Assembly: GCA_963205185.1 (NCBI GenBank)
Contig: CAUJHZ010000076.1
Coordinates: forward strand, 143,157-207,156
DNA length: 64,000 bases
From: Planctomycetota bacterium
GTDB lineage: Bacteria; Planctomycetota; Phycisphaerae; Phycisphaerales; UBA5793
Direction of reading: 5' to 3'
In this document: in pieces, positions 1 to 64,000 of the stretch
How the letters are laid out: the number at the start of each line of letters is the position of its first letter
Numbering within the stretch: the first letter of the stretch is position 1
Program-made: the position numbers and the translations under genes
Notes under the pieces: generated by a model
Seen by the model: the letters and a program-made list of their open reading frames with translations, nothing else
What the model was told of the DNA's origin: nothing
The model's database searches: none

Positions 1-2
1 AC

Positions 3-251
3 TCAGTTGATCTGGCGGTGGTGTCGGTTGACCGATGGCGCTTTGCAACGATTTTTGCCCTGCGCTCGCTCGCCGCGGATGAAGGCACGCTGATCATCAC
101 CGGCGACCGGGAGAGTTCCGCCGGACCGCAGCGAGCGTACCTGCGGATCGGGCTGTTCGGCAACCCGGAGTTGGAGCGCGAGATTCTCGACCGGCTGCAG
201 AAAGCGCTCGAACAGCTCGGCAAGCGGCAGCGGCTGCCGGGGGCCCGATGA
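3..251 (+). CDS. C-terminal fragment of an unknown protein (5' end outside window)
   Basis: An open frame runs in from the left edge without a stop and ends at TGA 249-251, leaving at least 82 residues. The fragment contains a short beta-rich stretch (GTLIITGD, then AYLRIGLFG) followed by an amphipathic helix rich in Glu, Leu and Arg up to a basic C-terminus (GKRQRLPGAR). No family is recognisable from this piece. The next feature on the same strand is the tRNA gene, which has its own promoter, so this gene probably ends its transcription unit here. GTG codons at 18 and 21 could be internal starts, but the upstream frame is open, so a cut gene is more likely. Confidence 0.5.
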   Translation, partial: SVDLAVVSVDRWRFATIFALRSLAADEGTLIITGDRESSAGPQRAYLRIGLFGNPELEREILDRLQKALEQLGKRQRLPGAR

Positions 252-265
252 CCCTTAAGCCTCAC

Positions 266-293
266 TTGTCAAAACCCGATGACCCGGTATACT
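266..293 (+). promoter_or_regulatory. Sigma-70-type promoter of the tRNA-Gly gene
   Basis: A TTGTCA box at 266-271 and a TATACT box at 288-293 are separated by 16 bases, close to the housekeeping consensus. The tRNA starts 12 bases after the -10 box, which fits a short 5' leader removed by RNase P. Confidence 0.7.
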
Positions 294-305
294 CCGCTTC
301 GTCGC

Positions 306-377
306 GCGGGTGTAGCTCAGTGGTAGAGCGTCACGTTGCCAACGTGAATGTCGTGAGTTCGAATCTCATCACCCGCT
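306..377 (+). tRNA. tRNA-Gly (anticodon GCC)
   Basis: The 72-base cloverleaf is complete. The acceptor stem GCGGGTG pairs with CACCCGC, the D arm contains TAGCTCAGTGGTAGAGC, the anticodon stem CACGT/ACGTG holds the loop TTGCCAA (anticodon GCC), and the T arm is GTGAGTTCGAATCTCAT. The discriminator base is T377 and CCA is not encoded, so it must be added after transcription. Confidence 0.97.
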
Positions 378-381
378 CTTG

Positions 382-406
382 CAAGCCCCGGAACCCCCGG
401 GGCTTG
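382..406 (+). terminator. Strong GC-rich hairpin after tRNA-Gly
   Basis: CAAGCCCCGG (382-391) pairs perfectly with CCGGGGCTTG (397-406) around the five-base loop AACCC, starting five bases after the tRNA end. No run of T follows, so it may act as a processing or pausing hairpin rather than a classic intrinsic terminator. Confidence 0.6.
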
Positions 407-477
407 ATGCATTCCGGGACCCTTCGCTGCCGGCGCCTCCCGCCGGCCCATGAGATCGAGCCGCACCATGTCCGCTG

Positions 478-2400
478 ATGACTGATCTGCTGCGCAACCT
501 CATCAGCCGCATCCGGCGACTGAATCTCGACCTCGGCCGGGACTGGGTGCTCATCATCTACGGCGCGATCATCGGCACGCTCACCGCCGTCGGCGCCGTC
601 GCCTTCGCCAAAGCGCTGCACTGGACCGAGCATCAGTGCTACGAGCAGCAGCGATCGTGGCCGATCTGGCTGCTCCCGCTGCTTCCCATGGCCGGGGCGC
701 TCATTACCGGAATCCTCGTCCAGACATTCGCCAAGGACGCCGAAGGCCACGGTGTGCCGCAGGTCATCGACGCCATCGCCCGGCGCGGCGGCAAGATTTC
801 CTGGAAAGTCGGCGTGGTCAAAGTTCTCGCCTCGATCGCCACTGTCGGCTCGGGTGGATCGGCCGGAGCCGAGGGACCGATTGTCCAGATCGGCTCGACT
901 TCAGGTTCGGTGTTCGGACAGATTGCGCGCGTGACGCGAGTGGACCTGAGCACGCTGGTCGGCTGCGGCGCCGCTGCCGGCATCGCTTCGATCTTCAACG
1001 CGCCCATCACCGGCGTGCTGTTCGCCCTCGAGATCCTGCTGCGCGATTTTTCGCTCAAGACGTTTACCCCGATCATGGTCGCCAGCGTCTTCTCGACCGC
1101 AGTGACGCAGGCGCTGCTGCATCACAAGGATGCGATTTTCGCCGTCGAACTCACCGGATACGAATTCACGATTGCGGAAATGCCCAGTTACGTGCTGCTG
1201 GGCCTCGTGTGCGTGCTGGTGAGCGTCGCGATGACGCGCCTGCTGCACCTGGCCGAGGATCTGTTCGCCAAGGTGAAGATGCCGCGCGTGCTGCTTCCGG
1301 TCTTGGGCGCGGCCCTTCTTGGCGTCACGGGAATCATCTGGGTGCTGCTCATGCGCGGTCCGTACCACACCGACCAGCGCGTGCCGCCGTTCTACGGCAA
1401 CGGCTACCCCACCATCGTTCATCTCATTGAGCCGGGCACCTATGAGCAGCCGGCCTCTCCCTCACGAGCCGCAGACATCGAGCGCGTGCAGACAGAGATC
1501 GTCGGGCCTGAGGACGAGCCGGCGGGTGAGACGGGTCGGCCGGACGAGGCCGTCGCCGAGGCCGATGCGCCGCCGCTGCTGATCACCGTTCTAGTTCTTC
1601 TTACGCTGTTCAAGGCGCTGGGCACCTGCCTGACGCTTGGTTCGGGCGGCTCGGGCGGGGTCTTCGCGCCGAGCCTTTACATCGGCGCGACGTCCGGCGC
1701 GGCATTTGGTCTCATTCTCGAACGGCTTTCGCTCATCCCCGCAGGCGTCACCCCTGCGTCCTACGCGTTGGTGGGCATGGCGGCGGTCATTGCGGGCACG
1801 ACCTTCGCGCCGCTCACCGCCATCCTGCTGCTGTTCGAACTCACGCGCGAGCCGTTCGTCATGCTCCCGGCGATGCTCACATCGATCATCGCCGCCATCG
1901 GCTCGCACCTGTGGATGCGCGATTCGATCTATACCATGAAACTCCGCCAGGCCGGCGTGCTGCTCGGCGGCGGGCGCGACCTGACCATCATGCGCCGCGT
2001 GCATGCCAGGGCCGTGCCGCCGACACCGCTGCCCAGCGAGCCGATTTACCCCTCCGATCCGCTGTCGAAACTCATCGCCATGCACATGCCGCGCACCGCG
2101 CCGGACTTTGTCGTCGTCGATGAACACGGCGCTTATCTCGGCATGGTGACGGGCGAGGATCTGCGCACGGCTCTGGTCGATCGCGAGGCCATTCCCCTGC
2201 TGCTCGTCGCCGAACTGCTGCGCACCGACCTGCCGACAATCGATCCCGAAGAAACGCTGGACACGGTTCTGGATAAGTTCGCCCACCACGACGTGGCCAG
2301 CCTCTGCCTGCTGTCAGCGCGAGATTCAGGACAGCCCATGGGCCTGGTCACCCGCGCCAAGGTCATCCGCTGTTACCAGGAAGCGATCGAAGCCTCGTAG
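478..2400 (+). CDS. ClC-family chloride channel / H+-Cl- exchanger with C-terminal CBS domains
   Basis: This 640-residue inner-membrane protein carries the ClC selectivity motifs GSGGSAGAEGP (about residues 125-135, with the gating Glu of the GREGP motif kept) and GSGGSGGVFAPSLYIGA (about 387-403). The Glu of LFALEILL matches the position of the proton glutamate of exchangers, so H+/Cl- exchange is possible. Residues about 520-637 form a cytoplasmic CBS pair. An acidic, Pro/Glu-rich insert of roughly 45 residues (about 320-365) separates the two conserved halves and is not typical of short bacterial ClCs. The start is ATG 478; an ATG at 467 is out of frame and closes after five codons. The ribosome site is weak. 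Confidence 0.92.
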   Translation: MTDLLRNLISRIRRLNLDLGRDWVLIIYGAIIGTLTAVGAVAFAKALHWTEHQCYEQQRSWPIWLLPLLPMAGALITGILVQTFAKDAEGHGVPQVIDAIARRGGKISWKVGVVKVLASIATVGSGGSAGAEGPIVQIGSTSGSVFGQIARVTRVDLSTLVGCGAAAGIASIFNAPITGVLFALEILLRDFSLKTFTPIMVASVFSTAVTQALLHHKDAIFAVELTGYEFTIAEMPSYVLLGLVCVLVSVAMTRLLHLAEDLFAKVKMPRVLLPVLGAALLGVTGIIWVLLMRGPYHTDQRVPPFYGNGYPTIVHLIEPGTYEQPASPSRAADIERVQTEIVGPEDEPAGETGRPDEAVAEADAPPLLITVLVLLTLFKALGTCLTLGSGGSGGVFAPSLYIGATSGAAFGLILERLSLIPAGVTPASYALVGMAAVIAGTTFAPLTAILLLFELTREPFVMLPAMLTSIIAAIGSHLWMRDSIYTMKLRQAGVLLGGGRDLTIMRRVHARAVPPTPLPSEPIYPSDPLSKLIAMHMPRTAPDFVVVDEHGAYLGMVTGEDLRTALVDREAIPLLLVAELLRTDLPTIDPEETLDTVLDKFAHHDVASLCLLSARDSGQPMGLVTRAKVIRCYQEAIEAS

Positions 2401-2469
2401 GCGGAATGCCGCTTGACGCCCGCCGCGATCAGGCTATCCTCGATGCCGATGGTTGATCGCCTTCACATC

Positions 2470-2656
2470 GCGACGGACATGATGATGTCCATGCCCAGCC
2501 CGGGCGCGGGATTCGAATCCTGCGGCTGGTTGGGCGTCGCTCGCTGATCGACCGCTTCCCACCATTGCCGCGAAGATTCGAGTTCCCCGTCCGGGCCTGC
2601 ACCGGACCGCGTTGTGCTTTTGCATCCAGCACTCCCGAACCAAGGGGAATCGAATC
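2470..2656 (+). promoter_or_regulatory. Structured 5' leader with ribosome-site-sequestering helix (riboswitch-like candidate)
   Basis: Two folded domains fill the leader before the cystathionine lyase gene. Domain 1 is a three-way junction: GCGAC 2470-2474 pairs with GTCGC 2536-2540; the hairpin GGACAT-GATG-ATGTCC lies at 2475-2490; a long arm follows, made of GCCCAGCC 2493-2500 against GGCT 2524-2527 and GGGC 2532-2535, topped by GCGGGAT/ATCCTGC (2506-2512/2517-2523). Domain 2 is closed by a 13-bp helix between 2575-2588 and 2644-2656 with one bulged G (2582), covering the GGGGAA ribosome site and ending just before AUG 2657. It encloses the hairpins GTCCGG/CCGGAC (2589-2607) and GTGCT/AGCAC (2614-2632). 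I do not recognise it as SAM-I, SAM-II or SAH class. Confidence 0.55.
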
Positions 2657-3838
2657 ATGTCGTACCGCTTTGACACTCTGGCAATCCACGCCGGCCAGCC
2701 CAACGACGCCTTGACCGGCGCCGTCGTGACACCCATCTACCAGACCACCACCTACGCCCAGCATCAACTGGGCGGGCAGCCGGACTACTGCTACTCGCGC
2801 ACGGGCAATCCCGGGCGCACCGCTCTCGAGTCAAGCCTGGCCGCTCTCGAAGGCGCGCGATACGGGCTCGCGTTCGCCAGCGGGCTCGCGGCCGTCAACG
2901 CCCTGCTGCAGACCCTCAGCGCCGGCGACCACGTCGTGGCCTCTCAGGATCTCTACGGCGGGTGCTACCGCATCTTTACCAAGATCTTTTCGCGCTTCGG
3001 CATCACGTTCTCTCTCATCGACACGACAGATGTTCGCAACGTCGAGCGGGCGATCACGAAGGCGACGAGGCTGCTCTGGCTCGAGACGCCGTCCAATCCG
3101 CTGCTGCGGATCACCGACATCGAGGCGTGCTGCGCCGTCGCGCGGCAGCGCGGCATCCGCAGCGTCGTGGACAACACGTTTGCCACGCCGGTTCATCAGC
3201 GCCCGCTGCAACTCGGCGCCGACATCGTCCTGCATTCCACGACGAAATACATCGGCGGTCACTGCGACGTGCTCGGCGGCGCGCTGGTAACCAGCGATGA
3301 GGAGACATTTTCCGAACTGAAGTTCGTGCAAAACGCGACGGGCGCCGTCCCGGGGCCGCAGGACTGCTTTCTGCTGCTGCGCGGCATCAAGACCCTCTCG
3401 CTGCGCGTGCGACAGCATGCCGAGAACGCCCAGCGCATTGCCGAGCACCTCGAAGCGCACCCGGAGGTGCGGCGCGTCATCTACCCCGGGTTGGCCAGTC
3501 ATCCTCAGCACGAACTCGCCAGGCGCCAGGCCGCCGGTTTCGGCGCCGTCGTCAGCGTCGAATTCGAAGGCGGTATCGAGCGGGTACGGTCGCTCATCGG
3601 GCAGCTGCGGCTCTGGCCGCTGGCCGAGAGCCTCGGAGGCGTCAAGTCGCTGTTGTGCCACCCGGCGACGATGACTCACGCCGCCGTCGAACCCGCCGAG
3701 CGCCGGCGCATCGGCATCGGCGACGGGCTCGTGCGGCTCTCCGTGGGCATCGAGGATGTGGAAGATCTCATCGAAGATCTCAATGCGGCCCTGGAGCAGT
3801 CGGCCGGCGCCAAGCGCCAGCAGGAGGTGCCGGCATGA
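2657..3838 (+). CDS. Cystathionine gamma-synthase/lyase-type PLP enzyme (Cys/Met metabolism family)
   Basis: The 393-residue protein belongs to the fold-type I, PLP-dependent trans-sulfuration family. It opens with the typical DTLAIHAGQ and has the PLP-binding lysine in STTKYIGGH (about residue 196) and the conserved C-terminal SLGGVKSLLCHPATMTHA segment. Cystathionine gamma-synthase, gamma-lyase, beta-lyase and O-acylhomoserine sulfhydrylase cannot be told apart by eye. The start is ATG 2657, preceded by AAGGGGAA at 2642-2649; the open frame runs further upstream, but only through the structured leader. Its stop overlaps the start of the homoserine dehydrogenase gene (ATGA), so the two are translationally coupled, linking homoserine supply to methionine or cysteine synthesis. 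Confidence 0.92.
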   Translation: MSYRFDTLAIHAGQPNDALTGAVVTPIYQTTTYAQHQLGGQPDYCYSRTGNPGRTALESSLAALEGARYGLAFASGLAAVNALLQTLSAGDHVVASQDLYGGCYRIFTKIFSRFGITFSLIDTTDVRNVERAITKATRLLWLETPSNPLLRITDIEACCAVARQRGIRSVVDNTFATPVHQRPLQLGADIVLHSTTKYIGGHCDVLGGALVTSDEETFSELKFVQNATGAVPGPQDCFLLLRGIKTLSLRVRQHAENAQRIAEHLEAHPEVRRVIYPGLASHPQHELARRQAAGFGAVVSVEFEGGIERVRSLIGQLRLWPLAESLGGVKSLLCHPATMTHAAVEPAERRRIGIGDGLVRLSVGIEDVEDLIEDLNAALEQSAGAKRQQEVPA

Positions 3839-5124
3839 TCCGCCTGCTCGACACTCCTGCTTCCTCAAAGTCGACCGGCCGCGTCGCCATACTCGGGTGC
3901 GGCAACGTCGGCTCAGAAGTGGTGCGACAACTTCGGTCGCTGGCTTCGATCCGAGTCGTTTCTGTGCTCGTGCGCGATCTCGCGCGCGAGCGCTGTGCGC
4001 CCCACGGCGTGTTGACGGATTCGTTTGATGAAGTCCTCGCGAGCCGGCCCGATGTCATCATCGAACTGCTCGGCGGCGTCGAACCGGCCCGCACGCACAT
4101 CGCGGCGGCCCTGCGGCGCGGCATCCCGGTCGTCACCGCGAACAAGTCAGTCATCGCACGGCATGGCGAGGAGCTGCAACGCATCACACGCGGGCGAAGC
4201 GTTCCGTTGCGTTGCGAAGCCGCGGTCGGCGCCGCCGTGCCGGTGCTCGCCGCGCTCGACCAGTTGCGCGGCGACCAGGTAACCGCGATTCGCGGCATCG
4301 TCAATGGCACGTGCAACTTCATCCTCGAGCGCATCGAAGCGACGCGCTGCCCGCTGTCCGAGGCGCTGGCGCAAGCCCAGCGTCTCGGCTACGCCGAACC
4401 GGACCCGTCGGCGGACATCACTGGCCGCGACAGCGCTGAAAAACTCTGCGTACTGGCGAACCGGGCCGGATGGGGCTGGCCGCGCATCGATGAAGTGCAC
4501 GCCACCGGAATCGAATCGATCACGGCCGAGGATGTGCAATGGGCGCGGCGACAGCAGTGCGTCATTCGACTCCTCGCCGAAGCCCAGCGCGATGCCGACG
4601 GGCGCGTCTTGCTGCGCGTCGGGCCGACGCTGGTGCCGCGCCATCACCCGCTGGCGGCGGCGCGGGGATGCGAGAACGCGTTTGAGATTGTCGCGGAGCA
4701 CGCCGGAACCATTCGCCTGCACGGCCCTGGCGCCGGGGCCAGGCCGACTGCCACCGCCGTGATCAGCGATCTGATCGCAATCGTGCCCGCGCGGCGCAGC
4801 GCGGCGGCGCGCGAAGCGACATCGACAGCCGCTGAGCCGCGGGAAGAAGTTCCCGCGATGCGAAGGCACTACATCCGCGTCACAGCCCCGGGCGGCGCCT
4901 GTTCGCCTGAGCGGGTGTTCGCGGCGCTGAGCCATCATCGAATCGAAGCGGACGCGACCGAACTTGTGGATCAGCGCGCTGTCATTCACACGCTGCCGAT
5001 CAGCGGCGATCGCGCGCTGGCGCTGGCGCGCCACCTCGTGGATGACGAACTGCAACACTGCCTCGTGGCGCCCTATGTGGAGCCGGACGAGCGCCCGGGC
5101 AGCCGATGGAGGACTCCTTCATAG
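3835..5124 (+). CDS. hom: Homoserine dehydrogenase with ACT domain
   Basis: This 429-residue cytosolic enzyme reduces aspartate semialdehyde to homoserine, the branch point to Thr and Met. The NAD(P)-binding motif GCGNVGSEV is at about residues 21-29, the catalytic region has GIVNGTCNFIL (about 154) and GYAEPDPSADITGRDS (about 185), and residues about 342-410 form an ACT-like domain expected to bind a feedback amino acid. The start ATG 3835 overlaps the preceding stop as ATGA; the open frame extends 60 codons upstream but only as an out-of-phase reading of the lyase gene. The last 52 bases overlap the 3' end of the convergent glycosyltransferase gene. Confidence 0.94.
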   Translation: MIRLLDTPASSKSTGRVAILGCGNVGSEVVRQLRSLASIRVVSVLVRDLARERCAPHGVLTDSFDEVLASRPDVIIELLGGVEPARTHIAAALRRGIPVVTANKSVIARHGEELQRITRGRSVPLRCEAAVGAAVPVLAALDQLRGDQVTAIRGIVNGTCNFILERIEATRCPLSEALAQAQRLGYAEPDPSADITGRDSAEKLCVLANRAGWGWPRIDEVHATGIESITAEDVQWARRQQCVIRLLAEAQRDADGRVLLRVGPTLVPRHHPLAAARGCENAFEIVAEHAGTIRLHGPGAGARPTATAVISDLIAIVPARRSAAAREATSTAAEPREEVPAMRRHYIRVTAPGGACSPERVFAALSHHRIEADATELVDQRAVIHTLPISGDRALALARHLVDDELQHCLVAPYVEPDERPGSRWRTPS

Positions 5125-6311
5125 ACCTTCTGCAGGTCGTCGATCATGCGCTGCACGCTGAAGCGTTCGCGGCAGAGGTCACGGCCGCGCTCGGCCAGTG
5201 CTGCCCGCTCGACGGGGTGATCGGCCATCCAGGCGATCGCCTCGCGCAGCGCGCTGCGCTGGCCGGGCGCCACGAGTCGGCCCGTCTGCCCATTGATGCA
5301 CACTTCCGGCGCACCGTCCACGTTGTACACGACCACCGGCACACTGCTGAGCAGCGCCTGCGGCACCGTGCGCGGCAGCCCCTCCCGGTAACTCGGATGC
5401 ACGAGCACATCCATGGCGCGCATCATCGCCGGGACTTGCTCGGGCGGGACCAGCCCGGTCAGAATGACCTGCTTCTCCAGCCCGAGTTCACGCACCCGGC
5501 TCATGAGGCGGTCGCGCCACCACCCGTCGCCGACCCAGAGCATCTTCCAACCCGGCTTGTCGCGCATGGTCTGGCCGATGGCGTCGAGCAGATCGTCATG
5601 GCCTTTGAGTTCCGCGAGGCGCGCCACCGTTCCGACCACAAAGTCGTTGGAAGAGAGGCCGAGTTGCCCGCGCACCTGCTCGCACGTCACGCCGGGGTCG
5701 AGAAACTGCTCGGTCTCCATGCCGCTGTAGACGGTGGTGTACAGATCTTCGCGCCCGATCCCCGCCGCCAGCGCCTGCGTCTTCATGGCATCGCAGACGG
5801 TCACGATGGCGTGGCAGCGGCGCGCCGCGAGGCGCTCGGAATGGATGTAGATCCAGTTGCGCCAGCGCGACTCGTAGGGGTGAAAGGGCAGGCCGTGGAT
5901 GGTGTGCACGATGCCGCGCCGCCCGGCGGCGCCGCCTTCCTTCCACCCGGCGAGACGGCCGAGGATGCCTGCCTTGGATGAGTGCGTGTGCACGATGTCC
6001 GGGTCGAGCTTGGCGATCAGGCGGCGGCACTCGCTGTAGGCCATCCGGTCGCGCCAGGGAGACAACTCGCGAACAAGATTCGGCACGGTGTGCGTGGCGA
6101 TCCCCCGACCGTCGGCCGTGCGGAACGCCTGAACGCGTTCGAGCAACGAACCCTCGGGCCCGTAGATGGGGCCGAAAGCGAGATGCACCTCGTGCCCGGC
6201 CCGCATCTGGCCCTCGCAGGAAAGCACAGTGTTTTCCTGTGAACCGCCGAGGATGAGCCGGGTTGAGAGGTGGAGAATTTTCACCGGAGCAACAACTTTG
6301 AAGCGCCCCAC
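5073..6311 (-). CDS. Family 4 glycosyltransferase (GT-B fold)
   Basis: The 412-residue protein has the two-domain layout of GT4 enzymes. The N-terminal acceptor domain has the glycine loop ILGGSQENT near residue 20 and the conserved segment VHTHSSKAGILGRLAG; the C-terminal nucleotide-sugar domain shows GTVARLAELKGHDDLLDA and the HPSYREGLPRTVPQALLSS motif with the conserved Glu of EX7E. It probably transfers a sugar from a nucleotide donor in envelope polysaccharide or lipid glycan synthesis; acceptor and sugar cannot be read from the sequence. Start GTG 6311 is used here; GTG 6284 is a close alternative, and neither has a clear ribosome site. It is divergent from uvrA and its 3' end overlaps hom by 52 bases. 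Confidence 0.85.
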   Translation of the reverse strand: MGRFKVVAPVKILHLSTRLILGGSQENTVLSCEGQMRAGHEVHLAFGPIYGPEGSLLERVQAFRTADGRGIATHTVPNLVRELSPWRDRMAYSECRRLIAKLDPDIVHTHSSKAGILGRLAGWKEGGAAGRRGIVHTIHGLPFHPYESRWRNWIYIHSERLAARRCHAIVTVCDAMKTQALAAGIGREDLYTTVYSGMETEQFLDPGVTCEQVRGQLGLSSNDFVVGTVARLAELKGHDDLLDAIGQTMRDKPGWKMLWVGDGWWRDRLMSRVRELGLEKQVILTGLVPPEQVPAMMRAMDVLVHPSYREGLPRTVPQALLSSVPVVVYNVDGAPEVCINGQTGRLVAPGQRSALREAIAWMADHPVERAALAERGRDLCRERFSVQRMIDDLQKVYEGVLHRLPGRSSGST

Positions 6312-6434
6312 GGTGCGGGACGCGGTGAAGTCTAGCCGGGCCGGTCCATCGCCAGACCACCGACTTCACATTGCTGTAAACAGCCGGAAAACGCGGCCTT
6401 GTTGAGCACACGGCAAGAGTGTGATGGCGCGCGC

Positions 6435-9653
<3,219 letters not shown>

Positions 9654-9672
9654 CGCAGCGGCTGGCGACGGC

Positions 9673-9918
9673 CTACATGCCGTTGCGCAGCAACTGCTCG
9701 GCCTCGTGCCAGTTCTGGTCGGCATCCCCGCCGCGAATTTTCCAGAGTTCGTAGGCCCGAGCCGCGATCATGTCGTGCGTGACGGCGCCCGGTGTCTGGC
9801 GTCTCGCGGGCGCTGCCACTTCGACCGGCGCCGCCGGCGCGACCGAGCGAACGCTGCGCGAGCGCGTCGCCACGCTCGTGCCCCCGGGCTTGCTGTTGCG
9901 TGAGCGGTTTGTTGCCAT
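9673..9918 (-). CDS. DUF2934 domain protein
   Basis: This 81-residue protein has a basic, disordered N-terminal half (MATNRSRNSKPGGTS) and a C-terminal DUF2934 helix pair recognisable from IAARAYELWKIRGGDADQNW followed by HEAEQLL (residues about 51-78). The family is small, of unknown function, and common in planctomycetes and proteobacteria. It starts at ATG 9918, with GGGAGGGAT a few bases upstream as ribosome site. It is convergent with uvrA, whose stop lies about 20 bases away, and sits downstream of rsmA but separated by a hairpin terminator, so it probably has its own promoter in 9919-10062. Confidence 0.85.
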   Translation of the reverse strand: MATNRSRNSKPGGTSVATRSRSVRSVAPAAPVEVAAPARRQTPGAVTHDMIAARAYELWKIRGGDADQNWHEAEQLLRNGM

Positions 9919-10063
9919 GCCAATCCCTCCCGACGTGTCAGGCCTGCGAGTCGAGTTGGACTCCCAGACGGTCCAGATTACCTTGATTAACGATAATAGG
10001 GACTGGCGCTCGGAAGGTTCGCGCCAAGACGCCCCTGGCAGGAGAATTCACGCCGTGCTGACC

Positions 10064-10083
10064 AAAACGGGGTGACTTACCCC
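10064..10083 (-). terminator. Hairpin terminator whose loop contains the rsmA stop codon
   Basis: Read on the minus strand, GGGGT-AAGTC-ACCCC is followed by GTTTT. The five-base loop includes the TAA stop of rsmA (10077-10079). The stem is short (5 bp) but GC-rich and followed by four T. Confidence 0.5.
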
Positions 10084-10913
10084 CTGCCGGCGTCGAACAG
10101 CTCGGAGATCTGCGGCGCCGTGAGTTCTTCAGGCCGCTGCGAGGGCTCGACTCCGGCCGGCCAGTGGCAGTCCCGGCCGAGAATGCTGCCCAACTGCTTG
10201 CGCCGGCTGCCAAAGAGACGCTGCACAAATGCCGCAAAGCCGCGGCGGTCGGCCACGCCTGGTTCGCGCCGGGGCCGAATCGCGATCATCGCGCTGTCCA
10301 CCTTTGGCGCGGGCCAGAAGCATTGCGGCCCGAGCCTGGCAATCGTCTCCACCTCGGCCAGTGTCTGGCAGAGCACCGAAAGAACGCCGTACTCCTTCGT
10401 GCGCGGACCGCTGACGATGCGCTCGGCCGCCTCGCGCTGCACGGTGATGAACATCCCCGTGCACGGCGTGGCGCACGCCGGGCCGGCCCAGTCGATGAGC
10501 AGCGTGGAAAGCAACGGGCTGGCGATCTGGTAGGGCAGATTCGCAACCAGTTTGAACGGTCGCGTGAGTTGAGCGGCCAGTTCCGGCGCGAGTTCGTGTT
10601 TGGTGGAGAGACAATCCGCCCGGATGAGCGTGAGCCGATCGGCAAAGCGCGGCGCCACGTGCTCGGCGACGATGGCCGCCATGTCGGGGTCGATCTCGCA
10701 GGCGACGACCCGGGCGCCGGCTTCGAGCAGCGTCTCGGTCAGTGTGCCCGTGCCGGGTCCGACTTCGAGAATGAGTTCGCCCGCCTGCACCTGGGCGGCG
10801 GCGAGGAGTTTGCGCAACTGGTTCTGGTCGTGGAGAAAGTTCTGCCCGAAGCGGTGCTTGGGGCGCAGGTCGCGCTGGGCGAGAAGTTCACGGATCTGCG
10901 AAAGCGTTTGCAC
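10077..10913 (-). CDS. rsmA: 16S rRNA adenine(1518/1519)-N6 dimethyltransferase RsmA/KsgA
   Basis: The 278-residue protein dimethylates two adjacent adenines at the 3' end of 16S rRNA during small-subunit maturation, using SAM. It has the family opening KHRFGQNFLHD (about residues 19-29), the SAM-binding motif LEVGPGTGTLT (49-59), the acidic ribose contact CEID (72-75) and the catalytic NLPY (125-128). The length matches the family (about 270). The minus-strand gene begins 27 bases after the next upstream gene ends (10941). A hairpin overlaps its stop codon. Confidence 0.95.
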   Translation of the reverse strand: MQTLSQIRELLAQRDLRPKHRFGQNFLHDQNQLRKLLAAAQVQAGELILEVGPGTGTLTETLLEAGARVVACEIDPDMAAIVAEHVAPRFADRLTLIRADCLSTKHELAPELAAQLTRPFKLVANLPYQIASPLLSTLLIDWAGPACATPCTGMFITVQREAAERIVSGPRTKEYGVLSVLCQTLAEVETIARLGPQCFWPAPKVDSAMIAIRPRREPGVADRRGFAAFVQRLFGSRRKQLGSILGRDCHWPAGVEPSQRPEELTAPQISELFDAGRG

Positions 10914-10940
10914 GTCGGCGGATCGTATGGCCGGCGCGGC

Positions 10941-11651
10941 TCACGCGCCGAAGTCGATCTGGCGGTCGGCGGGGTTGGCGCGGTTCTCATCGTAGAAGGC
11001 GTTGTGGAGATTGCCACTCACCAGACCAGCGCCGACGTAGCGGCTGGGACCGCGGCGCAGGGACGTCAGGCGGATCAGGTTTGGGTCCACCGTGTCCTGC
11101 AGAGCCACAACTCCAGTCGTGTCGCGAAACTGCTCGACTGCCGTAATGATGTCATTTTGGCTCGAACCAGACCCAGCCGTGAATCGCACACGGCCCCGAT
11201 TACCCGCGATGAGGAATGAAAAGCTGTCGCCCAGTCCGTTGATTGTGCGGCCCGTAGAAAGAAACACCCGCGCCCGCTCGTGCGGCGAAGACTCCGGATC
11301 GAACAGACTCTCACCCAGCGCAGCGGCGATTGGTCCTACTTCCATCGGCTCCTCAGCACCGAGGGAGGCCGGCGGATCGGGCAGGGTCGCCAGGTCGTCA
11401 ATGTCGAGCAGAGTCTGCCGGATTCTCGCGCGCCACTCATCGTCGGCCCGCCGCGCCTTGAGCGCCGGCTCGGTGCGCATCTCGATCAGGGCGTCGATGG
11501 CCTCGATCTGGTCGCCGATGCTGTCGGATGATGTCGAATCTCGACGTTCACAAGAGGCACTTCGGCCCGCGCGCCGCTGAGCGAGAACGCTCAGCAGCAG
11601 CGTCAAGGTTCCGGCTCCCATCTCGAACAGCAGTCGGCTGACTTCGCTCAT
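10941..11651 (-). CDS. Orphan membrane-anchored protein with a flagellin IN-like domain
   Basis: This 236-residue protein starts at ATG 11651, preceded by GGGAGGCGAA as ribosome site; the frame is open further upstream, but only through repeat DNA. Residues about 8-22 (MGAGTLTLLLSVLAQ) may form a membrane segment, followed by a charged helical region with EAIDALIEMR. From about residue 130 the sequence INGLGDSFSFLIAGNRGRV, then a run resembling 'sxxDIITAVEQFRDTTGVVAL' and RLTSLRRGPSRYVGAGLVSG, follows the pattern of the hypervariable or IN-motif region of planctomycete flagellins. The D0/D1 helices needed for a filament are missing. Function is unknown; family assignment rests on pattern similarity only. 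Confidence 0.6.
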   Translation of the reverse strand: MSEVSRLLFEMGAGTLTLLLSVLAQRRAGRSASCERRDSTSSDSIGDQIEAIDALIEMRTEPALKARRADDEWRARIRQTLLDIDDLATLPDPPASLGAEEPMEVGPIAAALGESLFDPESSPHERARVFLSTGRTINGLGDSFSFLIAGNRGRVRFTAGSGSSQNDIITAVEQFRDTTGVVALQDTVDPNLIRLTSLRRGPSRYVGAGLVSGNLHNAFYDENRANPADRQIDFGA

Positions 11652-11724
11652 TTCGCCTCCCGTCGCAGTGGCTGAAGGGAGAGATCGGAGATTGGATCGC
11701 GCGGGCTTGAACGCGGGTGCAATA

Positions 11725-11812
11725 CCAGACCGAAGCGCGAGCGAGGAAGATTCGAGCGAAGCGAGAAGGCGCAGAGCAACCCGATTTCGTCCTCGCTGGC
11801 GCTTCGGTCTGG
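11725..11812. repeat. 23-bp inverted repeat pair (CCAGACCGAAGCGC... family)
   Basis: CCAGACCGAAGCGCGAGCGAGGA-type sequence at 11725-11747 is the reverse complement, with one mismatch, of 11790-11812. The right arm lies in a 34-base stretch (11782-11815) that recurs exactly at 14102-14135. It is a dispersed repeat; no coding gene covers it. Confidence 0.8.
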
Positions 11813-11867
11813 TTGGACGCGCGTTTCTTGTCCGCTTGCAGTCGGACGGCCGTTGCGCTGATGGACG

Positions 11868-11918
11868 CTCAACATTCAACACAAAGGTCTCGAAGGGCAC
11901 AAAGGGGGCACGAAGTGA
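11868..11918. repeat. CACAAAGG/CACGAAG-type dispersed repeat remnant
   Basis: The stretch AACACAAAGGTCTCGAAGG followed by GCACAAAGG and GCACGAAG resembles a degenerate repeat built from CACAAAGG and CACGAAGG units that is scattered through intergenic DNA of many planctomycetes and other phyla. The identification is from memory of that pattern. It lies between two minus-strand genes. Confidence 0.4.
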
Positions 11919-11948
11919 TGCGCTTTTCAGAACAGCGTGTCTTGGGCT

Positions 11949-12401
11949 TCAGGATTCTGGAGGTTCCGCGATGGCCCCGATCACCGCGCCGCATTCCGGG
12001 CAGACGCCGGTGGTCGTGGCTCGAAGGTCGTAGTTGCAGGTTCGGCAGTGGCCCGCTGCGCGATGGCGCTCGCAATACCAGAGCGATGCGCCTGGTCCAC
12101 CCGACGCGATTGCCAAAGCCCAGATCGGAACGCCGATCACACGCAATGTCACCCCGATTCGCTGCAGTGGTTGATCGCGATAGAAGAACCACCACTCAAA
12201 GCGTGCCTCACTCCGGTGGAGCGATGGCGGAGACAGTCTGATTTCATCACCGAAAGCAACCGAGCCAAGAAGACCGGAACCAACTGACAGGCCGGGGCCG
12301 CAGTCGAAAGTCCACCATGCACTTGCGGTCCACACAACTAGCAGAAGCACAGTGAGCACTGTACAACACCACTTGATCGCCCTTCGCAGACGGCGTTGCA
12401 T
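11949..12401 (-). CDS. Membrane protein with C-terminal zinc ribbon (CxxCNYDLRATTTGxCPECG family), unit C
   Basis: The 150-residue protein starts at ATG 12401 with a basic N-terminus (MQRRLRRAIKW) and a membrane segment (CCTVLTVLLLVVWTASAWW, about residues 12-30). After a region with a second hydrophobic stretch (about 98-115), it ends in a four-Cys zinc ribbon CRTCNYDLRATTTGVCPECG (about 123-142). This ribbon is a hallmark of uncharacterised planctomycete membrane proteins. It begins 8 bases after the stop of the fused paralogue upstream (12410), as the last member of a head-to-tail array. The reading frame extends upstream only through the neighbour in another phase. Function is unknown. 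Confidence 0.65.
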   Translation of the reverse strand: MQRRLRRAIKWCCTVLTVLLLVVWTASAWWTFDCGPGLSVGSGLLGSVAFGDEIRLSPPSLHRSEARFEWWFFYRDQPLQRIGVTLRVIGVPIWALAIASGGPGASLWYCERHRAAGHCRTCNYDLRATTTGVCPECGAVIGAIAEPPES

Positions 12402-12409
12402 GGGTGATC

Positions 12410-13975
12410 CTATCGCGTGGGGCGCGGCGTGATCGCGGTGCCACATTCGGGGCAGACGCCGGTGGTATTGAGGTGGAGGTTGTAATTGCAGGCAGGGCAA
12501 TGGTTGCGCAGGCGACGGATGAGCCCACGCACGAGGCGCCAACCAGCGCGCATGAACCAGATGATGGCGAAGTAGATCAAAAGCGTTGCGAATTGCCCGA
12601 GCAGAATCGGTCGGTACGGCATGTATTGACTGCGCTTGGCCAGCCACGCCGGAAGACGGTCGGCAAGAGAAGCATCGAGCAGCGCATAGGTGCCCGGTCG
12701 AGGCTTTCGATCGACCTGCCAGTAGTACTCGCTGCACCAGAGCAGCCGAAACGGCCAGCCGATCGTCCACGCCATCAGGCCCCATCCCTTGCGGCGCTTC
12801 CCGGGCGTGTCCTGGCGGGCGTGCACTCTTCGCAGCCAGCGCGGAACGATCGCGTTATACCCACCAGGCACCGAGCCGTCGATATCCGGCCAGAGTCTCG
12901 CGCGACCGCCGTCGGGCGTTGCGATAGTGCGGAGGAAGTAGAGATCGACGGTGTTCGAGGAGGTGAGAAACGCCAGGTCGGCATAGGCGGGTTCATCAGG
13001 GCACACCGTGGCGCCGCACACGGCGTTCCAGGCAAGGGGTTCATAACGACCGAACCGCGTCGACAACGGCTCGAAGGCGAACGACCATGCAATGTTGGTA
13101 ACCACCAGTAAGAGAGCAGCGAGCAGAAGTGTGGAGAGCGCGGTGCGCCGGCGCGACCGGTAATGGATGGGCCGCGTGTTGTTCGCCCGACCAACACCCT
13201 CGCCGCATTCCGGGCAGGTGCCGGTGGTGGTGGCTCGGAGGTCGTAGTTGCAATTGGTGCAGCGCCCGCGGCACTGGCGGAAGTGGCGGCGCGCCATCGG
13301 GATGAGAGTGAATGGCACGAGAGGCCCGGCGGCGTAGACGAGCGTGTTGGCGATGGCGCCGGGCCAGATGATATGAAGCGGAATGACGCGCGGCGGGGAG
13401 CTCACGGACGTTGGAGCATTCTCGACGATCAGGCCATCTTCGACTGCGAACTCTCCATTCGATTCCGGCCAAGGCCAACGCGCGAAGAACGACGCACTGC
13501 GCCACGGCCAACCGCAACCGACATCGAGTCCGACCATGAGCCCCGGCCGTCGCACGTCATCGGGGAACGGACCGGGTTTCGCCATGTCGGCTCGTAGCCA
13601 TGACGGCGGAGCGCCTGAGCGATAGATCGTGGGGATACCCGGGCTCTGACCCACAATCACCTCCTGCCACTCAATACCGCTCCAATCGGGCCAGACTTCG
13701 TAGGCGTCCACATCCAGCAATCCAGACTCATCTGTCACCGAGAATGTGACCGCCAGAATGTCTTTGCCCGGAGCATGAGCGCTGCCAACTTCGAGATGTA
13801 GTTTTCGACGATCTTCCTGCACTGTTGCGGCGAACATTTGTGCACTATGCAGGGGTGGCTCGTCCAATGCGAAGCTGACGGCGAACACATACTGGACGAT
13901 GGAGCCGAAGAGTAGGCAGAGCGCAACTCGTTTGGCGAAGCAGCCGGGCGCGGAGGTTGGGCGCGGGCGGGGCAT
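12410..13975 (-). CDS. Fused double zinc-ribbon membrane protein (units A+B)
   Basis: This 521-residue protein looks like two members of the same family joined in frame. Unit A (residues 1 to about 270) has an N-terminal membrane segment (VALCLLFGSIVQYVFAVSFAL), an extracytoplasmic region, a second membrane stretch (IWPGAIANTLVYAAGPLVPF) and the ribbon CTNCNYDLRATTTGTCPECG. Unit B then restarts with a basic segment (YRSRRR), a membrane helix (ALSTLLLAALLLVVTNIAW), an outer region, a membrane helix (GQFATLLIYFAIIWFMRAGW) and a diverged ribbon CPACNYNLHLNTTGVCPECG. Loss of a stop between neighbouring paralogues is the simplest explanation. No catalytic motif is seen; the role is unknown. Confidence 0.7.
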   Translation of the reverse strand: MPRPRPTSAPGCFAKRVALCLLFGSIVQYVFAVSFALDEPPLHSAQMFAATVQEDRRKLHLEVGSAHAPGKDILAVTFSVTDESGLLDVDAYEVWPDWSGIEWQEVIVGQSPGIPTIYRSGAPPSWLRADMAKPGPFPDDVRRPGLMVGLDVGCGWPWRSASFFARWPWPESNGEFAVEDGLIVENAPTSVSSPPRVIPLHIIWPGAIANTLVYAAGPLVPFTLIPMARRHFRQCRGRCTNCNYDLRATTTGTCPECGEGVGRANNTRPIHYRSRRRTALSTLLLAALLLVVTNIAWSFAFEPLSTRFGRYEPLAWNAVCGATVCPDEPAYADLAFLTSSNTVDLYFLRTIATPDGGRARLWPDIDGSVPGGYNAIVPRWLRRVHARQDTPGKRRKGWGLMAWTIGWPFRLLWCSEYYWQVDRKPRPGTYALLDASLADRLPAWLAKRSQYMPYRPILLGQFATLLIYFAIIWFMRAGWRLVRGLIRRLRNHCPACNYNLHLNTTGVCPECGTAITPRPTR

Positions 13976-13984
13976 CTCATGATC

Positions 13985-14080
13985 CTACGTCGCGGCGGCT
14001 CGCGTGATCGCCGCGCCGCATTCGGGGCAGATGGCGATGGTAGTGGCTCGGAGGTCGTAGTTCACGCGGCACAGCGGCCG
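13985..14080 (-). pseudogene. C-terminal remnant of a fourth zinc-ribbon paralogue
   Basis: On the minus strand this stretch reads CRVNYDLRATTIAICPECGA and ends at a TAG (13985-13987). It matches the family zinc ribbon, but the second Cys of the first CxxC pair is lost (one codon missing) and no membrane part precedes it; repeat DNA takes its place upstream. It stops 9 bases before the fused gene starts, the same spacing as between the other units. Confidence 0.75.
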
Positions 14081-14101
14081 CGCCGAAGTCGCACGCGTCA
14101 A

Positions 14102-14168
14102 CGATTTCGTCCTCGCTGGCGCTTCGGTCTGGTTGAAGGCGAAATCCTCGCTGGCGCGTCGGGGCTGG
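14102..14168. repeat. Second copy of the 34-bp dispersed repeat plus a degenerate third copy
   Basis: Bases 14102-14135 repeat 11782-11815 exactly over 34 bases. A diverged copy (TCCTCGCTGGCGCGTCGGGG, from about 14145) follows at once. The repeats sit exactly where the upstream part of the zinc-ribbon pseudogene would have been, just after the ftsY stop. Confidence 0.85.
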
Positions 14169-14179
14169 TTACTACGAGC

Positions 14180-15103
14180 CTACTCCGCGAACATCGACTC
14201 GATGAATGTCTCGGGGTCGAAGGGTTCGACGTCTTCGGGCGACTCGCCGACGCCGATGAGTTTGACGGGGATGTCCACGGCCTCGCGGATGGCGATGACG
14301 ATGCCGCCCTTGGCGGTGCCGTCGAGTTTGGCCAGGAAGATGCCCGTGACGTTGATCGCTTCCTTGAACTTCCGGGCCTGTTCGATCGCGTTCTGGCCGG
14401 TCGTCGCGTCGAGCACGAGCAGCACCTCGTGCGGCGCGCCGGCGATGCGCCTTGAAACCACGTCACGGATCTTGATGAGCTGCTTCATCAGCGGATCCTG
14501 CGTGTGCAGGCGGCCGGCGGTGTCGATGACGAGCACATCCACGCCCCGCGCCATCGCCGCTTCGCACGCGTCGAACGCGACCGACGCCGGATCGGAGTTC
14601 TGCTGACCCTTGATGATCGGCACGCCCAGGCGCTGCGACCAGATTGTGAGCTGGTTCACCGCCCCGGCACGGAAGGTGTCGCACGCGGCGAGCATCACGG
14701 TGCGCTTTTCGTCGAGGAGACTCTTGGCAATCTTGGCGACGCTGGTCGTCTTGCCGGCACCGTTGATGCCGGCGACGAGGATCACCGTCGGCTTGCTTGC
14801 AGCGCGAGCGATCTGGCGATTCGCCGCGGGCCAGTAGGACTTGAGTTCCGTCTTGAGGAACCCGATGACCTGCTCGCCCTGCGTGACTTTGCCGGCGCGA
14901 TACTGCTCGCGCAGATGTTCGATCAGCCGCGTGGTGGTGCGGACGCCCACATCGGCCTGGATGAGGCGCGACTCGATCTCGTCGATGACTTCCTCGGAGA
15001 GTTTGCGGCCGCGCAGCAGCGAACGCAAACCGCCCACAAACGAGTCGCGGGTGCGCGACAACCCCTTTTTGATCGCTCCGATGGTCGAAGAGAAGAGCCC
15101 CAT
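14180..15103 (-). CDS. ftsY: Signal recognition particle receptor FtsY
   Basis: The 307-residue SRP-type GTPase docks ribosome-nascent-chain complexes at the membrane. It has the N domain (SLLRGRKLSEEVIDEIESRL), the P-loop GINGAGKTTSVAKI, the DTFRAGAVNQL motif, the DTAGRLHTQ motif and the C-terminal KLDGTAKGG and GVGESPEDVEPF elements. The long acidic A domain of E. coli FtsY is absent, as in many bacteria. The start MGLFSSTIG at 15103 is chosen because upstream codons overlap nusB in another phase. It lies 4 bases after nusB and is probably co-transcribed with ribH and nusB. Confidence 0.95.
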   Translation of the reverse strand: MGLFSSTIGAIKKGLSRTRDSFVGGLRSLLRGRKLSEEVIDEIESRLIQADVGVRTTTRLIEHLREQYRAGKVTQGEQVIGFLKTELKSYWPAANRQIARAASKPTVILVAGINGAGKTTSVAKIAKSLLDEKRTVMLAACDTFRAGAVNQLTIWSQRLGVPIIKGQQNSDPASVAFDACEAAMARGVDVLVIDTAGRLHTQDPLMKQLIKIRDVVSRRIAGAPHEVLLVLDATTGQNAIEQARKFKEAINVTGIFLAKLDGTAKGGIVIAIREAVDIPVKLIGVGESPEDVEPFDPETFIESMFAE

Positions 15104-15107
15104 CGGT

Positions 15108-15638
15108 CTACTCGGAACTCCAGTACTCGGTGTGCAGGACCGGATTATCGACCGGCTCGCTCGCCTCGCCGGCTTCGTGCTCGTGCCCGGCGTTGAGCAC
15201 GCGCTTGAGCATGCGATCGAGCACCCCGTTGAGAAACGCTCCGCTGCGGTCGGTGCCGAACTCCTTGGCCAGTTCGATGGCTTCATTCACGGCGGCCTTG
15301 GGCGGCACGCCGCCTTCGGTCATCTCGTACCAGCACAGGCGGATCACATTGCGATCGACCACTGGCTGGCGGTGCGTCGGCCACTCGGGCGCCAGCGCCG
15401 TCGCCATCTGATCGGCCTGGCTGCGCGCGTTCCACGCGGCCAGCGCTGTGTTGAACGCCTGGCGATGGGCGGACGGGTCGTCGAGCGTGGGCACGGCCCA
15501 TGGTCCCGAGAAGCGCTCGCCGCGCGCCGCGTTGAGCAGCGAATCGCGAATCGCATCCGCGTCTTCGCCCTGACGCGCATCGAGTTGATAGAGCATCTGG
15601 AGAGCCAGACGGCGGATGTCATGCGGAGTCGTAGACAC
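15108..15638 (-). CDS. nusB: Transcription antitermination factor NusB
   Basis: NusB binds boxA of rRNA leaders with NusE and supports antitermination. The 176-residue protein shows the family opening RRLALQMLYQLDA (about residues 9-21) and the C-terminal RNVIRLCWYEM, AVNEAIELAKEFGTDRSGAFLNGVLD motif split over two helices. A longer middle region with Pro and Trp (GPWAVPTLDD) and a Glu-rich tail make it longer than the usual 140-150 residues. It lies between ribH and ftsY with gaps of 5 and 4 bases. ribH-nusB is a common bacterial pair. Confidence 0.93.
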   Translation of the reverse strand: MSTTPHDIRRLALQMLYQLDARQGEDADAIRDSLLNAARGERFSGPWAVPTLDDPSAHRQAFNTALAAWNARSQADQMATALAPEWPTHRQPVVDRNVIRLCWYEMTEGGVPPKAAVNEAIELAKEFGTDRSGAFLNGVLDRMLKRVLNAGHEHEAGEASEPVDNPVLHTEYWSSE

Positions 15639-15643
15639 GTGAA

Positions 15644-16132
15644 TCAGCTTTCCCCTGGCCGCATTGCCTGCACGGCCCGAATCGTGAGTGCGGTCTGCAC
15701 GGCGGCGTCCATGGCCTCCGCGCCCTTGTTGCCGGCATCGCCTCCCGTGCGGGCCTTGACCTGATCGGCGGTGTCGCAGGTGAGCACTCCAAAGCCCACG
15801 GGCACGCCGGTGTGCGATGTGAGGTCGGCCAGCGCCTGCGTCACGCCCTGGCAGATGTACTCGAAGTGGTCAGTCTCGCCGCGAATGACCACGCCCAGTG
15901 CGACGATGGCATCCATCCCTCCGTTGTGCACCAAAGCGCGGGCGATGGCCGGCAATTCCCATGTGCCCGCAGCGCTGGCCACGACCAGCGACTGCTCGCG
16001 CCCGCCGAGGCGCCGCCAGCGATCGACGGCTGCTTCGAGCATCTTGCCCGTCGCCCAGGAATGGTAGGTGCTTCGGACGATCGCCACGCGAAGCGAAGCG
16101 ATATCACGCTGTGGATCGAGAGTTTCAACCAT
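15644..16132 (-). CDS. ribH: 6,7-dimethyl-8-ribityllumazine synthase (RibH)
   Basis: RibH condenses the aminouracil intermediate with dihydroxybutanone phosphate in riboflavin synthesis. This 162-residue copy shows the substrate-binding GTWELPAIARAL, the ALGVVIRGETDHFEYIC segment with the catalytic His after GETD, and GVLTCDTADQVKAR and NKGAEAMDAAV near the C-terminus. The length is normal. It is the first gene of the minus-strand ribH-nusB-ftsY group and is divergent from the prenyltransferase gene across a 152-base spacer. Confidence 0.95.
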   Translation of the reverse strand: MVETLDPQRDIASLRVAIVRSTYHSWATGKMLEAAVDRWRRLGGREQSLVVASAAGTWELPAIARALVHNGGMDAIVALGVVIRGETDHFEYICQGVTQALADLTSHTGVPVGFGVLTCDTADQVKARTGGDAGNKGAEAMDAAVQTALTIRAVQAMRPGES

Positions 16133-16284
16133 GAATCGAGACGGGATGGTACGAGCCGGCGGGCGAGGGTTCCAGAATCACGCCGAAGCGATTGCCGGCG
16201 ATGGGAGGCAAGGGCGGCGGAGCCGTGGCGCGGCAGCCGCCGCCGCGTGCCGCGTCCCCGAGGCGGGTTCTACCATGAGGGCCG

Positions 16285-17262
16285 ATGATTCGCCCGCTCA
16301 TCGTCAACCTGCTCTCGACGGTGCAACTGACGCGCCTGACGCACGCCTTTGCCGCCGTGGCGAACCTGTGGTTCATCATCCTCTGGTCGAGGGAGATCAA
16401 CCTCGAGCACCAGATGGCCGCGAGGATCAGCGAATCGCCTCTGTGGATCGCCCTGGCCCTGGCTTCGGTTCTCGGCGTGGGGCTTTCGACCTACGGCGGC
16501 GCACTCAACGACGTCTTTGACGCCAATCGGGACACCACCTTCGCGCCCAACCGGCCCATCCCCTCCGGGCGCATCTCGGCGCAGACCGCGGCGGTGATCG
16601 GATTCGTCTCGCTGCTCAGCGCGCTACTGGTTGCGGCGGTCCTCGATCAAACGGTGCTGCTGGTGACGCTGTTCTGCGCCGCCGCGATTCTGTTCTACAA
16701 CGCCGCGGCCAAGTACGTGCCGGGAGTGGGCCTGGTCACGCTGGGTGTGGTCTATGCCTCGGAGATGCTCATTCTCAACCTCGGCCTGCGCTTCGTCTGG
16801 CCGATCATGCTCGTGGTGGGGCATGCGATGGTGGTGCAGGCCGCGGCGTATCGGCTCGAGCAGAAGCGGCCGCGCCTCACGCCGCTGACGATCATCGGCG
16901 GCGCGATCGGGTACGTGGCGATCTGCGTGTTTCTGCTCTGGCAGTCGCGCGAGAAGGGCTGGCTGTGGGACCCGGCCTTTCCGTGGGTGGGGTTGATCTG
17001 GCCCGTCGCCGCGGCCCTGCTCTTTCTCATCAGCAGCGTCCACAAGGTGCGTTTCGCGTCGAGCCCGGCGTTTGCGGCGGAGAAGCTGCAGCGCTACGGC
17101 TCGCTGTGGATCGGCGTGTACGGCATCTGCTGGCTGCTGGGCACCGGCCTCTGGGCGGGCGCGGCGATTCTCGCCTGCCTCGTCGCCGCCGCCGTCATCT
17201 GGATGATGGTCGTGCGCGACCTGGGCGCGTGGATCGAGCAGCCCATCGGCTACCGATGGTGA
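16285..17262 (+). CDS. UbiA-family prenyltransferase
   Basis: This 325-residue integral membrane protein transfers a polyprenyl or related group to an acceptor. The first Mg/diphosphate motif is NDVFDANRD (about residues 74-82), followed by the typical NRPIPSGRIS; eight or nine membrane helices follow. The second Asp motif is weak. It could act in quinone, haem A, chlorophyll-type or lipid synthesis; the sequence alone does not decide. Its stop lies one base from the stop of the convergent MlaE-type permease gene, leaving no room for a separate terminator. Confidence 0.82.
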   Translation: MIRPLIVNLLSTVQLTRLTHAFAAVANLWFIILWSREINLEHQMAARISESPLWIALALASVLGVGLSTYGGALNDVFDANRDTTFAPNRPIPSGRISAQTAAVIGFVSLLSALLVAAVLDQTVLLVTLFCAAAILFYNAAAKYVPGVGLVTLGVVYASEMLILNLGLRFVWPIMLVVGHAMVVQAAAYRLEQKRPRLTPLTIIGGAIGYVAICVFLLWQSREKGWLWDPAFPWVGLIWPVAAALLFLISSVHKVRFASSPAFAAEKLQRYGSLWIGVYGICWLLGTGLWAGAAILACLVAAAVIWMMVVRDLGAWIEQPIGYRW

Positions 17263-17263
17263 T

Positions 17264-18109
17264 TCACGTCCACTCGAGCGAGAAGAAGATCGTGGTAAAG
17301 ATCAGGTCGGCGAAGATAACCGACACCACGCTCGCCACCACGGTCGCGGTGGTGGCGCGGCCGACGCCCGCGGCGCCGCCGGTCACGCGCAGGCCGTTGT
17401 AGCACGAGATCAGCCCGATGAGCATCCCGAACACCGCCGCCTTGACCAGCCCCGTGAGCAGGTCACCGGGTTTGCACTGGCTGAGCGTGTTGTCCCAGTA
17501 CTGCACCGCCGGCACATCGTGCACGTAGACCGAAATGAACATGCCCGCGGCGATGGCGACGATGTTGGCAATCACCGTCAGGCACACGAGCGAGAACGTA
17601 GTGGCGATCACGCGCGGCACGACGAGAAACCGCACCGGATTGAGCGCGTGCGCTTCGAGCGCTTCGATTTCCTCGCCGACCACCATGGTGCCGACCTCGG
17701 CGGCGACGGCGGCGCCGGCAAAGCCGGTGAGGATGACGGCGCTGATGAGCGGGCCCAGTTCGCGCAGCACCGCCACCCCGATGATGTTGGCGATCTTGTC
17801 CGTCTGGCCGAAATCGCGCAGCGGCGGCTCCATCTGCAGCGCCAGGATGGCGCCGATGGCCATCGAGAGCAGCATCACGATGCCGATGGCCCGCGCGCCG
17901 AGGCGGACGACCTGGCTGACGATGGCGACGCGGCCCAGCCGGATGCGGCGCGAGGCCAGCGCCTTGGTGATCCAGCGCATCACGTCAACGAACAGGTACC
18001 ACACGCCCCCGACGTTGTGCTGAAAGTCGAGCCAACGCTCACCCACAAACGCGACGCTCTGCACGGCGCGGGAGGAGGCGGGCTCGGTCTGGGGCTCAAC
18101 TTCGCTCAT
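17264..18109 (-). CDS. MlaE-family ABC transporter permease
   Basis: The 281-residue membrane protein matches the MlaE/YrbE permease family of phospholipid-trafficking ABC transporters. Segments include the helical ALQMEPPLRDFG, the family core VLRELGPLISAVILTGFAGAAVAAEVGTM broken here into parts (LRELGPLISAVILTGFAG; AAEVGTMVVGEEIEALEAH) and a C-terminal VKAAVFGMLIGLISCYNGLR. It would shuttle lipids between inner and outer membranes together with an ATPase and an MCE protein, neither of which is in the window. It follows the STAS gene by 44 bases and probably shares its operon. Confidence 0.9.
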   Translation of the reverse strand: MSEVEPQTEPASSRAVQSVAFVGERWLDFQHNVGGVWYLFVDVMRWITKALASRRIRLGRVAIVSQVVRLGARAIGIVMLLSMAIGAILALQMEPPLRDFGQTDKIANIIGVAVLRELGPLISAVILTGFAGAAVAAEVGTMVVGEEIEALEAHALNPVRFLVVPRVIATTFSLVCLTVIANIVAIAAGMFISVYVHDVPAVQYWDNTLSQCKPGDLLTGLVKAAVFGMLIGLISCYNGLRVTGGAAGVGRATTATVVASVVSVIFADLIFTTIFFSLEWT

Positions 18110-18153
18110 TGGATGCGGTGCGAATCAACGTGCGGCCGTCGAAGCGATGCAGC

Positions 18154-18501
18154 CTAGGCCAGCAGCGCCTCGTCAAGAGAATCCACGATCTTGAAAACCA
18201 TATCGAGCCGGGCGATCTCGAAGATTGAACGAACCCGCTCGTGCAGGCCGCAGAGGATCACGGACCCGTGATAGCGGCGGGCAACCTGCATCGCCTCGAC
18301 GAGCGTCGCCACGCCCGAACTGTCCATGTAGGGCACTTCCGTGAGGTCGAAGATCAGTCGCCGCGGCTTGTCGGTCTGCGCGCGGCTGATGGTCGTGCGG
18401 AGCGACGGCGAGCGCGCCAGGTCGATCTCCCCCGACGGGCGCAAAACGACCGCGTCGCCTTGCTGCTCAAATTCAACCGGGACGTCGTCTGTGCTGGCCA
18501 T
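18154..18501 (-). CDS. STAS-domain anti-sigma factor antagonist (SpoIIAA/RsbV-like)
   Basis: This 115-residue single STAS domain has the conserved DLTEVPYMDSSGVATLVEA helix-cap (about residues 52-70) with the phosphorylatable serine at 61 or 62. Such proteins are switched by phosphorylation by a partner kinase, which is encoded immediately upstream (stop and start one base apart). The pair suggests a partner-switching control of a sigma factor. An alternative is an MlaB-like role with the MlaE-type permease encoded downstream; the adjacent kinase favours the first reading. Confidence 0.88.
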   Translation of the reverse strand: MASTDDVPVEFEQQGDAVVLRPSGEIDLARSPSLRTTISRAQTDKPRRLIFDLTEVPYMDSSGVATLVEAMQVARRYHGSVILCGLHERVRSIFEIARLDMVFKIVDSLDEALLA

Positions 18502-18502
18502 G

Positions 18503-18964
18503 TCAGGCCGGTTCCTTCCTGGCTTGCGGCATCGACTGCTCGGCCGCGTTGTGTTTTTCCATGAGCAGCGACATGCCGCCGCCGTCGCGCTTGTCGTACT
18601 GCACTCGATCCATCACCTGGCTGATGATGTGCACGCCGAGGCCGCCGGGCCGGATGTCATCGAGTTGACGCGACCGGATCTCCGACGGCTCGACCTGGCG
18701 ACCGCGATCTTCGATGAGAATGCGAATGCCGCAACACTGACCTTCGAGCGGCCAGACGCTGATCCAGATGTGCTCGTCCTCGCGCTTCCCGTAGCCGTGC
18801 TTGATCACGTTGCACAGCGCTTCATCGAGCGCCAGCGCCACGTGGGCGCAATCGGCCTCGCGAAAGCCCAGCCGCCGGGCCACCGACGCGATCATCGCCC
18901 GCGCTCCAGCGAGGTAGCGCGGCTGGGAAAGCATGTCGATCTTCACGTGAGGGTCAGCGGTCAA
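18503..18964 (-). CDS. RsbW/SpoIIAB-like anti-sigma serine kinase (HATPase_c)
   Basis: The protein (about 153 residues) is a GHKL-type ATP-binding domain of the anti-sigma-kinase family. The N box is LDEALCNVIKHGYG, the G1 box is EDRGRQVEP and the G2 box is PGGLGVHIISQVMD. It would bind a sigma factor or phosphorylate the STAS partner encoded next. Start choice is uncertain. TTG 18964 has AAAGGACG upstream and overlaps the end of the preceding gene by 11 bases; ATG 18997 overlaps it more, and GTG 18946 or ATG 18934 are shorter alternatives. Confidence 0.83.
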   Translation of the reverse strand: MTADPHVKIDMLSQPRYLAGARAMIASVARRLGFREADCAHVALALDEALCNVIKHGYGKREDEHIWISVWPLEGQCCGIRILIEDRGRQVEPSEIRSRQLDDIRPGGLGVHIISQVMDRVQYDKRDGGGMSLLMEKHNAAEQSMPQARKEPA

Positions 18965-19409
18965 GGAGCGTCCTTTCGCTCGCCGAGGTCGTTTCAAGTG
19001 TATCCGGCGGCAGCGGCGTGCCGTCGCGGAGGGTGAGTTCGCCGCCGAGCCAGGCGTCGCGCCATCGCTTCACTGCGGGGGACCGCACCCACTGCGGGTC
19101 ATAGTGCCGGTAGCCGAAGGTCTTCCCGGTCAGTTCATAGAGCGCCTCGGCGCTGAGCAGGCGAACCGCGGGGTCATCGGATTCGAGATTGCGGATGAGA
19201 CCGGGGATGGCGGCCCGGACCTTACTGGGGTCGGTCTCGGCTGCGGCGCGACGGGTGGCGAAGATGCGGGCAGCCGGCTGAGGAGAGTCGAAGTCGCCGG
19301 TGATCGCCGGCGGACCACACGACGCCGGGCCGAGCAGGGTCGCGCCAATCACAGCCGGCACAAGAAAAGAGGCACACCGCATCGGCCAATAGTAGGGCCT
19401 CAGGCGCAT
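18954..19409 (-). CDS. Exported HEAT-repeat-like protein, possible lipoprotein
   Basis: The protein (152 residues from ATG 19409, or 143 from ATG 19382) has an N-terminal hydrophobic signal ([20 protein letters not shown]) with a possible but non-canonical lipobox PASC. A single HEAT-like repeat follows ([26 protein letters not shown] split over two helices), then a short Trp-rich segment ([20 protein letters not shown]). No enzyme motif is seen. It is the first gene of the minus-strand group with the RsbW-like kinase, STAS protein and permease, overlapping the kinase start, and is divergent from guaA. Confidence 0.65.
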
Positions 19410-19469
19410 GGACAGAACCGTTCGCCCCCGGAGGCGCGACTCGAACCGGCGTTTGGGGAACCTCGTGGA

Positions 19470-19498
19470 TTGGATGGGCGGCGAATCAGCCATACACT
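19470..19498 (+). promoter_or_regulatory. Sigma-70-type promoter of guaA
   Basis: TTGGAT (19470-19475) and TACACT (19493-19498) are separated by 17 bases. The guaA start lies 33 bases after the -10 box, giving a short leader. Confidence 0.6.
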
Positions 19499-19531
19499 CT
19501 CGTTTCCCACCTCGAAAAGGGTCGCGCGTCC

Positions 19532-21112
19532 ATGGCCGTCACTGCACCGACCATCCGCATTCCCGACAACACTGAAGTCATCGTCATTCTGGACTTCGGC
19601 TCGCAATACGCGCAACTGATCGCGCGGCGGGTGCGCGAGGCCGGGGCGTTCAGCGTGCTGGTTGCGCCGTCTGCGCCGATTGAAACGTTGGCGCAGTTCC
19701 GTCCGAAAGGCATTATCCTCTCGGGCGGGCCGGCGAGCGTCAACGAAGTCGGCGCCCCGCGCTGCGATGAGCGGCTCTTCGAGATGGGCGTGCCGGTCCT
19801 GGGCATCTGCTACGGCATGCAGCTGGGCTGCCAGATGCTCGGCGCCGACGTCCGCAGCGCGGGCAAGCGCGAGTTCGGCCGGGCGAACCTGAACATCCTG
19901 CCCGTGGAGGAGCGAGGGCTGCTTGTCGACCTGCCCGCCTCGACAACGGTGTGGATGAGTCACGGAGACCAGGTGGAAGCGCTGCCGCAGGAATTCGAAG
20001 CCATCGCGACGACTCCGACTTGTCCCATCGCCGCGGTGCGCCACCTCAAGCACAAGTTCTACGGCATCCAGTTCCATCCGGAAGTGACCCACACGCCGCA
20101 CGGCATCGACATTCTGCGCAACTTCATCTTCGAAATCTGCCAGTGCAAGGGCACGTGGCGAATGAGCGAATTCCTCGAAAGTGAGTGCAGGCGCATCCGT
20201 GAGGAAGTGGGCGCCAAGCGCGTCATTTGCGGCCTCTCGGGCGGCGTCGACTCATCGGTGCTGGCGGCGATGCTCATTCGGGCCATCGGCGAGCAACTCA
20301 CGTGCGTCTTTGTCGACAATGGATTGCTTCGCAAAGCGGAGCGGCAACTGGTCGAATCCACTTTTCGCGATCACTTCCAGGCGGACCTGCGCGTCGTCGA
20401 TGCGTCGGAGGAGTTTCTGGTGGATCTCCGGGGCGTGCTCGACCCGCAGGAGAAGCGCCGCCGCATCGGCCATCGTTTCATCGAAGTTTTCAAGCAGACG
20501 GCCGCGGAGATCGGCGATTTCGAGTTCCTCGCCCAGGGCACGCTCTATCCCGACGTGATTGAATCCGGCCACAGCCACGCCGGCACGGCGGCGAACATCA
20601 AACTGCACCACAACGTCGGCGGCCTGCCTGAGCAACTCGGCTTCAAACTCATCGAGCCGCTCCGCGATCTCTTCAAGGACGAGGTGCGCAAACTCGGGGC
20701 CGTACTCGGCCTGCCGGACCAGATCATCTGGCGCCATCCGTTCCCCGGCCCGGGGCTGGCGGTGCGCATCGTCGGCGAGGTGACTAAAGCGCGGCTCGAT
20801 CTGCTGCGCGACTGCGATGAAATCCTGCTCGAAGAGATCGTGGCCAACAACCTCTACCGCAGCACGAGCCAGGTGTTCGCCGTGCTGCTGCCCATCCAGT
20901 CGGTCGGCGTCATGGGCGACGGCCGGACGTATGAGAGCGTCGTGGCGATCCGGGCTGTCGAGACGCAGGACTTCATGACGGCCGACTGGGCGCGGATCCC
21001 GTTCAACGTGCTGGCGACGATCAGTTCGCGGATCATCAACGAAATCCGCGGCGTAAACAGGGTGGTGTACGACATCAGTTCCAAGCCCCCGGCCACGATC
21101 GAGTGGGAGTAG
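19532..21112 (+). CDS. guaA: GMP synthase (glutamine-hydrolysing) GuaA
   Basis: The 526-residue enzyme aminates XMP to GMP. The N-terminal class I amidotransferase has the nucleophile in [10 protein letters not shown] (Cys about residue 93) and the His/Glu pair in FHPEVTHT. The ATP-pyrophosphatase domain has [10 protein letters not shown] (about 233-242), and the C-terminal dimerisation domain ends in PPATIEWE, as is typical. Length is standard (about 525). ATG 19532 follows a short leader with its own promoter. Confidence 0.97.
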
Positions 21113-21157
21113 GCGGCCAAGGGTTACCGAAGGCATTTGGCATCCAGCCGAGATCGC

Positions 21158-21165
21158 GCCGATAA
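21158..21165 (+). promoter_or_regulatory. GCCGATAA motif (possible FliA-type -10 box)
   Basis: The exact sigma-28 -10 consensus GCCGATAA is present in the spacer after guaA, but no TAAA-like -35 box is seen at the right distance. An 8-mer of this composition is expected about once per window by chance, so the call is weak. Confidence 0.2.
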
Positions 21166-21224
21166 TCAAGGCATGAGCTACCCTGCGGTGACCAACATCC
21201 CGCGATCGCGAGTTCTTCGCTCGA

Positions 21225-21464
21225 GTGACGTCGTCAGATTCCTTTCGGATGACCGAATCCGTCATGCATTCCGGAAGTGACTCAGAGGCGAGTGCGACAA
21301 TTGCGGGGGCCCGTAACGCCCTACCCATCATCCACGAACTTGAGCAGTTGGCAGCGCACTGGCAGAGTGAAGGGGATGCACCGGCTGCGCGCACGTGCCA
21401 ATACGCCGCCGTCCTGCTCGCCAGCCTCTACCGCATCTCTGAAGTCATGGGCTACGAGTGGTAG
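21225..21464 (+). CDS. Small hypothetical protein
   Basis: A 79-residue frame (GTG 21225; ATG 21249 gives 71 residues) encodes a mostly helical protein with the segment ALPIIHELEQLAAHWQSEG, then CQYAAVLLASLYRISEVMGYEW. Codon use resembles neighbouring genes and its stop is close to the next gene's region, supporting a real gene. No family is recognised. A 35-codon frame beginning at ATG 21174 overlaps its start in another phase. Confidence 0.45.
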   Translation: MTSSDSFRMTESVMHSGSDSEASATIAGARNALPIIHELEQLAAHWQSEGDAPAARTCQYAAVLLASLYRISEVMGYEW

Positions 21465-21515
21465 ATGGCCACTCGGCCCGCCAGAGCCAGTGAAGGCTCT
21501 GCGTTAGAATCCACC

Positions 21516-22298
21516 ATGTTGATGCCCCTGCATCTGGCGCTTCTGGTCCTGCTGTCCTCCCCACCGGCCGGCCGGCCGCCGACAGCGCTCGAAGCGCTCG
21601 GCGATGTTGTCGACGATCAGCCGCTCGCGGCCGACGCAGGCCTGGATGCGCTTATCTCATCGGCCCTGATCGCGACCGCCTCGAGCGGCGCTGCCGCACC
21701 GGATTGGGTCGCCATCGCCCAAACTCCGGCTGAGTTCCGTGGCCGGATATTTCACTTCACGACCGGGCTTGCGACGCGCGTTGCCGAGCGGGCCTTTGGC
21801 ATCGACGGCCTCAGCGCGTGGCAGACGAGTTCTCCGGCGATCGTCGAACCGATTCTGCTGCTCGTCTATGAACCACCAACACCAACATCGCCCGCTGCGC
21901 AGGCGACGCCAACGCACATCGACTTGATCGAACTCGATGCGGCGTTCTGGAAGACCGCGGTGGCGGATCTTCACCCCCAGCGCCAAACACTGGATCAGAC
22001 GGTGCGCGCGACGCCGCAGCCGCGGCGCATTCTCGTTTTCGTCGGCACCAGTCCTCGCTACACGCCGCTTCGCAGCGGCGGCATCGACGAATGGACCGGG
22101 CTGGTCGCAGCACTGGTGGTCGGCGGGGCACTGCTGCTGATCGTTCGAAAGGCGGCCCGACCGCGGTTGGCGGGCGGTCCTGTTTCAGGCGTCGATGCCG
22201 GGGAGCCGCAGTGGAACGACGCCGGCCTTCCCGATGAGCCCGCCGAGGCGCTGGCCGAACTCCGCCGGCGCGGCGAAGATACGATGACGCATGAGTGA
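21516..22298 (+). CDS. Secreted/membrane protein of unknown function
   Basis: From ATG 21516 the 260-residue protein has a signal peptide (MLMPLHLALLVLLSSPPAG) and one membrane helix near the C-terminus (WTGLVAALVVGGALLLIVRK, about residues 190-210), with an acidic cytoplasmic tail (PDEPAEALAELRRRGED). The outer region has no motif I recognise. The frame is open up to ATG 21465, but a signal peptide directly at 21516 argues for the later start; a TAGAAT box at 21505-21510 would then lie too close for use. Its end overlaps the aroB start by 8 bases, so it is co-translated with aroB. Confidence 0.65.
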   Translation: MLMPLHLALLVLLSSPPAGRPPTALEALGDVVDDQPLAADAGLDALISSALIATASSGAAAPDWVAIAQTPAEFRGRIFHFTTGLATRVAERAFGIDGLSAWQTSSPAIVEPILLLVYEPPTPTSPAAQATPTHIDLIELDAAFWKTAVADLHPQRQTLDQTVRATPQPRRILVFVGTSPRYTPLRSGGIDEWTGLVAALVVGGALLLIVRKAARPRLAGGPVSGVDAGEPQWNDAGLPDEPAEALAELRRRGEDTMTHE

Positions 22299-23415
22299 TC
22301 GCCACCGCGTTCGCATCGATCTGCACGTGGCCTCAGCGCCGCGCGAGTGCGGCATTCACGTCGGCGCCGCAGTGCTCGAAGAGGCGGGTGAAATCCTCTC
22401 GCCGCACGTTCGCGGCCGGCGCCTGGCCATCATCTGCGACGCCGCCGTCGCTCAAACACACGCGCAAACGCTTGCAGGTGCCTGTTCCGGGTCCGGGTTC
22501 GATTGCCATCAGATTGCCGTGCCGTCCGGCGAGGCACACAAAACCCTCGAATCGGCCGCTCGCCTGTACGAGGCGATGTTTGCAGCCTCGCTGGATCGGT
22601 CGAGCGCGGTCATCGCGCTCGGCGGCGGCGTAACAACGGATCTCGCGGGGTTCGTCGCGGCGACGTTCATGCGCGGCATCACGCTCATCAACGCGCCGAC
22701 CACGCTCCTGGGCATGGTCGATGCTGCGATCGGCGGCAAGACAGGCGTCAACTTCCCCCTGCCCGGATCGGCCGTCCTCGGCAAGAACCTTGTGGGCGCC
22801 TTTCACCACCCCGCGGCGGTGCTCATGGATGTCGCCACGCTGCACACGCTCCCGCCGCGCGCCTTTCGCTGCGGCCTGGCCGAGTGCATCAAACATGCGC
22901 TCATCGCCGACCCGTCGATGCTCGACTGGATCGAGGCTCACAGCGCCGCGCTTCAGCCGGCCCGAAGCGGCGAACTCGTCGACTTCATCGCCCGAAACGC
23001 GCGGATCAAAGCCGACGTCGTCGCTGGAGACGAGCGAGAGAGCGGCCAGCGCCTGCTGCTCAACCTCGGCCACACCTTCGCGCACGCCATTGAAACGCGG
23101 CCGGAACTCGGCCTCGAACATGGCGAGGCCGTAGCGCTTGGTCTGCTGGCGGCGTGCGCCGCGGGCGAGCACCTGAAGATCACCAACCTCGAACTGCGGC
23201 CCAGGCTGCGCGCGGTCATCGGGCAGCTGGGGCTTCCCGTGCGCCTCTCCTCCAGCCCACCTCTGGCCGAAGTGCTCAGCGCCATGAACGCAGACAAAAA
23301 GATCGAGGACGGGAAGCTGCGTCTGCTCATTCCCGTCGACGTGGGCGTGGTGGAGATGGTCCGGTCGGCTCCGGATTCGGCCGTGGAAGCCGGGCTCGCG
23401 TCCATTTCGCCCTGA
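22291..23415 (+). CDS. aroB: 3-dehydroquinate synthase AroB
   Basis: This 374-residue enzyme converts DAHP to 3-dehydroquinate in the shikimate pathway, using NAD and a divalent metal. The NAD-binding GGGVTTDLAGFVA is at about residues 110-122, the KTGVNFP loop follows, and metal ligands lie in CGLAECIKHALI (Glu) and LLNLGHTFAHAIE (His) and EHGEAVALG (His). Length is normal. The start overlaps the end of the preceding gene by 8 bases (ATGAGTGA). Confidence 0.96.
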   Translation: MSDRHRVRIDLHVASAPRECGIHVGAAVLEEAGEILSPHVRGRRLAIICDAAVAQTHAQTLAGACSGSGFDCHQIAVPSGEAHKTLESAARLYEAMFAASLDRSSAVIALGGGVTTDLAGFVAATFMRGITLINAPTTLLGMVDAAIGGKTGVNFPLPGSAVLGKNLVGAFHHPAAVLMDVATLHTLPPRAFRCGLAECIKHALIADPSMLDWIEAHSAALQPARSGELVDFIARNARIKADVVAGDERESGQRLLLNLGHTFAHAIETRPELGLEHGEAVALGLLAACAAGEHLKITNLELRPRLRAVIGQLGLPVRLSSSPPLAEVLSAMNADKKIEDGKLRLLIPVDVGVVEMVRSAPDSAVEAGLASISP

Positions 23416-23533
23416 CCTTCCCCGCTTGGCAGGCGGCGCGTATCCTTATGGGCGCCCACCGCCCGCCCGCGCCGCTGACACGCCATGGCGCCTGCCGCCA
23501 CCGCGGCGGCCGCGCAGCAGAGGAGAAGATGCG

Positions 23534-23962
23534 ATGCCCCAGCCGCAAGGCCAACTTGCCGACCGATCCGTGCTCATCGTCGACGACGAATCTGACATCC
23601 GCGAATCCGTCGAGACGGTGTTCAAGGCCGAAGGCGCGCGCACGCGAACCGTGTCCGACGGCAACTCGGCGGTTCGAATCTGCCTCGACGAAAAGCCCGA
23701 CTTGGTGGTTCTGGACATGATGCTCCCCGGCCGCAGCGGCTTCCTGGTTCTCGAGAAGATCAAGGGTTACGAAGATTCGCCGGTCGTGATCATGATCACC
23801 GCCAACGAGGGCAAGCGGCACCGCTCGTTTGCGACGGGGCTCGGCGCCGATCTGTACCTGCAGAAACCGTTTTCGATGGATGTGCTGGTTGAAAAATCCG
23901 TTGAGTTGCTCAAGCAGGCCGATGAGGTCAAGGCGCGGGCCGGCTCGCGCACAAAGGACTGA
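23534..23962 (+). CDS. CheY-like single-domain response regulator
   Basis: The 142-residue protein is one receiver domain. The acidic pair is in VDDES (residues 17-18), the phosphoacceptor is Asp61 in VVLDMMLPG, and the conserved Lys is Lys111 in LQKPF. No output domain follows, only a charged tail (KARAGSRTKD). Start ATG 23534 has AGGAGAAG at 23521-23528; upstream open frame is rejected for lack of a ribosome site. The cognate kinase is not adjacent. It is followed by two small unknown genes with gaps of 4 and 10 bases. Confidence 0.9.
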   Translation: MPQPQGQLADRSVLIVDDESDIRESVETVFKAEGARTRTVSDGNSAVRICLDEKPDLVVLDMMLPGRSGFLVLEKIKGYEDSPVVIMITANEGKRHRSFATGLGADLYLQKPFSMDVLVEKSVELLKQADEVKARAGSRTKD

Positions 23963-23966
23963 GCCC

Positions 23967-24278
23967 TTGGCCAAGCGGCAACTTGTCATCACCGGCCCGG
24001 CGCCCAGCGATCCGGATGAAGCGCCCACCCTCGGCTCGAGGCGCGAAGTGCTCGCCACGCTTTCGAAGTTCAACACCTGGCCCGATGTCGAAGGCGGCGA
24101 ATTCCTTTACGGCCCGGGCCTGACCATGCAGATGACGCCGGGTGCTGACGAACTCAGTCAGATGCTCGTCGCCGTGCTCGACGAGGACATCGCCTGGACG
24201 GTGCTGACGCGCATCTGCAAGACGACGCACTGGCAACTGCTCGATCTCGAATCCGGCCGATCGCTTTCCTTCTCCTGA
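23967..24278 (+). CDS. Small conserved-looking protein of unknown function
   Basis: From TTG 23967 (with AAAGGA about 10 bases upstream) this gives 103 residues: LAKRQLVITGPAPSDPDEAP..., then a region EVLATLSKFNTWPDVEGGEF and a C-terminal TRICKTTHWQLLDLESGRSL. The frame upstream of the TTG overlaps the receiver gene in another phase and is not used. No family is recognised. Its place between the CheY-like gene and the next small gene suggests a three-gene unit. Confidence 0.6.
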   Translation: MAKRQLVITGPAPSDPDEAPTLGSRREVLATLSKFNTWPDVEGGEFLYGPGLTMQMTPGADELSQMLVAVLDEDIAWTVLTRICKTTHWQLLDLESGRSLSFS

Positions 24279-24288
24279 CCCGCCGCTC

Positions 24289-24681
24289 ATGTCCGAAGTT
24301 GAACACGAACATCACGTTCCGGCCGCAGCCGCCGATTCGCCCGAAGGCCGGGTCTACGACTTTGCCGATCCGCAGCAGGCCGAGCAGGCGCTCGAACTGG
24401 CCTTCGACTACCGCGGCGACGTGACGCTCACGCTCGAAGGCGGCCGGACCGTCGAAGGCTACCTGTTCGACCGTCGCCACGACGAGCGGGATGGACTGCT
24501 GATTCGGCTCATGCTGACGGCCTCGCCGGCCAAGGAGATCATTCCGGCCCGGCAGATCCGCCGACTCGCCTTCACCGGCCGCGACACCGCCCTGGGCAAG
24601 AGCTGGGAGACATGGGTGCGGCAGTACGCCAAGCGTCTGGCAGAGAAGCGCGCGGCTGCCAAGGCTGATGAGCCCTCATAA
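24289..24681 (+). CDS. Small protein with an Sm-like-looking core, unknown function
   Basis: This 130-residue protein starts at ATG 24289, 10 bases after the preceding stop. Its middle (DYRGDVTLTLEGGRTVEGYL) followed by DGLLIRLML and IIPARQIRRLAFTG reads like a small beta-barrel binding surface seen in Sm/LSm-type or similar 'DxVxVxLxdGrxvxG' proteins; this is only a pattern resemblance. The C-terminus is a basic helix (KSWETWVRQYAKRLAEKRAA). Confidence 0.65.
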   Translation: MSEVEHEHHVPAAAADSPEGRVYDFADPQQAEQALELAFDYRGDVTLTLEGGRTVEGYLFDRRHDERDGLLIRLMLTASPAKEIIPARQIRRLAFTGRDTALGKSWETWVRQYAKRLAEKRAAAKADEPS

Positions 24682-24764
24682 ACAGTGGGAGCCGCACTTC
24701 GCAGCGGCGCTCTTCGTTTCGACCGGCAGATTCTGCGCTGAGATGCAGCCGCCGGCCGCGGGCT

Positions 24765-24772
24765 GCCGATAA
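24765..24772 (+). promoter_or_regulatory. GCCGATAA motif upstream of the TPR gene (possible FliA-type -10 box)
   Basis: The motif lies 55 bases before the GTG start of the TPR protein at the edge of the flagellar cluster. A CGGCAGA-T-T-C-TGCGCT block 41 bases upstream of it recurs, with two changes, 49 bases upstream of the second such motif at 44822. No TAAA -35 box is visible. Confidence 0.3.
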
Positions 24773-24826
24773 ACGATCTGGACCTCGGCGGCCGCGATCA
24801 GCCGCCTCGTCAGATGGAACTCAGCC

Positions 24827-27343
24827 GTGGCGCGTGAGCAGAAGCAAAATCCGACTCCCGAGCAGGCGCCAGGCGCTGCACCGGTTTCGTGGGCGCATGT
24901 GTGGCAGTTGCCCGCCGCCGTGGCCAGCGCGGGGCTGGTGTTGGTTGCGGTCGTGCTCATGTTCACGACCCGGCCTTCGATCGACTTTCCCGAGGTGCTC
25001 AGGGAAGTGAAGCGGCTGGGGGACGCCGGCGAGTACGAAGCCGCAATCGACAAACTCGTACAGACCGAGCGTCATCGCGCCGGGATGACCGAAGAGAACA
25101 TCCGCCAGTTCCTGGTGACTCGGTCGGATCTGTTCTACGCCCGGCAGCTGGCGGCCGGCGGAGACGCCACGCGCAATCTGACGCAAGCGGTCGAGGGCTA
25201 CGTCGATGCCGAGAAGATCGGCGCGACGCTGACGCCCCAGCAGGTTTTCCAGATGGCCGATGCGCTCATCCGCCTGGGCCGGGCGGACGAGGCGCCTCCG
25301 CTCATCGAACGGCTGCCCCCCACTGCCGCGCTGCTGCGCCAGCGCCTCATCAAGTCGCTCGTCGATCAGAACCTGGCGATGTCCGAGGACCGGTACGCCG
25401 AGACCGTCGATCTGCTCATGAAACTCATGACCGAACCCGATCTCGCGCCTGAGGACCGGATCTGGACGTACGCGCGGCTGACGGAACTGCGGCTCGGTCA
25501 GGGCTTTGTCAACGAGGCGATCGACAAGCTGCTCGTGGCCATGCAGCAGTTGCGCGCCGATGGCATCCGGGATTTTCCCGAACTCTACCTGCTTCTGGGC
25601 CGCGGCTACTTCGAACTCGGCCACTACGCACGGGCCGAGGAGCATCTGCAGACGGCGGCACAAGGACTGTCCAACTCCAGCGCCCTGCGCGGCGAAGCGC
25701 TGCTGCTCCAGGCTCGCATCGTCCAGCAGCGGCAGCAGTGGGATGAAGCGTACCAGATGCTCGACGATGTGGTCGTCACCTATCCCGGCACGCGCGCTTA
25801 CCTGCCCGCCCTCATGGCCAGGGCGGAGGTGCAAGCCCAGCTCGGTAACCACAACGAGTCGGTCAACGACTACCATGCGGTCGCGCGGGCTGTGGAGGCG
25901 GCGCGGCAGCGCCCGGATGAGACGCCGCAATTGACCCCGCGCCAGGTCTGCACCAGTCTGCTCGTCTGGCATGACCGGCGGCGCGATGATGGACGGCTGC
26001 TCGAGGCACTGGAATTCGCCAAGCTGGCCGAGAGCCTCTACCCCGCGGCCAAGGACATGCCTCAGGATCTCGTGCTGCGGCTGGCGGAGACGAATTGGGC
26101 GCTGGGTGATCACACCCTGGCCGACGCGTGGTCCGCCGCCGGAATCCAGCTCGACGCCGAGGGTCTGCCCGTCCAGCCGGACGATGCGTCGCGCGTCGAT
26201 GCCGCCACGCGCCGCCAGGCGCAGCACTTCTTCCTGGATGGCGGAGAGTACTACCGCCTGCTGGCGGAGATGGCGATCCAACTCGACCCCGACGCGGCGG
26301 CGGAATCGCTGCGCTGGGCGGCGAAATGTTTCGATCGCGGCGGGGAATACCTCGTCGCCGTCCAGTGCCTCAAGGAGTTTGTCCGGCTGAGCGCCGGCCA
26401 GCCGCGCGAACTCTGGGGCGTGCACATGCTCGGCCGGTCGTACCAGTCTCTGGGCGACTACGAGGGCGCGATCGCGCAGTTCAGGGCCCTTATCGCAGAT
26501 CACCACAACTCAATCGAAGCGCACCGCTCTTACGTACCCCTGGCGCAGTGTTGCCTCAGGCTGGAGCGGCCGAACCCCGCCGAAGCCGAACGCCTGCTGA
26601 CGCACGTGGTGGATGGCGGCGCGGAACTTGACCCCGACGCCTGGGAATTCGCTGATGCACTGATCGAGCTTGGCAGCCTCTACAGCCACGCCGCCGAATA
26701 CCCGATGCCGCGACCTGCGGCCGAGTACTACCCCGAGGCCATCCGCCGTCTCACCGAGGCGATCGAGCGCTATCCGAACGATTCCCGCCAAAACGACCTG
26801 CATTATGAACTGGCCCATGCTTACCGGCTCAGTGCGAAATCTATTGAAGACGAACTCGAGCTCGAACGCCCCGAAGCGGAACGGATCCAGTTGAACCAGA
26901 CGCGCGATGAACACCTCGCCGAGGCCGCCCGGCACTACGCAGCGGCCATTGCCGGCTATGAGTCGATTGAGCCTTACAAGCGCTCGCCTGAAGTAAGCCA
27001 GAACCTCAAGTTCGCCGCATTCTGGCGGGCGGACTGCGCCTTTGACCAGGGCTCCTATCACGAAGCGATCCGGCTCTACTCAGGTGTCGCGGACCGCTAC
27101 AGCGAGGACGCCACGGCGATCGTGGCGCTGATCCAGATCGTCAACGCCTACGCAGCGCTGGATGACCTGCCGGCTGCCCGCACCGCGCAGAACCGCGCCT
27201 GGCGTCTGCTGCGCGACCTGCCCGCCGCGGCGTTCGAGAGCAGTCCGCTGCCGCTGGACCGCGATGCCTGGGAGCGCGTGCTGCGCTCCAACGAGATGAC
27301 CGCCCAGGGCAACCTGACTTCCGCCGAGAGTCCTTCTCCATAG
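24827..27343 (+). CDS. Large membrane-anchored TPR protein
   Basis: The 838-residue protein has one N-terminal membrane helix (LPAAVASAGLVLVAVVLMF, about residues 28-46) and then a long series of helical TPR-type repeats (for example LYLLLGRGYFELGHYARAEEHL near residue 255, the segment around LYSHAAEYP, and ECAFDQGSYHEAIRLY-like FDQGSYHEAIRLYSGV near the C-terminus). It probably faces the periplasm and acts as a scaffold. It lies just before the flagellar genes, but no residue links it to the flagellum. Start GTG 24827 lacks a strong ribosome site. Confidence 0.8.
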   Translation: MAREQKQNPTPEQAPGAAPVSWAHVWQLPAAVASAGLVLVAVVLMFTTRPSIDFPEVLREVKRLGDAGEYEAAIDKLVQTERHRAGMTEENIRQFLVTRSDLFYARQLAAGGDATRNLTQAVEGYVDAEKIGATLTPQQVFQMADALIRLGRADEAPPLIERLPPTAALLRQRLIKSLVDQNLAMSEDRYAETVDLLMKLMTEPDLAPEDRIWTYARLTELRLGQGFVNEAIDKLLVAMQQLRADGIRDFPELYLLLGRGYFELGHYARAEEHLQTAAQGLSNSSALRGEALLLQARIVQQRQQWDEAYQMLDDVVVTYPGTRAYLPALMARAEVQAQLGNHNESVNDYHAVARAVEAARQRPDETPQLTPRQVCTSLLVWHDRRRDDGRLLEALEFAKLAESLYPAAKDMPQDLVLRLAETNWALGDHTLADAWSAAGIQLDAEGLPVQPDDASRVDAATRRQAQHFFLDGGEYYRLLAEMAIQLDPDAAAESLRWAAKCFDRGGEYLVAVQCLKEFVRLSAGQPRELWGVHMLGRSYQSLGDYEGAIAQFRALIADHHNSIEAHRSYVPLAQCCLRLERPNPAEAERLLTHVVDGGAELDPDAWEFADALIELGSLYSHAAEYPMPRPAAEYYPEAIRRLTEAIERYPNDSRQNDLHYELAHAYRLSAKSIEDELELERPEAERIQLNQTRDEHLAEAARHYAAAIAGYESIEPYKRSPEVSQNLKFAAFWRADCAFDQGSYHEAIRLYSGVADRYSEDATAIVALIQIVNAYAALDDLPAARTAQNRAWRLLRDLPAAAFESSPLPLDRDAWERVLRSNEMTAQGNLTSAESPSP

Positions 27344-27419
27344 CGAGCGAGGCGAAAAGTTCATGCTTTCGCGCGGCGATGGATGATGTAGAGGAAGATT
27401 GACGCATCACAGCGACGGT

Positions 27420-27430
27420 CGGCGGAGCCG
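27420..27430 (+). promoter_or_regulatory. CGGC-GGA-GCCG hairpin before the FlgN-like gene
   Basis: An 11-base hairpin with a GGA triloop lies 20 bases before ATG 27451. The same 11-mer occurs at 16215-16225 and, with a longer stem, at 45396-45412. GGA in a hairpin loop is the CsrA recognition element in other bacteria. Confidence 0.3.
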
Positions 27431-27450
27431 GCCATGGACGGAAGGTCAGG

Positions 27451-27936
27451 ATGACCGCAACACGCACAAGCCCGGTCGCTTTCAACGAGCACGACCCGGT
27501 TCAGCTCCTGAGCCGGCAGGTCGAGATCTGCCTGCGGCTCGAACAGGCCGCCAGCGATCTCCTCGATCAACTCAGGCAAGGGCAGTGCGACCACACCGGC
27601 TCGATGCTGGATGGCCGCCGGCCGCTCATCGATGAGTTGGGCCGCCTGAATCACCAGTTCGTGTCGTGCTGCCCCTCGTGGGCCGCCCACCTCGACACGC
27701 TCGGGCCCGCCCCGCGGCGGGAAGCCGAAACGCTTGCCGGGCGCTTCGACGATCTGCTCCAGCGCGTCCGGACCATCGACGGGCTGCTCAGCGAGCGGCT
27801 CAGTGAGATCAGAAGCGAAGTCAGCGATGCGCTGGGCGAACTGCTCACAGCGCGAAACTCCAATCGGGCATACGTCACCGGGACGACTGCCGCCGCTGCG
27901 CCGGGGCGAACGCGCTTCATGGACAGGCGAGGCTGA
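27451..27936 (+). CDS. Coiled-coil flagellar protein, FlgN-like candidate
   Basis: The 161-residue protein is almost all helix, with heptad-like stretches LLSRQVEICLRLEQAASDLL, and LSERLSEIRSEVSDALGELL, ending in a short disordered tail (GTTAAAAPGRTRFMDRRG). Size, helical hairpin shape and place at the head of a flagellar operon fit a FlgN/FliT-type export chaperone, but sequence identity to that family is not evident. The start is ATG 27451 with GAAGG upstream. The histidine kinase gene begins 3 bases after its stop. Confidence 0.55.
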   Translation: MTATRTSPVAFNEHDPVQLLSRQVEICLRLEQAASDLLDQLRQGQCDHTGSMLDGRRPLIDELGRLNHQFVSCCPSWAAHLDTLGPAPRREAETLAGRFDDLLQRVRTIDGLLSERLSEIRSEVSDALGELLTARNSNRAYVTGTTAAAAPGRTRFMDRRG

Positions 27937-27939
27937 CTC

Positions 27940-28926
27940 ATGAGCCCGAGTGTGATCGACCAACTCGAGCGGCCCGGAGCCCTGGACCAGCAGCCGACCG
28001 ATCAGCGCCAGCCGATCGACTCGGCGCTCGCCGCGCGCGAGGCTCAGGATCTCGCCGAGATCATGACCGCATTCACGCAGGTGACCGACCGCCTTCAGGG
28101 CGCGCACCAGACGCTGCAGGCCGAAGTCCGCCGGCTCAATCACGAACTGCGCGAGACGAACGAGCAGTTGCGCCGCTCGCGCCAGCTGGCGGCGCTGGGC
28201 CAGATGGCTGCAGGAATCGCACACGAAATCCGCAATCCGCTGGCGTCGATCCGCCTCTACGCTTCGATGCTCGCCGAAGATCTTTCGGACCGTCCCGACT
28301 CAAGCCGCCTCGCGGTGCAGATCGCCCGCGCCGTGCGCGACCTGGACGCCGTCGTCGGCGACGTGCTCAACTTCGCGCGCGAGCTAAGAGTCCGCCCAGC
28401 CGCCTCGTGCGTCAGTTCGCTGCTCGACCAGGCCATCGAGGCGTGTCGCGGCCTGCTGCACGACTCGAAGGTCGAGATTCGGCGGGATCTCGAGAGTGAG
28501 TCGAGCCTGCCGGAACTGCACGTCGATTCCGCCGTGATCACCCAGGCGCTCGTGAATCTCATTCGCAACGCCGTTGAAGCCATGAACGGCGAGGGCATGC
28601 TGACGCTCTCGGCCGCCGTGTGCGAAGATGGCCCGCCGCCGACGGCAGATGACGACCGCGTCGATCCCGACTGGTGCATCGTGACCATTGATGACACCGG
28701 CCCCGGAATCGCGCCGGAAATCGTCGAGCGGATTTTCAACCCCTTCTTTACCACGCGCCAAAGCGGCACCGGGCTGGGACTGGCGATCGTGCACCGCATC
28801 GTCGATGCGCACGGCGGCGAGATCGCCGTGGGCCGCAATCGCGAGGGCGGCGCGTCCATCGCACTCCGACTGCCGATCGTTTCGAGGCCGGCCGCGGCGC
28901 CGGTGCTTGTTTCACCACACGCCTGA
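27940..28926 (+). CDS. Flagellar two-component sensor kinase (FleS/FlrB/AtoS-like)
   Basis: This 328-residue histidine kinase has no membrane segment. A coiled-coil N-terminus (TLQAEVRRLNHELRETNEQL) leads to the H box AAGIAHEIRNPLASIRL (His about residue 95). The ATP-binding domain shows the N box NLIRNAVEAM, G1 DDTGPGIAPEI, F box FNPFFTT and G2 GTGLGLAIVHRI. It lies directly before a sigma-54 activator gene and matches the cytosolic FleS/FlrB type that controls class III flagellar genes. The input signal is unknown; a PAS domain is not obvious. Confidence 0.88.
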   Translation: MSPSVIDQLERPGALDQQPTDQRQPIDSALAAREAQDLAEIMTAFTQVTDRLQGAHQTLQAEVRRLNHELRETNEQLRRSRQLAALGQMAAGIAHEIRNPLASIRLYASMLAEDLSDRPDSSRLAVQIARAVRDLDAVVGDVLNFARELRVRPAASCVSSLLDQAIEACRGLLHDSKVEIRRDLESESSLPELHVDSAVITQALVNLIRNAVEAMNGEGMLTLSAAVCEDGPPPTADDDRVDPDWCIVTIDDTGPGIAPEIVERIFNPFFTTRQSGTGLGLAIVHRIVDAHGGEIAVGRNREGGASIALRLPIVSRPAAAPVLVSPHA

Positions 28927-28950
28927 CGACTTCGGGAGGAGCCGACCATC

Positions 28951-30462
28951 GTGCGAGTGCTCGTAGTGGATGACAAGGAACTGATGCGCGACAGCGTGGC
29001 CACCACGCTGACCCGGGCCGGCATGCAGGCCGCCGTGGCCCCGGACGGCGCGGCGGCCATGAAGATGATCGCCGACCAGCGTCCGGCTGCGGTGATTACC
29101 GATCTCCAGATGCCCGGCATGACCGGCCTCGAACTGCTCGCCGAAATCAGGCGTCTCGACGAGCAGTTGCCCGTCGTGCTCATGACGGCCTACGCCACGG
29201 TGCAGACGGCGGTGCAGGCGATGAAGACCGGCGCCTTCGATTACATCACCAAGCCCTTCGAAGGCGATCAACTCGTCGCGACCCTCCGCCGCGCCGTCGA
29301 GCACGCCCGGCTGCTGCGCGAGAATGCGGTCCTTCAAAGCAAACTTGAATCCACGCGAAGCCGCGGAGCCGACCCGCCGGTGCTCGTGGGCGAAACCCCG
29401 CTGATGCGCGAACTGCGCGGACAGATCGAGCGCATCGCACCGACGCAGGGAACCGTGCTCATCTCCGGCGAGTCGGGTTCGGGCAAAGAGGTCGTGGCGC
29501 AGCTCGTCCACGGGCTCAGCGACCGGGCCGGCGGGCCGCTGCTCACGCTCAATTGCGCCGCACTCTCGCCCTCGCTGCTCGAATCGGAACTCTTCGGCCA
29601 CGAAAAGGGCGCGTTCACCGGCGCCGACCGCCTGCGCAAGGGCCGGTTCGAACTCGCCGACGGCGGGACGCTGCTGCTCGACGAAATCAGCGAGATCCCG
29701 CCGCAGATCCAGGCCAAACTGCTGCGCGTGCTGCAGGAGCGGGCCTTCGAGCGCGTCGGCTCCAGCGTCACCCAGCGCACCGACGTGCGCGTCATCGCCA
29801 CGACCAATCGCGATCTCGAACAGTCCGTCAGCCGCGGCTCGTTCCGCCAGGACCTCTACTTCCGCCTCAACGTGCTGCCCGTGCGCGTGCCTCCGCTGCG
29901 CACGCGCCGGCCCGACGTCGCCTTGCTGGCGGACCATTTCCTCGGGCTGGTGGCGCGCCGCGAGGGCCGGGCCAAGCGCCGCTTCGACGAGCCGGCGCTG
30001 CAGTTGCTCGCTGCGTACGACTGGCCCGGCAACGTGCGCGAACTCTACAACATCTGTGAGCGGGCGAGCATCCTCTCGCCGGGCGAAACCATCCCGGCGG
30101 ACATGGTGGCGCCCTGGCTGCAGATGACGATGCCCGCGGGCGCGGCGGCGGCCGATTCTGCGGACCCGATGGACGGCCTCTGCGACGTCGTGGTGCCCCA
30201 GCCGCTGAACAACGGCCTGGCGCCGCGCAGCGCCCGGATGCCTGCCGACGCCGCGATCCCGGCTATGACGGGGGGCCAGATCGCCATTGCCGTCTTCGAT
30301 CGCCCGCTCGAAGACATCGAGCGCGATGTCATCGTCGCCACCCTGCACCGGCACAAGGGGCACCGCCAGAAGACCGCGAGCGAACTTCGCATTGGCGTAC
30401 GCACGCTGGGTCTCAAACTGCGCAAGTGGAAGGAACTCGACCTCGTCGCCGCTGACCTGTGA
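28951..30462 (+). CDS. Sigma-54-dependent flagellar response regulator (FleR/FlrC/FlgR-like)
   Basis: The 503-residue protein has the NtrC layout. The receiver has VDDKE and Asp51 in VITDLQMPG; the AAA+ domain has Walker A GESGSGKEV (about 172), the sigma-54 contact loop ESELFGHEKGAFTGAD (GAFTGA about 220) and Walker B GTLLLDEISE; the C-terminus is a Fis-type helix-turn-helix (KTASELRIGVRTLGLKLRKW). It is expected to activate the sigma-54 promoter at 30521-30536, just after its own stop. Start GTG 28951 follows GGGAGGAG. Confidence 0.93.
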   Translation: MRVLVVDDKELMRDSVATTLTRAGMQAAVAPDGAAAMKMIADQRPAAVITDLQMPGMTGLELLAEIRRLDEQLPVVLMTAYATVQTAVQAMKTGAFDYITKPFEGDQLVATLRRAVEHARLLRENAVLQSKLESTRSRGADPPVLVGETPLMRELRGQIERIAPTQGTVLISGESGSGKEVVAQLVHGLSDRAGGPLLTLNCAALSPSLLESELFGHEKGAFTGADRLRKGRFELADGGTLLLDEISEIPPQIQAKLLRVLQERAFERVGSSVTQRTDVRVIATTNRDLEQSVSRGSFRQDLYFRLNVLPVRVPPLRTRRPDVALLADHFLGLVARREGRAKRRFDEPALQLLAAYDWPGNVRELYNICERASILSPGETIPADMVAPWLQMTMPAGAAAADSADPMDGLCDVVVPQPLNNGLAPRSARMPADAAIPAMTGGQIAIAVFDRPLEDIERDVIVATLHRHKGHRQKTASELRIGVRTLGLKLRKWKELDLVAADL

Positions 30463-30520
30463 CGGCCGCGCAACTGTTGCGCGAGCGGCCGAATCGCCCG
30501 GTATTCGGGGGGTCGAAGCG

Positions 30521-30536
30521 TGGCGCGCCGGTTGCT
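30521..30536 (+). promoter_or_regulatory. Sigma-54 promoter of the flgB operon
   Basis: TGGCGCG-CCGG-TTGCT matches the consensus TGGCACG-N4-TTGCW with one mismatch, and the invariant GG and GC are exactly 10 bases apart. It lies 53 bases before flgB and right after the gene of the sigma-54 activator. Confidence 0.85.
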
Positions 30537-30588
30537 CATTTGACCCGCGGTGATCTGAAGGCGCAACTTCGGCCGAGGACCGGACACC

Positions 30589-31029
30589 ATGATCGAAGGA
30601 CTCTTTCGCGAATCCGGCATCGATGTGCTCGAGCGGACCGTCCAGTTCGCCGGGCAGCGCCATCGCCTCATCGTCAACAACATCGCGAACCTGTCCACGC
30701 CGAATTACCGCCCGGTTGACGTGGATGCCGGTGCGTTCCGCGCGTCCCTCGCCAAGGCGCTCGACCGCCGCCGCGCGACTCATCCTGGCCGGCGCTCCGA
30801 AGCGCCGATCCGGCCCAGGGACACCGTGGATATCGAATTCACCGAGCGCGGCATGCGCTTCAAGCCGCGACCAGCCGGCCGGAACATCCTCTTTCACGAC
30901 CGCAACGACCGCGATCTGGAAGGGCTCATGGCCGAACTGGCAGAAAACACCCTGACGCACCGCACCGCAACGGAACTGCTGAGAGCCCGGTTCGCGACGC
31001 TGCAGACCGCCATTCGCGAACGCGTCTGA
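30589..31029 (+). CDS. flgB: Flagellar proximal rod protein FlgB
   Basis: FlgB is a rod subunit exported by the flagellar type III system. The 146-residue protein has the rod/hook N-terminal motif with NNIANLSTPNYRPVDVD (about residues 27-43) and a C-terminal helix with ELAENTLTHRTATELLRARF (about 117-136). A basic middle region replaces the usual variable part. It is the first gene after the sigma-54 promoter and is followed by flgC after 21 bases. Confidence 0.93.
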   Translation: MIEGLFRESGIDVLERTVQFAGQRHRLIVNNIANLSTPNYRPVDVDAGAFRASLAKALDRRRATHPGRRSEAPIRPRDTVDIEFTERGMRFKPRPAGRNILFHDRNDRDLEGLMAELAENTLTHRTATELLRARFATLQTAIRERV

Positions 31030-31050
31030 TACTGAGAGGACCACCACCCG

Positions 31051-31455
31051 ATGTACGGCCTGCTCGACGTTTCGACCTCCGGCATGATCGCTCAGCGGAC
31101 GCGCGTGGAAGTGGCGACGGCCAACATCGCCAACGCGAACAGCATTCTCGACCCGAATGGCGACAACGAGCCGTTCCGCCGGCGCATCGCCATGCTCGCG
31201 CCGGGCGATCCGGTTTCGGGCGATCCCATGGGCGTTCACGTGGCCAGGATCGATCTGGCGGATGGCGAGTTTCGACCCAAATACATGCCCGGCAGCCCAT
31301 ACTCCAACGAGCAGGGTATGGTGTATACGCCGGACATCGATATCACCACGGAGTCCGTCAACGCCATCGAGGCGTCGCGGGCGTATGAAGCGAACGTGAT
31401 GGCGGCCGAGGCCACCAAGGCCATGCTCTCGGCCTCGCTGAGAATCCTCGCGTGA
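31051..31455 (+). CDS. flgC: Flagellar rod protein FlgC
   Basis: The 134-residue rod protein opens with LLDVSTSGMIAQRTRVEVAT, then has the NIANANS motif (about residues 26-32) and ends in the conserved helix VNAIEASRAYEANVMAAEAT with KAMLSASLRILA. Size matches the family. ATG 31051 follows GAGAGGAC. A 153-base spacer separates it from fliE. Confidence 0.95.
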   Translation: MYGLLDVSTSGMIAQRTRVEVATANIANANSILDPNGDNEPFRRRIAMLAPGDPVSGDPMGVHVARIDLADGEFRPKYMPGSPYSNEQGMVYTPDIDITTESVNAIEASRAYEANVMAAEATKAMLSASLRILA

Positions 31456-31608
31456 ACCAGGCCGGATTTGAAGGACTGCAGGGAGTCGAACCGATGAAGC
31501 GATGTGCGAAACCGTCGATGAGCGGGTCGTGGAACGGGCACCACCCGGACCACCCGGCCACTGCGGTTCGCACACCCGCCCCGATCTGGCGGGTTGAGGA
31601 GGCCTGAC

Positions 31609-31923
31609 GTGAGTGATCCACTCGGATTGATTCAATCGACCGGCGGCGCGCAGCCTCTGTCTCGCGCGCATCAGCCCCTTCCCGGCGCATCGGAAGGCGC
31701 CCAGGGCTCCTTCAAGGACATGCTCCTCGACCAGTTGCGCGAGGTCAATCGCCTTGAGCAGGAAACGACCCAGGCACTGGAGGACTTTACGACGGGCAAG
31801 CGAACCGACTTTGACGCCGTGTTCACCGCCCAGCGCAAGGCGGACACGGCTTTCCAGATGCTGCTCCAGGTGCGCAACAAGGTGATGGACGCCTACAACG
31901 AGGTCAAACAGATCCGCGTGTAG
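31609..31923 (+). CDS. fliE: Flagellar hook-basal body complex protein FliE
   Basis: FliE links the MS ring to the rod. From GTG 31609 (with GAGGAGG 7 bases upstream) it has 104 residues; the C-terminal half carries the family signature FKDMLLDQLREVNRLEQETT and DAVFTAQRKADTAFQMLLQV with RNKVMDAYNEV. The open frame reaches back to TTG 31594, but that codon lies within the ribosome site. Confidence 0.93.
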   Translation: MSDPLGLIQSTGGAQPLSRAHQPLPGASEGAQGSFKDMLLDQLREVNRLEQETTQALEDFTTGKRTDFDAVFTAQRKADTAFQMLLQVRNKVMDAYNEVKQIRV

Positions 31924-32031
31924 CGCCAGTTCGGGCGCGACAGCGCACGGCGTCAGGAGGATGCCGGCTCGTCGCGCGTCGCAGCAGCCCGGCTGCTGCG
32001 AAGAGTTCGGTTGGATAGCGCCGGCTGAGGC

Positions 32032-33732
32032 ATGGAGGCCCGCACGGTGGACCGATTTCGCCAGTCATTCGAGTTCGTTCGCGGCCGGCTCGCCGACCTC
32101 AAGCCTCTGCACAAAGTGCTGGTCGGCTCGGGCCTGCTGATCTTTCTCATGGCGATGTTCATCGTCGCGCAGTACTCGGGTAAGTCGAGCATGGAACTCG
32201 TCGAAGTTTCAGCCGATTCGCGCGACGCTGTTCTCACCCGTTTCGCCGCCCAGGGGATCAAGGCGACCCCTGCGGGCAATGGCTTCCTCGTGCCGCGCAG
32301 CCAGCAGATGGATGCGCTGGCCATCGTGGGAGAAGTGGACAAGAGTGCGGCAGGCTCATCCGTGCTGCTCGGGCTCATCAAGGAGCAGCCGTGGTACGCA
32401 AACCGGCACCAGAACAAGCAGCAGTATTACGCAGCCCTGAACCAGGTGCTCAGCGACATCATCGGCCGCTGGACCTACGTCCACAAGGCGGAGGTCATCC
32501 TCACGCCGCCCGAGGAGGGTCCGGGCGCGATCGGCCGCCGCGCCTCCAAGCCGACCGCGTCGGTCTCGATCACTCCCGTGGGCGCCGGACTGACAACCGA
32601 GCAGGTCGAAGGCATCGCCATGTTCGTCAGCGGCTCAGTCGCGGGTCTCGAACCCGAGGGAGTCACCGTCGTCAATGCCCGCACCGGCAACCCGATGCGT
32701 GCCCCCGACGAGAACGACCGGTCGAACGGCGCCTACATGGAACTTCAGGCGCGCATCGACAGTTACTGGCGCGCCAAGATCGAGGACAACCTGCGGCACA
32801 TTCCCGGCGTCATCGTGCAGGTTAATGCCACGGTGGACGCCTCGCGCGAGCACAGCAACGACGTGTCCTACAAGAAAGAGGGCGAAGGCTCTGTCACTCC
32901 GATCACGCTCGAAACTGAAAGCAAGACGCAGTCCACGGAGGCGAGTTCCGGCGGCGTGGCCGGCGTGCAGCCCAACACCGGCCAGGGCATCAGCCTGAGC
33001 AATTCATCGACGCCGAGCAATACGACCTCCGAGTCCACGAGCGAATTCGCACCACAGACCGGCAGGCGCGAGACGACGCGCGAAGATCCGAAGGGCTACG
33101 CCCGCAAGATCAACGCCACCGTCAAGATTCCGCGCAGTTACTTCCAGCGCATCTGGGAAAAACGCAACCCCGGCGCGACCGACCCGCCGGACGATGCAGC
33201 GCTCAAACCGATCGAAACCGACGAGATCGCCAAGATCAGCCAGGAAGTCGGCGTCCTGATCGACACGGAGGCGACCAGCGCCATTGATGGATCGCAGAGT
33301 TACATCGGCACCGTCGTGGTCAACAGCTACACCGACCTGCAGCCCATCGCCGCTCTCGCGCCGGAGTCGAACGCGGACGCCGGCTTCCTCGGCATGCCGG
33401 GCGACTTCGTCAACCTGCCGTGGGGTTCGATGGGCATGGCTCTGCTGGCGGGGCTGAGCCTGTTCATGATGTTCCGGCTGGTGCGGAGCACGGCGTCGGC
33501 TCGCGATCTGCCTTCGGCTGAAGAACTGGTGGGCATCCCGCCCTCGCTCACACCTTCGATTGATGAACTGATCGGCGAGGCGGACGAGTCTGACCCGGCC
33601 ATCGACGCCGTCGAACTCGATGACGAAGAGCTGCGGACCCGCACCATCATGCAGCAGATCGGCGAACTCGTGAGCCATGACGCGACCGATGCGACGCGCG
33701 TCGTGAACCGATGGATCTCTTCCGAGGAATGA
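32032..33732 (+). CDS. fliF: Flagellar MS-ring protein FliF
   Basis: This 566-residue protein forms the MS ring in the inner membrane. The first membrane helix is at about residues 31-47 (VGSGLLIFLMAMFIVAQY) and the second at about 463-482 (WGSMGMALLAGLSLFMMFRL). The periplasmic YscJ/FliF domain contains LNQVLSDIIGRWTYVHKAEV and SITPVGAGLTTEQVEGIAMF. A Ser/Thr-rich linker (SLSNSSTPSNTTSESTSEFA) precedes the second helix, and the acidic cytoplasmic tail should bind FliG, encoded 3 bases downstream. Length is normal. Confidence 0.95.
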   Translation: MEARTVDRFRQSFEFVRGRLADLKPLHKVLVGSGLLIFLMAMFIVAQYSGKSSMELVEVSADSRDAVLTRFAAQGIKATPAGNGFLVPRSQQMDALAIVGEVDKSAAGSSVLLGLIKEQPWYANRHQNKQQYYAALNQVLSDIIGRWTYVHKAEVILTPPEEGPGAIGRRASKPTASVSITPVGAGLTTEQVEGIAMFVSGSVAGLEPEGVTVVNARTGNPMRAPDENDRSNGAYMELQARIDSYWRAKIEDNLRHIPGVIVQVNATVDASREHSNDVSYKKEGEGSVTPITLETESKTQSTEASSGGVAGVQPNTGQGISLSNSSTPSNTTSESTSEFAPQTGRRETTREDPKGYARKINATVKIPRSYFQRIWEKRNPGATDPPDDAALKPIETDEIAKISQEVGVLIDTEATSAIDGSQSYIGTVVVNSYTDLQPIAALAPESNADAGFLGMPGDFVNLPWGSMGMALLAGLSLFMMFRLVRSTASARDLPSAEELVGIPPSLTPSIDELIGEADESDPAIDAVELDDEELRTRTIMQQIGELVSHDATDATRVVNRWISSEE

Positions 33733-33735
33733 GCC

Positions 33736-34776
33736 GTGGCGATGAAGGCCGGTCAGAAACTTCCTGAAACAGTCGCCGATCTCGACGGCACCACCAAGGC
33801 GGCAGTGCTGCTCGTCAGCGTGGACCAGGACACGGCCTCGGCCATTCTCAAGGGGCTCGACGAGCAGGTCGTCAACGACGTCGTGCGCGAACTGGCGTCG
33901 CTGGGCCCGGTTCCGCGGTCGCTGCGAAATTCCGTCGTCGAAGAGTTCTATACGACGATCCTCGCGAGCAAGTACGCGAACGAAGGCGGGCTGGAATACG
34001 CGCGCTCGCTGCTCTCGCGATCGGTCGACCCGAAGATGGCCGACAAGATCATGTCGGGCATCCAGACGCACGTGCAGAAGACGCCGTTCAACTTTCTGCA
34101 GAAGGCCGAATCCGAGAACCTGCTCACCTTCATCCAGGATGAACACCCGCAGACGATCGCGCTGATCATCAGCCACCTCGCTCATCACAAGGCGGCCGAA
34201 ATCCTCATCGGATTGCCGGCGCAGAAGCAGATCGAAGTCGTCAAGCGCATCGCCAACATGGACCAGACCAATCCCGAGGTCATCCGAACGGTCGAGCGGG
34301 CCCTTGAGTCGCGTCTCTCGAACATGCTCATGCAGTCGATGGAGAAGGCGGGCGGTGTGGAGACCGTCGCGGAAATTCTCAACCTCGCCGACCGCTCGAC
34401 GGAAAAGTCGATCATGGAGGGGCTCGAGTCGGAGGACCCGGACCTCGTCGAGCAGATCCGCCGGCTCATGTTCGTCTTCGACGACATCATCCACGTGGAC
34501 GGCAAGGGCATCCAGGCGGTGCTCAAGGAGATCGACAACGACGAACTGGCCCTGGCGCTCAAGACGGCGAGCAAGGAACTTCAGGAGAAGATCTTCGGCA
34601 ACATGTCCGAGCGAGCCGCGGAACTCATCAAGGAAGACATGCAGTACATGGGCCCGGTGCGCGTAAGCGACGTCGAAGCCGCCCAGCAGCGGATCGTGGA
34701 TATCGTGCGCCGGCTCGAGGATGCAGGCGAGATCATCATCGCGGGCCGCGGCGGCGAGAAGGACCTGATCGTTTGA
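33736..34776 (+). CDS. fliG: Flagellar motor switch protein FliG
   Basis: FliG is the torque-bearing C-ring subunit. The 346-residue protein has the N-terminal FliF-binding part (TKAAVLLVSVDQDTASAIL), the middle EHPQT segment in LLTFIQDEHPQTIALIISHL (about residues 130-149) and the charged C-terminal torque helix region with MFVFDDIIHVDGKGIQAVLK and LALKTASKELQEKIFGNMS. Start GTG 33736 lies 3 bases after fliF. Confidence 0.96.
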   Translation: MAMKAGQKLPETVADLDGTTKAAVLLVSVDQDTASAILKGLDEQVVNDVVRELASLGPVPRSLRNSVVEEFYTTILASKYANEGGLEYARSLLSRSVDPKMADKIMSGIQTHVQKTPFNFLQKAESENLLTFIQDEHPQTIALIISHLAHHKAAEILIGLPAQKQIEVVKRIANMDQTNPEVIRTVERALESRLSNMLMQSMEKAGGVETVAEILNLADRSTEKSIMEGLESEDPDLVEQIRRLMFVFDDIIHVDGKGIQAVLKEIDNDELALALKTASKELQEKIFGNMSERAAELIKEDMQYMGPVRVSDVEAAQQRIVDIVRRLEDAGEIIIAGRGGEKDLIV

Positions 34777-34795
34777 GTCGTTTGAGAACCAGCTC

Positions 34796-35560
34796 ATGGC
34801 ACTGATTCGCAGCAAGCAGGCCGCCGCACTCGTGCGCGAAGCCGTCGTCCTCGACCTGGGCGATCTCGCCCGGCAGGGCGAAGCACTCAAACAGCGCGCG
34901 CAGGCCCAGGCAGATCAGATCCTCAAACAGGCCCACGACGAAGCGCGACAACTCGCCCAGAACGCCTCGAAGCGCGGCTACGAGGAGGGCCTGCAGAAAG
35001 GATTGGCCGAAGGACGTCGGCAGGGCCACGATGCCGGGCACAAGCAGGCGCTCGAAGAACGCCGCACTCAACTCGAGCAACTCGAAGCAAAGTGGGCCGA
35101 ATCGCTCGCCAGCTTCACCGAAGCGCGAAAGGGCCTGCTCATCGAAGCCAGGCTCGACGTGCTCCGCCTGGCCCTGGCGATCGCCGAGCGCATCGTGTTC
35201 CGCACCGTTGAACTCGATCCGACCGTGATCGAAGACCAGATGGCCGAGGCGATGAGTCTGCTGGCGCGCCGATCGGCCGTCGTCATCCGGGTGCATCCCT
35301 CTGATCTCGCGCACGCGCAGGAAGTGCTGCCGGCCGTGACCGCAAGGATGCACCAGTGCGAACATGCGGCACTGACCGCCGACGAATCGCTCACGCCCGG
35401 CGGCTGCATCCTTGAAGCCGGCACCACGACCATCGACGCGACGCTGGAGACGCAGATCGACCGGATCATCGCGACGCTGCTGCCCGATGATCCGGGGCTG
35501 CAGCCGCAGGACACTCGCGACGCTCCGCCCACCACCGACTCTGCCGATTCTGTCTCATGA
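34796..35560 (+). CDS. fliH: Flagellar export ATPase regulator FliH
   Basis: The 254-residue protein begins with a helical region rich in Gln, Ala and Glu (LKQRAQAQADQILKQAHDEA), has glycine-spaced repeats typical of FliH (GYEEGLQKGLAEGRRQGHDA, about residues 61-80) and a C-terminal domain with RLALAIAERIVF and VRVHPSD-like VIRVHPSDLAHAQEVL. It inhibits and anchors FliI. Its end overlaps fliI by 4 bases, indicating coupling. Confidence 0.9.
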   Translation: MALIRSKQAAALVREAVVLDLGDLARQGEALKQRAQAQADQILKQAHDEARQLAQNASKRGYEEGLQKGLAEGRRQGHDAGHKQALEERRTQLEQLEAKWAESLASFTEARKGLLIEARLDVLRLALAIAERIVFRTVELDPTVIEDQMAEAMSLLARRSAVVIRVHPSDLAHAQEVLPAVTARMHQCEHAALTADESLTPGGCILEAGTTTIDATLETQIDRIIATLLPDDPGLQPQDTRDAPPTTDSADSVS

Positions 35561-36918
35561 CTGTTCTTGCTCCAGCCTGGTACATGCTCGATCGCCTTCA
35601 ACCGAGGCAGATCAGCAGTTGCATCAGCAGCGTGCGCGGCCAGACGGTGACCACGCAGCCGCTCAGCCTGCCGGTCGGTGCGCTGGTGCGCATCGAAAGC
35701 CGTCGCGGCGGGGCTGGCCCGACGTTCGGCGAAGTGATCGCGGCGGATCACGCCGGTACCATCATTATGCTCTTCTCGAGCGCCACCGGCCTCGGTCCGG
35801 GAGATCGCATCACGGCCGTGCAGACCGCCCCGACCGCCCCGCTGAGCGTCAACATGCTCGGCCGCGTGCTCGACGGCATGGGCCGGCCACTGGATGGCGC
35901 CGGGCCGCTGCGCGATGTGGAACAGAGACCGATCTCGCCGCTGCCCATGCCTTCGCTTCACCGCGAACCGATCACCAGCCCACTGGCGACGGGCGTGCGC
36001 GCGCTGGACGCGATGCTGACGGCCGGCAAGGGCCAGCGGCTGGGCGTGTTCGCCGGGCCAGGCGTGGGCAAGTCCACGCTGCTGGGCTCCATCGCCCGCA
36101 ACACGCGCGCCGATGTGAGCGTCATCGCGCTCATCGGCGAGCGCGGCCGCGAAGTGCGCGAATTCATCGAGCGCACACTCGGCCCCGAGGGGCTGGCGCG
36201 GAGCGTGGTGTTCGTCTCCACCGGTGATGAGTCGCCGCTGATGCGCATCCGGGCGGCGATGATTGCCACCGCCGCTGCAGAACTGTTCCGCGACAACGGC
36301 GCGGATGTCGTGCTCATCATGGATTCGATTACGCGGCTCTGCCAGGCGCAGCGGCAGATCGGCCTGGCCGCCGGCGAACCTCCGACGACCAAGGGTTATA
36401 CGCCAAGCGTTTTTTCGCTGCTGCCTTCATTGCTCGAGCGCGCCGGCGCCGTCGAGAATTCCGGCTCGATCACCGGTTTCTACGCCGTGCTCGTCGAAGG
36501 CGATGACATGACCGAGCCGATTTCCGACGCGGCGCGCGGAATCCTGGACGGACACATCTCGCTGACGCGCAAACTTGCCAACCGCGGCCACTATCCAGCC
36601 ATCGACATTCTCGACTCCGTCAGCCGCGTCGCCGACTCCGTCTGCACATCGACGCACATTCAGGCGCGCCGGATGATCGCGCGGCTGCTTGCAGTGTACG
36701 CCGAGATCGAAGACCTGATCAACATCGGCGCCTACGTGCGCGGCTCGAACCCGGAATGCGACGTGGCGATCGAACTCAAGCCGCGCATCGATGCGCTGCT
36801 CCAGCAGCAGTCGTCCGATGCGGCGCCCTTTGAGAACACCGCCAGCGCGCTCACCTCGCTCGCCGTCGAGGCGGGGCATCTGCTCAACCAGCGCCGTCCG
36901 CAGCAGGCGCGATCGTAA
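35557..36918 (+). CDS. fliI: Flagellar export ATPase FliI
   Basis: The 453-residue F1-like ATPase powers or primes export. It shows Walker A GVFAGPGVGKSTLLG (about residues 164-178), the GERGREVREFIE motif, Walker B in DVVLIMDSITRLCQAQRQIG and the signature PPTTKGYTPSVFSLLP. Length is normal. Start ATG 35557 overlaps the fliH stop. Confidence 0.96.
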   Translation: MTVLAPAWYMLDRLQPRQISSCISSVRGQTVTTQPLSLPVGALVRIESRRGGAGPTFGEVIAADHAGTIIMLFSSATGLGPGDRITAVQTAPTAPLSVNMLGRVLDGMGRPLDGAGPLRDVEQRPISPLPMPSLHREPITSPLATGVRALDAMLTAGKGQRLGVFAGPGVGKSTLLGSIARNTRADVSVIALIGERGREVREFIERTLGPEGLARSVVFVSTGDESPLMRIRAAMIATAAAELFRDNGADVVLIMDSITRLCQAQRQIGLAAGEPPTTKGYTPSVFSLLPSLLERAGAVENSGSITGFYAVLVEGDDMTEPISDAARGILDGHISLTRKLANRGHYPAIDILDSVSRVADSVCTSTHIQARRMIARLLAVYAEIEDLINIGAYVRGSNPECDVAIELKPRIDALLQQQSSDAAPFENTASALTSLAVEAGHLLNQRRPQQARS

Positions 36919-36930
36919 GGCACGCCAGCG

Positions 36931-37380
36931 ATGCCACGATTCCGATTCAATCTCGACCCGCTGCTCAAGCACCGCCAGCGACTCGAGCGCGAGAAGCAGC
37001 GGGCGCTGGCCGTGCTCGAGCGGCGTCGCCTTGAGATCGAGGATCACATTCGGGCCATGCAGCAGCGCATCGCCGACAACAAGGCCGAACTGGGCCGCAG
37101 CCTGATCGGTACCGTGGACACCTCCGCCATCCGCAGCCAGGCGGCCATGTCGATGCAACTCGACGCGCAGACGCGGCGGCTGGTGGTGGTGCTCGCCGAG
37201 GTCTACCGTCGAATCGACCTGGCCCGGGCGGAGCTGCTTGAGGCTCGCACGCGCGCCAAGGCGATCGAACGCCTCCGCGATCGCCGATATGAGCAGTGGA
37301 AGCAGGCGATCAGCAAGCGCGAGGCTGCGATTGTGGATGACCTGACGACGGTTCGCGCCGCATGGAGCACGCCATCATGA
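36931..37380 (+). CDS. fliJ: Flagellar export protein FliJ
   Basis: This 149-residue protein is a single long coiled-coil hairpin typical of FliJ: FNLDPLLKHRQRLEREKQRA at the N-terminus and RRIDLARAELLEARTRAKAI, RLRDRRYEQWKQAISKREAA near the C-terminus. It works as the central stalk of the FliI hexamer. It follows fliI by 12 bases and its stop overlaps the next start (ATGA). Confidence 0.88.
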   Translation: MPRFRFNLDPLLKHRQRLEREKQRALAVLERRRLEIEDHIRAMQQRIADNKAELGRSLIGTVDTSAIRSQAAMSMQLDAQTRRLVVVLAEVYRRIDLARAELLEARTRAKAIERLRDRRYEQWKQAISKREAAIVDDLTTVRAAWSTPS

Positions 37381-38099
37381 AGAAATCGCTTTTTTCAGCC
37401 CTGTCGATCATTGCCATCGCGCACCTCGTTGCGCTCGCCGGCTTCATCACCTTCCTCGGCGCGAGCGACCGGCTCAGCCGCGAGCGATTGGAGCAGATCC
37501 GCGGAATTCTGGCCGTAACTGTCACCGCGCAGCAGGAGCAGGCCGAGCAGGCGAAGCAGGCCGAGCAGCAGGCCGCCGAGCAGGCGCAACAGGAGGCGCA
37601 AACGGACGTGGCCAACGCCGGCGTCGAGTCGCGCAATGAGCGCTTTCGCACGATCGAACAGGCGCAGCAGGAAATCGTGAGTCGCGCGCAGCGCGATGTC
37701 GAAGCGATCAATCAACTGATCGAACTCCGGCTGGCCGAAGTCGAGCGGCGCGAAGCGGAACTGGCGCGCCGCGAGCAGGAAGTGCTCGACGCGATCGAGC
37801 GCGACCGCACGCTGGCCAAGGACGAGCAGTTCCAGAAGACGGTAACGCTGCTGGCCGGCCTCAAGCCTGACGATCTGAAAGCCAAAGTGGACGTCTACCT
37901 CGCGGACGAGCGCTACGAGTTCGTCGTCGATCTGCTCGAAGCGCTGCCCGCGCGCACCGCGTCGAAACTGCTGGCGCTGTACGCCGATCAGACGGACAAC
38001 CGGCTGGCAGCGAATTTGCTCTTGCGCCTCAAGGACCGCGGCACTGGCGCCGCGCCTTTGGGGACCGGGGATGGAACTCCTCCAAGTCAGCAGCCGTGA
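37377..38099 (+). CDS. MotE-like / MgtE-N-domain flagellar protein
   Basis: From ATG 37377 the 240-residue protein has an N-terminal membrane helix (LFSALSIIAIAHLVALAGFI), a long Gln/Glu/Ala coiled coil (EQAEQAKQAEQQAAEQAQQE), more helix (IELRLAEVERREAELARREQ) and a C-terminal domain (LAGLKPDDLKAKVDVYLADE, LLEALPARTASKLLALYA) like the MgtE N-terminal superhelical fold seen in MotE. MotE acts as a chaperone for MotC in alphaproteobacteria; here it lies between fliJ and fliK, the usual place for such a protein. It overlaps fliJ (ATGA) and overlaps fliK by 29 bases. Confidence 0.75.
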   Translation: MKKSLFSALSIIAIAHLVALAGFITFLGASDRLSRERLEQIRGILAVTVTAQQEQAEQAKQAEQQAAEQAQQEAQTDVANAGVESRNERFRTIEQAQQEIVSRAQRDVEAINQLIELRLAEVERREAELARREQEVLDAIERDRTLAKDEQFQKTVTLLAGLKPDDLKAKVDVYLADERYEFVVDLLEALPARTASKLLALYADQTDNRLAANLLLRLKDRGTGAAPLGTGDGTPPSQQP

Positions 38100-39543
38100 G
38101 TTTGCCGGCAGTCTCGTGCCCTCGACCGAGGCGGATCCGTCGGCGGCCGCAGCGCCTTTGGCCGAAAATACAGTCGATTTCGAACATCATCTCGCCGAGG
38201 CAGCGCGTCAACCGGCGCCCGCTGAGCCGGCGGTGATTCCCGCGAAGATCCTCCGATCGCGCTCCGCAACGGAACAGGCGGAGGAGCGATCGCCGGCGGT
38301 GTCCGATGAGGAGATCGTTGCGCCGGAGAGCGAGGAACCGGCCGATCAAGCGCAGGAATTGCCGCTTCGCGCCAAGTCTTCTGCTGAATCGGCGCCTGCA
38401 CCGACTCGCGAGCGTGAGGGGGAAGAGCCTCAGCACGCGCGGCCGGCGCGAACGGATGAGCAGCCGCCGGAAGGGACAACGCCTCAGCCTCACACGAGCG
38501 ATCAATCGAAGGCGGCGCCGATTCCACCTGCGGCCCCGCATTCCGCACCCCCGCAGCCGGAGCAGCCCGCGCCGGCCGCTGAGGCAGCGAGTCCAACAAC
38601 TCCTGAAGCGCCGCAGCGGCCGACCGGCGACGTGGCGCTGAACACCGCTCCACCGCCCGAGGCGGCGCCGCAGGCGCTGCAGCAGAATCCACGTCCCGCG
38701 GCGCGGAACGGTTTGGTTGACGGCGCGCCAGCCGGCGGTGAGTCAACTCGCCCTTCCAACGGATCGCAACTCGCCGCGCCGCAGGCTTCCCAACTGACGG
38801 AGGCGAAGAGCCAGGGCCCTTCCCAAGACGCGTCTTCATCGGCGTCTCCTTCAGCCTCGGCTCCGGCCCCCCAGGGCCAGGGAGCGACGTTCCTCGACCT
38901 GCAACCCCAGGCGGCGCCGCAAAGCGCCGGTAACGCGGCAAGCCCTTCGAACGCCAGCCCGGCGCCCGCCTCGCCCTCTCCCGCCGGACCGCCGCTGCCG
39001 CACACCGCCGAATTGCGGCAGGAGCCACTGGGTCCGCAGATTGTGCGCGGCGCACTCGCGATGACGCGCACAACCGGCGGGGCGATGACGATGCGGCTCG
39101 AGCCGGAATCGCTCGGCTCGCTGCGAATCCAGATGCAGATGAGCCAGGGCCGCGTCGCCGTGCAGTTCCACGCCCAGACCGCCGAGGCACGCGGATTGCT
39201 CAGCCAGCACGTCCAGACGCTGCGGCAGGCCATGGAGGCGCACGGTTTGAAACTTGAGACTGTTCAGATCCACACGCTCGCCCGCTCCGGCTCGTCGGCG
39301 TCCACGAGCCAGGAACAGTCGTCATCGCAGTCCCATTCCCCGGGCAGCGGCGAACAGTCGAGCAAGCACGACGCCGGCGGCCAGCAGAGCCGCGGCCACG
39401 CAGACACTTCCGAACGTCAGGCTCAGTACCGGCAGGCAGCGCGGCAGTTCGCGCGGCAAGCGCAGCGCCAGGCCGCGTGGAGCCAGCAGTGGACGAGCGC
39501 TTCTGCCGCCGAGCCGAATCACTCACCGGCTCCGGCATCCTGA
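38071..39543 (+). CDS. fliK: Flagellar hook-length control protein FliK
   Basis: The 490-residue protein has a very long Pro/Ala/Glu/Gln-rich disordered N-terminal part (about residues 1-320) that should act as the hook ruler, then the globular Flg_hook domain with MTMRLEPESLGSLRIQMQMS and VAVQFHAQTAEARGLLSQHV (about 343-385). A Ser/Gln/His-rich tail follows. The start ATG 38071 lies inside the end of the preceding gene. Confidence 0.9.
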   Translation: MELLQVSSREFAGSLVPSTEADPSAAAAPLAENTVDFEHHLAEAARQPAPAEPAVIPAKILRSRSATEQAEERSPAVSDEEIVAPESEEPADQAQELPLRAKSSAESAPAPTREREGEEPQHARPARTDEQPPEGTTPQPHTSDQSKAAPIPPAAPHSAPPQPEQPAPAAEAASPTTPEAPQRPTGDVALNTAPPPEAAPQALQQNPRPAARNGLVDGAPAGGESTRPSNGSQLAAPQASQLTEAKSQGPSQDASSSASPSASAPAPQGQGATFLDLQPQAAPQSAGNAASPSNASPAPASPSPAGPPLPHTAELRQEPLGPQIVRGALAMTRTTGGAMTMRLEPESLGSLRIQMQMSQGRVAVQFHAQTAEARGLLSQHVQTLRQAMEAHGLKLETVQIHTLARSGSSASTSQEQSSSQSHSPGSGEQSSKHDAGGQQSRGHADTSERQAQYRQAARQFARQAQRQAAWSQQWTSASAAEPNHSPAPAS

Positions 39544-39557
39544 GCAAGGAGATCACC

Positions 39558-39977
39558 ATGGAAATCCCGCCGACATCGCAGTCGCCCGGCGCTTCGCGCA
39601 CTCGCAACCGCTTCGAAGACCTCACAAGCGAGGACTTCATGAAGATCATGTTCACCGAACTGTCCAACCAGGACCCGCTCCAGCCGCAGGACACACAGGC
39701 GCTGCTCAACCAGATCAACACGGTGCGCAGCATCGAATCGAACGTGCAACTCATGGATCAGTTGACGCAACTGGTGTCGCAGAACCAGTTCGCCATGGCC
39801 GGCACGCTGGTCGGCAAGACGATCACCGGCCTGGATGAATCGTTCCTGCCGGTGCAGGGGCGCGTGAAGTCCGCGGCGGTGGAAGGCAACCAGATCGTGC
39901 TCACACTCGCCAGCGGCGAGCGCGTGCCGATGGACAACATCGAGAGTATCTCCGAAACCGAAGAGCCCCTGGGCTGA
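39558..39977 (+). CDS. flgD: Flagellar hook assembly scaffold FlgD (short form)
   Basis: The 139-residue protein has the conserved N-terminal capping region (LTSEDFMKIMFTELSNQDPL, about residues 22-41, then QTLNQINTVRSIE-like LLNQINTVRSIESNVQLMDQ) and a short C-terminal beta part. The Tudor/FnIII-like domains of E. coli FlgD (231 residues) are mostly missing, a short form also seen in other phyla. ATG 39558 follows AAGGAG. Confidence 0.9.
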   Translation: MEIPPTSQSPGASRTRNRFEDLTSEDFMKIMFTELSNQDPLQPQDTQALLNQINTVRSIESNVQLMDQLTQLVSQNQFAMAGTLVGKTITGLDESFLPVQGRVKSAAVEGNQIVLTLASGERVPMDNIESISETEEPLG

Positions 39978-39996
39978 ACAGGATCGGGAGCGGACT

Positions 39997-40524
39997 GTGA
40001 CGAGTCGAACGGACATTCTGCGCCATCTCGAGCCGGTTTCATCCCCGGCGGCGGTCCGGCGCGCTGACGCCGGGCCGAGGCGCGGCATCGGCGAGATGGA
40101 TTTCCGTACGCTCATCGCCACGGCACAGGACGACATCCACCGCACGAACCGACCGGTGACACTGGCATCAAACATCTCGCTGACCACTGAACAGCAGGGC
40201 CGTCTCGAGCGTGCCGCCGACGCCGCGCTGGCCCACGACAGCCGCACGGCGCTGGTGCTGCTCGACGGCCAGGCGCTGCTTCTGGACGTGCAGGGCCGGG
40301 AAGTGCACGAAGACATCCGTGGCCAGCGCGAATCGGAGCGCATCATCACCGACGTGGACACGGTTGTCGTTTCGCGACTCGCGCCGGACAAAGACGGTCG
40401 GCCCGTTCACGACCTGCTGCTGGGCCGCCTCTCGGGCCGCGCCGGCGCTGCGGCCGTTTCACGAATGATCCAAAGCGAAGAGCGCGATGCGTCGCGCCAG
40501 CCCCAGCACACCATCAGAGACTGA
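39997..40524 (+). CDS. Flagellar operon protein of the TIGR02530 type
   Basis: The 175-residue protein contains the pattern of the small flagellar operon protein found between flgD and flgE in many bacteria: a helix with LTTEQQGRLERAADAALAHD, then SRTALVLLDGQALLLDVQGR and a late DVDTVVVSR beta strand, preceded by MDFRTLIA near residue 34. The C-terminal half is longer than in the roughly 100-residue family. Position between flgD and flgE supports the assignment. Role is unknown; GTG 39997 is the start. Confidence 0.75.
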   Translation: MTSRTDILRHLEPVSSPAAVRRADAGPRRGIGEMDFRTLIATAQDDIHRTNRPVTLASNISLTTEQQGRLERAADAALAHDSRTALVLLDGQALLLDVQGREVHEDIRGQRESERIITDVDTVVVSRLAPDKDGRPVHDLLLGRLSGRAGAAAVSRMIQSEERDASRQPQHTIRD

Positions 40525-40562
40525 CGCGGCCAGAGCCGCCAACGCATCGGAGGAACAGAGAC

Positions 40563-42281
40563 ATGGCATCGACAACCGCGCTGCTCACCGGCTTCTCGGG
40601 CATTCTCGCCAACAGCAAGATGCTCGACGTGATCGGCAACAACATCGCCAACGTCAACACCGAGGGCTTCAAGTCCAACCGCCTCACCTTCGCGCCGACC
40701 TTCAGCCGCACGCTGGGCATCGGCACGGCCCCGACGGCGCAGAGCGGCGGATCGAACCCGAGCCAGATCGGCCTGGGCGTGAGCGTCGCCGGGACGCAGC
40801 GCAACATGAACAACGGCTCAATCAGCGTCACCGGCGTGAACACCGACCTGGCCATCGAAGGCGAAGGAATGTTCATCGTCAGCCAGGGCGCCGACACGTT
40901 CTACACGCGAGCCGGCTCGTTCCAGCTCAACGCCCAGAATGAACTCGTCACGACCTCGGGCGCGCGGGTGCAGGGCTTTGGCGTGGACAGCCAGTTTAAC
41001 GTGCAGACCGGCACGCTCCAGGACATGACCATCCCGGTGGGCAATCTGACGATCGCCGAAGCGACGCGCAACGTCTCGTTCAGCGGAAACCTGAACGCGG
41101 CCGGCGACGTGGGCACGACGGGATCAATCATCACCTTTGACCCGATGATGGCGCTGGGAACAGCCGTCCCACCGCCGGCCAATCCGCCGTTTGCCGACTC
41201 CACCACGCGCCTGGTCGATCTCGACGACGGTTCGGGCAACCCGATGTTCACCAACGGCGATTCGATTCTTCTCTCCGGCGCGGAAAAGAACGGCGCACTG
41301 CTGCCCGACGCCACGCTTGCCATCGACAACACGACGACCATCGCCGACTACATGACTTTTCTCGAGCAGTCCCTGGGCATCGACACCTCCGTCCCGGGCG
41401 AGCCGGGCGGCGTGACGATCGATAACACAACCGGCGTGATCACCATCGAAGGCAACATGGGTGAGGCGAACGACCTCACCGTCGAGAGCAGCAGCCTCTC
41501 CACGGTCGATTCGGGTGGAACCACGCTCGGCCAGCCGTTCACGACGACCAAGTCCGGCGAATCGGCCGGCGAATCGGTGCGCACGTCATTTCTTGTCTAT
41601 GACTCGCTCGGCACACCGCTGCAGGTGGATCTCACGCTTGTGCTCGAGTCGAAGGACTCTTCAGGCACGACGTGGCGCTACTACGCCGAGTCGGCCGACA
41701 ACGTCGGAGGCGACATCCGCGTGGGCACCGGGACCATGAGTTTCGGCACCGACGGTCAGGTGAGTTCGCTTGCGGACATTCCCATCTCCCTCGATCGCTC
41801 CAATACCGGCGCGGCGACGCCGCTGGCCATGACGCTGTCTTTCGACGCGAACGGCAACTCGGTGACCGCGTTCAGCGACACCGGCACGAACCTGGCCGCG
41901 GTGTTCCAGGACGGCTCGCCGATCGGCACGCTGGTTGACTACAGCATCGCGGAATCGGGCGTTGTCGTCGGCGCGTTCAGCAACGGCCTCATTCGCGACC
42001 TCGGCCAGATTGCGCTGGCGACGTTCAGCAATCCGGAGGGCCTGGTGGACAAGGGCAACAACCTGTTTGCGACGGGGCCCAACTCCGGCTCGCCGGTTGT
42101 CGCCACTCCTCTGTCGTTCGGAGCGGGCCGGGTCATCAGCAGTGCGCTGGAACTGTCCAACGTCGATCTCAGCGCCCAGTTCATCAACCTGATTCTTGCA
42201 TCCACCGGCTATTCCGCTTCGACGCGCATCATCACCACCGCCAATGACCTGATGCAGCAGCTGCTGCTGCTGGGCCGATAA
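40563..42281 (+). CDS. flgE: Flagellar hook protein FlgE
   Basis: The 572-residue hook subunit starts with the rod/hook helix (TTALLTGFSGILANSKMLDV) and the NNIANVNTEGFKSNRLTF motif (about residues 31-48), has a large central beta region rich in Gly, Ser and Thr, and ends in the conserved helix ALELSNVDLSAQFINLILAS and TGYSASTRIITTANDLMQQL. It is longer than E. coli FlgE (402) because of extra surface domains. ATG 40563 follows GGAGG. Confidence 0.95.
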   Translation: MASTTALLTGFSGILANSKMLDVIGNNIANVNTEGFKSNRLTFAPTFSRTLGIGTAPTAQSGGSNPSQIGLGVSVAGTQRNMNNGSISVTGVNTDLAIEGEGMFIVSQGADTFYTRAGSFQLNAQNELVTTSGARVQGFGVDSQFNVQTGTLQDMTIPVGNLTIAEATRNVSFSGNLNAAGDVGTTGSIITFDPMMALGTAVPPPANPPFADSTTRLVDLDDGSGNPMFTNGDSILLSGAEKNGALLPDATLAIDNTTTIADYMTFLEQSLGIDTSVPGEPGGVTIDNTTGVITIEGNMGEANDLTVESSSLSTVDSGGTTLGQPFTTTKSGESAGESVRTSFLVYDSLGTPLQVDLTLVLESKDSSGTTWRYYAESADNVGGDIRVGTGTMSFGTDGQVSSLADIPISLDRSNTGAATPLAMTLSFDANGNSVTAFSDTGTNLAAVFQDGSPIGTLVDYSIAESGVVVGAFSNGLIRDLGQIALATFSNPEGLVDKGNNLFATGPNSGSPVVATPLSFGAGRVISSALELSNVDLSAQFINLILASTGYSASTRIITTANDLMQQLLLLGR

Positions 42282-42310
42282 CAGCGCGTCACTGACCTCG
42301 GACCTTTGAC

Positions 42311-42511
42311 ATGATCGTTCTCACGCGCCTCAATAACAAGCCGTTCATCCTCAATGCGGAACTCATCCGCACCATCGAGGAGAATCCGGACACCACGATC
42401 ATGCTCACCAACGGCGATCACATCATCGTGCGCGAGCCGATGGAGGAGGTCGTCGAACGGGCGATCGAGTACGGACGGCGTCTGCGCTCGCCCTTCCCGG
42501 CACTGGACTGA
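42311..42511 (+). CDS. flbD: Flagellar FlbD-family protein
   Basis: This 66-residue protein matches the small FlbD (PF06289) family found after flgE in Gram-positives and others: IVLTRLNNKPFILNAELIRT, then EENPDTTIMLTNGDHIIVRE and a helical tail. It is unrelated to the Caulobacter regulator of the same name. The role is not known; it lies between flgE and motA. Confidence 0.9.
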   Translation: MIVLTRLNNKPFILNAELIRTIEENPDTTIMLTNGDHIIVREPMEEVVERAIEYGRRLRSPFPALD

Positions 42512-42621
42512 CGGCTCGCGATGCGCGCCCGTGCCGGTATGGGACTCAAGTCCCCTCTCGCCTCAGACGATACAACCGGCAGGATCGCGGTGCGCGGTCA
42601 GACCGCTGAGGAGGCGCAGAG

Positions 42622-43404
42622 GTGGACATTGCGACAGTCTTCGGCCTCATTGTGGGCTGGGCGCTCACCATATTGAGCATCGTCATCGGCGGCAACGCGC
42701 TGGCCGCCTACGTCGATCTGCCTTCGATCATCCTCGTGGTGTTCGGCGGGTTCTGTGCCGTGATCATCTCGTTTCCCGTCACGGTCCTCACCTCCATTCC
42801 CAAGGTCGTTCTCAAGACGCTGTTCGCCAAGCCGCAAAACCCGGGCGAACTCATCAAGAAGCTGGTGAGTTACGCGGAGATCGCCCGGCGCGACGGCATC
42901 CTGAGCCTTGAAAGCATGACCAGCGAGATGGGCGATCCCTTCATCGTCCGCGCGATCGGGATGGCGGTGGACGGCACGGATCCTGAGTTGATCGAGTCCA
43001 TTCTCGAGTCGGAAGTGGAGAACGAAACCGCGCGGCACCAGCAGGGCAAATCGCTCCTGGACGCCTACGCCAAATACGCGCCGGCGTTCGGCATGATCGG
43101 CACGCTGCTGGGTCTGGTGGCCATGCTGCAGAACATGGATGACCCGTCGAAGATCGGTCCGGGCATGGCCGTAGCTCTGCTCACGACGCTCTACGGCGCG
43201 CTGATCTCGAACCTCGTCTGCCTTCCGATGGCGGACAAGCTGGCGCTGCGGGCGGGGGAAGAGGCGTTCATCAAGCAGATCATCATCCGCGGGGTGATGA
43301 GCATTCAACAGGGCGACAATCCGCGCATCGTCGAACAGAAGCTCCTCACGTTCGTTCCGCCATCGAGCCGGCCCGCCGCCGACGAACATCGCAAGGCCGC
43401 GTAA
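42622..43404 (+). CDS. motA: Flagellar stator protein MotA/PomA
   Basis: The 260-residue stator subunit has four membrane helices. It opens with DIATVFGLIVGWALTILSIV, and the third and fourth helices carry FGMIGTLLGLVAMLQNMDDP and GPGMAVALLTTLYGALISNL with the proline conserved in the channel. The sequence looks closer to the sodium-type PomA than to E. coli MotA. GTG 42622 follows GAGG. motB starts 9 bases after its stop. Confidence 0.93.
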   Translation: MDIATVFGLIVGWALTILSIVIGGNALAAYVDLPSIILVVFGGFCAVIISFPVTVLTSIPKVVLKTLFAKPQNPGELIKKLVSYAEIARRDGILSLESMTSEMGDPFIVRAIGMAVDGTDPELIESILESEVENETARHQQGKSLLDAYAKYAPAFGMIGTLLGLVAMLQNMDDPSKIGPGMAVALLTTLYGALISNLVCLPMADKLALRAGEEAFIKQIIIRGVMSIQQGDNPRIVEQKLLTFVPPSSRPAADEHRKAA

Positions 43405-43413
43405 GGGCACGCC

Positions 43414-44187
43414 ATGGGCAAGTGCAAGTGTAAACCCAAACCCTGCCCCGAGGGCGTACCCGGCTGGATCGTGACGTACGGCGACATGATGTCGCTGCTG
43501 CTGTGCTTCTTCATTCTGCTCGCCGCGTTCTCCGAACTCAAGCAGGAGGAAGAGTACACCGTCGTGGCCCACAGCATCATGATGGCGTTCGGCTTTACGC
43601 AAGGCAGCGGCGGCGCGATCCCCACCGACCAGGCTTCGATGCAATCCGTCGTGACCATGCTCAGCCAGGCCGCCAGCGCGCACGACCCCAAGTTCGCCAT
43701 CAGCCAGAGCGACGTGCAGGGCGTGCAGGGCAAGCACACGACCGTCAAGACGGTGCGCGAGGGCCTCGTGTTCACGATCGGCGGCTCCAGCACCTTTGAT
43801 CGCGAATCAGCCGTGCTCAAGGACGAAGTCAAGGAAGAACTGCGCTCGATCGCCCGGCTCATCGAAGGCCGCAACAACAGAATCTTCGTCCGCGGCCACA
43901 CCGACACCAAGCGCCTCTCACCTTCTTCGCCGTGGAAGAACCTGTATGAACTCGGCTTCGCGCGTGCCGAGGCGGTCATGCTGTTTCTCACTGAAGAAGT
44001 CGGGATGCGCCAGGAGCTGTTCCGCGTCGAATCCTGCGCCGACAGCGAGCCGATCAACGCCCGGGCCCGCGGCGGCGAGGCTTCGCAGGTGAACCGGCGC
44101 GTCGAGATCATTCTCAGCGAGAGCGTGGTCGAAGATTTCAATCCCGACAGCGATTACACAGACCCGTCCAACGCACGAGGAGGGTGA
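43414..44187 (+). CDS. motB: Flagellar stator protein MotB/PomB (sodium-type signature)
   Basis: The 257-residue protein has a Cys/Lys-rich N-terminus (GKCKCKPKPCPEGVPGWIV), one membrane helix with the ion-binding Asp24 in TYGDMMSLLLCFFILLAAF and Cys31, the same spacing as Asp24/Cys31 of sodium-driven PomB, and a C-terminal OmpA-like peptidoglycan-binding domain (FVRGHTDTKRLS, RVESCADSEPINARARGGEA, NRRVEIIL). It anchors the stator to the wall. It follows motA. Confidence 0.93.
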   Translation: MGKCKCKPKPCPEGVPGWIVTYGDMMSLLLCFFILLAAFSELKQEEEYTVVAHSIMMAFGFTQGSGGAIPTDQASMQSVVTMLSQAASAHDPKFAISQSDVQGVQGKHTTVKTVREGLVFTIGGSSTFDRESAVLKDEVKEELRSIARLIEGRNNRIFVRGHTDTKRLSPSSPWKNLYELGFARAEAVMLFLTEEVGMRQELFRVESCADSEPINARARGGEASQVNRRVEIILSESVVEDFNPDSDYTDPSNARGG

Positions 44188-44190
44188 GCG

Positions 44191-44730
44191 ATGGCTGACG
44201 CCAAACACGACAAGTCCAAGCCGGCTGAGGAGAGCGGCGAAAAGAAGAAGTCGCCGCTCAAGGTGGTCATCATGGTCGCGGTCATCATGGCCGTCGAGGC
44301 AGGCGTGCTTCTGGGCGTGGCGATGTTCACGAGCACGCCGGCCGTGAAGGCAGACAGCGGGTACATCACGGAGCAGGAGGCGGCGCTGAACCGCATCGTC
44401 GAGGTTCCGATCGTGCACGACCGCTTCCCCAACAGCAAGCAGGGCATCCTGTATCTGTACGACACGCAGATTACCGCGCGCGTCAAGGCCCGCCACGAGA
44501 AGGCCATCACCGACTTCGTGGAGAACAACCAGGCCCTGATCAAGACGAGCATCGCGGCGCTGTGGCGCAACGCCGAGCCGCGACACTTTGACGAGCCGCT
44601 GCTCAGCACGCTGACGCGGCAGGCGACCGAGGCGCTCAAAGAGATCATGCCGCGCGACCCGACCACCGGCGAGAGCCTGCTCGATGCGATTCTGCTCGAA
44701 GGGGTCACGCCCTATCGAGCGGGCATCTGA
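44191..44730 (+). CDS. fliL: Flagellar basal body-associated protein FliL
   Basis: The 179-residue protein has a Lys-rich cytoplasmic start ([20 protein letters not shown]), one membrane helix ([20 protein letters not shown], about residues 29-48) and a periplasmic domain with [20 protein letters not shown] and a C-terminal helix. FliL rings stabilise the stator. ATG 44191 lies 3 bases after motB. The next gene in the common order, fliM, is missing here. Confidence 0.88.
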
Positions 44731-44821
44731 CCGCCGCGCCCCGCGCCCGCGGGCGGGGTGGACCGCCTGAAGCGGCAGAATTTGCGCTCAGCGCTGATCT
44801 TGCAGATGCTGCGCGGATGCT

Positions 44822-44829
44822 GCCGATAA
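44822..44829 (+). promoter_or_regulatory. GCCGATAA motif between fliL and fliN (possible FliA-type -10 box)
   Basis: The motif lies 42 bases before the preferred fliN start (44871) and inside an upstream candidate start (44817). A TAAA -35 box is absent. A CGGCAGA-A-T-T-TGCGCT block lies 49 bases upstream, as before the motif at 24765. Confidence 0.3.
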
Positions 44830-44870
44830 CCGATGGACTCCGCCTCCCATCTGCAGCGGAGCCGCAGCGC

Positions 44871-45350
44871 ATGAATCAAGATCGCTTCATCACGAGACAC
44901 CCCGACCCGCCGGAGCAACCGGGCGCAGCGCCGCCCGCTCCCGATTCGCAGGGCAGAACCGACGATCCGCAGGAGGCACTCGAGACGGCGCGCGCGGCGG
45001 TCGACGAGATCTCGCAGGAGGCCGCTTCGGCAACCAAGGATCAATCCACGCTCGAACTGCCCGAGTTCGCCGGCTACGACACCGAACATCCCGTCAGCGG
45101 CATCGACCTGCTGTCGAAAGTGAACCTCAACGTCCGCATCGAACTGGGTCGAACGCGCATGCTCGTCGAGGATGTGCTTCGCCTCAACCAGGGAAGCGTG
45201 GTCGAACTCGACAAGCTCGCCGGCGACCCGGTGGATGTCTACGTCAACGACCGGCACGTCGCCTGCGGCGAAGTGCTCGTGCTCAACGACACCTTCTGCG
45301 TTCGCATCAGCGAGATCTTCTCGCGCGGCGACGAAGGTGGTGACAACTGA
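44871..45350 (+). CDS. fliN: Flagellar motor switch protein FliN
   Basis: From ATG 44871 the protein has 159 residues; ATG 44817 would add 18. The N-terminal half is acidic and disordered ([17 protein letters not shown]); the C-terminal SpoA domain shows [40 protein letters not shown] and [20 protein letters not shown] (about residues 78-150). It forms the base of the C ring. No fliM gene precedes it. The ribosome site is weak for both starts. Confidence 0.92.
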
Positions 45351-45360
45351 ACCCCAGCGC

Positions 45361-45414
45361 CGGTCCGGATGGAACGGCGTCACACGATTTCAACCGTCCG
45401 GCGGAGCCGGACCG
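45361..45414 (+). promoter_or_regulatory. Nested hairpins in the fliN-fliO spacer, with a GGA triloop
   Basis: CGGTCCGG (45361-45368) can pair with CCGGACCG (45407-45414). Competing with it, GTCCGGC-GGA-GCCGGAC (45396-45412) forms a 7-bp hairpin with a GGA loop. The spacer precedes fliO by 36 bases. Confidence 0.4.
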
Positions 45415-45449
45415 CGATCAATGATCGCACAGCGCCAGGATGGCGAACC

Positions 45450-46118
45450 ATGAACCGACCAGCCCCCTGCTTTCGTCTGCTGCTCAGCCTCGCGGTCGGT
45501 TTGAGCATCCTGCTGCAGCCTTCGCCGGCTTTCGCGGATCCCGCTCCATCCAATTCGCAACTTGAATTGCCGAGTGACCCGCCGCCGGCACGCACTCTGC
45601 CCCCGCGCTCCGCGCCGTCGAGTGCGGGCGACGAGGGTGCGGGCCGATCGCTTCTCCAGATGTCCGGCGGCGCGTGGCGGACCATCGGCGCCCTTGCCGC
45701 GGTGATCGGCCTGATCGTGCTGCTGCGGTCCGCGATGGTGCGATTCGGCGGCCCGCTCGGGCGGGCGAAAGCCCCCTCGGGCGTCATCGCGGTGCTCGGC
45801 CGCTTTCCCCTGAGCCGCGGCCAGACCCTGCTGCTCCTTAAAGTAGATCGGCGCATCCTGCTCGTCGCCCAGACCTCCCAGGGGCTGTCCACCCTCTCCG
45901 AAATCACCGATGCCGAGCAGGTCGCTTCGCTGGTTGAGCGCATCACGAACGATCGCGGCGACTCGTTCTCGCGGCAGTTCGAGCGGCTTGTCACGCCGGT
46001 GCGTACCGAGCCCGGCGAGGACGAGCCATCTCCCACGGTTATTGATCTGACGCGGTCGCGGCGCGTTTCGGCGGCCCGGCGCGTGGCCAGCATGCTTGCA
46101 GATGGAGGTCCAGCGTGA
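45450..46118 (+). CDS. fliO: Flagellar export protein FliO
   Basis: From ATG 45450 the 222-residue protein has a signal peptide (LLLSLAVGLSILLQPSPAFA), a Pro/Ser-rich periplasmic stretch, one membrane helix (WRTIGALAAVIGLIVLLRSA, about residues 74-93) and a cytoplasmic part with VIAVLGRFPLSRGQTLLLLK and VDRRILLVAQTSQGLSTLSE, the usual FliO pattern. It assists FliP assembly. The stop overlaps the GTG start of fliP (GTGA). Confidence 0.85.
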   Translation: MNRPAPCFRLLLSLAVGLSILLQPSPAFADPAPSNSQLELPSDPPPARTLPPRSAPSSAGDEGAGRSLLQMSGGAWRTIGALAAVIGLIVLLRSAMVRFGGPLGRAKAPSGVIAVLGRFPLSRGQTLLLLKVDRRILLVAQTSQGLSTLSEITDAEQVASLVERITNDRGDSFSRQFERLVTPVRTEPGEDEPSPTVIDLTRSRRVSAARRVASMLADGGPA

Positions 46119-47002
46119 GACGCTCGCTGTTCATCCTCGCCCTGTTGGCGACGGCGCTGCTCGCGGGCGGCCCCGCACTGGCGCAGGATGCCGCCCCCAC
46201 CGGTTCGATCACCGACCTGAACCCCATCAGCGCGCTCGAGGGCGCCTCCGAAGCCATCCCGGGATTCGAAGGCGGACTCAGCGGCGCGCTCAACGTGCTC
46301 ATCCTGCTGACGGTGCTCACCATCGCGCCGTCGATTCTGATGATGTGCACCTGCTTCACCCGGTTCGTCGTCGTGCTCAGCCTCGTGCGCCAGGCGATCG
46401 GGACTGCGACTCTGCCGCCCAGCCAGGTCATCGTCGGTCTGAGCGTGTTCATGACGATTCTCGTTATGGAGCCGACCTTCACGCGCATGTACAACGAGGC
46501 CTACCTGCCCTACAAGCAGGGTGATCCGAACGTGCAGAGTCAGATCGACGTGTGGAACCGCGCCAAGGACCCGCTGCGCGATTTCATGTTCGCGCAGATT
46601 GAAGCCGCCGAGAACTGGGACGGCGTGTACATGATCCTCGACTATCGCGGCATCGACACGTCCAAGCCCGAGGAACTCACCTACGACGACGTGGACATGC
46701 TCACGCTCGTGCCGGCGTTCATCCTGAGCGAGCTGAAGGTCTCGTTCCTCATCGGGTTTCGCATCTACCTGCCATTTCTGATCATTGACATGGTGGTGTC
46801 GAGCCTGCTGATCTCGATGGGCATGCTCATGCTGCCGCCTGTACTCATCTCGCTGCCGTTCAAACTTCTTCTGTTCGTGCTTGTGGACGGCTGGATGCTC
46901 ATGCTCGGCAACCTGCTGCACGGCACGGTGTCGCACACGGAAACCTACTCCGCACTGCTCCCCGCGCTGCAGCATGCGCTGGCGGCCGCGGGGCTGGCGT
47001 GA
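46115..47002 (+). CDS. fliP: Flagellar export gate protein FliP
   Basis: The 295-residue protein has a cleavable signal (LFILALLATALLAGGPALA) and four membrane helices: TVLTIAPSILMMCTCFTRFV with VVLSLVRQAIGTATLPPSQV, then VPAFILSELKVSFLIGFRIY, LPFLIIDMVVSSLLISMGML and PPVLISLPFKLLLFVLVDGW. A hydrophilic stretch (ENWDGVYMILDYRGIDTSKP) makes it longer than E. coli FliP (245). GTG 46115 has GGAGG upstream. Confidence 0.95.
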   Translation: MRRSLFILALLATALLAGGPALAQDAAPTGSITDLNPISALEGASEAIPGFEGGLSGALNVLILLTVLTIAPSILMMCTCFTRFVVVLSLVRQAIGTATLPPSQVIVGLSVFMTILVMEPTFTRMYNEAYLPYKQGDPNVQSQIDVWNRAKDPLRDFMFAQIEAAENWDGVYMILDYRGIDTSKPEELTYDDVDMLTLVPAFILSELKVSFLIGFRIYLPFLIIDMVVSSLLISMGMLMLPPVLISLPFKLLLFVLVDGWMLMLGNLLHGTVSHTETYSALLPALQHALAAAGLA

Positions 47003-47026
47003 CGGTCACGGAACTGGAGGTGTCGC

Positions 47027-47278
47027 GTGGTTGATATGGGAGTCGATCTGGTGCGTGAAGCGCTCTCGCAGGCGCTGCTCCTGGCGGCGCCGATCCTGCT
47101 GGCCGGCCTCGTCATCGGCCTGATCGTCTCGATTTTTCAGACCGTCACCCAGGTGCAGGAGCAGACGCTGAGTTTCGTTCCCAAGATCGCGGGCATGATC
47201 CTCGTCGGCATCGCGATCATCCCGTGGATCATCAATGTGATGATCGATTACGCCACCACCATGTTCACCGGAAACTGA
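47027..47278 (+). CDS. fliQ: Flagellar export gate protein FliQ
   Basis: The 83-residue protein has two membrane helices (LLAAPILLAGLVIGLIVSIF and IAGMILVGIAIIPWIINVMI) around the conserved loop QTVTQVQEQTLSFVPK. GTG 47027 follows GGAGG; ATG 47036 is an alternative. It lies between fliP and fliR. Confidence 0.95.
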   Translation: MVDMGVDLVREALSQALLLAAPILLAGLVIGLIVSIFQTVTQVQEQTLSFVPKIAGMILVGIAIIPWIINVMIDYATTMFTGN

Positions 47279-47290
47279 TGACGTCCCGCG

Positions 47291-48082
47291 ATGGATCTTC
47301 GCCCGCTTTTTCCCCACATCGGCCCGCTGTTGATCGTGCTCAGCCGCGTGACGGGACTGTTCGTGTTCGCGCCGGTGCTGGGCAGTTCGATGATTCCCAT
47401 GCGCATCAAGGTGCTGCTGGCGCTGGCGATCACGGCCGCGGCGTACCCGGTGCTCTACCCGGCCATCGCGGCACAACGTACGGTTCCGTTGCCGGTCTCC
47501 CTGCTCGAACTGGGTCCGATGATCGCCTTCGAGCTGCTCGTCGGCGTGGCGATCGGCTTTCTTGCGTCGCTGCCGATGCTGTCCACCGAACTGGGCGGAC
47601 TGATCATCGGCCAGCAACTCGGCCTGGGCTTCGCCCGCGTCTACAACCCGGCGATGGAGTCGGACGCGGACGTCGTCGGCCAGATGCTCTTTTACATGGC
47701 GCTCTCCGTCTTCATCGGCATCGGCGGACTCGAGATCATCTTCTCGATGCTGCTCAACACCTTTGGCCGGATTCCGCCCGGCGAGCTCCGCATGACCGAA
47801 GACTTCATCGCACTGATCGCGGGGCTGCTGACCAGCGCTTTCGAGCTGGCGGTTCGGATCGCCGCGCCGGTGCTCTGCCTCATCTTTCTCGAGTCGTTCG
47901 CTTTGGGTTTCATGAACAAGACCGCGCCGGCGTTCAACATTCTCTCGCTCGGGTTCCCGATCCGCATCATCCTCGGCACGATCGCGCTGATCGCATCGCT
48001 CGGGGTCATCAACGAGGGCGTGCTCGATCTGACCGGAAGTGTGCTCAACGCGATGGCGGAATTCTTCAGAGTCGCTCATTGA
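47291..48082 (+). CDS. fliR: Flagellar export gate protein FliR
   Basis: The 263-residue membrane protein shows the FliR features LSRVTGLFVFAPVLGSSMIP near the N-terminus, LGGLIIGQQLGLGFARVYNP (about residues 98-117) and a hydrophobic C-terminal half with FLESFALGFMNKTAPAFNIL. It completes the FliPQR gate. ATG 47291 follows fliQ by 12 bases and flhB starts 17 bases after its stop. Confidence 0.94.
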   Translation: MDLRPLFPHIGPLLIVLSRVTGLFVFAPVLGSSMIPMRIKVLLALAITAAAYPVLYPAIAAQRTVPLPVSLLELGPMIAFELLVGVAIGFLASLPMLSTELGGLIIGQQLGLGFARVYNPAMESDADVVGQMLFYMALSVFIGIGGLEIIFSMLLNTFGRIPPGELRMTEDFIALIAGLLTSAFELAVRIAAPVLCLIFLESFALGFMNKTAPAFNILSLGFPIRIILGTIALIASLGVINEGVLDLTGSVLNAMAEFFRVAH

Positions 48083-48099
48083 CCAGGTAACCACCAGCC

Positions 48100-49173
48100 A
48101 TGGCCGAACAGGACCTCGGCGAAAAAACCGAACCGGCCAGCCCTCGCCGGAGGCGCGAAGCCAGAGAAGACGGCAGCATCGCCCGGTCGATGGACCTCAC
48201 CGCGGCGCTGTGCCTTTTCGGGGCCGTCATGCTCCTGCTCTGGCTCACGCCGCTGATGATGCGCGACCTGACCATCTACTTGCGCGAGGTGCTCGAGGAA
48301 AGCTCGACCGACGTCGGCACGCACGGCTACGCCGGCGGTGATGAACTCCAGCGCGGGCTCAAGATTCTCGTCGCCGCGGCGGGACCGTTCGTGGGGCTCA
48401 TGTTCATCGTCGGTTACCTCGCGGCGGTGTGGCAGGTGGGCTGGCTGTTCACCGCCAAGCCGCTGCGGCCGAGATTCTCCAAACTCGACCCGATCGCCGG
48501 TTTCAAGAAGTTCTTCAGCGCCCAGGCCGCCGGGCGGGCCGGCATGAGTTTCGGCAAGGTGCTGCTCATCCTCGCCGTCTCTGTCGCTTTCATCGCGCGG
48601 CGGTGGACGGATGTGCTCGTGCTGCCGCGCTTCGAGTTCGCCCAGGCGGCGGCCAAGTCGGGATGGTACCTCATCGAACTGCTGCTCTGGCTGGCCGCGG
48701 TCCTCATCATTCTCGGCATCCTCGACTACGCCTTTCAGAAATGGCAGTGGGAGCGGCAGAACCGCATGTCCAAGCACGAGGTCAAGGAAGAAATGCGCAT
48801 GACCATGGGCGACCCGATGGTCAAGCAGCGCCAGCGATCATTCGCGCGCAAGATCCTCAGCCAGCGCCTCAACCAGACCGTCCCCAAGGCCGACGTCGTC
48901 GTCACGAATCCCGAGCACATTTCCATCGCGCTCAAGTGGGACCCGCAGACGATGAACGCACCCAAGGTGCTCGCCAAGGGCACGGACTACGTCGCTCTGC
49001 GCATCCGGCAGATCGCCATCGCCAATCGCGTGCCCATCGTGGAGCGCAAGCCGTTGGCGCGAGCCATGTATCCGGTCGTGCAGGTCGGGCAGGAGATCCC
49101 ATCCAACTTTTTCCAGGCGGTCGCCGAAGTGCTCGCCTACGTCTACCGGCTCAACCGGAAGAAGGCGGGCTGA
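48100..49173 (+). CDS. flhB: Flagellar export switch protein FlhB (NPEH variant)
   Basis: The 357-residue protein has the family opening EKTEPASPRRRREAREDGSI, four membrane helices, the linker KHEVKEEMRMTMGDPMVKQR and the C-terminal domain. The autocleavage site, normally NPTH, reads NPEH here (residues 270-273, in VVTNPEHISIALKWD), so the Thr is replaced by Glu while Asn, Pro and His remain. Cleavage starts with Asn, so it may still work. The last conserved part PLARAMYPVVQVGQEIPSNF is present. Confidence 0.94.
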   Translation: MAEQDLGEKTEPASPRRRREAREDGSIARSMDLTAALCLFGAVMLLLWLTPLMMRDLTIYLREVLEESSTDVGTHGYAGGDELQRGLKILVAAAGPFVGLMFIVGYLAAVWQVGWLFTAKPLRPRFSKLDPIAGFKKFFSAQAAGRAGMSFGKVLLILAVSVAFIARRWTDVLVLPRFEFAQAAAKSGWYLIELLLWLAAVLIILGILDYAFQKWQWERQNRMSKHEVKEEMRMTMGDPMVKQRQRSFARKILSQRLNQTVPKADVVVTNPEHISIALKWDPQTMNAPKVLAKGTDYVALRIRQIAIANRVPIVERKPLARAMYPVVQVGQEIPSNFFQAVAEVLAYVYRLNRKKAG

Positions 49174-49214
49174 CATGCGGCGGTTCGAAACACTCTTGAC
49201 AAACGGCGGGCGGA

Positions 49215-51371
49215 ATGGCTGACAGGGCCCTGGGCAATCCGGCATTGCGGCTGGGCGCCAGCGCAGCGCGCTGGAAGACGCTGGCGGTCCCCATGTTGTT
49301 CATCTGCATGATGGTCGTGCTCGTCGTGCCGCTCCCGCCGGCGCTGCTCGACGTGCTCATCGCGGCCAACATCAGCGGCGCAGCGGTGATCCTGCTCACC
49401 GTCGTCTACATGGAGCGGCCGCTCGACTTCTCCGTCTTCCCGGCGCTGCTGCTGGGCACCACGCTCTATCGCCTGTGCCTCAACGTCGCCACCACCAGGC
49501 TGATCCTCTCGGCGGATGTCAACTCGCCGGCCGAGGCCGAGGGCGTCGCCGGCCAGGTCATTCGCGCCTTCGGCCGGTTCGTCGCTGGCGACTCGCCCAT
49601 TGTCGGCACGGTCATCTTCTGCATTCTCGTGATCGTCCAGTTCGTCGTCATCACCAAGGGTTCGACGCGTATCTCCGAAGTCGCGGCCCGATTCACCCTC
49701 GACGCGATGCCGGGCAAGCAGATGGCCATCGACGCCGACCTCACCGCCGGGCTCATCACCGAAGCCGAGGCGCGAGAGCGGCGCGAGACCATCATGCGCG
49801 AGGCTGACTTCTACGGCGCCATGGATGGCGCCTCAAAGTTCGTGCGCGGCGACGCGATCGCCGGAATCATCATCACGCTGATCAACGTGCTCGGCGGCTT
49901 TGCCGTGGGCGCCATTTCCAAGGGCTGGGGCATCCGCGAGAGCCTCGCCGTGTTCACGAAACTGACCATCGGCGACGGACTGGTTTCGCAGATTCCTGCG
50001 TTCATCATCGCCATCGCTGCCGGCCTCATCGTCGCGCGCAGCGGGGCCAAACAGGACCTGGGCACCGATCTCACCAATCAGCTCACGAGCAAGCCACGCG
50101 CCCTGTACATCACCTCAGGCTTCCTGGTGCTGATGTCGCTCACAGGGTTGCCGCTCATCCCCATGCTCTCGTGCGCCGCGGCGATCGCGGGCATGGGCTA
50201 CGTCGTCTCGCGCGGCGTGGAGGCGGTCCGGGCCGAACGAATGGCGAGCGAAGCGAGCGAATCGGCCAAAGCCAAACCCGAGGCGCCTTCGCCCGATGAA
50301 CTGCTCAAGGTCGATCTGCTGGAACTCGAAGTGGGATACGGACTCGTGCGCCTGGTCAATGAATCCGAAGGCGGCAATCTGCTCGAACGCATCTCGATGG
50401 TGCGCCGCCAGCTCGCCGCCGAACTCGGCCTCATCCTGCCGCCCGTTCGAATCCGCGACAATTCGCAACTCGAAACAACTTCGTACCGCATCAAGATCCG
50501 CAGCGCGCAGGTGGCCGACGGCCAGACGTATCCCGGCTCATGGCTGGCGATGGATTCCGGCGTGGCGGAAGGGCCCATTGACGGCGAACCGACCAAAGAA
50601 CCGGCCTTCGGCCTCGATGCGTGGTGGATACCAGAGCACCTCCGGGCCCGGGCCGAGGCACAGGGTTACACCGTCGTTGACGCCACGAGCGTGCTCATCA
50701 CCCACTTCACCGAAACCGTCAAGCGCTACGCCGACGAACTGCTCACGCGGGAGGAAGTGAACAACCTGCTCTCGGCTCTCAAGCAGCGGGCGCCCAAGCT
50801 TGCCGAAGAGATTGTCCCCGACAAGGTCAAACCCGGCGAACTGCAGAAGGTGCTTCAGTCGCTGCTGCGCGAACGCCTGCCGATCCGCGATCTCGAAACG
50901 ATTCTCGAAACGCTTGGCGACTGGATCGGCCACACGCGCGACACCGACGTGCTCGTCGAATATGTGCGCAATGGTCTGCGCCGCACGATCGCGGCGCAAT
51001 ACACGACCGCCGACGAGCAGGGCCGGCCGCGCCTGTACTGCATCACGATCGATCCGCGCCTGGAAGATCTCATCGCATCCTATGTGGAGCGCTCCGACGT
51101 GGGCACGACGATCACCATGCCCCCCTCGGTCTCGAACCGAATTGTGCAGTCACTCGACGCGTCGCTGAAATCGCTGATTCATGGAGGGCGGCCGCCGGTC
51201 ATCCTCACCTCGCCGCAGGTGCGCGGCCCGCTGCGTCGGATCATTGAGCCGCACCTCCCGCAGGCTGCCGTACTGGGTTTCAATGAAGTGCCGCAGGGAC
51301 TCGAGGTCGAATCTCTCGCGCTCGTTCAGCCGCCCGAAGTCAAACCGACAAAGTCCGCGCCTGCGGCTTGA
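49215..51371 (+). CDS. flhA: Flagellar export gate protein FlhA
   Basis: The 718-residue protein forms the export nonamer. The N-terminal half has about eight membrane helices and the FHIPEP motifs, including VFPALLLGTTLYRLCLNVAT, then TKGSTRISEVAARFTLDAMP and GKQMAIDADLTAGLITEAEA in the conserved cytoplasmic loop. The C-terminal domain includes LSALKQRAPKLAEEIVPDKV and ILETLGDWIGHTRDTDVLVE. Length is slightly above the usual 690. ATG 49215 follows GGCGGGCGG. Confidence 0.97.
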   Translation: MADRALGNPALRLGASAARWKTLAVPMLFICMMVVLVVPLPPALLDVLIAANISGAAVILLTVVYMERPLDFSVFPALLLGTTLYRLCLNVATTRLILSADVNSPAEAEGVAGQVIRAFGRFVAGDSPIVGTVIFCILVIVQFVVITKGSTRISEVAARFTLDAMPGKQMAIDADLTAGLITEAEARERRETIMREADFYGAMDGASKFVRGDAIAGIIITLINVLGGFAVGAISKGWGIRESLAVFTKLTIGDGLVSQIPAFIIAIAAGLIVARSGAKQDLGTDLTNQLTSKPRALYITSGFLVLMSLTGLPLIPMLSCAAAIAGMGYVVSRGVEAVRAERMASEASESAKAKPEAPSPDELLKVDLLELEVGYGLVRLVNESEGGNLLERISMVRRQLAAELGLILPPVRIRDNSQLETTSYRIKIRSAQVADGQTYPGSWLAMDSGVAEGPIDGEPTKEPAFGLDAWWIPEHLRARAEAQGYTVVDATSVLITHFTETVKRYADELLTREEVNNLLSALKQRAPKLAEEIVPDKVKPGELQKVLQSLLRERLPIRDLETILETLGDWIGHTRDTDVLVEYVRNGLRRTIAAQYTTADEQGRPRLYCITIDPRLEDLIASYVERSDVGTTITMPPSVSNRIVQSLDASLKSLIHGGRPPVILTSPQVRGPLRRIIEPHLPQAAVLGFNEVPQGLEVESLALVQPPEVKPTKSAPAA

Positions 51372-51378
51372 GACAGGC

Positions 51379-51408
51379 TTGCGAAGAGCAGGGTAATCGT
51401 GGTATGAT
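51379..51408 (+). promoter_or_regulatory. Sigma-70-type promoter with extended -10, upstream of flhF
   Basis: TTGCGA (51379-51384) and TATGAT (51403-51408) are 18 bases apart, and TGG before the -10 gives an extended TGnTATGAT. It lies about 73 bases before the flhF start, so flhF-flhG could be transcribed apart from the upstream superoperon. Confidence 0.55.
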
Positions 51409-51480
51409 GGTCAGCAGCCGAAGGCGACTGGACAAAGGCAGGAGGCCGACGAGAACTTCAGGCCTAGGAAGGGCGCGACG

Positions 51481-53085
51481 TTGAACCTTCGAACCTATCA
51501 GGCACTTTCACTGACCGAAGCTCTGACGCGGATCAAGGCCGATCTCGGCGACGATGCCGTCGTGCTGCACTCGCGCACGTTCCGGCGCGGCGGCATGCTC
51601 GGGATCGGAGGGCAACTGATCTACGAGGTAACCGCCTCTCCGCCGGCCCCGCGGGCCGAGCCGAATGCACGTCCGCCCCAGCGCACCGCCGCGACGCGCC
51701 CGCCCGACCTCGACCGGACCGTAGCCGATGACTCGGCTCGCACGGCTGCAATGGCGCTCGCCCTGGCCGAGCAGGCGCGGCGGCGGCAGCAGTCGGTCAA
51801 GGGGCCGATTCCCACCCCAGCGCCGCCCGCCGCTCCCGCCACGCGCCTCTCGCGCCCGGGCATCGAAGTGGAACTGAGCCGCTCCCTGCCTCATGCCGCA
51901 GAATCTCCGATCTCACGCGCGCCTGCGGCTGCCCCTCCAATCCGAGAGCAGGCCAAGTCCGCTTCAGCGGGCTTGGAGAACCAGCCCGGCCGGCCGCGCC
52001 AAGAGGTCGCTCCTCTACCTGTGGCGCGGCGGTACGTTCTCTCGCCTGATGCGCCGACTCACGCGCCGGCGCCGCCTTCTGCGCCAGCCACGCCGTCTGC
52101 TCCCGTCGCCCTCCCGGTCCGTGCCAGGCCCAAATCCGATGCCGACACGCCGGTCGCTCGGACCCGCGCCTCTGCTCCGCTTCGCGCCGGCAAGGCGGAG
52201 GTCGCGCTGCATGACGAACTCGCCACGCTCAAGCAGATGGTCGGACAGGTGCTTCAACGCCAGTCGGGCACCCTCCAGCCGACCATGCCCGAGGCCCTGT
52301 TCAACGAGTATGTCAGCCTGATCCAGAACGAAGTCGCGCAAGAGATCGCGGATGAACTCTGCGACGTCGTTCGCCGGGAACTGTCTGAGGCAGACTTGAA
52401 GAACCCGCGCGCCGTGCGCGACGCTTTCCGCCGGCACCTCGCCCAGTACGTCCCCGTGGCGCCGGACTCGCTGCTGGTGAATGCCGGCGATGGTCGCCCG
52501 TTGACGATCGCCCTGGTGGGCCCGACCGGGGTGGGCAAGACCACGACAGTGGCCAAACTGGCCGCCGCGTTCAAACTCCGCCACGGCAAGCGCGTCGGGC
52601 TGATCACGACCGACACGTACCGGATCGCTGCGGTGGACCAGTTGCGGACCTACGCCAACATCATCGGACTGCCTCTGAAAGTCGCGCTCACTCCCGATGA
52701 GATGGCTGAAGCCTGCGAATCGCTGGCCAACTGCGACGTGATCCTGATTGACACGGCGGGCCGCTCGCCCAACGATGGTGCTCGGCTTGACGAGATCAGG
52801 GCGTTTGCCACGGCAGCCGACCCCCACGAGATCCATCTCGTCCTTTCCAGTACCTGCAGCGAACCGGCCCTCATGCGAACCATCGAACGATTCTCGACGG
52901 TCAAGACCGATCGCGTCATCTTCACGAAGACCGACGAGGCGGTGAGCCTGGGCGTCCTGATCAACGTGATGCGCAAGGCGGGTAAGGAACTCTCGTTCAT
53001 CACCACCGGACAGGAAGTTCCTGATCACATCGAGGCAGGCAGTCCGCAGCGGCTCGCCGCTCTTGTGCTCGGGGAGAAGGGATAA
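51481..53085 (+). CDS. flhF: Flagellar placement GTPase FlhF
   Basis: The 534-residue SRP-like GTPase sets flagellar place and number. The B domain begins YQALSLTEALTRIKADLGDD, followed by a long Pro/Ala-rich linker (about residues 55-235), the N domain, and the G domain with P-loop GPTGVGKTTTVAKL (about 347-360), DTYRIAAVDQL and DTAGRSPND. The start is TTG 51481 with GGAAGGG upstream. flhG starts 2 bases after its stop, the usual pairing. Confidence 0.94.
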   Translation: MNLRTYQALSLTEALTRIKADLGDDAVVLHSRTFRRGGMLGIGGQLIYEVTASPPAPRAEPNARPPQRTAATRPPDLDRTVADDSARTAAMALALAEQARRRQQSVKGPIPTPAPPAAPATRLSRPGIEVELSRSLPHAAESPISRAPAAAPPIREQAKSASAGLENQPGRPRQEVAPLPVARRYVLSPDAPTHAPAPPSAPATPSAPVALPVRARPKSDADTPVARTRASAPLRAGKAEVALHDELATLKQMVGQVLQRQSGTLQPTMPEALFNEYVSLIQNEVAQEIADELCDVVRRELSEADLKNPRAVRDAFRRHLAQYVPVAPDSLLVNAGDGRPLTIALVGPTGVGKTTTVAKLAAAFKLRHGKRVGLITTDTYRIAAVDQLRTYANIIGLPLKVALTPDEMAEACESLANCDVILIDTAGRSPNDGARLDEIRAFATAADPHEIHLVLSSTCSEPALMRTIERFSTVKTDRVIFTKTDEAVSLGVLINVMRKAGKELSFITTGQEVPDHIEAGSPQRLAALVLGEKG

Positions 53086-53087
53086 CG

Positions 53088-54125
53088 ATGGCTGTGGCAG
53101 ACCAGGCCCAGCGGTTGCGCGACCTCGTTCGCGACGATGCAGCCCGCACTGAAGCAGATGCCAAGACGCAGGCGCCGACGGCGGCGCGGCCGGTGCGCAG
53201 CCAGGCGCCAAGCCCCACGCCGCCGCGACCGGCTGCCGCCCCGCGATCACGGCAGGGCAACGAATCCGCGCCGGCTGAGGTGCGTCCCAAGGCTCACGTC
53301 ATCGCCGTAGCCAGCGGCAAAGGGGGCGTGGGCAAGACCAATGTAGCCGTAAACCTCGCAGTCGCACTGGCGCAGTTGCGCAAGAAGGTGGCGCTGGTGG
53401 ACGTGGACATGGGGCTGGCGAACGCTGACGTGATCTGCGGCGTCAAGGCGCCTTACAACCTGGCGCATCTCATCGGGCCCCAGAAGCGCAAACTCCGTGA
53501 GATCGCCGTCGATGCACCGGGAGGCTTCAAACTCATCCCTGGCGCCAACGGCATCAGCGACATGGCCGATCTTCCGGCGCCGATGCTGGAGCGCCTCATC
53601 AGCCACCTCACGCAGATCGAGTCGCAGTGCGACTTTGTCATTCTCGACACCAGCGCGGGCATCAACTCGGCCGTCATCGCCTTCGCGGGTATGGCGGACA
53701 CCGTACTCGTCGTCACGACACCCGAGCCCACCGCCGTCACCGACGCTTATGGCCTGGTGAAGTCGGTGCTCAAGCGCACGCCGCTGGCGAATCTGTACCT
53801 GCTCGTCAACCAGGTGGAAAGTGAACTGCAGGGTAAGGAAGTGCACCAGCGCATCGCGATGGTCGCCCGCCGGTTCCTGCAGCGCGAGGTCGGTTTCGCC
53901 GGCTCGATTCCGCTCGACAGGTCGGTAGGCGCGAGCGTGATCCGGCGCGTGCCGTTCTGCCTGGCATTTCCGAACGGACGGGCATCGCTGGCCGTCGGGC
54001 ACCTCGGCGCAGCACTGGTTCGCCGGACGGCGCGGGCGGATGAACTCACCGGCCCCAGCCGCGCCGGGTTCTTCGCGGGGCTGGGCAGGTGGTTTGCCGC
54101 GGCGCGCCGACCGGCCGCAACTTGA
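53088..54125 (+). CDS. flhG: Flagellar number regulator FlhG/FleN (MinD/ParA ATPase)
   Basis: The 345-residue ATPase stimulates FlhF and limits flagellar number. Residues 1-65 are a disordered Ala/Pro/Arg-rich tail that begins with DQAQRLRDLV, matching the FlhF-activating N-terminal motif with conserved Gln. The deviant Walker A AVASGKGGVGKTNVAVNLA starts near residue 72; LVDVDMGLANADVICG and VILDTSAGINSAV follow. The C-terminal membrane-targeting helix is not obvious; the tail is basic (RWFAAARRPAAT). Confidence 0.92.
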   Translation: MAVADQAQRLRDLVRDDAARTEADAKTQAPTAARPVRSQAPSPTPPRPAAAPRSRQGNESAPAEVRPKAHVIAVASGKGGVGKTNVAVNLAVALAQLRKKVALVDVDMGLANADVICGVKAPYNLAHLIGPQKRKLREIAVDAPGGFKLIPGANGISDMADLPAPMLERLISHLTQIESQCDFVILDTSAGINSAVIAFAGMADTVLVVTTPEPTAVTDAYGLVKSVLKRTPLANLYLLVNQVESELQGKEVHQRIAMVARRFLQREVGFAGSIPLDRSVGASVIRRVPFCLAFPNGRASLAVGHLGAALVRRTARADELTGPSRAGFFAGLGRWFAAARRPAAT

Positions 54126-54184
54126 CTTTTTCTTCCGTTTTTGTTGATCTGCCACGCTGATCATCCGATATCCACGGATACGCC

Positions 54185-54532
54185 ATGGCGGATCAATCCA
54201 GCCAGTTGCGAGAGCCAGTGCCGCCGCCCGCGCGCGTGATCGCCGGATGCTTTGGCATGTGCGCATTTTCCATCGCGATCATCTGCGGGATCTTTGCGGC
54301 CAATCCGCCGAGCGTCGTGCTCTCGCGCGCGCTCATCGCGCTGTTTGACGCCTATCTCATGGGTCTGGTTGCAGGCGAGATTCTGTCGTTCGCCATTCGC
54401 GATCATCTGCGCCAGTACATCGCCGACCACCCGATCCCGAATTCCGACATTTCACTTGATGACATCGTCGGTGAGTTGCGTGTGGATAAGTCCACCGAAT
54501 CGAAACCGAACATCGCCGCGAAATCGGCGTAA
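54185..54532 (+). CDS. Small membrane protein of unknown function
   Basis: This 115-residue protein has two hydrophobic helices (VIAGCFGMCAFSIAIICGIF and SRALIALFDAYLMGLVAGEI, about residues 18-66) and a hydrophilic C-terminal tail (PNSDISLDDIVGELRVDKS). It lies between flhG and the sigma factor gene and could belong to the flagellar set, but no family is recognised. ATG 54185 is the start; the upstream spacer is T-rich. Confidence 0.65.
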   Translation: MADQSSQLREPVPPPARVIAGCFGMCAFSIAIICGIFAANPPSVVLSRALIALFDAYLMGLVAGEILSFAIRDHLRQYIADHPIPNSDISLDDIVGELRVDKSTESKPNIAAKSA

Positions 54533-54566
54533 GCGTAGTTATTTTGGGCAAAGTTGGCCGAAAGTC

Positions 54567-54594
54567 TTGCAGTCGGCGTCGAATAACTTATACT
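54567..54594 (+). promoter_or_regulatory. Sigma-70-type promoter of the first FliA/WhiG-type sigma gene
   Basis: TTGCAG (54567-54572) and TATACT (54589-54594) are separated by 16 bases. The leader of about 60 nt contains a CGGTCC/GGACCG hairpin (54604-54621) before the ATG at 54662. Confidence 0.65.
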
Positions 54595-54661
54595 TAGCCC
54601 AAGCGGTCCAGGGACGGACCGGCTGCAACGGACTGAGGCTCGAGGTCAGGGAGACGACCCG

Positions 54662-55489
54662 ATGACGAAGGCGAAAGCGTCCTCGCGCAAGGTTTCGCGC
54701 CGAGTTTCCGTATCGTCACTCGACGATATGCCCATCAACGAGGTCTGGCTCGAATACAAGAAGACCGGAAGCGAGACACTTCGCAACTGGCTCACCGAGC
54801 ATTATCTCCACCTCGTCCGCTACAACGCCGAGCGCCAGCACGCCAAACTTCCCGTCGAGGTTGACGTCAATGATCTCGTTCAGGCCGGATTCTTCGGCCT
54901 GCTCGACGCGATTGACGCGTTCGATCTCGGTTACGGCGTGAAGTTTGAAACCTACTGCGCCCAGCGCATCCGCGGAGCCATCCTCGACGAACTCCGCTCG
55001 ATGGACTGGGTGCCGCGCCTCGTCCGCTCGCGCACGAGCAAGATCGAGTCCGCGCGCAAGTCGCTCCGGGCCCGGCTCGGGCGCAACCCCGATCACCAGG
55101 AGCTGGCCACGCACATCGGCGCCGACGAAGAGGAGATGAAGAAGCTCCTCAAGGACGGCCGGGCCGTGGGCGTGGTGAGCTTGAACCGCAAGTGCTTCGA
55201 GACCGATTCGAACAAGGATGTCCGCGAAATCGACGTCCTCGAAGATGAAACTCAGGCCAATCCGCTCTCTGAAACGCAGAAGGGCGACCTCAAAGACCTC
55301 ATCACCAAGGGCCTCAGCCGCGCCGAACGACTCATCGTCGTCCTCTACTACTACGAGGAGATGACGATGAAGGAGATCGGCCAGACGCTGGACCTTTCCG
55401 AATCGCGCGTCTCGCAGATGCATTCATCCATTCTGGCGCGTCTGCGAGCGCAGATGCTCCATCGCGAGCGCGAGTTCTACGCCGGCTGA
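54662..55489 (+). CDS. FliA/WhiG-family RNA polymerase sigma factor (copy 1)
   Basis: The 275-residue protein has all three domains of a sigma-28 factor. Region 2 contains VDVNDLVQAGFFGLLDAIDA and GVKFETYCAQRIRGAILDEL (about residues 60-110), region 3 has RLGRNPDHQELATHIGADEE, and region 4 has LIVVLYYYEEMTMKEIGQTL and LSESRVSQMHSSILARLRAQ. It is expected to transcribe late flagellar genes. ATG 54662 follows GGGAG. A basic N-terminal extension (TKAKASSRKVSRRVSVSS) precedes region 1.2. Confidence 0.93.
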   Translation: MTKAKASSRKVSRRVSVSSLDDMPINEVWLEYKKTGSETLRNWLTEHYLHLVRYNAERQHAKLPVEVDVNDLVQAGFFGLLDAIDAFDLGYGVKFETYCAQRIRGAILDELRSMDWVPRLVRSRTSKIESARKSLRARLGRNPDHQELATHIGADEEEMKKLLKDGRAVGVVSLNRKCFETDSNKDVREIDVLEDETQANPLSETQKGDLKDLITKGLSRAERLIVVLYYYEEMTMKEIGQTLDLSESRVSQMHSSILARLRAQMLHREREFYAG

Positions 55490-55589
55490 ATCTGCTTTCG
55501 CCCGCTGCGGACCTGCGGGTCGCCGCGTCTGCTGCGCCTTGCGCGCTGCGTGTCTTCTACGTCTGAATGTCAAGTGAAGAACGGGAGGG

Positions 55590-56420
55590 ATGTTCATGGC
55601 CGTTGAGACGATCCGCGAGCGCGCCCGATGCACCAGCGTTTCTCCTGATCCCGAGCCGCGGTCGATCGACCACGTCTGGCGCCGCTACAAGCGGACGCTC
55701 GATGAACCGACGCGCAACTGGCTGGTCGAACGATATTTCCCGCTCGTTTGCTACCGGGCGGAGCGCCTGCTCGCCCGGCTGCCCCGCGTGGTCGATCTGG
55801 GCGATCTCATTCAGCAGGGGTCATTCGGACTGCTCGACGCCATTGACGCGTTCGATCCTGATCGCGGCGTGAAGTTCGAGACTTTCTGCGCGCAGCGTGT
55901 CAGTGGCGCCATGATCGACTACCTTCGGTCGATCGATGATGCGACGCGCGGATCGCGGGCGCGGCATCAGATGGTGCAGGAAGCCCGCCAGAAGTTCTTT
56001 GCCAGCCACGGCTACAACGCCACCGATCTTGAACTGCTGCCGCTCCTGCATCCGCAGCGCAAGATAGCTCAGCGCATCCTCGATGGCAGTGCGCCCGTCA
56101 GGTGCTCCTGCACGAGTGACTGCTGGCGACCCACGGACACCGATCGCGATGAGGAGCAGCCGGTCACGATCGAAGACCCATCGCAGCCCGACGCACTGTC
56201 CATCCTGCAGAAGCGGGACATCCGGAACTTCATCACGCGCGGCCTGAGCCGGGTCGAGCGCCTCATCGTGGTGCTTTACTACTACGAGGAGCTGTCGATG
56301 AAAGAGATCGGCCATACGCTGGGCCTCTCGGAGTCCCGCGTTTCGCAGATGCACAAGTCGGTCCTCGCCAGGCTCCGGGCCCAACTCGGCCACCGCGAGC
56401 GCGAATTGCTCGAGGCGTAA
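55590..56420 (+). CDS. FliA/WhiG-family RNA polymerase sigma factor (copy 2, diverged region 3)
   Basis: The 276-residue paralogue begins 100 bases after copy 1. Regions 2 and 4 are close to copy 1 (VDLGDLIQQGSFGLLDAIDA; LIVVLYYYEELSMKEIGHTL; LSESRVSQMHKSVLARLRAQ), but region 3 is rebuilt: HGYNATDLELLPLLHPQRK followed by a Cys cluster VRCSCTSDCW with Cys172, Cys174 and Cys178, absent from copy 1. ATG 55590 is used, with GGGAGGG upstream; ATG 55596 is equally possible. The diverged part may alter promoter choice or sense metal or redox state. Confidence 0.9.
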   Translation: MFMAVETIRERARCTSVSPDPEPRSIDHVWRRYKRTLDEPTRNWLVERYFPLVCYRAERLLARLPRVVDLGDLIQQGSFGLLDAIDAFDPDRGVKFETFCAQRVSGAMIDYLRSIDDATRGSRARHQMVQEARQKFFASHGYNATDLELLPLLHPQRKIAQRILDGSAPVRCSCTSDCWRPTDTDRDEEQPVTIEDPSQPDALSILQKRDIRNFITRGLSRVERLIVVLYYYEELSMKEIGHTLGLSESRVSQMHKSVLARLRAQLGHRERELLEA

Positions 56421-56505
56421 AGACGTCCCCTCAAGACAAGATGGCGAACCTTCGAGTCCGGCGGCAATCCCGCGATTTGCAGCCGGCGCGTCGTATGATC
56501 GACGC

Positions 56506-56985
56506 GTGACCTCGCCCGCCCAAACCACCACGGCGTACATCGCACTGGGATCCAACCTCGGCGACCGCCGGGCGTTCATCCAATCCGCTCTCACAATGCT
56601 GGATGCCGACGATCGCACGCGCGTCATCAAGAGCAGTCCGCTGCTCGAAACTGCCCCCGTCGGGGGCCCGGCGGGCCAAGGCGCTTTTCTTAACGCCGCT
56701 TGCGAACTTCAGACCACCCGTTCGCCTCGCGAATTGCTCGAGTTGCTGCTGGGCATCGAAGTGCAACTCGGCCGCGAGCGCCGGCAGCGATGGGGGCCGC
56801 GCACCATCGACCTCGACCTGCTCCTCTATGGCGACGCTGTCGTCGATGAGCCCGGCCTGCACATCCCGCACCCGAGAATGCATGAGCGCCGGTTCGTTCT
56901 CGAGCCGCTCGCGATCATTGCAGGCGAGCTGAGCCATCCGACACTGGGACGGACGGTCTCGGAGTTGTGCCGCGAGGCTCGCTGA
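56506..56985 (+). CDS. folK: 2-amino-4-hydroxy-6-hydroxymethyldihydropteridine pyrophosphokinase (FolK)
   Basis: FolK transfers pyrophosphate from ATP to the pterin in folate synthesis. The 159-residue protein has the opening AYIALGSNLGDRRAFIQSAL, FLNAACELQTTRSPRELLEL, the signature RWGPRTIDLDLLLYGD (about residues 89-104) and IPHPRMHERRFVLEPL. Length is normal. The start GTG 56506 gives MTSPAQTTTAYIALG. It is followed by the MgtE-like gene after 72 bases. Confidence 0.94.
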   Translation: MTSPAQTTTAYIALGSNLGDRRAFIQSALTMLDADDRTRVIKSSPLLETAPVGGPAGQGAFLNAACELQTTRSPRELLELLLGIEVQLGRERRQRWGPRTIDLDLLLYGDAVVDEPGLHIPHPRMHERRFVLEPLAIIAGELSHPTLGRTVSELCREAR

Positions 56986-57057
56986 GCGTCGGTCTCGATG
57001 CAGGGGCGCGCGTACCATTGGCCGCACCGCACTCTCGCCGCCTGACTGAACGAGACC

Positions 57058-58062
57058 GTGACACCTGCCCGCGCCAAATCCGCTATCGGCATAGACAATC
57101 TCGACGAGCCGCTGCTGCCGCACATTCGGCGCGACGTGCTGACGCTTCGCGCGGACCAGACGGTCGGTGAGTCTCTCGCAGCGCTGCGCAAGCGGGGAAT
57201 TGCACAGACGATCATCTATTTCTACGTGCTCGACAGCGACGACCGGCTCGTCGGCGTCGTGCCGACCAGGCAACTGCTGCTCGCAGGTCCGGCGGAACTG
57301 GTCTCGGGCATCATGGACGGCAACGTCGTCTCGATCCCTGCATCCGCCAGCGTGCTGACCGCCTGCGAGTTCTTCGCCATGCACCGGTTCCTCGCCTGCC
57401 CGGTTGTCGATGACGAAAACCGGCTGCTTGGCGTGGTCGACATCGATCTCTTCACCGACGAAGTCTTTTCGCTGGCCGAGCGGCGCGAGGCCGACGACCT
57501 GTTCCAACTCATCGGCGTGCACGTGGCGCTCAGCCGTCGCGGCTCGCCGTGGGCTTCGTTCAGGGACCGCTTCCCGTGGCTGCTGTGCAACATCGCCGGC
57601 GGCACGCTCTGCGCTCTTCTGGCGAGTCTGTACGATTCGCTGCTCAACCAGGTCATCACTCTGGCGCTGTTCATTCCGGTGGTCCTTGCGCTCTCTGAAA
57701 GCGTGAGCATCCAGTCCATGACCATCACGCTTCAGAACCTGCACGGCGGCCGGCTGGACTGGAGGCGCGCGGGCATCGGCATCGGTCGCGAGTTCCTTGC
57801 CGCTTCACTGCTCGGCTCAGCGTGCGGGCTGGCGCTGTTCGTCATCTCGGCGCTGTGGCGCGGCGAGATGATCGTCTCGCTCGTCATCGGCCTGAGCATC
57901 GCCGTGGCGATGCTCACGTCCTGCCTCGTGGGCGTGGCGCTGCCGATGGTCATGCGGGCGCTGCGTCAGGATCCGCGGATCGCGTCGGGCCCCATCGTGC
58001 TCGCCACGGCCGACCTGGCCACCCTGCTGTTCTATCTCAATCTCGCCGGCCTGCTGCTCTGA
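57058..58062 (+). CDS. MgtE-like divalent cation transporter (CBS pair plus membrane domain)
   Basis: The 334-residue protein has two CBS repeats (VGVVPTRQLLL, SIPASASVLTACEFFAMHRF, LLGVVDIDLFTD; about residues 20-140) and a C-terminal membrane domain with five helices, including FRDRFPWLLCNIAGGTLCAL, SLLNQVITLALFIPVVLALS and SVSIQSMTITLQNLHGG. This fits MgtE Mg2+ channels, but the N-terminal superhelical domain that gates classic MgtE (about 450 residues) is missing. GTG 57058 is the start. Confidence 0.85.
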   Translation: MTPARAKSAIGIDNLDEPLLPHIRRDVLTLRADQTVGESLAALRKRGIAQTIIYFYVLDSDDRLVGVVPTRQLLLAGPAELVSGIMDGNVVSIPASASVLTACEFFAMHRFLACPVVDDENRLLGVVDIDLFTDEVFSLAERREADDLFQLIGVHVALSRRGSPWASFRDRFPWLLCNIAGGTLCALLASLYDSLLNQVITLALFIPVVLALSESVSIQSMTITLQNLHGGRLDWRRAGIGIGREFLAASLLGSACGLALFVISALWRGEMIVSLVIGLSIAVAMLTSCLVGVALPMVMRALRQDPRIASGPIVLATADLATLLFYLNLAGLLL

Positions 58063-58085
58063 GCGAACGGCGGCCACGGCGCGAT

Positions 58086-58964
58086 TCAGTCTTCGGGCGC
58101 GTTGCTCGCCACGCGATTGCGGAACTCGTCTGTCAATCGGCGGCAGATCGGGCCGATCACCCCGTCGCCGATGATCGTCTCATCGATCTGCGAAACGGCG
58201 ATGATCTCGGCCGCGGTGCCAGTGAGGAACACCTCATCGGCCTGCTTGAGTTCATCGAGCCGGAACAGCCGCTCGTCGCACTTGATTTTCAGATCGCTGC
58301 ACAGCGACCGCACGAACGCGCGCGTCACGCCCTGGAGCAGGCCGGCCGAGTCAGGCGGCGTGGTCACGGTGACCCCGTTGGGGCTGTTCTTGACCATGAA
58401 GATGTTGTCGCCGGTGCACTCGGCGACGAACCCTTCGTGGTTGAGCATGATCGCTTCGAGCACGCCTGCGTCGATGGCTTCGATCTTGGCGAGGATGTTG
58501 TTGAGGTAGTTGAGACTCTTGATGCTGGGGTCGAGTGCCGCGGGAAGATTGCGCGGCCGGCGGGCAGTGATGACCTTCATGCCGCTTTCGTACAGCGCCG
58601 GCGGATACAACTCGATCGAATCAGCGATGATAAAGCAGGTCGGATGCGGGCAGCGGAACGGGTTGAGCCCGAGCGTTCCGACGCCGCGCGTCATCACCAC
58701 GCGGATGTACGCGTTGCGCAGGCCGTTGGCGCTGAGCGTCTCGCGCATGGCTTCAATCCACTGCTCGTTGGTGTAGGGCGACTTGAGCCGGATCGACTCA
58801 GCCGAAGCGAAGAGTCGGTTGATGTGCGATGCGGCCTTGAAGATGCGGCCGTTGTAGGCGCGAATGCCTTCGAAGCAGCCGTCGCCGTAGAGCACGCCAT
58901 GATCGAAGACGCTCACGACCGCCTGTTCGCGCGGCACCAGGTTTCCATCCATCCAGATCTGCAA
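58086..58964 (-). CDS. ilvE: Branched-chain amino acid aminotransferase (class IV, IlvE type)
   Basis: The 292-residue PLP enzyme transfers amino groups between glutamate and branched-chain keto acids. It begins QIWMDGNLVPREQAVVSVFD with HGVLYGDGCFEGIRAYNGR, has the catalytic Lys in SIKSLNYLNNILAK and the phosphate loops GDNIFMV and QGVTR. TTG 58964 is chosen because AGGAAAGGG lies at the right distance and family members start at this point; ATG 58952 is too far from it. D-amino acid aminotransferase is a less likely alternative. Convergent with the MgtE-like gene. Confidence 0.9.
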   Translation of the reverse strand: MQIWMDGNLVPREQAVVSVFDHGVLYGDGCFEGIRAYNGRIFKAASHINRLFASAESIRLKSPYTNEQWIEAMRETLSANGLRNAYIRVVMTRGVGTLGLNPFRCPHPTCFIIADSIELYPPALYESGMKVITARRPRNLPAALDPSIKSLNYLNNILAKIEAIDAGVLEAIMLNHEGFVAECTGDNIFMVKNSPNGVTVTTPPDSAGLLQGVTRAFVRSLCSDLKIKCDERLFRLDELKQADEVFLTGTAAEIIAVSQIDETIIGDGVIGPICRRLTDEFRNRVASNAPED

Positions 58965-59081
58965 GAGTCCGCCCTTTCCTCCTGAGTCCGCCGCCCGAAA
59001 CCCGGGCTCGCGGTGCGCCGGCAGTATATGCCCTCCAGCCACAATCACCGATTCACCCGGCAGAATCGGGGACATCGCCCT

Positions 59082-59116
59082 GAAAAACAACGCCTGCCGC
59101 GCATGGGCGGCAGGCG
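59082..59116 (-). terminator. Intrinsic terminator of the kinase/ECF operon
   Basis: Read on the minus strand, CGCCTGCCGC pairs perfectly with GCGGCAGGCG (arms 59107-59116 and 59091-59100, six-base loop), followed by TTGTTTTTC. It lies 27 bases after the kinase stop. Confidence 0.88.
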
Positions 59117-59142
59117 GATCGGGTCGCGGGTTCGCGGGAAAC

Positions 59143-61581
59143 TCAGTGAATGCTGCTGAGACGGGCCAGGATCCGGTCGTCGACCTCGGACGTGGCGCAT
59201 TGCGGCGTGAGCACCCAGGTGAGAATCCTGTTGCTCGATCCACGCGCCAGCCAGACGACGCAGCCGATGTCGGCCAGTTCATCATCGCTGCCCAGCAGCG
59301 AACCGACGGCGACCTCGGCGTCGAGCACTTCGTTCTTCTCAATGTCCACGGGACCCACACGGCTGACTTCGGTGCGGATGCGGGCGTCGAGCGTCGCCTC
59401 CTGATCGCTGTCTTCGAGTGGCTCGAATCCGAGCGTCGTAAGCACCTGGGCGATCTGCGCCACGCGATCGCGTACTTCGGCGCTGCGCAGATCCGGATGA
59501 TCGTTGATGATCAGGTAGTGGTCGGGGAGACTTGCAACGGAAGCAGCCAATGCCGCATCGCGCGCCTCGGCCGCCGGCGCTTCGGGCGCGCCGGGGATGC
59601 TGACCACCACGCCGTGCGTCGGGCTGATGGAAATGGAGCGATTCCCGTACGCGATTGCATTGTCCACACCGGGGGAAACGGTCACGGTCGCGTTGCGCAT
59701 CCGGCGTGCTCCGCCCCAGGTGATCATCGAAGCCAGGCCGATCACGCCGAGCACCGCGATGGCGGCGACGACCATCCCGCCGTTGATGCGTTCGGCGGGG
59801 TGCTGGTACTGGTGGCGTCGCGCGCGAGCGGTGCGGCGGCGCTCCTGAGCCCGGGCCCGCGCTCGCGAAATCTGTTCAAAGGCGGACTGCCTCGGCGCGT
59901 CGCCGAACTGAATCCGCACGCCTTCTGGCCCCGGCGTGGCGGCTGGACCGGCGCCAGCCACGGCTTGATCACCAGTCATATCCTGCCAGGCGCGGCGGAC
60001 TTCGGAGCGAATCGTGCGCGCCGCCTTGCGGATCTCGTCCTTGGCCTCATACAAGCCGGCCATACCGGCCATCGACACGTTCTGCGGCGTGACTTTGCCG
60101 ATGCGCCCCGTCCACCAGTTGGCGACCTGCACACCGGGGCGCGCGTACGCAGCGCCAACTTTGGCGGCGCCGACGGCCGCACCCGCGGCCGCACCCGCAG
60201 CCGCCCCTGCCGCACCGGCGCCGGGCATGGAGTTGAACGAAGCGAATTGCGGCTCGGGCCGGGGCTCGGCCTGCTGGGCTGAAGCACCGGCAGCCTGCAT
60301 GCTCGGCAGTTCGATCGGCTTCATGGCCCAGATGTTGGGATGTCGCCGAACCGCCTCGAGATCGCGGAGCATCAGTTCCGCCGATGCGTACCGCTGGTTG
60401 TAGTCCGTCATGCCGCGCCGGACGATCCACTTGACCGCGTCCGGGCAGCGGCGCGTCACCGTGCTCAGGCCGCCATGCGAGGGGAAGGTGCCCTCGAAGA
60501 TGAAGTACATCACGGCGGCGGCGCCGTAGATATCGAACTTGGCGCCGTCCACTTCGTGCACCTTTACGCCCCGCAGCGCCATGCGCACCATCTCGGGATC
60601 GCGGAAGTATTCGGTGCCGTGCGTGGTCAGCGTCATGGCCGAGCGCAGCGACGTCACGAGGCCGAGATCGACGACGTGCGCCTGTCCGGCGTGGACGACG
60701 ATGTTCTCGGGCTTGATGTCCTTGTGCCACAACCCGCCGCGATGGTAGTGATTGAGCGTGGCCACCACGTCGGACATGTAGCCGAGCATCTCGTGCAGAT
60801 GCCGATCGCCCAGGCCCAGCTCGCCAGAGGCCGCGTGGCACTGGCGGGCGAGCACGCCGAGGTTCTCGCCCGGAACGTAGGGCATGACGTAGAAGAAGCG
60901 ATCTTCGGTCAGTTCGTGTTCGAGGATCAGCCCGATCTGCCGGGCGCCTTCCAGGGCCCGCGACTCACGAACGATCTGCGGCAGGCTCGACCCGTCGGCG
61001 ATGGCGAACGACTTGATGACCACGCGGTCGGGGCAATCGCCCATCTGCCGCGCGATGCGTTCGCGCTTGGCCGGAGAAGGTTGGGCGACGTAGAGGCGGC
61101 CACCGCTGCCGCCGCCGGGCAATGAGCCGACGATGGTGTATCCGTCGAACTGGCCCGCGCGGCGGCTGGGACGCTCGCGACCCGGAGACTCTGCAACCGC
61201 GGCAGGCACGCGCTGTTCGATGCCCTCGAGCATCGAGCCCAGCCCGATGAGGCGAAGCGGGTGACCGATGGCGACGCGATAAACGCACGAGACCATGGTC
61301 TTGAGTTCGCGCTGGACGTTGGCGCCGAAGTGAGCGCTCGCCGACCACCGGCCGATGATCACGTTGAGCACGGACAGGGTTGCGAAGACAATGGCGGCGG
61401 GAACCGCGCCGATGAAGCGGAAGGTGTCGCGGAACATCCCGCCGATAAAGCGGCCGAGGTGGCCCAGCAGAAAGCCGATGCCTTTGAAGATCGGCACAAT
61501 CACGAACATGACGATGCCCGTCAAGAGCACCGCGCCCACAAGTGCTGCGATTACTGCCACGATGGGTCCAACTGCGACCAT
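59143..61581 (-). CDS. Membrane Ser/Thr protein kinase next to an ECF sigma factor
   Basis: The 812-residue protein has N-terminal membrane helices (VAVIAALVGAVLLTGIVMFV; FIGAVPAAIVFATLSVLNVI), a kinase domain at about residues 148-430 and a long C-terminal part with another membrane helix (GGMVVAAIAVLGVIGLASMI) and an outer domain. Kinase motifs are the glycine loop GSLPGGGSGG, VVIKSF (catalytic Lys), HKDIKPENIVV in place of HRDxxxxN, and VDLGLVTS with DLG for DFG, then GTEYFRDPEM. It should be active. The ECF sigma gene lies 24 bases upstream on the same strand. Confidence 0.88.
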   Translation of the reverse strand: MVAVGPIVAVIAALVGAVLLTGIVMFVIVPIFKGIGFLLGHLGRFIGGMFRDTFRFIGAVPAAIVFATLSVLNVIIGRWSASAHFGANVQRELKTMVSCVYRVAIGHPLRLIGLGSMLEGIEQRVPAAVAESPGRERPSRRAGQFDGYTIVGSLPGGGSGGRLYVAQPSPAKRERIARQMGDCPDRVVIKSFAIADGSSLPQIVRESRALEGARQIGLILEHELTEDRFFYVMPYVPGENLGVLARQCHAASGELGLGDRHLHEMLGYMSDVVATLNHYHRGGLWHKDIKPENIVVHAGQAHVVDLGLVTSLRSAMTLTTHGTEYFRDPEMVRMALRGVKVHEVDGAKFDIYGAAAVMYFIFEGTFPSHGGLSTVTRRCPDAVKWIVRRGMTDYNQRYASAELMLRDLEAVRRHPNIWAMKPIELPSMQAAGASAQQAEPRPEPQFASFNSMPGAGAAGAAAGAAAGAAVGAAKVGAAYARPGVQVANWWTGRIGKVTPQNVSMAGMAGLYEAKDEIRKAARTIRSEVRRAWQDMTGDQAVAGAGPAATPGPEGVRIQFGDAPRQSAFEQISRARARAQERRRTARARRHQYQHPAERINGGMVVAAIAVLGVIGLASMITWGGARRMRNATVTVSPGVDNAIAYGNRSISISPTHGVVVSIPGAPEAPAAEARDAALAASVASLPDHYLIINDHPDLRSAEVRDRVAQIAQVLTTLGFEPLEDSDQEATLDARIRTEVSRVGPVDIEKNEVLDAEVAVGSLLGSDDELADIGCVVWLARGSSNRILTWVLTPQCATSEVDDRILARLSSIH

Positions 61582-61605
61582 GGCTCCGGCCTCCGCACTG
61601 CTCGC

Positions 61606-62337
61606 TCAGAATCGATCGGTGGTTCGACTCATCGGCGACTGCAGCTGCTGGTGATAGATCTCGCTCAGCGCGTTATCGAAGAGTTCATCATCCTGGTACA
61701 GGCCCGCCTCTTCGGCTTCGCGCGCTTCTTCATCGGTAAAACTGAACGTGGCTACGGTCTCCGCCAGCCTCCGCCGCAGACTCTGGCGCACCTTGGCGAG
61801 GTGTCGGCTGACCGTCGGCTCGGAGATGCCCAACTGCGAAGAGACGTCCTTGCCGCTCATGCCGTCGAAGACGCGCATGCGGTAGACCTGGAAACTCACA
61901 AAGTCAGAATCGCTTTCGACCTTGCGCACCGCCGCCTCGACCTTGGCGCGAAAGACGCTGCGCTCGTAGGTTTCGTCAGCTTCGAGGACGGCGGAGTTGC
62001 CCATGAACGATTCGTCGAGGCTGATGCCCCGGCTGCCGCCGCCGCGCTTGAGCGCGCCGCGCCGGTCCATCTCGTCGCCCAGCGTGTGGCGGGCGATGCT
62101 CAGCAGCCAGGTGCTGAAGCGCGCCCCGCGGGCCGGGTCGTAGCGGTCGATGGATTTGGACAGGGCGGCCAGCGTTTCCTGGCTCAGGTCGCGCACTGTT
62201 TCAGCGCCGACTTTGCCGCGCCCCCACTTGGCCAGCTGCGCCTGCAGTACGGGGCCGAACACTTCCCAGAGTTCGAACCAGGCGGCGTCATCTCCCGAGC
62301 GGAGGCGGCGAACGAAGTTGGTCGTCAGCGCATTCAT
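61606..62337 (-). CDS. ECF-type RNA polymerase sigma factor linked to a Ser/Thr kinase
   Basis: The 243-residue protein has sigma region 2 (VRDLSQETLAALSKSIDRYD, ARFSTWLLSIARHTLGDEMD, about residues 48-92) and region 4 (QVYRMRVFDGMSGKDVSSQL and GISEPTVSRHLAKVRQSLRR, about 150-189), with no region 3. An acidic C-terminal extension (TDEEAREAEEAGLYQDDELF) of about 45 residues is unusual and might bind the kinase or be phosphorylated. ECF genes beside Ser/Thr kinase genes are typical of planctomycetes. ATG 62337 is the start; divergent from the helicase. Confidence 0.88.
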   Translation of the reverse strand: MNALTTNFVRRLRSGDDAAWFELWEVFGPVLQAQLAKWGRGKVGAETVRDLSQETLAALSKSIDRYDPARGARFSTWLLSIARHTLGDEMDRRGALKRGGGSRGISLDESFMGNSAVLEADETYERSVFRAKVEAAVRKVESDSDFVSFQVYRMRVFDGMSGKDVSSQLGISEPTVSRHLAKVRQSLRRRLAETVATFSFTDEEAREAEEAGLYQDDELFDNALSEIYHQQLQSPMSRTTDRF

Positions 62338-62387
62338 GCCTTCACCGTCCTTGTTCCGCTTTGGGGGGCCGCAGTTTCACAGGCGGC

Positions 62388-62393
62388 AGTATA
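62388..62393 (-). promoter_or_regulatory. Possible -10 box (TATACT) for the ECF/kinase operon
   Basis: On the minus strand TATACT lies 51 bases upstream of ATG 62337 in the 193-base divergent spacer. No good -35 box is seen at 16-18 bases, so the promoter may be of an activated or ECF type. The rest of the spacer (62394-62530) must hold the helicase promoter; a TATAAG at about 62441 is the only visible hint. Confidence 0.3.
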
Positions 62394-62530
62394 CCGAACT
62401 TTGCCCTATCATCCTGCGGGGCCTTGAGCAACTCCCGCATTATAAGGTGCCACCGATCCTCTCCGCGTCAAATCCGGCCGGCCGGAATGGCCCGTCGCGC
62501 GAGTCACACCGCCAGTGGTACGATTGACCG

Positions 62531-64000
62531 ATGCCTGAATCCGCCTCCGCCGACACATTTCGCTCGACCGAACGCGACACCGACCCGCTCCTGCACGGCC
62601 TGACCGAGTCCCAGGCCCGGGCGGTGCTTCACACCGAGGGCCCGCTGCTGGTCCTGGCGGCGGCCGGCTCGGGCAAGACGCTGACCATCACCCGCCGGGT
62701 GGCGCATCTCATCGCCCAGGGCAATCCGCCGTGGTCGATCCTGGCGCTGACGTTCACAAACAAGGCGGCCACCGAGATGCGCGAGCGCATCGAGCGGCTC
62801 ATCCCGCCGCAGGCAGGCACGGCCCGAGGGTTGGTGATCAGCACCTTTCACGCCTTCTGCGCCCGGCTTTTGAGGCGCTACGCCGAGCGCGTCGGCCTGA
62901 ACGCCAACTACACCATCTACGACGCCGGCGACCAGAGGGCGGCGATCAAGGAGGCGCTGGATCGCCTCGATCTGTCGCGGAGCAACTTCCCGCCCGATGC
63001 GATGTCGGCGCGCATCAGCAACGCCAAGAACGCGATGCAGCGCGTGCAGGACGTCCGCGCGGCGGGCGGCGATTTCTGGTCCAAGCAGTTCGCCCGCGTT
63101 TACGAGGAGTACGAGAAGACATTGCGGCAGAACAACGCAGTGGACTTTGACGACCTGCTCCTGCACATCGCCACACTGCTGCGCGACGATGCCGAGGTGC
63201 GAGGGGAACTGCGCAACCGGTTCCGGCATGTCCTCATTGATGAGTATCAGGACACGAACCACGCCCAGTTTCTCATCGCCGACGGCCTCGCCGCCGGCCA
63301 TCGCCGCATCTGCGTGGTGGGCGACCCAGATCAATGCCTCCTTCCGGACACGCTGGTGGATACCACCGACGGCGAGGCGCCCATACGGTCCATCGTCGAA
63401 GGTCAGGAGATTCGCGCCGCCGCCGGCTGGGGCAAGACCGGCCGCTTTCGCGTGGAGAAGGTCCTCAAGCGGCGCTACCGCGGGCCCATCGTCGTGCTCG
63501 AGACGGAGGACGGCCGCGAGGTCCGAGGCACACCAAACCACATCGGCTTCGCCCGCGTCAGGCCCAACCCCGACCTTCACTTCACCTATCTCATGTGGAA
63601 GCGAGGCCTCGGCTACCGCCTCGGCACCACGCGCGGCGTGCGCGTAAGCAAAGACGGCGAAATCCTCTCAGGCCTGCAGGTTCGCACGAATCAGGAAGTT
63701 GCGGACGCCGTCTGGATCGTACGGACCTGCACGAGTTCAGCCGATGCGCGATTCCACGAACACCTCTATTCGGTGCGCTATGGCCTGCCCACACTGGTCT
63801 TCTTTGTGCGCGGCCGTCGGATGGATCTCGACCAGACGCACATCGACCGCCTGTACGGCGAGGTTGACACGCATGCCGCAGCGTTGCGCCTGATGCACGA
63901 CCTGCATCTCGACCTGCGCTACCCGCACCATCGGCCGGGCGCCGTCACACGCCAGGGCTGGGCGCGGCGCCATGTGTTCATGACTCTGTTTGGCGGCGGA
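62531..64000 (+). CDS. UvrD/PcrA-type superfamily 1 DNA helicase interrupted by an intein (3' end outside window)
   Basis: The frame is open from ATG 62531 to the window edge (490 residues). The helicase part has motif Q/I LTESQARAVLHTEGPLLVLA and AAAGSGKTLTITRRVAHLI (Walker A about residues 46-52), motif Ia LTFTNKAATEMRERI, motif Ib STFHAFCARLLRRYA and motif II VLIDEYQDTNHAQF (about 234-247). Motif III should read VVGDPDQSIYRWRGA, but after DPDQ (residue 268) an intein begins with Cys269. The rest of the helicase must resume beyond 64000. Rep and PcrA cannot be separated by eye. Confidence 0.93.
   Translation, partial: MPESASADTFRSTERDTDPLLHGLTESQARAVLHTEGPLLVLAAAGSGKTLTITRRVAHLIAQGNPPWSILALTFTNKAATEMRERIERLIPPQAGTARGLVISTFHAFCARLLRRYAERVGLNANYTIYDAGDQRAAIKEALDRLDLSRSNFPPDAMSARISNAKNAMQRVQDVRAAGGDFWSKQFARVYEEYEKTLRQNNAVDFDDLLLHIATLLRDDAEVRGELRNRFRHVLIDEYQDTNHAQFLIADGLAAGHRRICVVGDPDQCLLPDTLVDTTDGEAPIRSIVEGQEIRAAAGWGKTGRFRVEKVLKRRYRGPIVVLETEDGREVRGTPNHIGFARVRPNPDLHFTYLMWKRGLGYRLGTTRGVRVSKDGEILSGLQVRTNQEVADAVWIVRTCTSSADARFHEHLYSVRYGLPTLVFFVRGRRMDLDQTHIDRLYGEVDTHAAALRLMHDLHLDLRYPHHRPGAVTRQGWARRHVFMTLFGGG
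63335..64000 (+). mobile_element. Intein inserted at the DPDQ site of the helicase (N-terminal part; continues past window)
   Basis: Block A is CLLPDTLVDTTDGEAPIRSI with the nucleophile Cys269, and block B is GTPNHIGFAR with the Thr-x-x-His pair. After it, instead of a LAGLIDADG motif, comes TYLMWKRGLGYRLGTTRGVR, then ADAVWIVRTCTSSADARFHE and HLYSVRYGLPTLVF. These recall the GIY-YIG nuclease pattern (Tyr, Tyr-x-x-Gly, Arg, and a later Glu). The C-terminal splicing blocks F and G (His-Asn and Ser) are not in the window. Confidence 0.88.

Follow-up and report, generated by a model that had tools for sequence, protein, structure and literature searches.

A probable methionine-reading attenuator upstream of a transsulfuration and homoserine operon in a planctomycete

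Bacteria regulate their methionine genes through SAM riboswitches, T-boxes and protein repressors, and, to our knowledge, attenuation by methionine codons in a leader peptide is nearly unrecorded. In the 64-kb window analysed here (the whole stretch of DNA from an uncultured planctomycete of Phycisphaerales type, along which all positions are counted), a strongly folded leader precedes the gene for an enzyme of the cystathionine gamma-synthase/lyase type and a homoserine dehydrogenase gene, which raises the question of what the leader senses. The original prediction took it for a riboswitch-like leader, with SAM, SAH, methionine or threonine as plausible ligands. Comparison with homologous leaders speaks against a ligand-binding riboswitch, which is most likely the wrong reading. 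We assign a probability of about 0.82 to a different reading, in which the leader works as an attenuator of the trp kind, its methionine codons being read by a ribosome whose position decides whether translation of the synthase/lyase-type gene and homoserine dehydrogenase is initiated.

The operon downstream of the leader

The two genes are as follows.
2657–3838, + strand, cystathionine gamma-synthase/lyase-type PLP enzyme of 393 amino acids; best NCBIfam match NF005871 (cystathionine gamma-synthase)
3835–5124, + strand, homoserine dehydrogenase; NCBIfam NF004976, 319.5 bits against a cut-off of 205

The first product scores 511.1 bits against NF005871, just below the cut-off of 513, and gamma-lyase models are also close. 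Its stop codon overlaps the homoserine dehydrogenase ATG in ATGA at 3835–3838, an arrangement that suggests translational coupling of the two genes. In a tree of 74 homologues, all 20 genes preceded by the leader fall into one clade (support 100/99); homoserine dehydrogenase comes next at 16 of these 20 loci and at none of the 54 others (within a flank of about 1.5 kb). The homoserine acyltransferase MetX (TIGR01392) was not found in genomes G000, G003 and G032, the window's own genome included, although in these a synthase-type gene and homoserine dehydrogenase make up an operon, and MetA (PF04204) was not found in these three or in G001, G002, G004, G750, G887 and G916. How an enzyme of the synthase/lyase type serves methionine synthesis, with an acyl or a phosphate donor, is therefore uncertain; the route might use phosphohomoserine.

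A conserved methionine-rich leader ORF

Upstream of the operon, the following elements were located.
2413–2440, + strand, putative sigma-70-type promoter from a scan; −35 element TTGACG at 2413–2418, spacer of 16, −10 element TATCCT at 2435–2440
2449–2547, + strand, leader ORF, MVDRLHIATDMMMSMPSPGAGFESCGWLGVAR and stop; open, with its frame conserved in homologous leaders
2479–2493, + strand, control codons ATG ATG ATG TCC ATG (MMMSM); M-x-M-x-x-P is invariant in 23 leaders

In the scan, 0.2 promoters of this kind are expected in shuffled sequence. The leader ATG at 2449 lies 8 nt past the end of the −10 element at 2440, and 12 homologous leaders have the same promoter arrangement, with 8–11 nt between −10 element and ATG; because this spacing holds across them, the ORF is probably nearly leaderless. 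Such a promoter combined with a near-leaderless ORF occurs only here within the 64-kb window. A start site downstream of 2540 had been named beforehand as an argument against a regulatory leader; the promoter instead lies upstream of 2540.

The 23 homologous leaders come from related genomes and extend to a second family of the same class. Among those of the closest homologous genes (94–76% protein identity), the best-conserved stretch is coding, and M-x-M-x-x-P stands in frame in 23/23 leaders, at a fixed distance directly before an RNA strand described below as strand A. Between the leader start and the next RNA element, 67 ATGs are in frame; the two remaining frames hold 5 and 0, and the mis-set frame of leader L078 can explain some of these. 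Distant relatives have different peptides that are equally methionine-rich. Examples of leader peptides, each running to its stop codon, are given here.
L072, MKLRTANLMSLMAMTMPSPGAGPRSCVWAGGWRS
L073, MRRTRTITQAMPMAMPGPDGGFPDGGRAVSAR
L074, MSLRFANLMDMPMSMSSPGTGVNLRVRLGRSG
L080, ending in MQMPMHMRSGMGALMPMRSPIAVA
L107, from another family of the class, MQYGRQNNLTLTMAMRRPGTGRKILCRGSRVA
L109, from another family of the class, ending in HLSMIMPSPSTGVYDLCAGFRGA

Matching peptides from other families within the phylum were inspected and dismissed as chance. Record WYBR01000130.1 (L070), titled Vicinamibacteraceae bacterium PLA1, carries a leader of the window's genus, and its name looks misassigned.

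The original prediction overlooked this ORF and read its interior, 2470–2540, as the three-way junction of an aptamer. The 6-bp P1 helix of that junction (GCGACG/CGTCGC, around 2470–2475/2535–2540) is present, as is its hairpin GGACAT/ATGTCC (2475–2490), although the latter is largely a by-product of the tandem ATG codons and is absent from relatives. A likeness of GGATTCGAATCC to a tRNA T-arm was also discarded, ARAGORN finding only tRNA-Gly (gcc) at 306–378; that tRNA gene is closely followed by a gene for a ClC-type chloride channel.

Co-evolution of three RNA strands

The leader RNA contains one hairpin and three strands with alternative partners.
2493–2535, + strand, self-hairpin of strand A with the ORF end, GCCCAGCC ... 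GCGGGA-loop-TCCTGC ... GGTTGGGC; about −34 kcal/mol in the window
2498–2519, + strand, strand A, the codons after the methionine run; 2498–2506 pairs with 2588–2596 and 2508–2519 with 2575–2586 of strand B
2575–2596, + strand, strand B, the blocking strand, whose partner is A or C
2644–2656, + strand, strand C, the Shine-Dalgarno region of the first gene, whose partner is B

The region 2440–2680 (241 nt) folds with a stability z-score of −3.3, and 2 of 200 shuffles are as good. The 13-bp helix predicted between 2575–2588 (GATTCGAGTTCCCC) and 2644–2656 (GGGGAATCGAATC), with one bulged G, is present and runs up to the base preceding the ATG at 2657. A repeat of GATTCGA (2510–2516 and 2575–2581) is likewise there, and had been taken to mean that 2510–2516 competes for the ribosome site. 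A competing fold does exist, but its main partner is the blocking strand, in a longer, covarying pairing that joins 2498–2519 to 2575–2596; for A:C no covariation is seen. The self-hairpin of A is folded in 17/18 leaders, at −27 to −41 kcal/mol, with covariation that exceeds shuffles.

In a partner-swap test, strands were reassigned between leaders and the true pairing was scored against the reassignments. For 8 representatives, the true assignment is the best of all 40,320 for A:B and for B:C, and A:C is unremarkable (p 0.26). For 12 representatives, the optimum over all possible A:B assignments is the true one, with 0 of 1,000,000 permutations as good; the same number, 0 of 1,000,000, applies to B:C, and the A:C control gives no sign of co-evolution (15% of permutations as good). 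In L077 and L078 the B:C helix is weak. Across 11 distinct rows, 97% of cells in the outer A:B helix are paired, both sides change at 3 of 9 pairs, and the covariation score is higher than in 500 of 500 shuffles. Representative A/B strand pairs are GCCCGGACG/CGTCCGGGC (L075), GCCCGATCG/CGATCGGGC (L080), GCCCGGTCG/CGACCGGGC (L078) and GCCCGAGT/GCTTGGGC (L109). Covariation in homologous leaders, the test named beforehand, is thus found as A:B and B:C partner swapping, and it bears out the prediction on this point: the leader is a conserved cis-regulatory element in which the ribosome site is hidden and a rival fold exists.

Proposed mechanism

Switching was examined by constrained folding, read out first as the mean unpaired probability of the Shine-Dalgarno region and then by counting how many A:B and B:C pairs are expected. 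B:C forms in 17/18 leaders (at least 8 expected pairs) once the leader ORF is occupied; with a ribosome placed on the methionine codons, A:B displaces B:C in most leaders, and the helices do not flip in L006, L073 and L108. Mean Shine-Dalgarno opening at equilibrium shows no clear difference between the states, C finding other partners, and for this reason the release of the ribosome site is a step that we infer.

In the proposed scheme, the transcript would start at the AUG at 2449 or a few bases away, and a short methionine-rich peptide would be made. When methionine is ample, the ribosome would clear the M-x-M codons, and strand A, at first covered, would later fold on itself, leaving B to pair with C and hide the ribosome site of the synthase/lyase gene (the putative off state). 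A shortage of charged elongator tRNA-Met would make the ribosome stall on the methionine codons and cover the 5′ arm of the A hairpin, so that A would pair with B and C would be released (the putative on state). Homoserine dehydrogenase would follow the first gene through the ATGA overlap. Charged tRNA-Met, as a measure of methionine supply read by the ribosome, is a more likely signal than a bound ligand.

Alternative explanations

The same leader peptide and strands could instead lead to premature termination of transcription, for example by Rho, rather than to blocked translation initiation. Classical amino-acid attenuators end transcription, and untranslated RNA downstream could recruit Rho; however, a scan of 2380–2720 gave no terminator-like site, and B matches the Shine-Dalgarno region exactly and the swap test shows the two co-evolving, which makes termination improbable.

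A second alternative is nascent-chain arrest, in which a metabolite, SAM or another, halts the ribosome while it makes the leader peptide and the same RNA strands relay the signal. The invariance of M-x-M-x-x-P is compatible with such a peptide, and the plant cystathionine gamma-synthase, an enzyme of the same type, is controlled in this manner. Yet M-x-M-x-x-P is the only invariant part of the peptide: the residues after the methionine codons vary (SPGAG, GPDGG, SSPGTG, RSPIAVA and RRPGTG), and the nucleotides preserve the helices while residues change, third codon positions included. SCGWLGVAR resembles the arrest region of plant MTO1, but this likeness fails in other genera, the shared CxxLGVA occurring only in the window's genus. 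We regard arrest as quite improbable.

A new class of riboswitch, in which SAM, SAH, methionine or threonine is bound and the ORF is incidental, is very improbable despite the strongly conserved letters (ATGCCCAGCCCGGGCGCGGG), the strong fold and the helices that compete at the ribosome site, given that in-frame methionine codons and the frame itself are kept in 23 leaders, that every conserved letter belongs to a codon or a pairing strand, with loops free to vary and no conserved unpaired binding core independent of coding, and that Rfam searches of the leader, at gathering and at permissive thresholds, gave no family and only chance matches to microRNA models. Because the methionine codons and pairing strands account for the conserved letters, no aptamer is needed. 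An overlooked short ORF can thus let a strongly folded leader pass for an aptamer.

Searches for SAM-I riboswitches (RF00162) gave no match in the genome of the window, in 4 others of its genus or, with stricter filters, in 15 further leader-bearing genomes. In relatives that lack the methionine leader, a second cystathionine-synthase-type gene is immediately preceded by a sub-threshold SAM-I match of 27–39 bits, at these positions.
G005:C1:2670777-2670885, SAM-I-like match, locus L120
G006:C19:306525-306635, SAM-I-like match, locus L122
G015:C1:1456367-1456477, SAM-I-like match, locus L121
G043:C1:523431-523535, SAM-I-like match, locus L124

This distribution hints that one control may have been exchanged for the other. 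We lean towards a broader view, in which the leaders form an undescribed, anciently inherited family of nearly leaderless, methionine-reading translational attenuators that replace SAM riboswitches for the transsulfuration/homoserine operon in part of one class; in its extreme form, the peptide would also sense SAM by nascent-chain arrest, as in plants. A conserved, covarying family of this kind suggests that the ribosome can read methionine supply although every peptide starts with methionine, and the leader offers a regulator that can be tested in a phylum where few RNA switches have been studied.

Comparison with known systems

Ribosome-mediated attenuators are recognized by a translated-looking upstream short ORF with regulatory codons and by mutually exclusive, covarying RNA strands, and translational ones by a covarying helix over the ribosome site of the gene. 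The leader has the ORF and the strands, and the B:C swap test supplies the helix; as far as sequence can show, it would work like other ribosome-mediated attenuators. With trp-, his- and leu-type attenuators it shares a short leader ORF containing codons for the product amino acid and, in the proposed scheme, a choice among mutually exclusive RNA strands by ribosome position, but here the codons are for methionine and the last helix lies over the ribosome site. In contrast to transcriptional attenuators, no intrinsic terminator was found in the scanned region, and the putative off state is Shine-Dalgarno pairing. As in ermC-type translational attenuators, a ribosome on the leader peptide would free a hidden Shine-Dalgarno site, although the signal here would be amino-acid supply through methionine codons rather than a drug. 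SAM-I riboswitches are likewise RNA control of methionine genes and match nothing in the window or in the 20 leader-bearing genomes examined for them.

In the open-access literature, the one earlier record of methionine-codon attenuation that we found is a weak candidate from Streptomyces, and a description elsewhere is possible. This candidate metL leader of Streptomyces lividans, before metNIQ, resembles ours as a leaderless peptide with several methionines upstream of a methionine gene and in having no clear terminator; it differs in its transporter operon and unrelated peptide and, as far as we could see, comes with no comparative RNA analysis (PMC8079986). A 2005 survey of Actinobacteria reported methionine operons to lack conserved RNA structures upstream (PMC1262725). 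The LEU element that it describes before leuA has, as here, a leader peptide with a codon run beside RNA able to cover the Shine-Dalgarno box, but it reads leucine, and there the run of codons is what pairs with the ribosome site (PMC1262725). From known attenuators, the leader differs in the amino acid that it would read, in its target and in its lineage.
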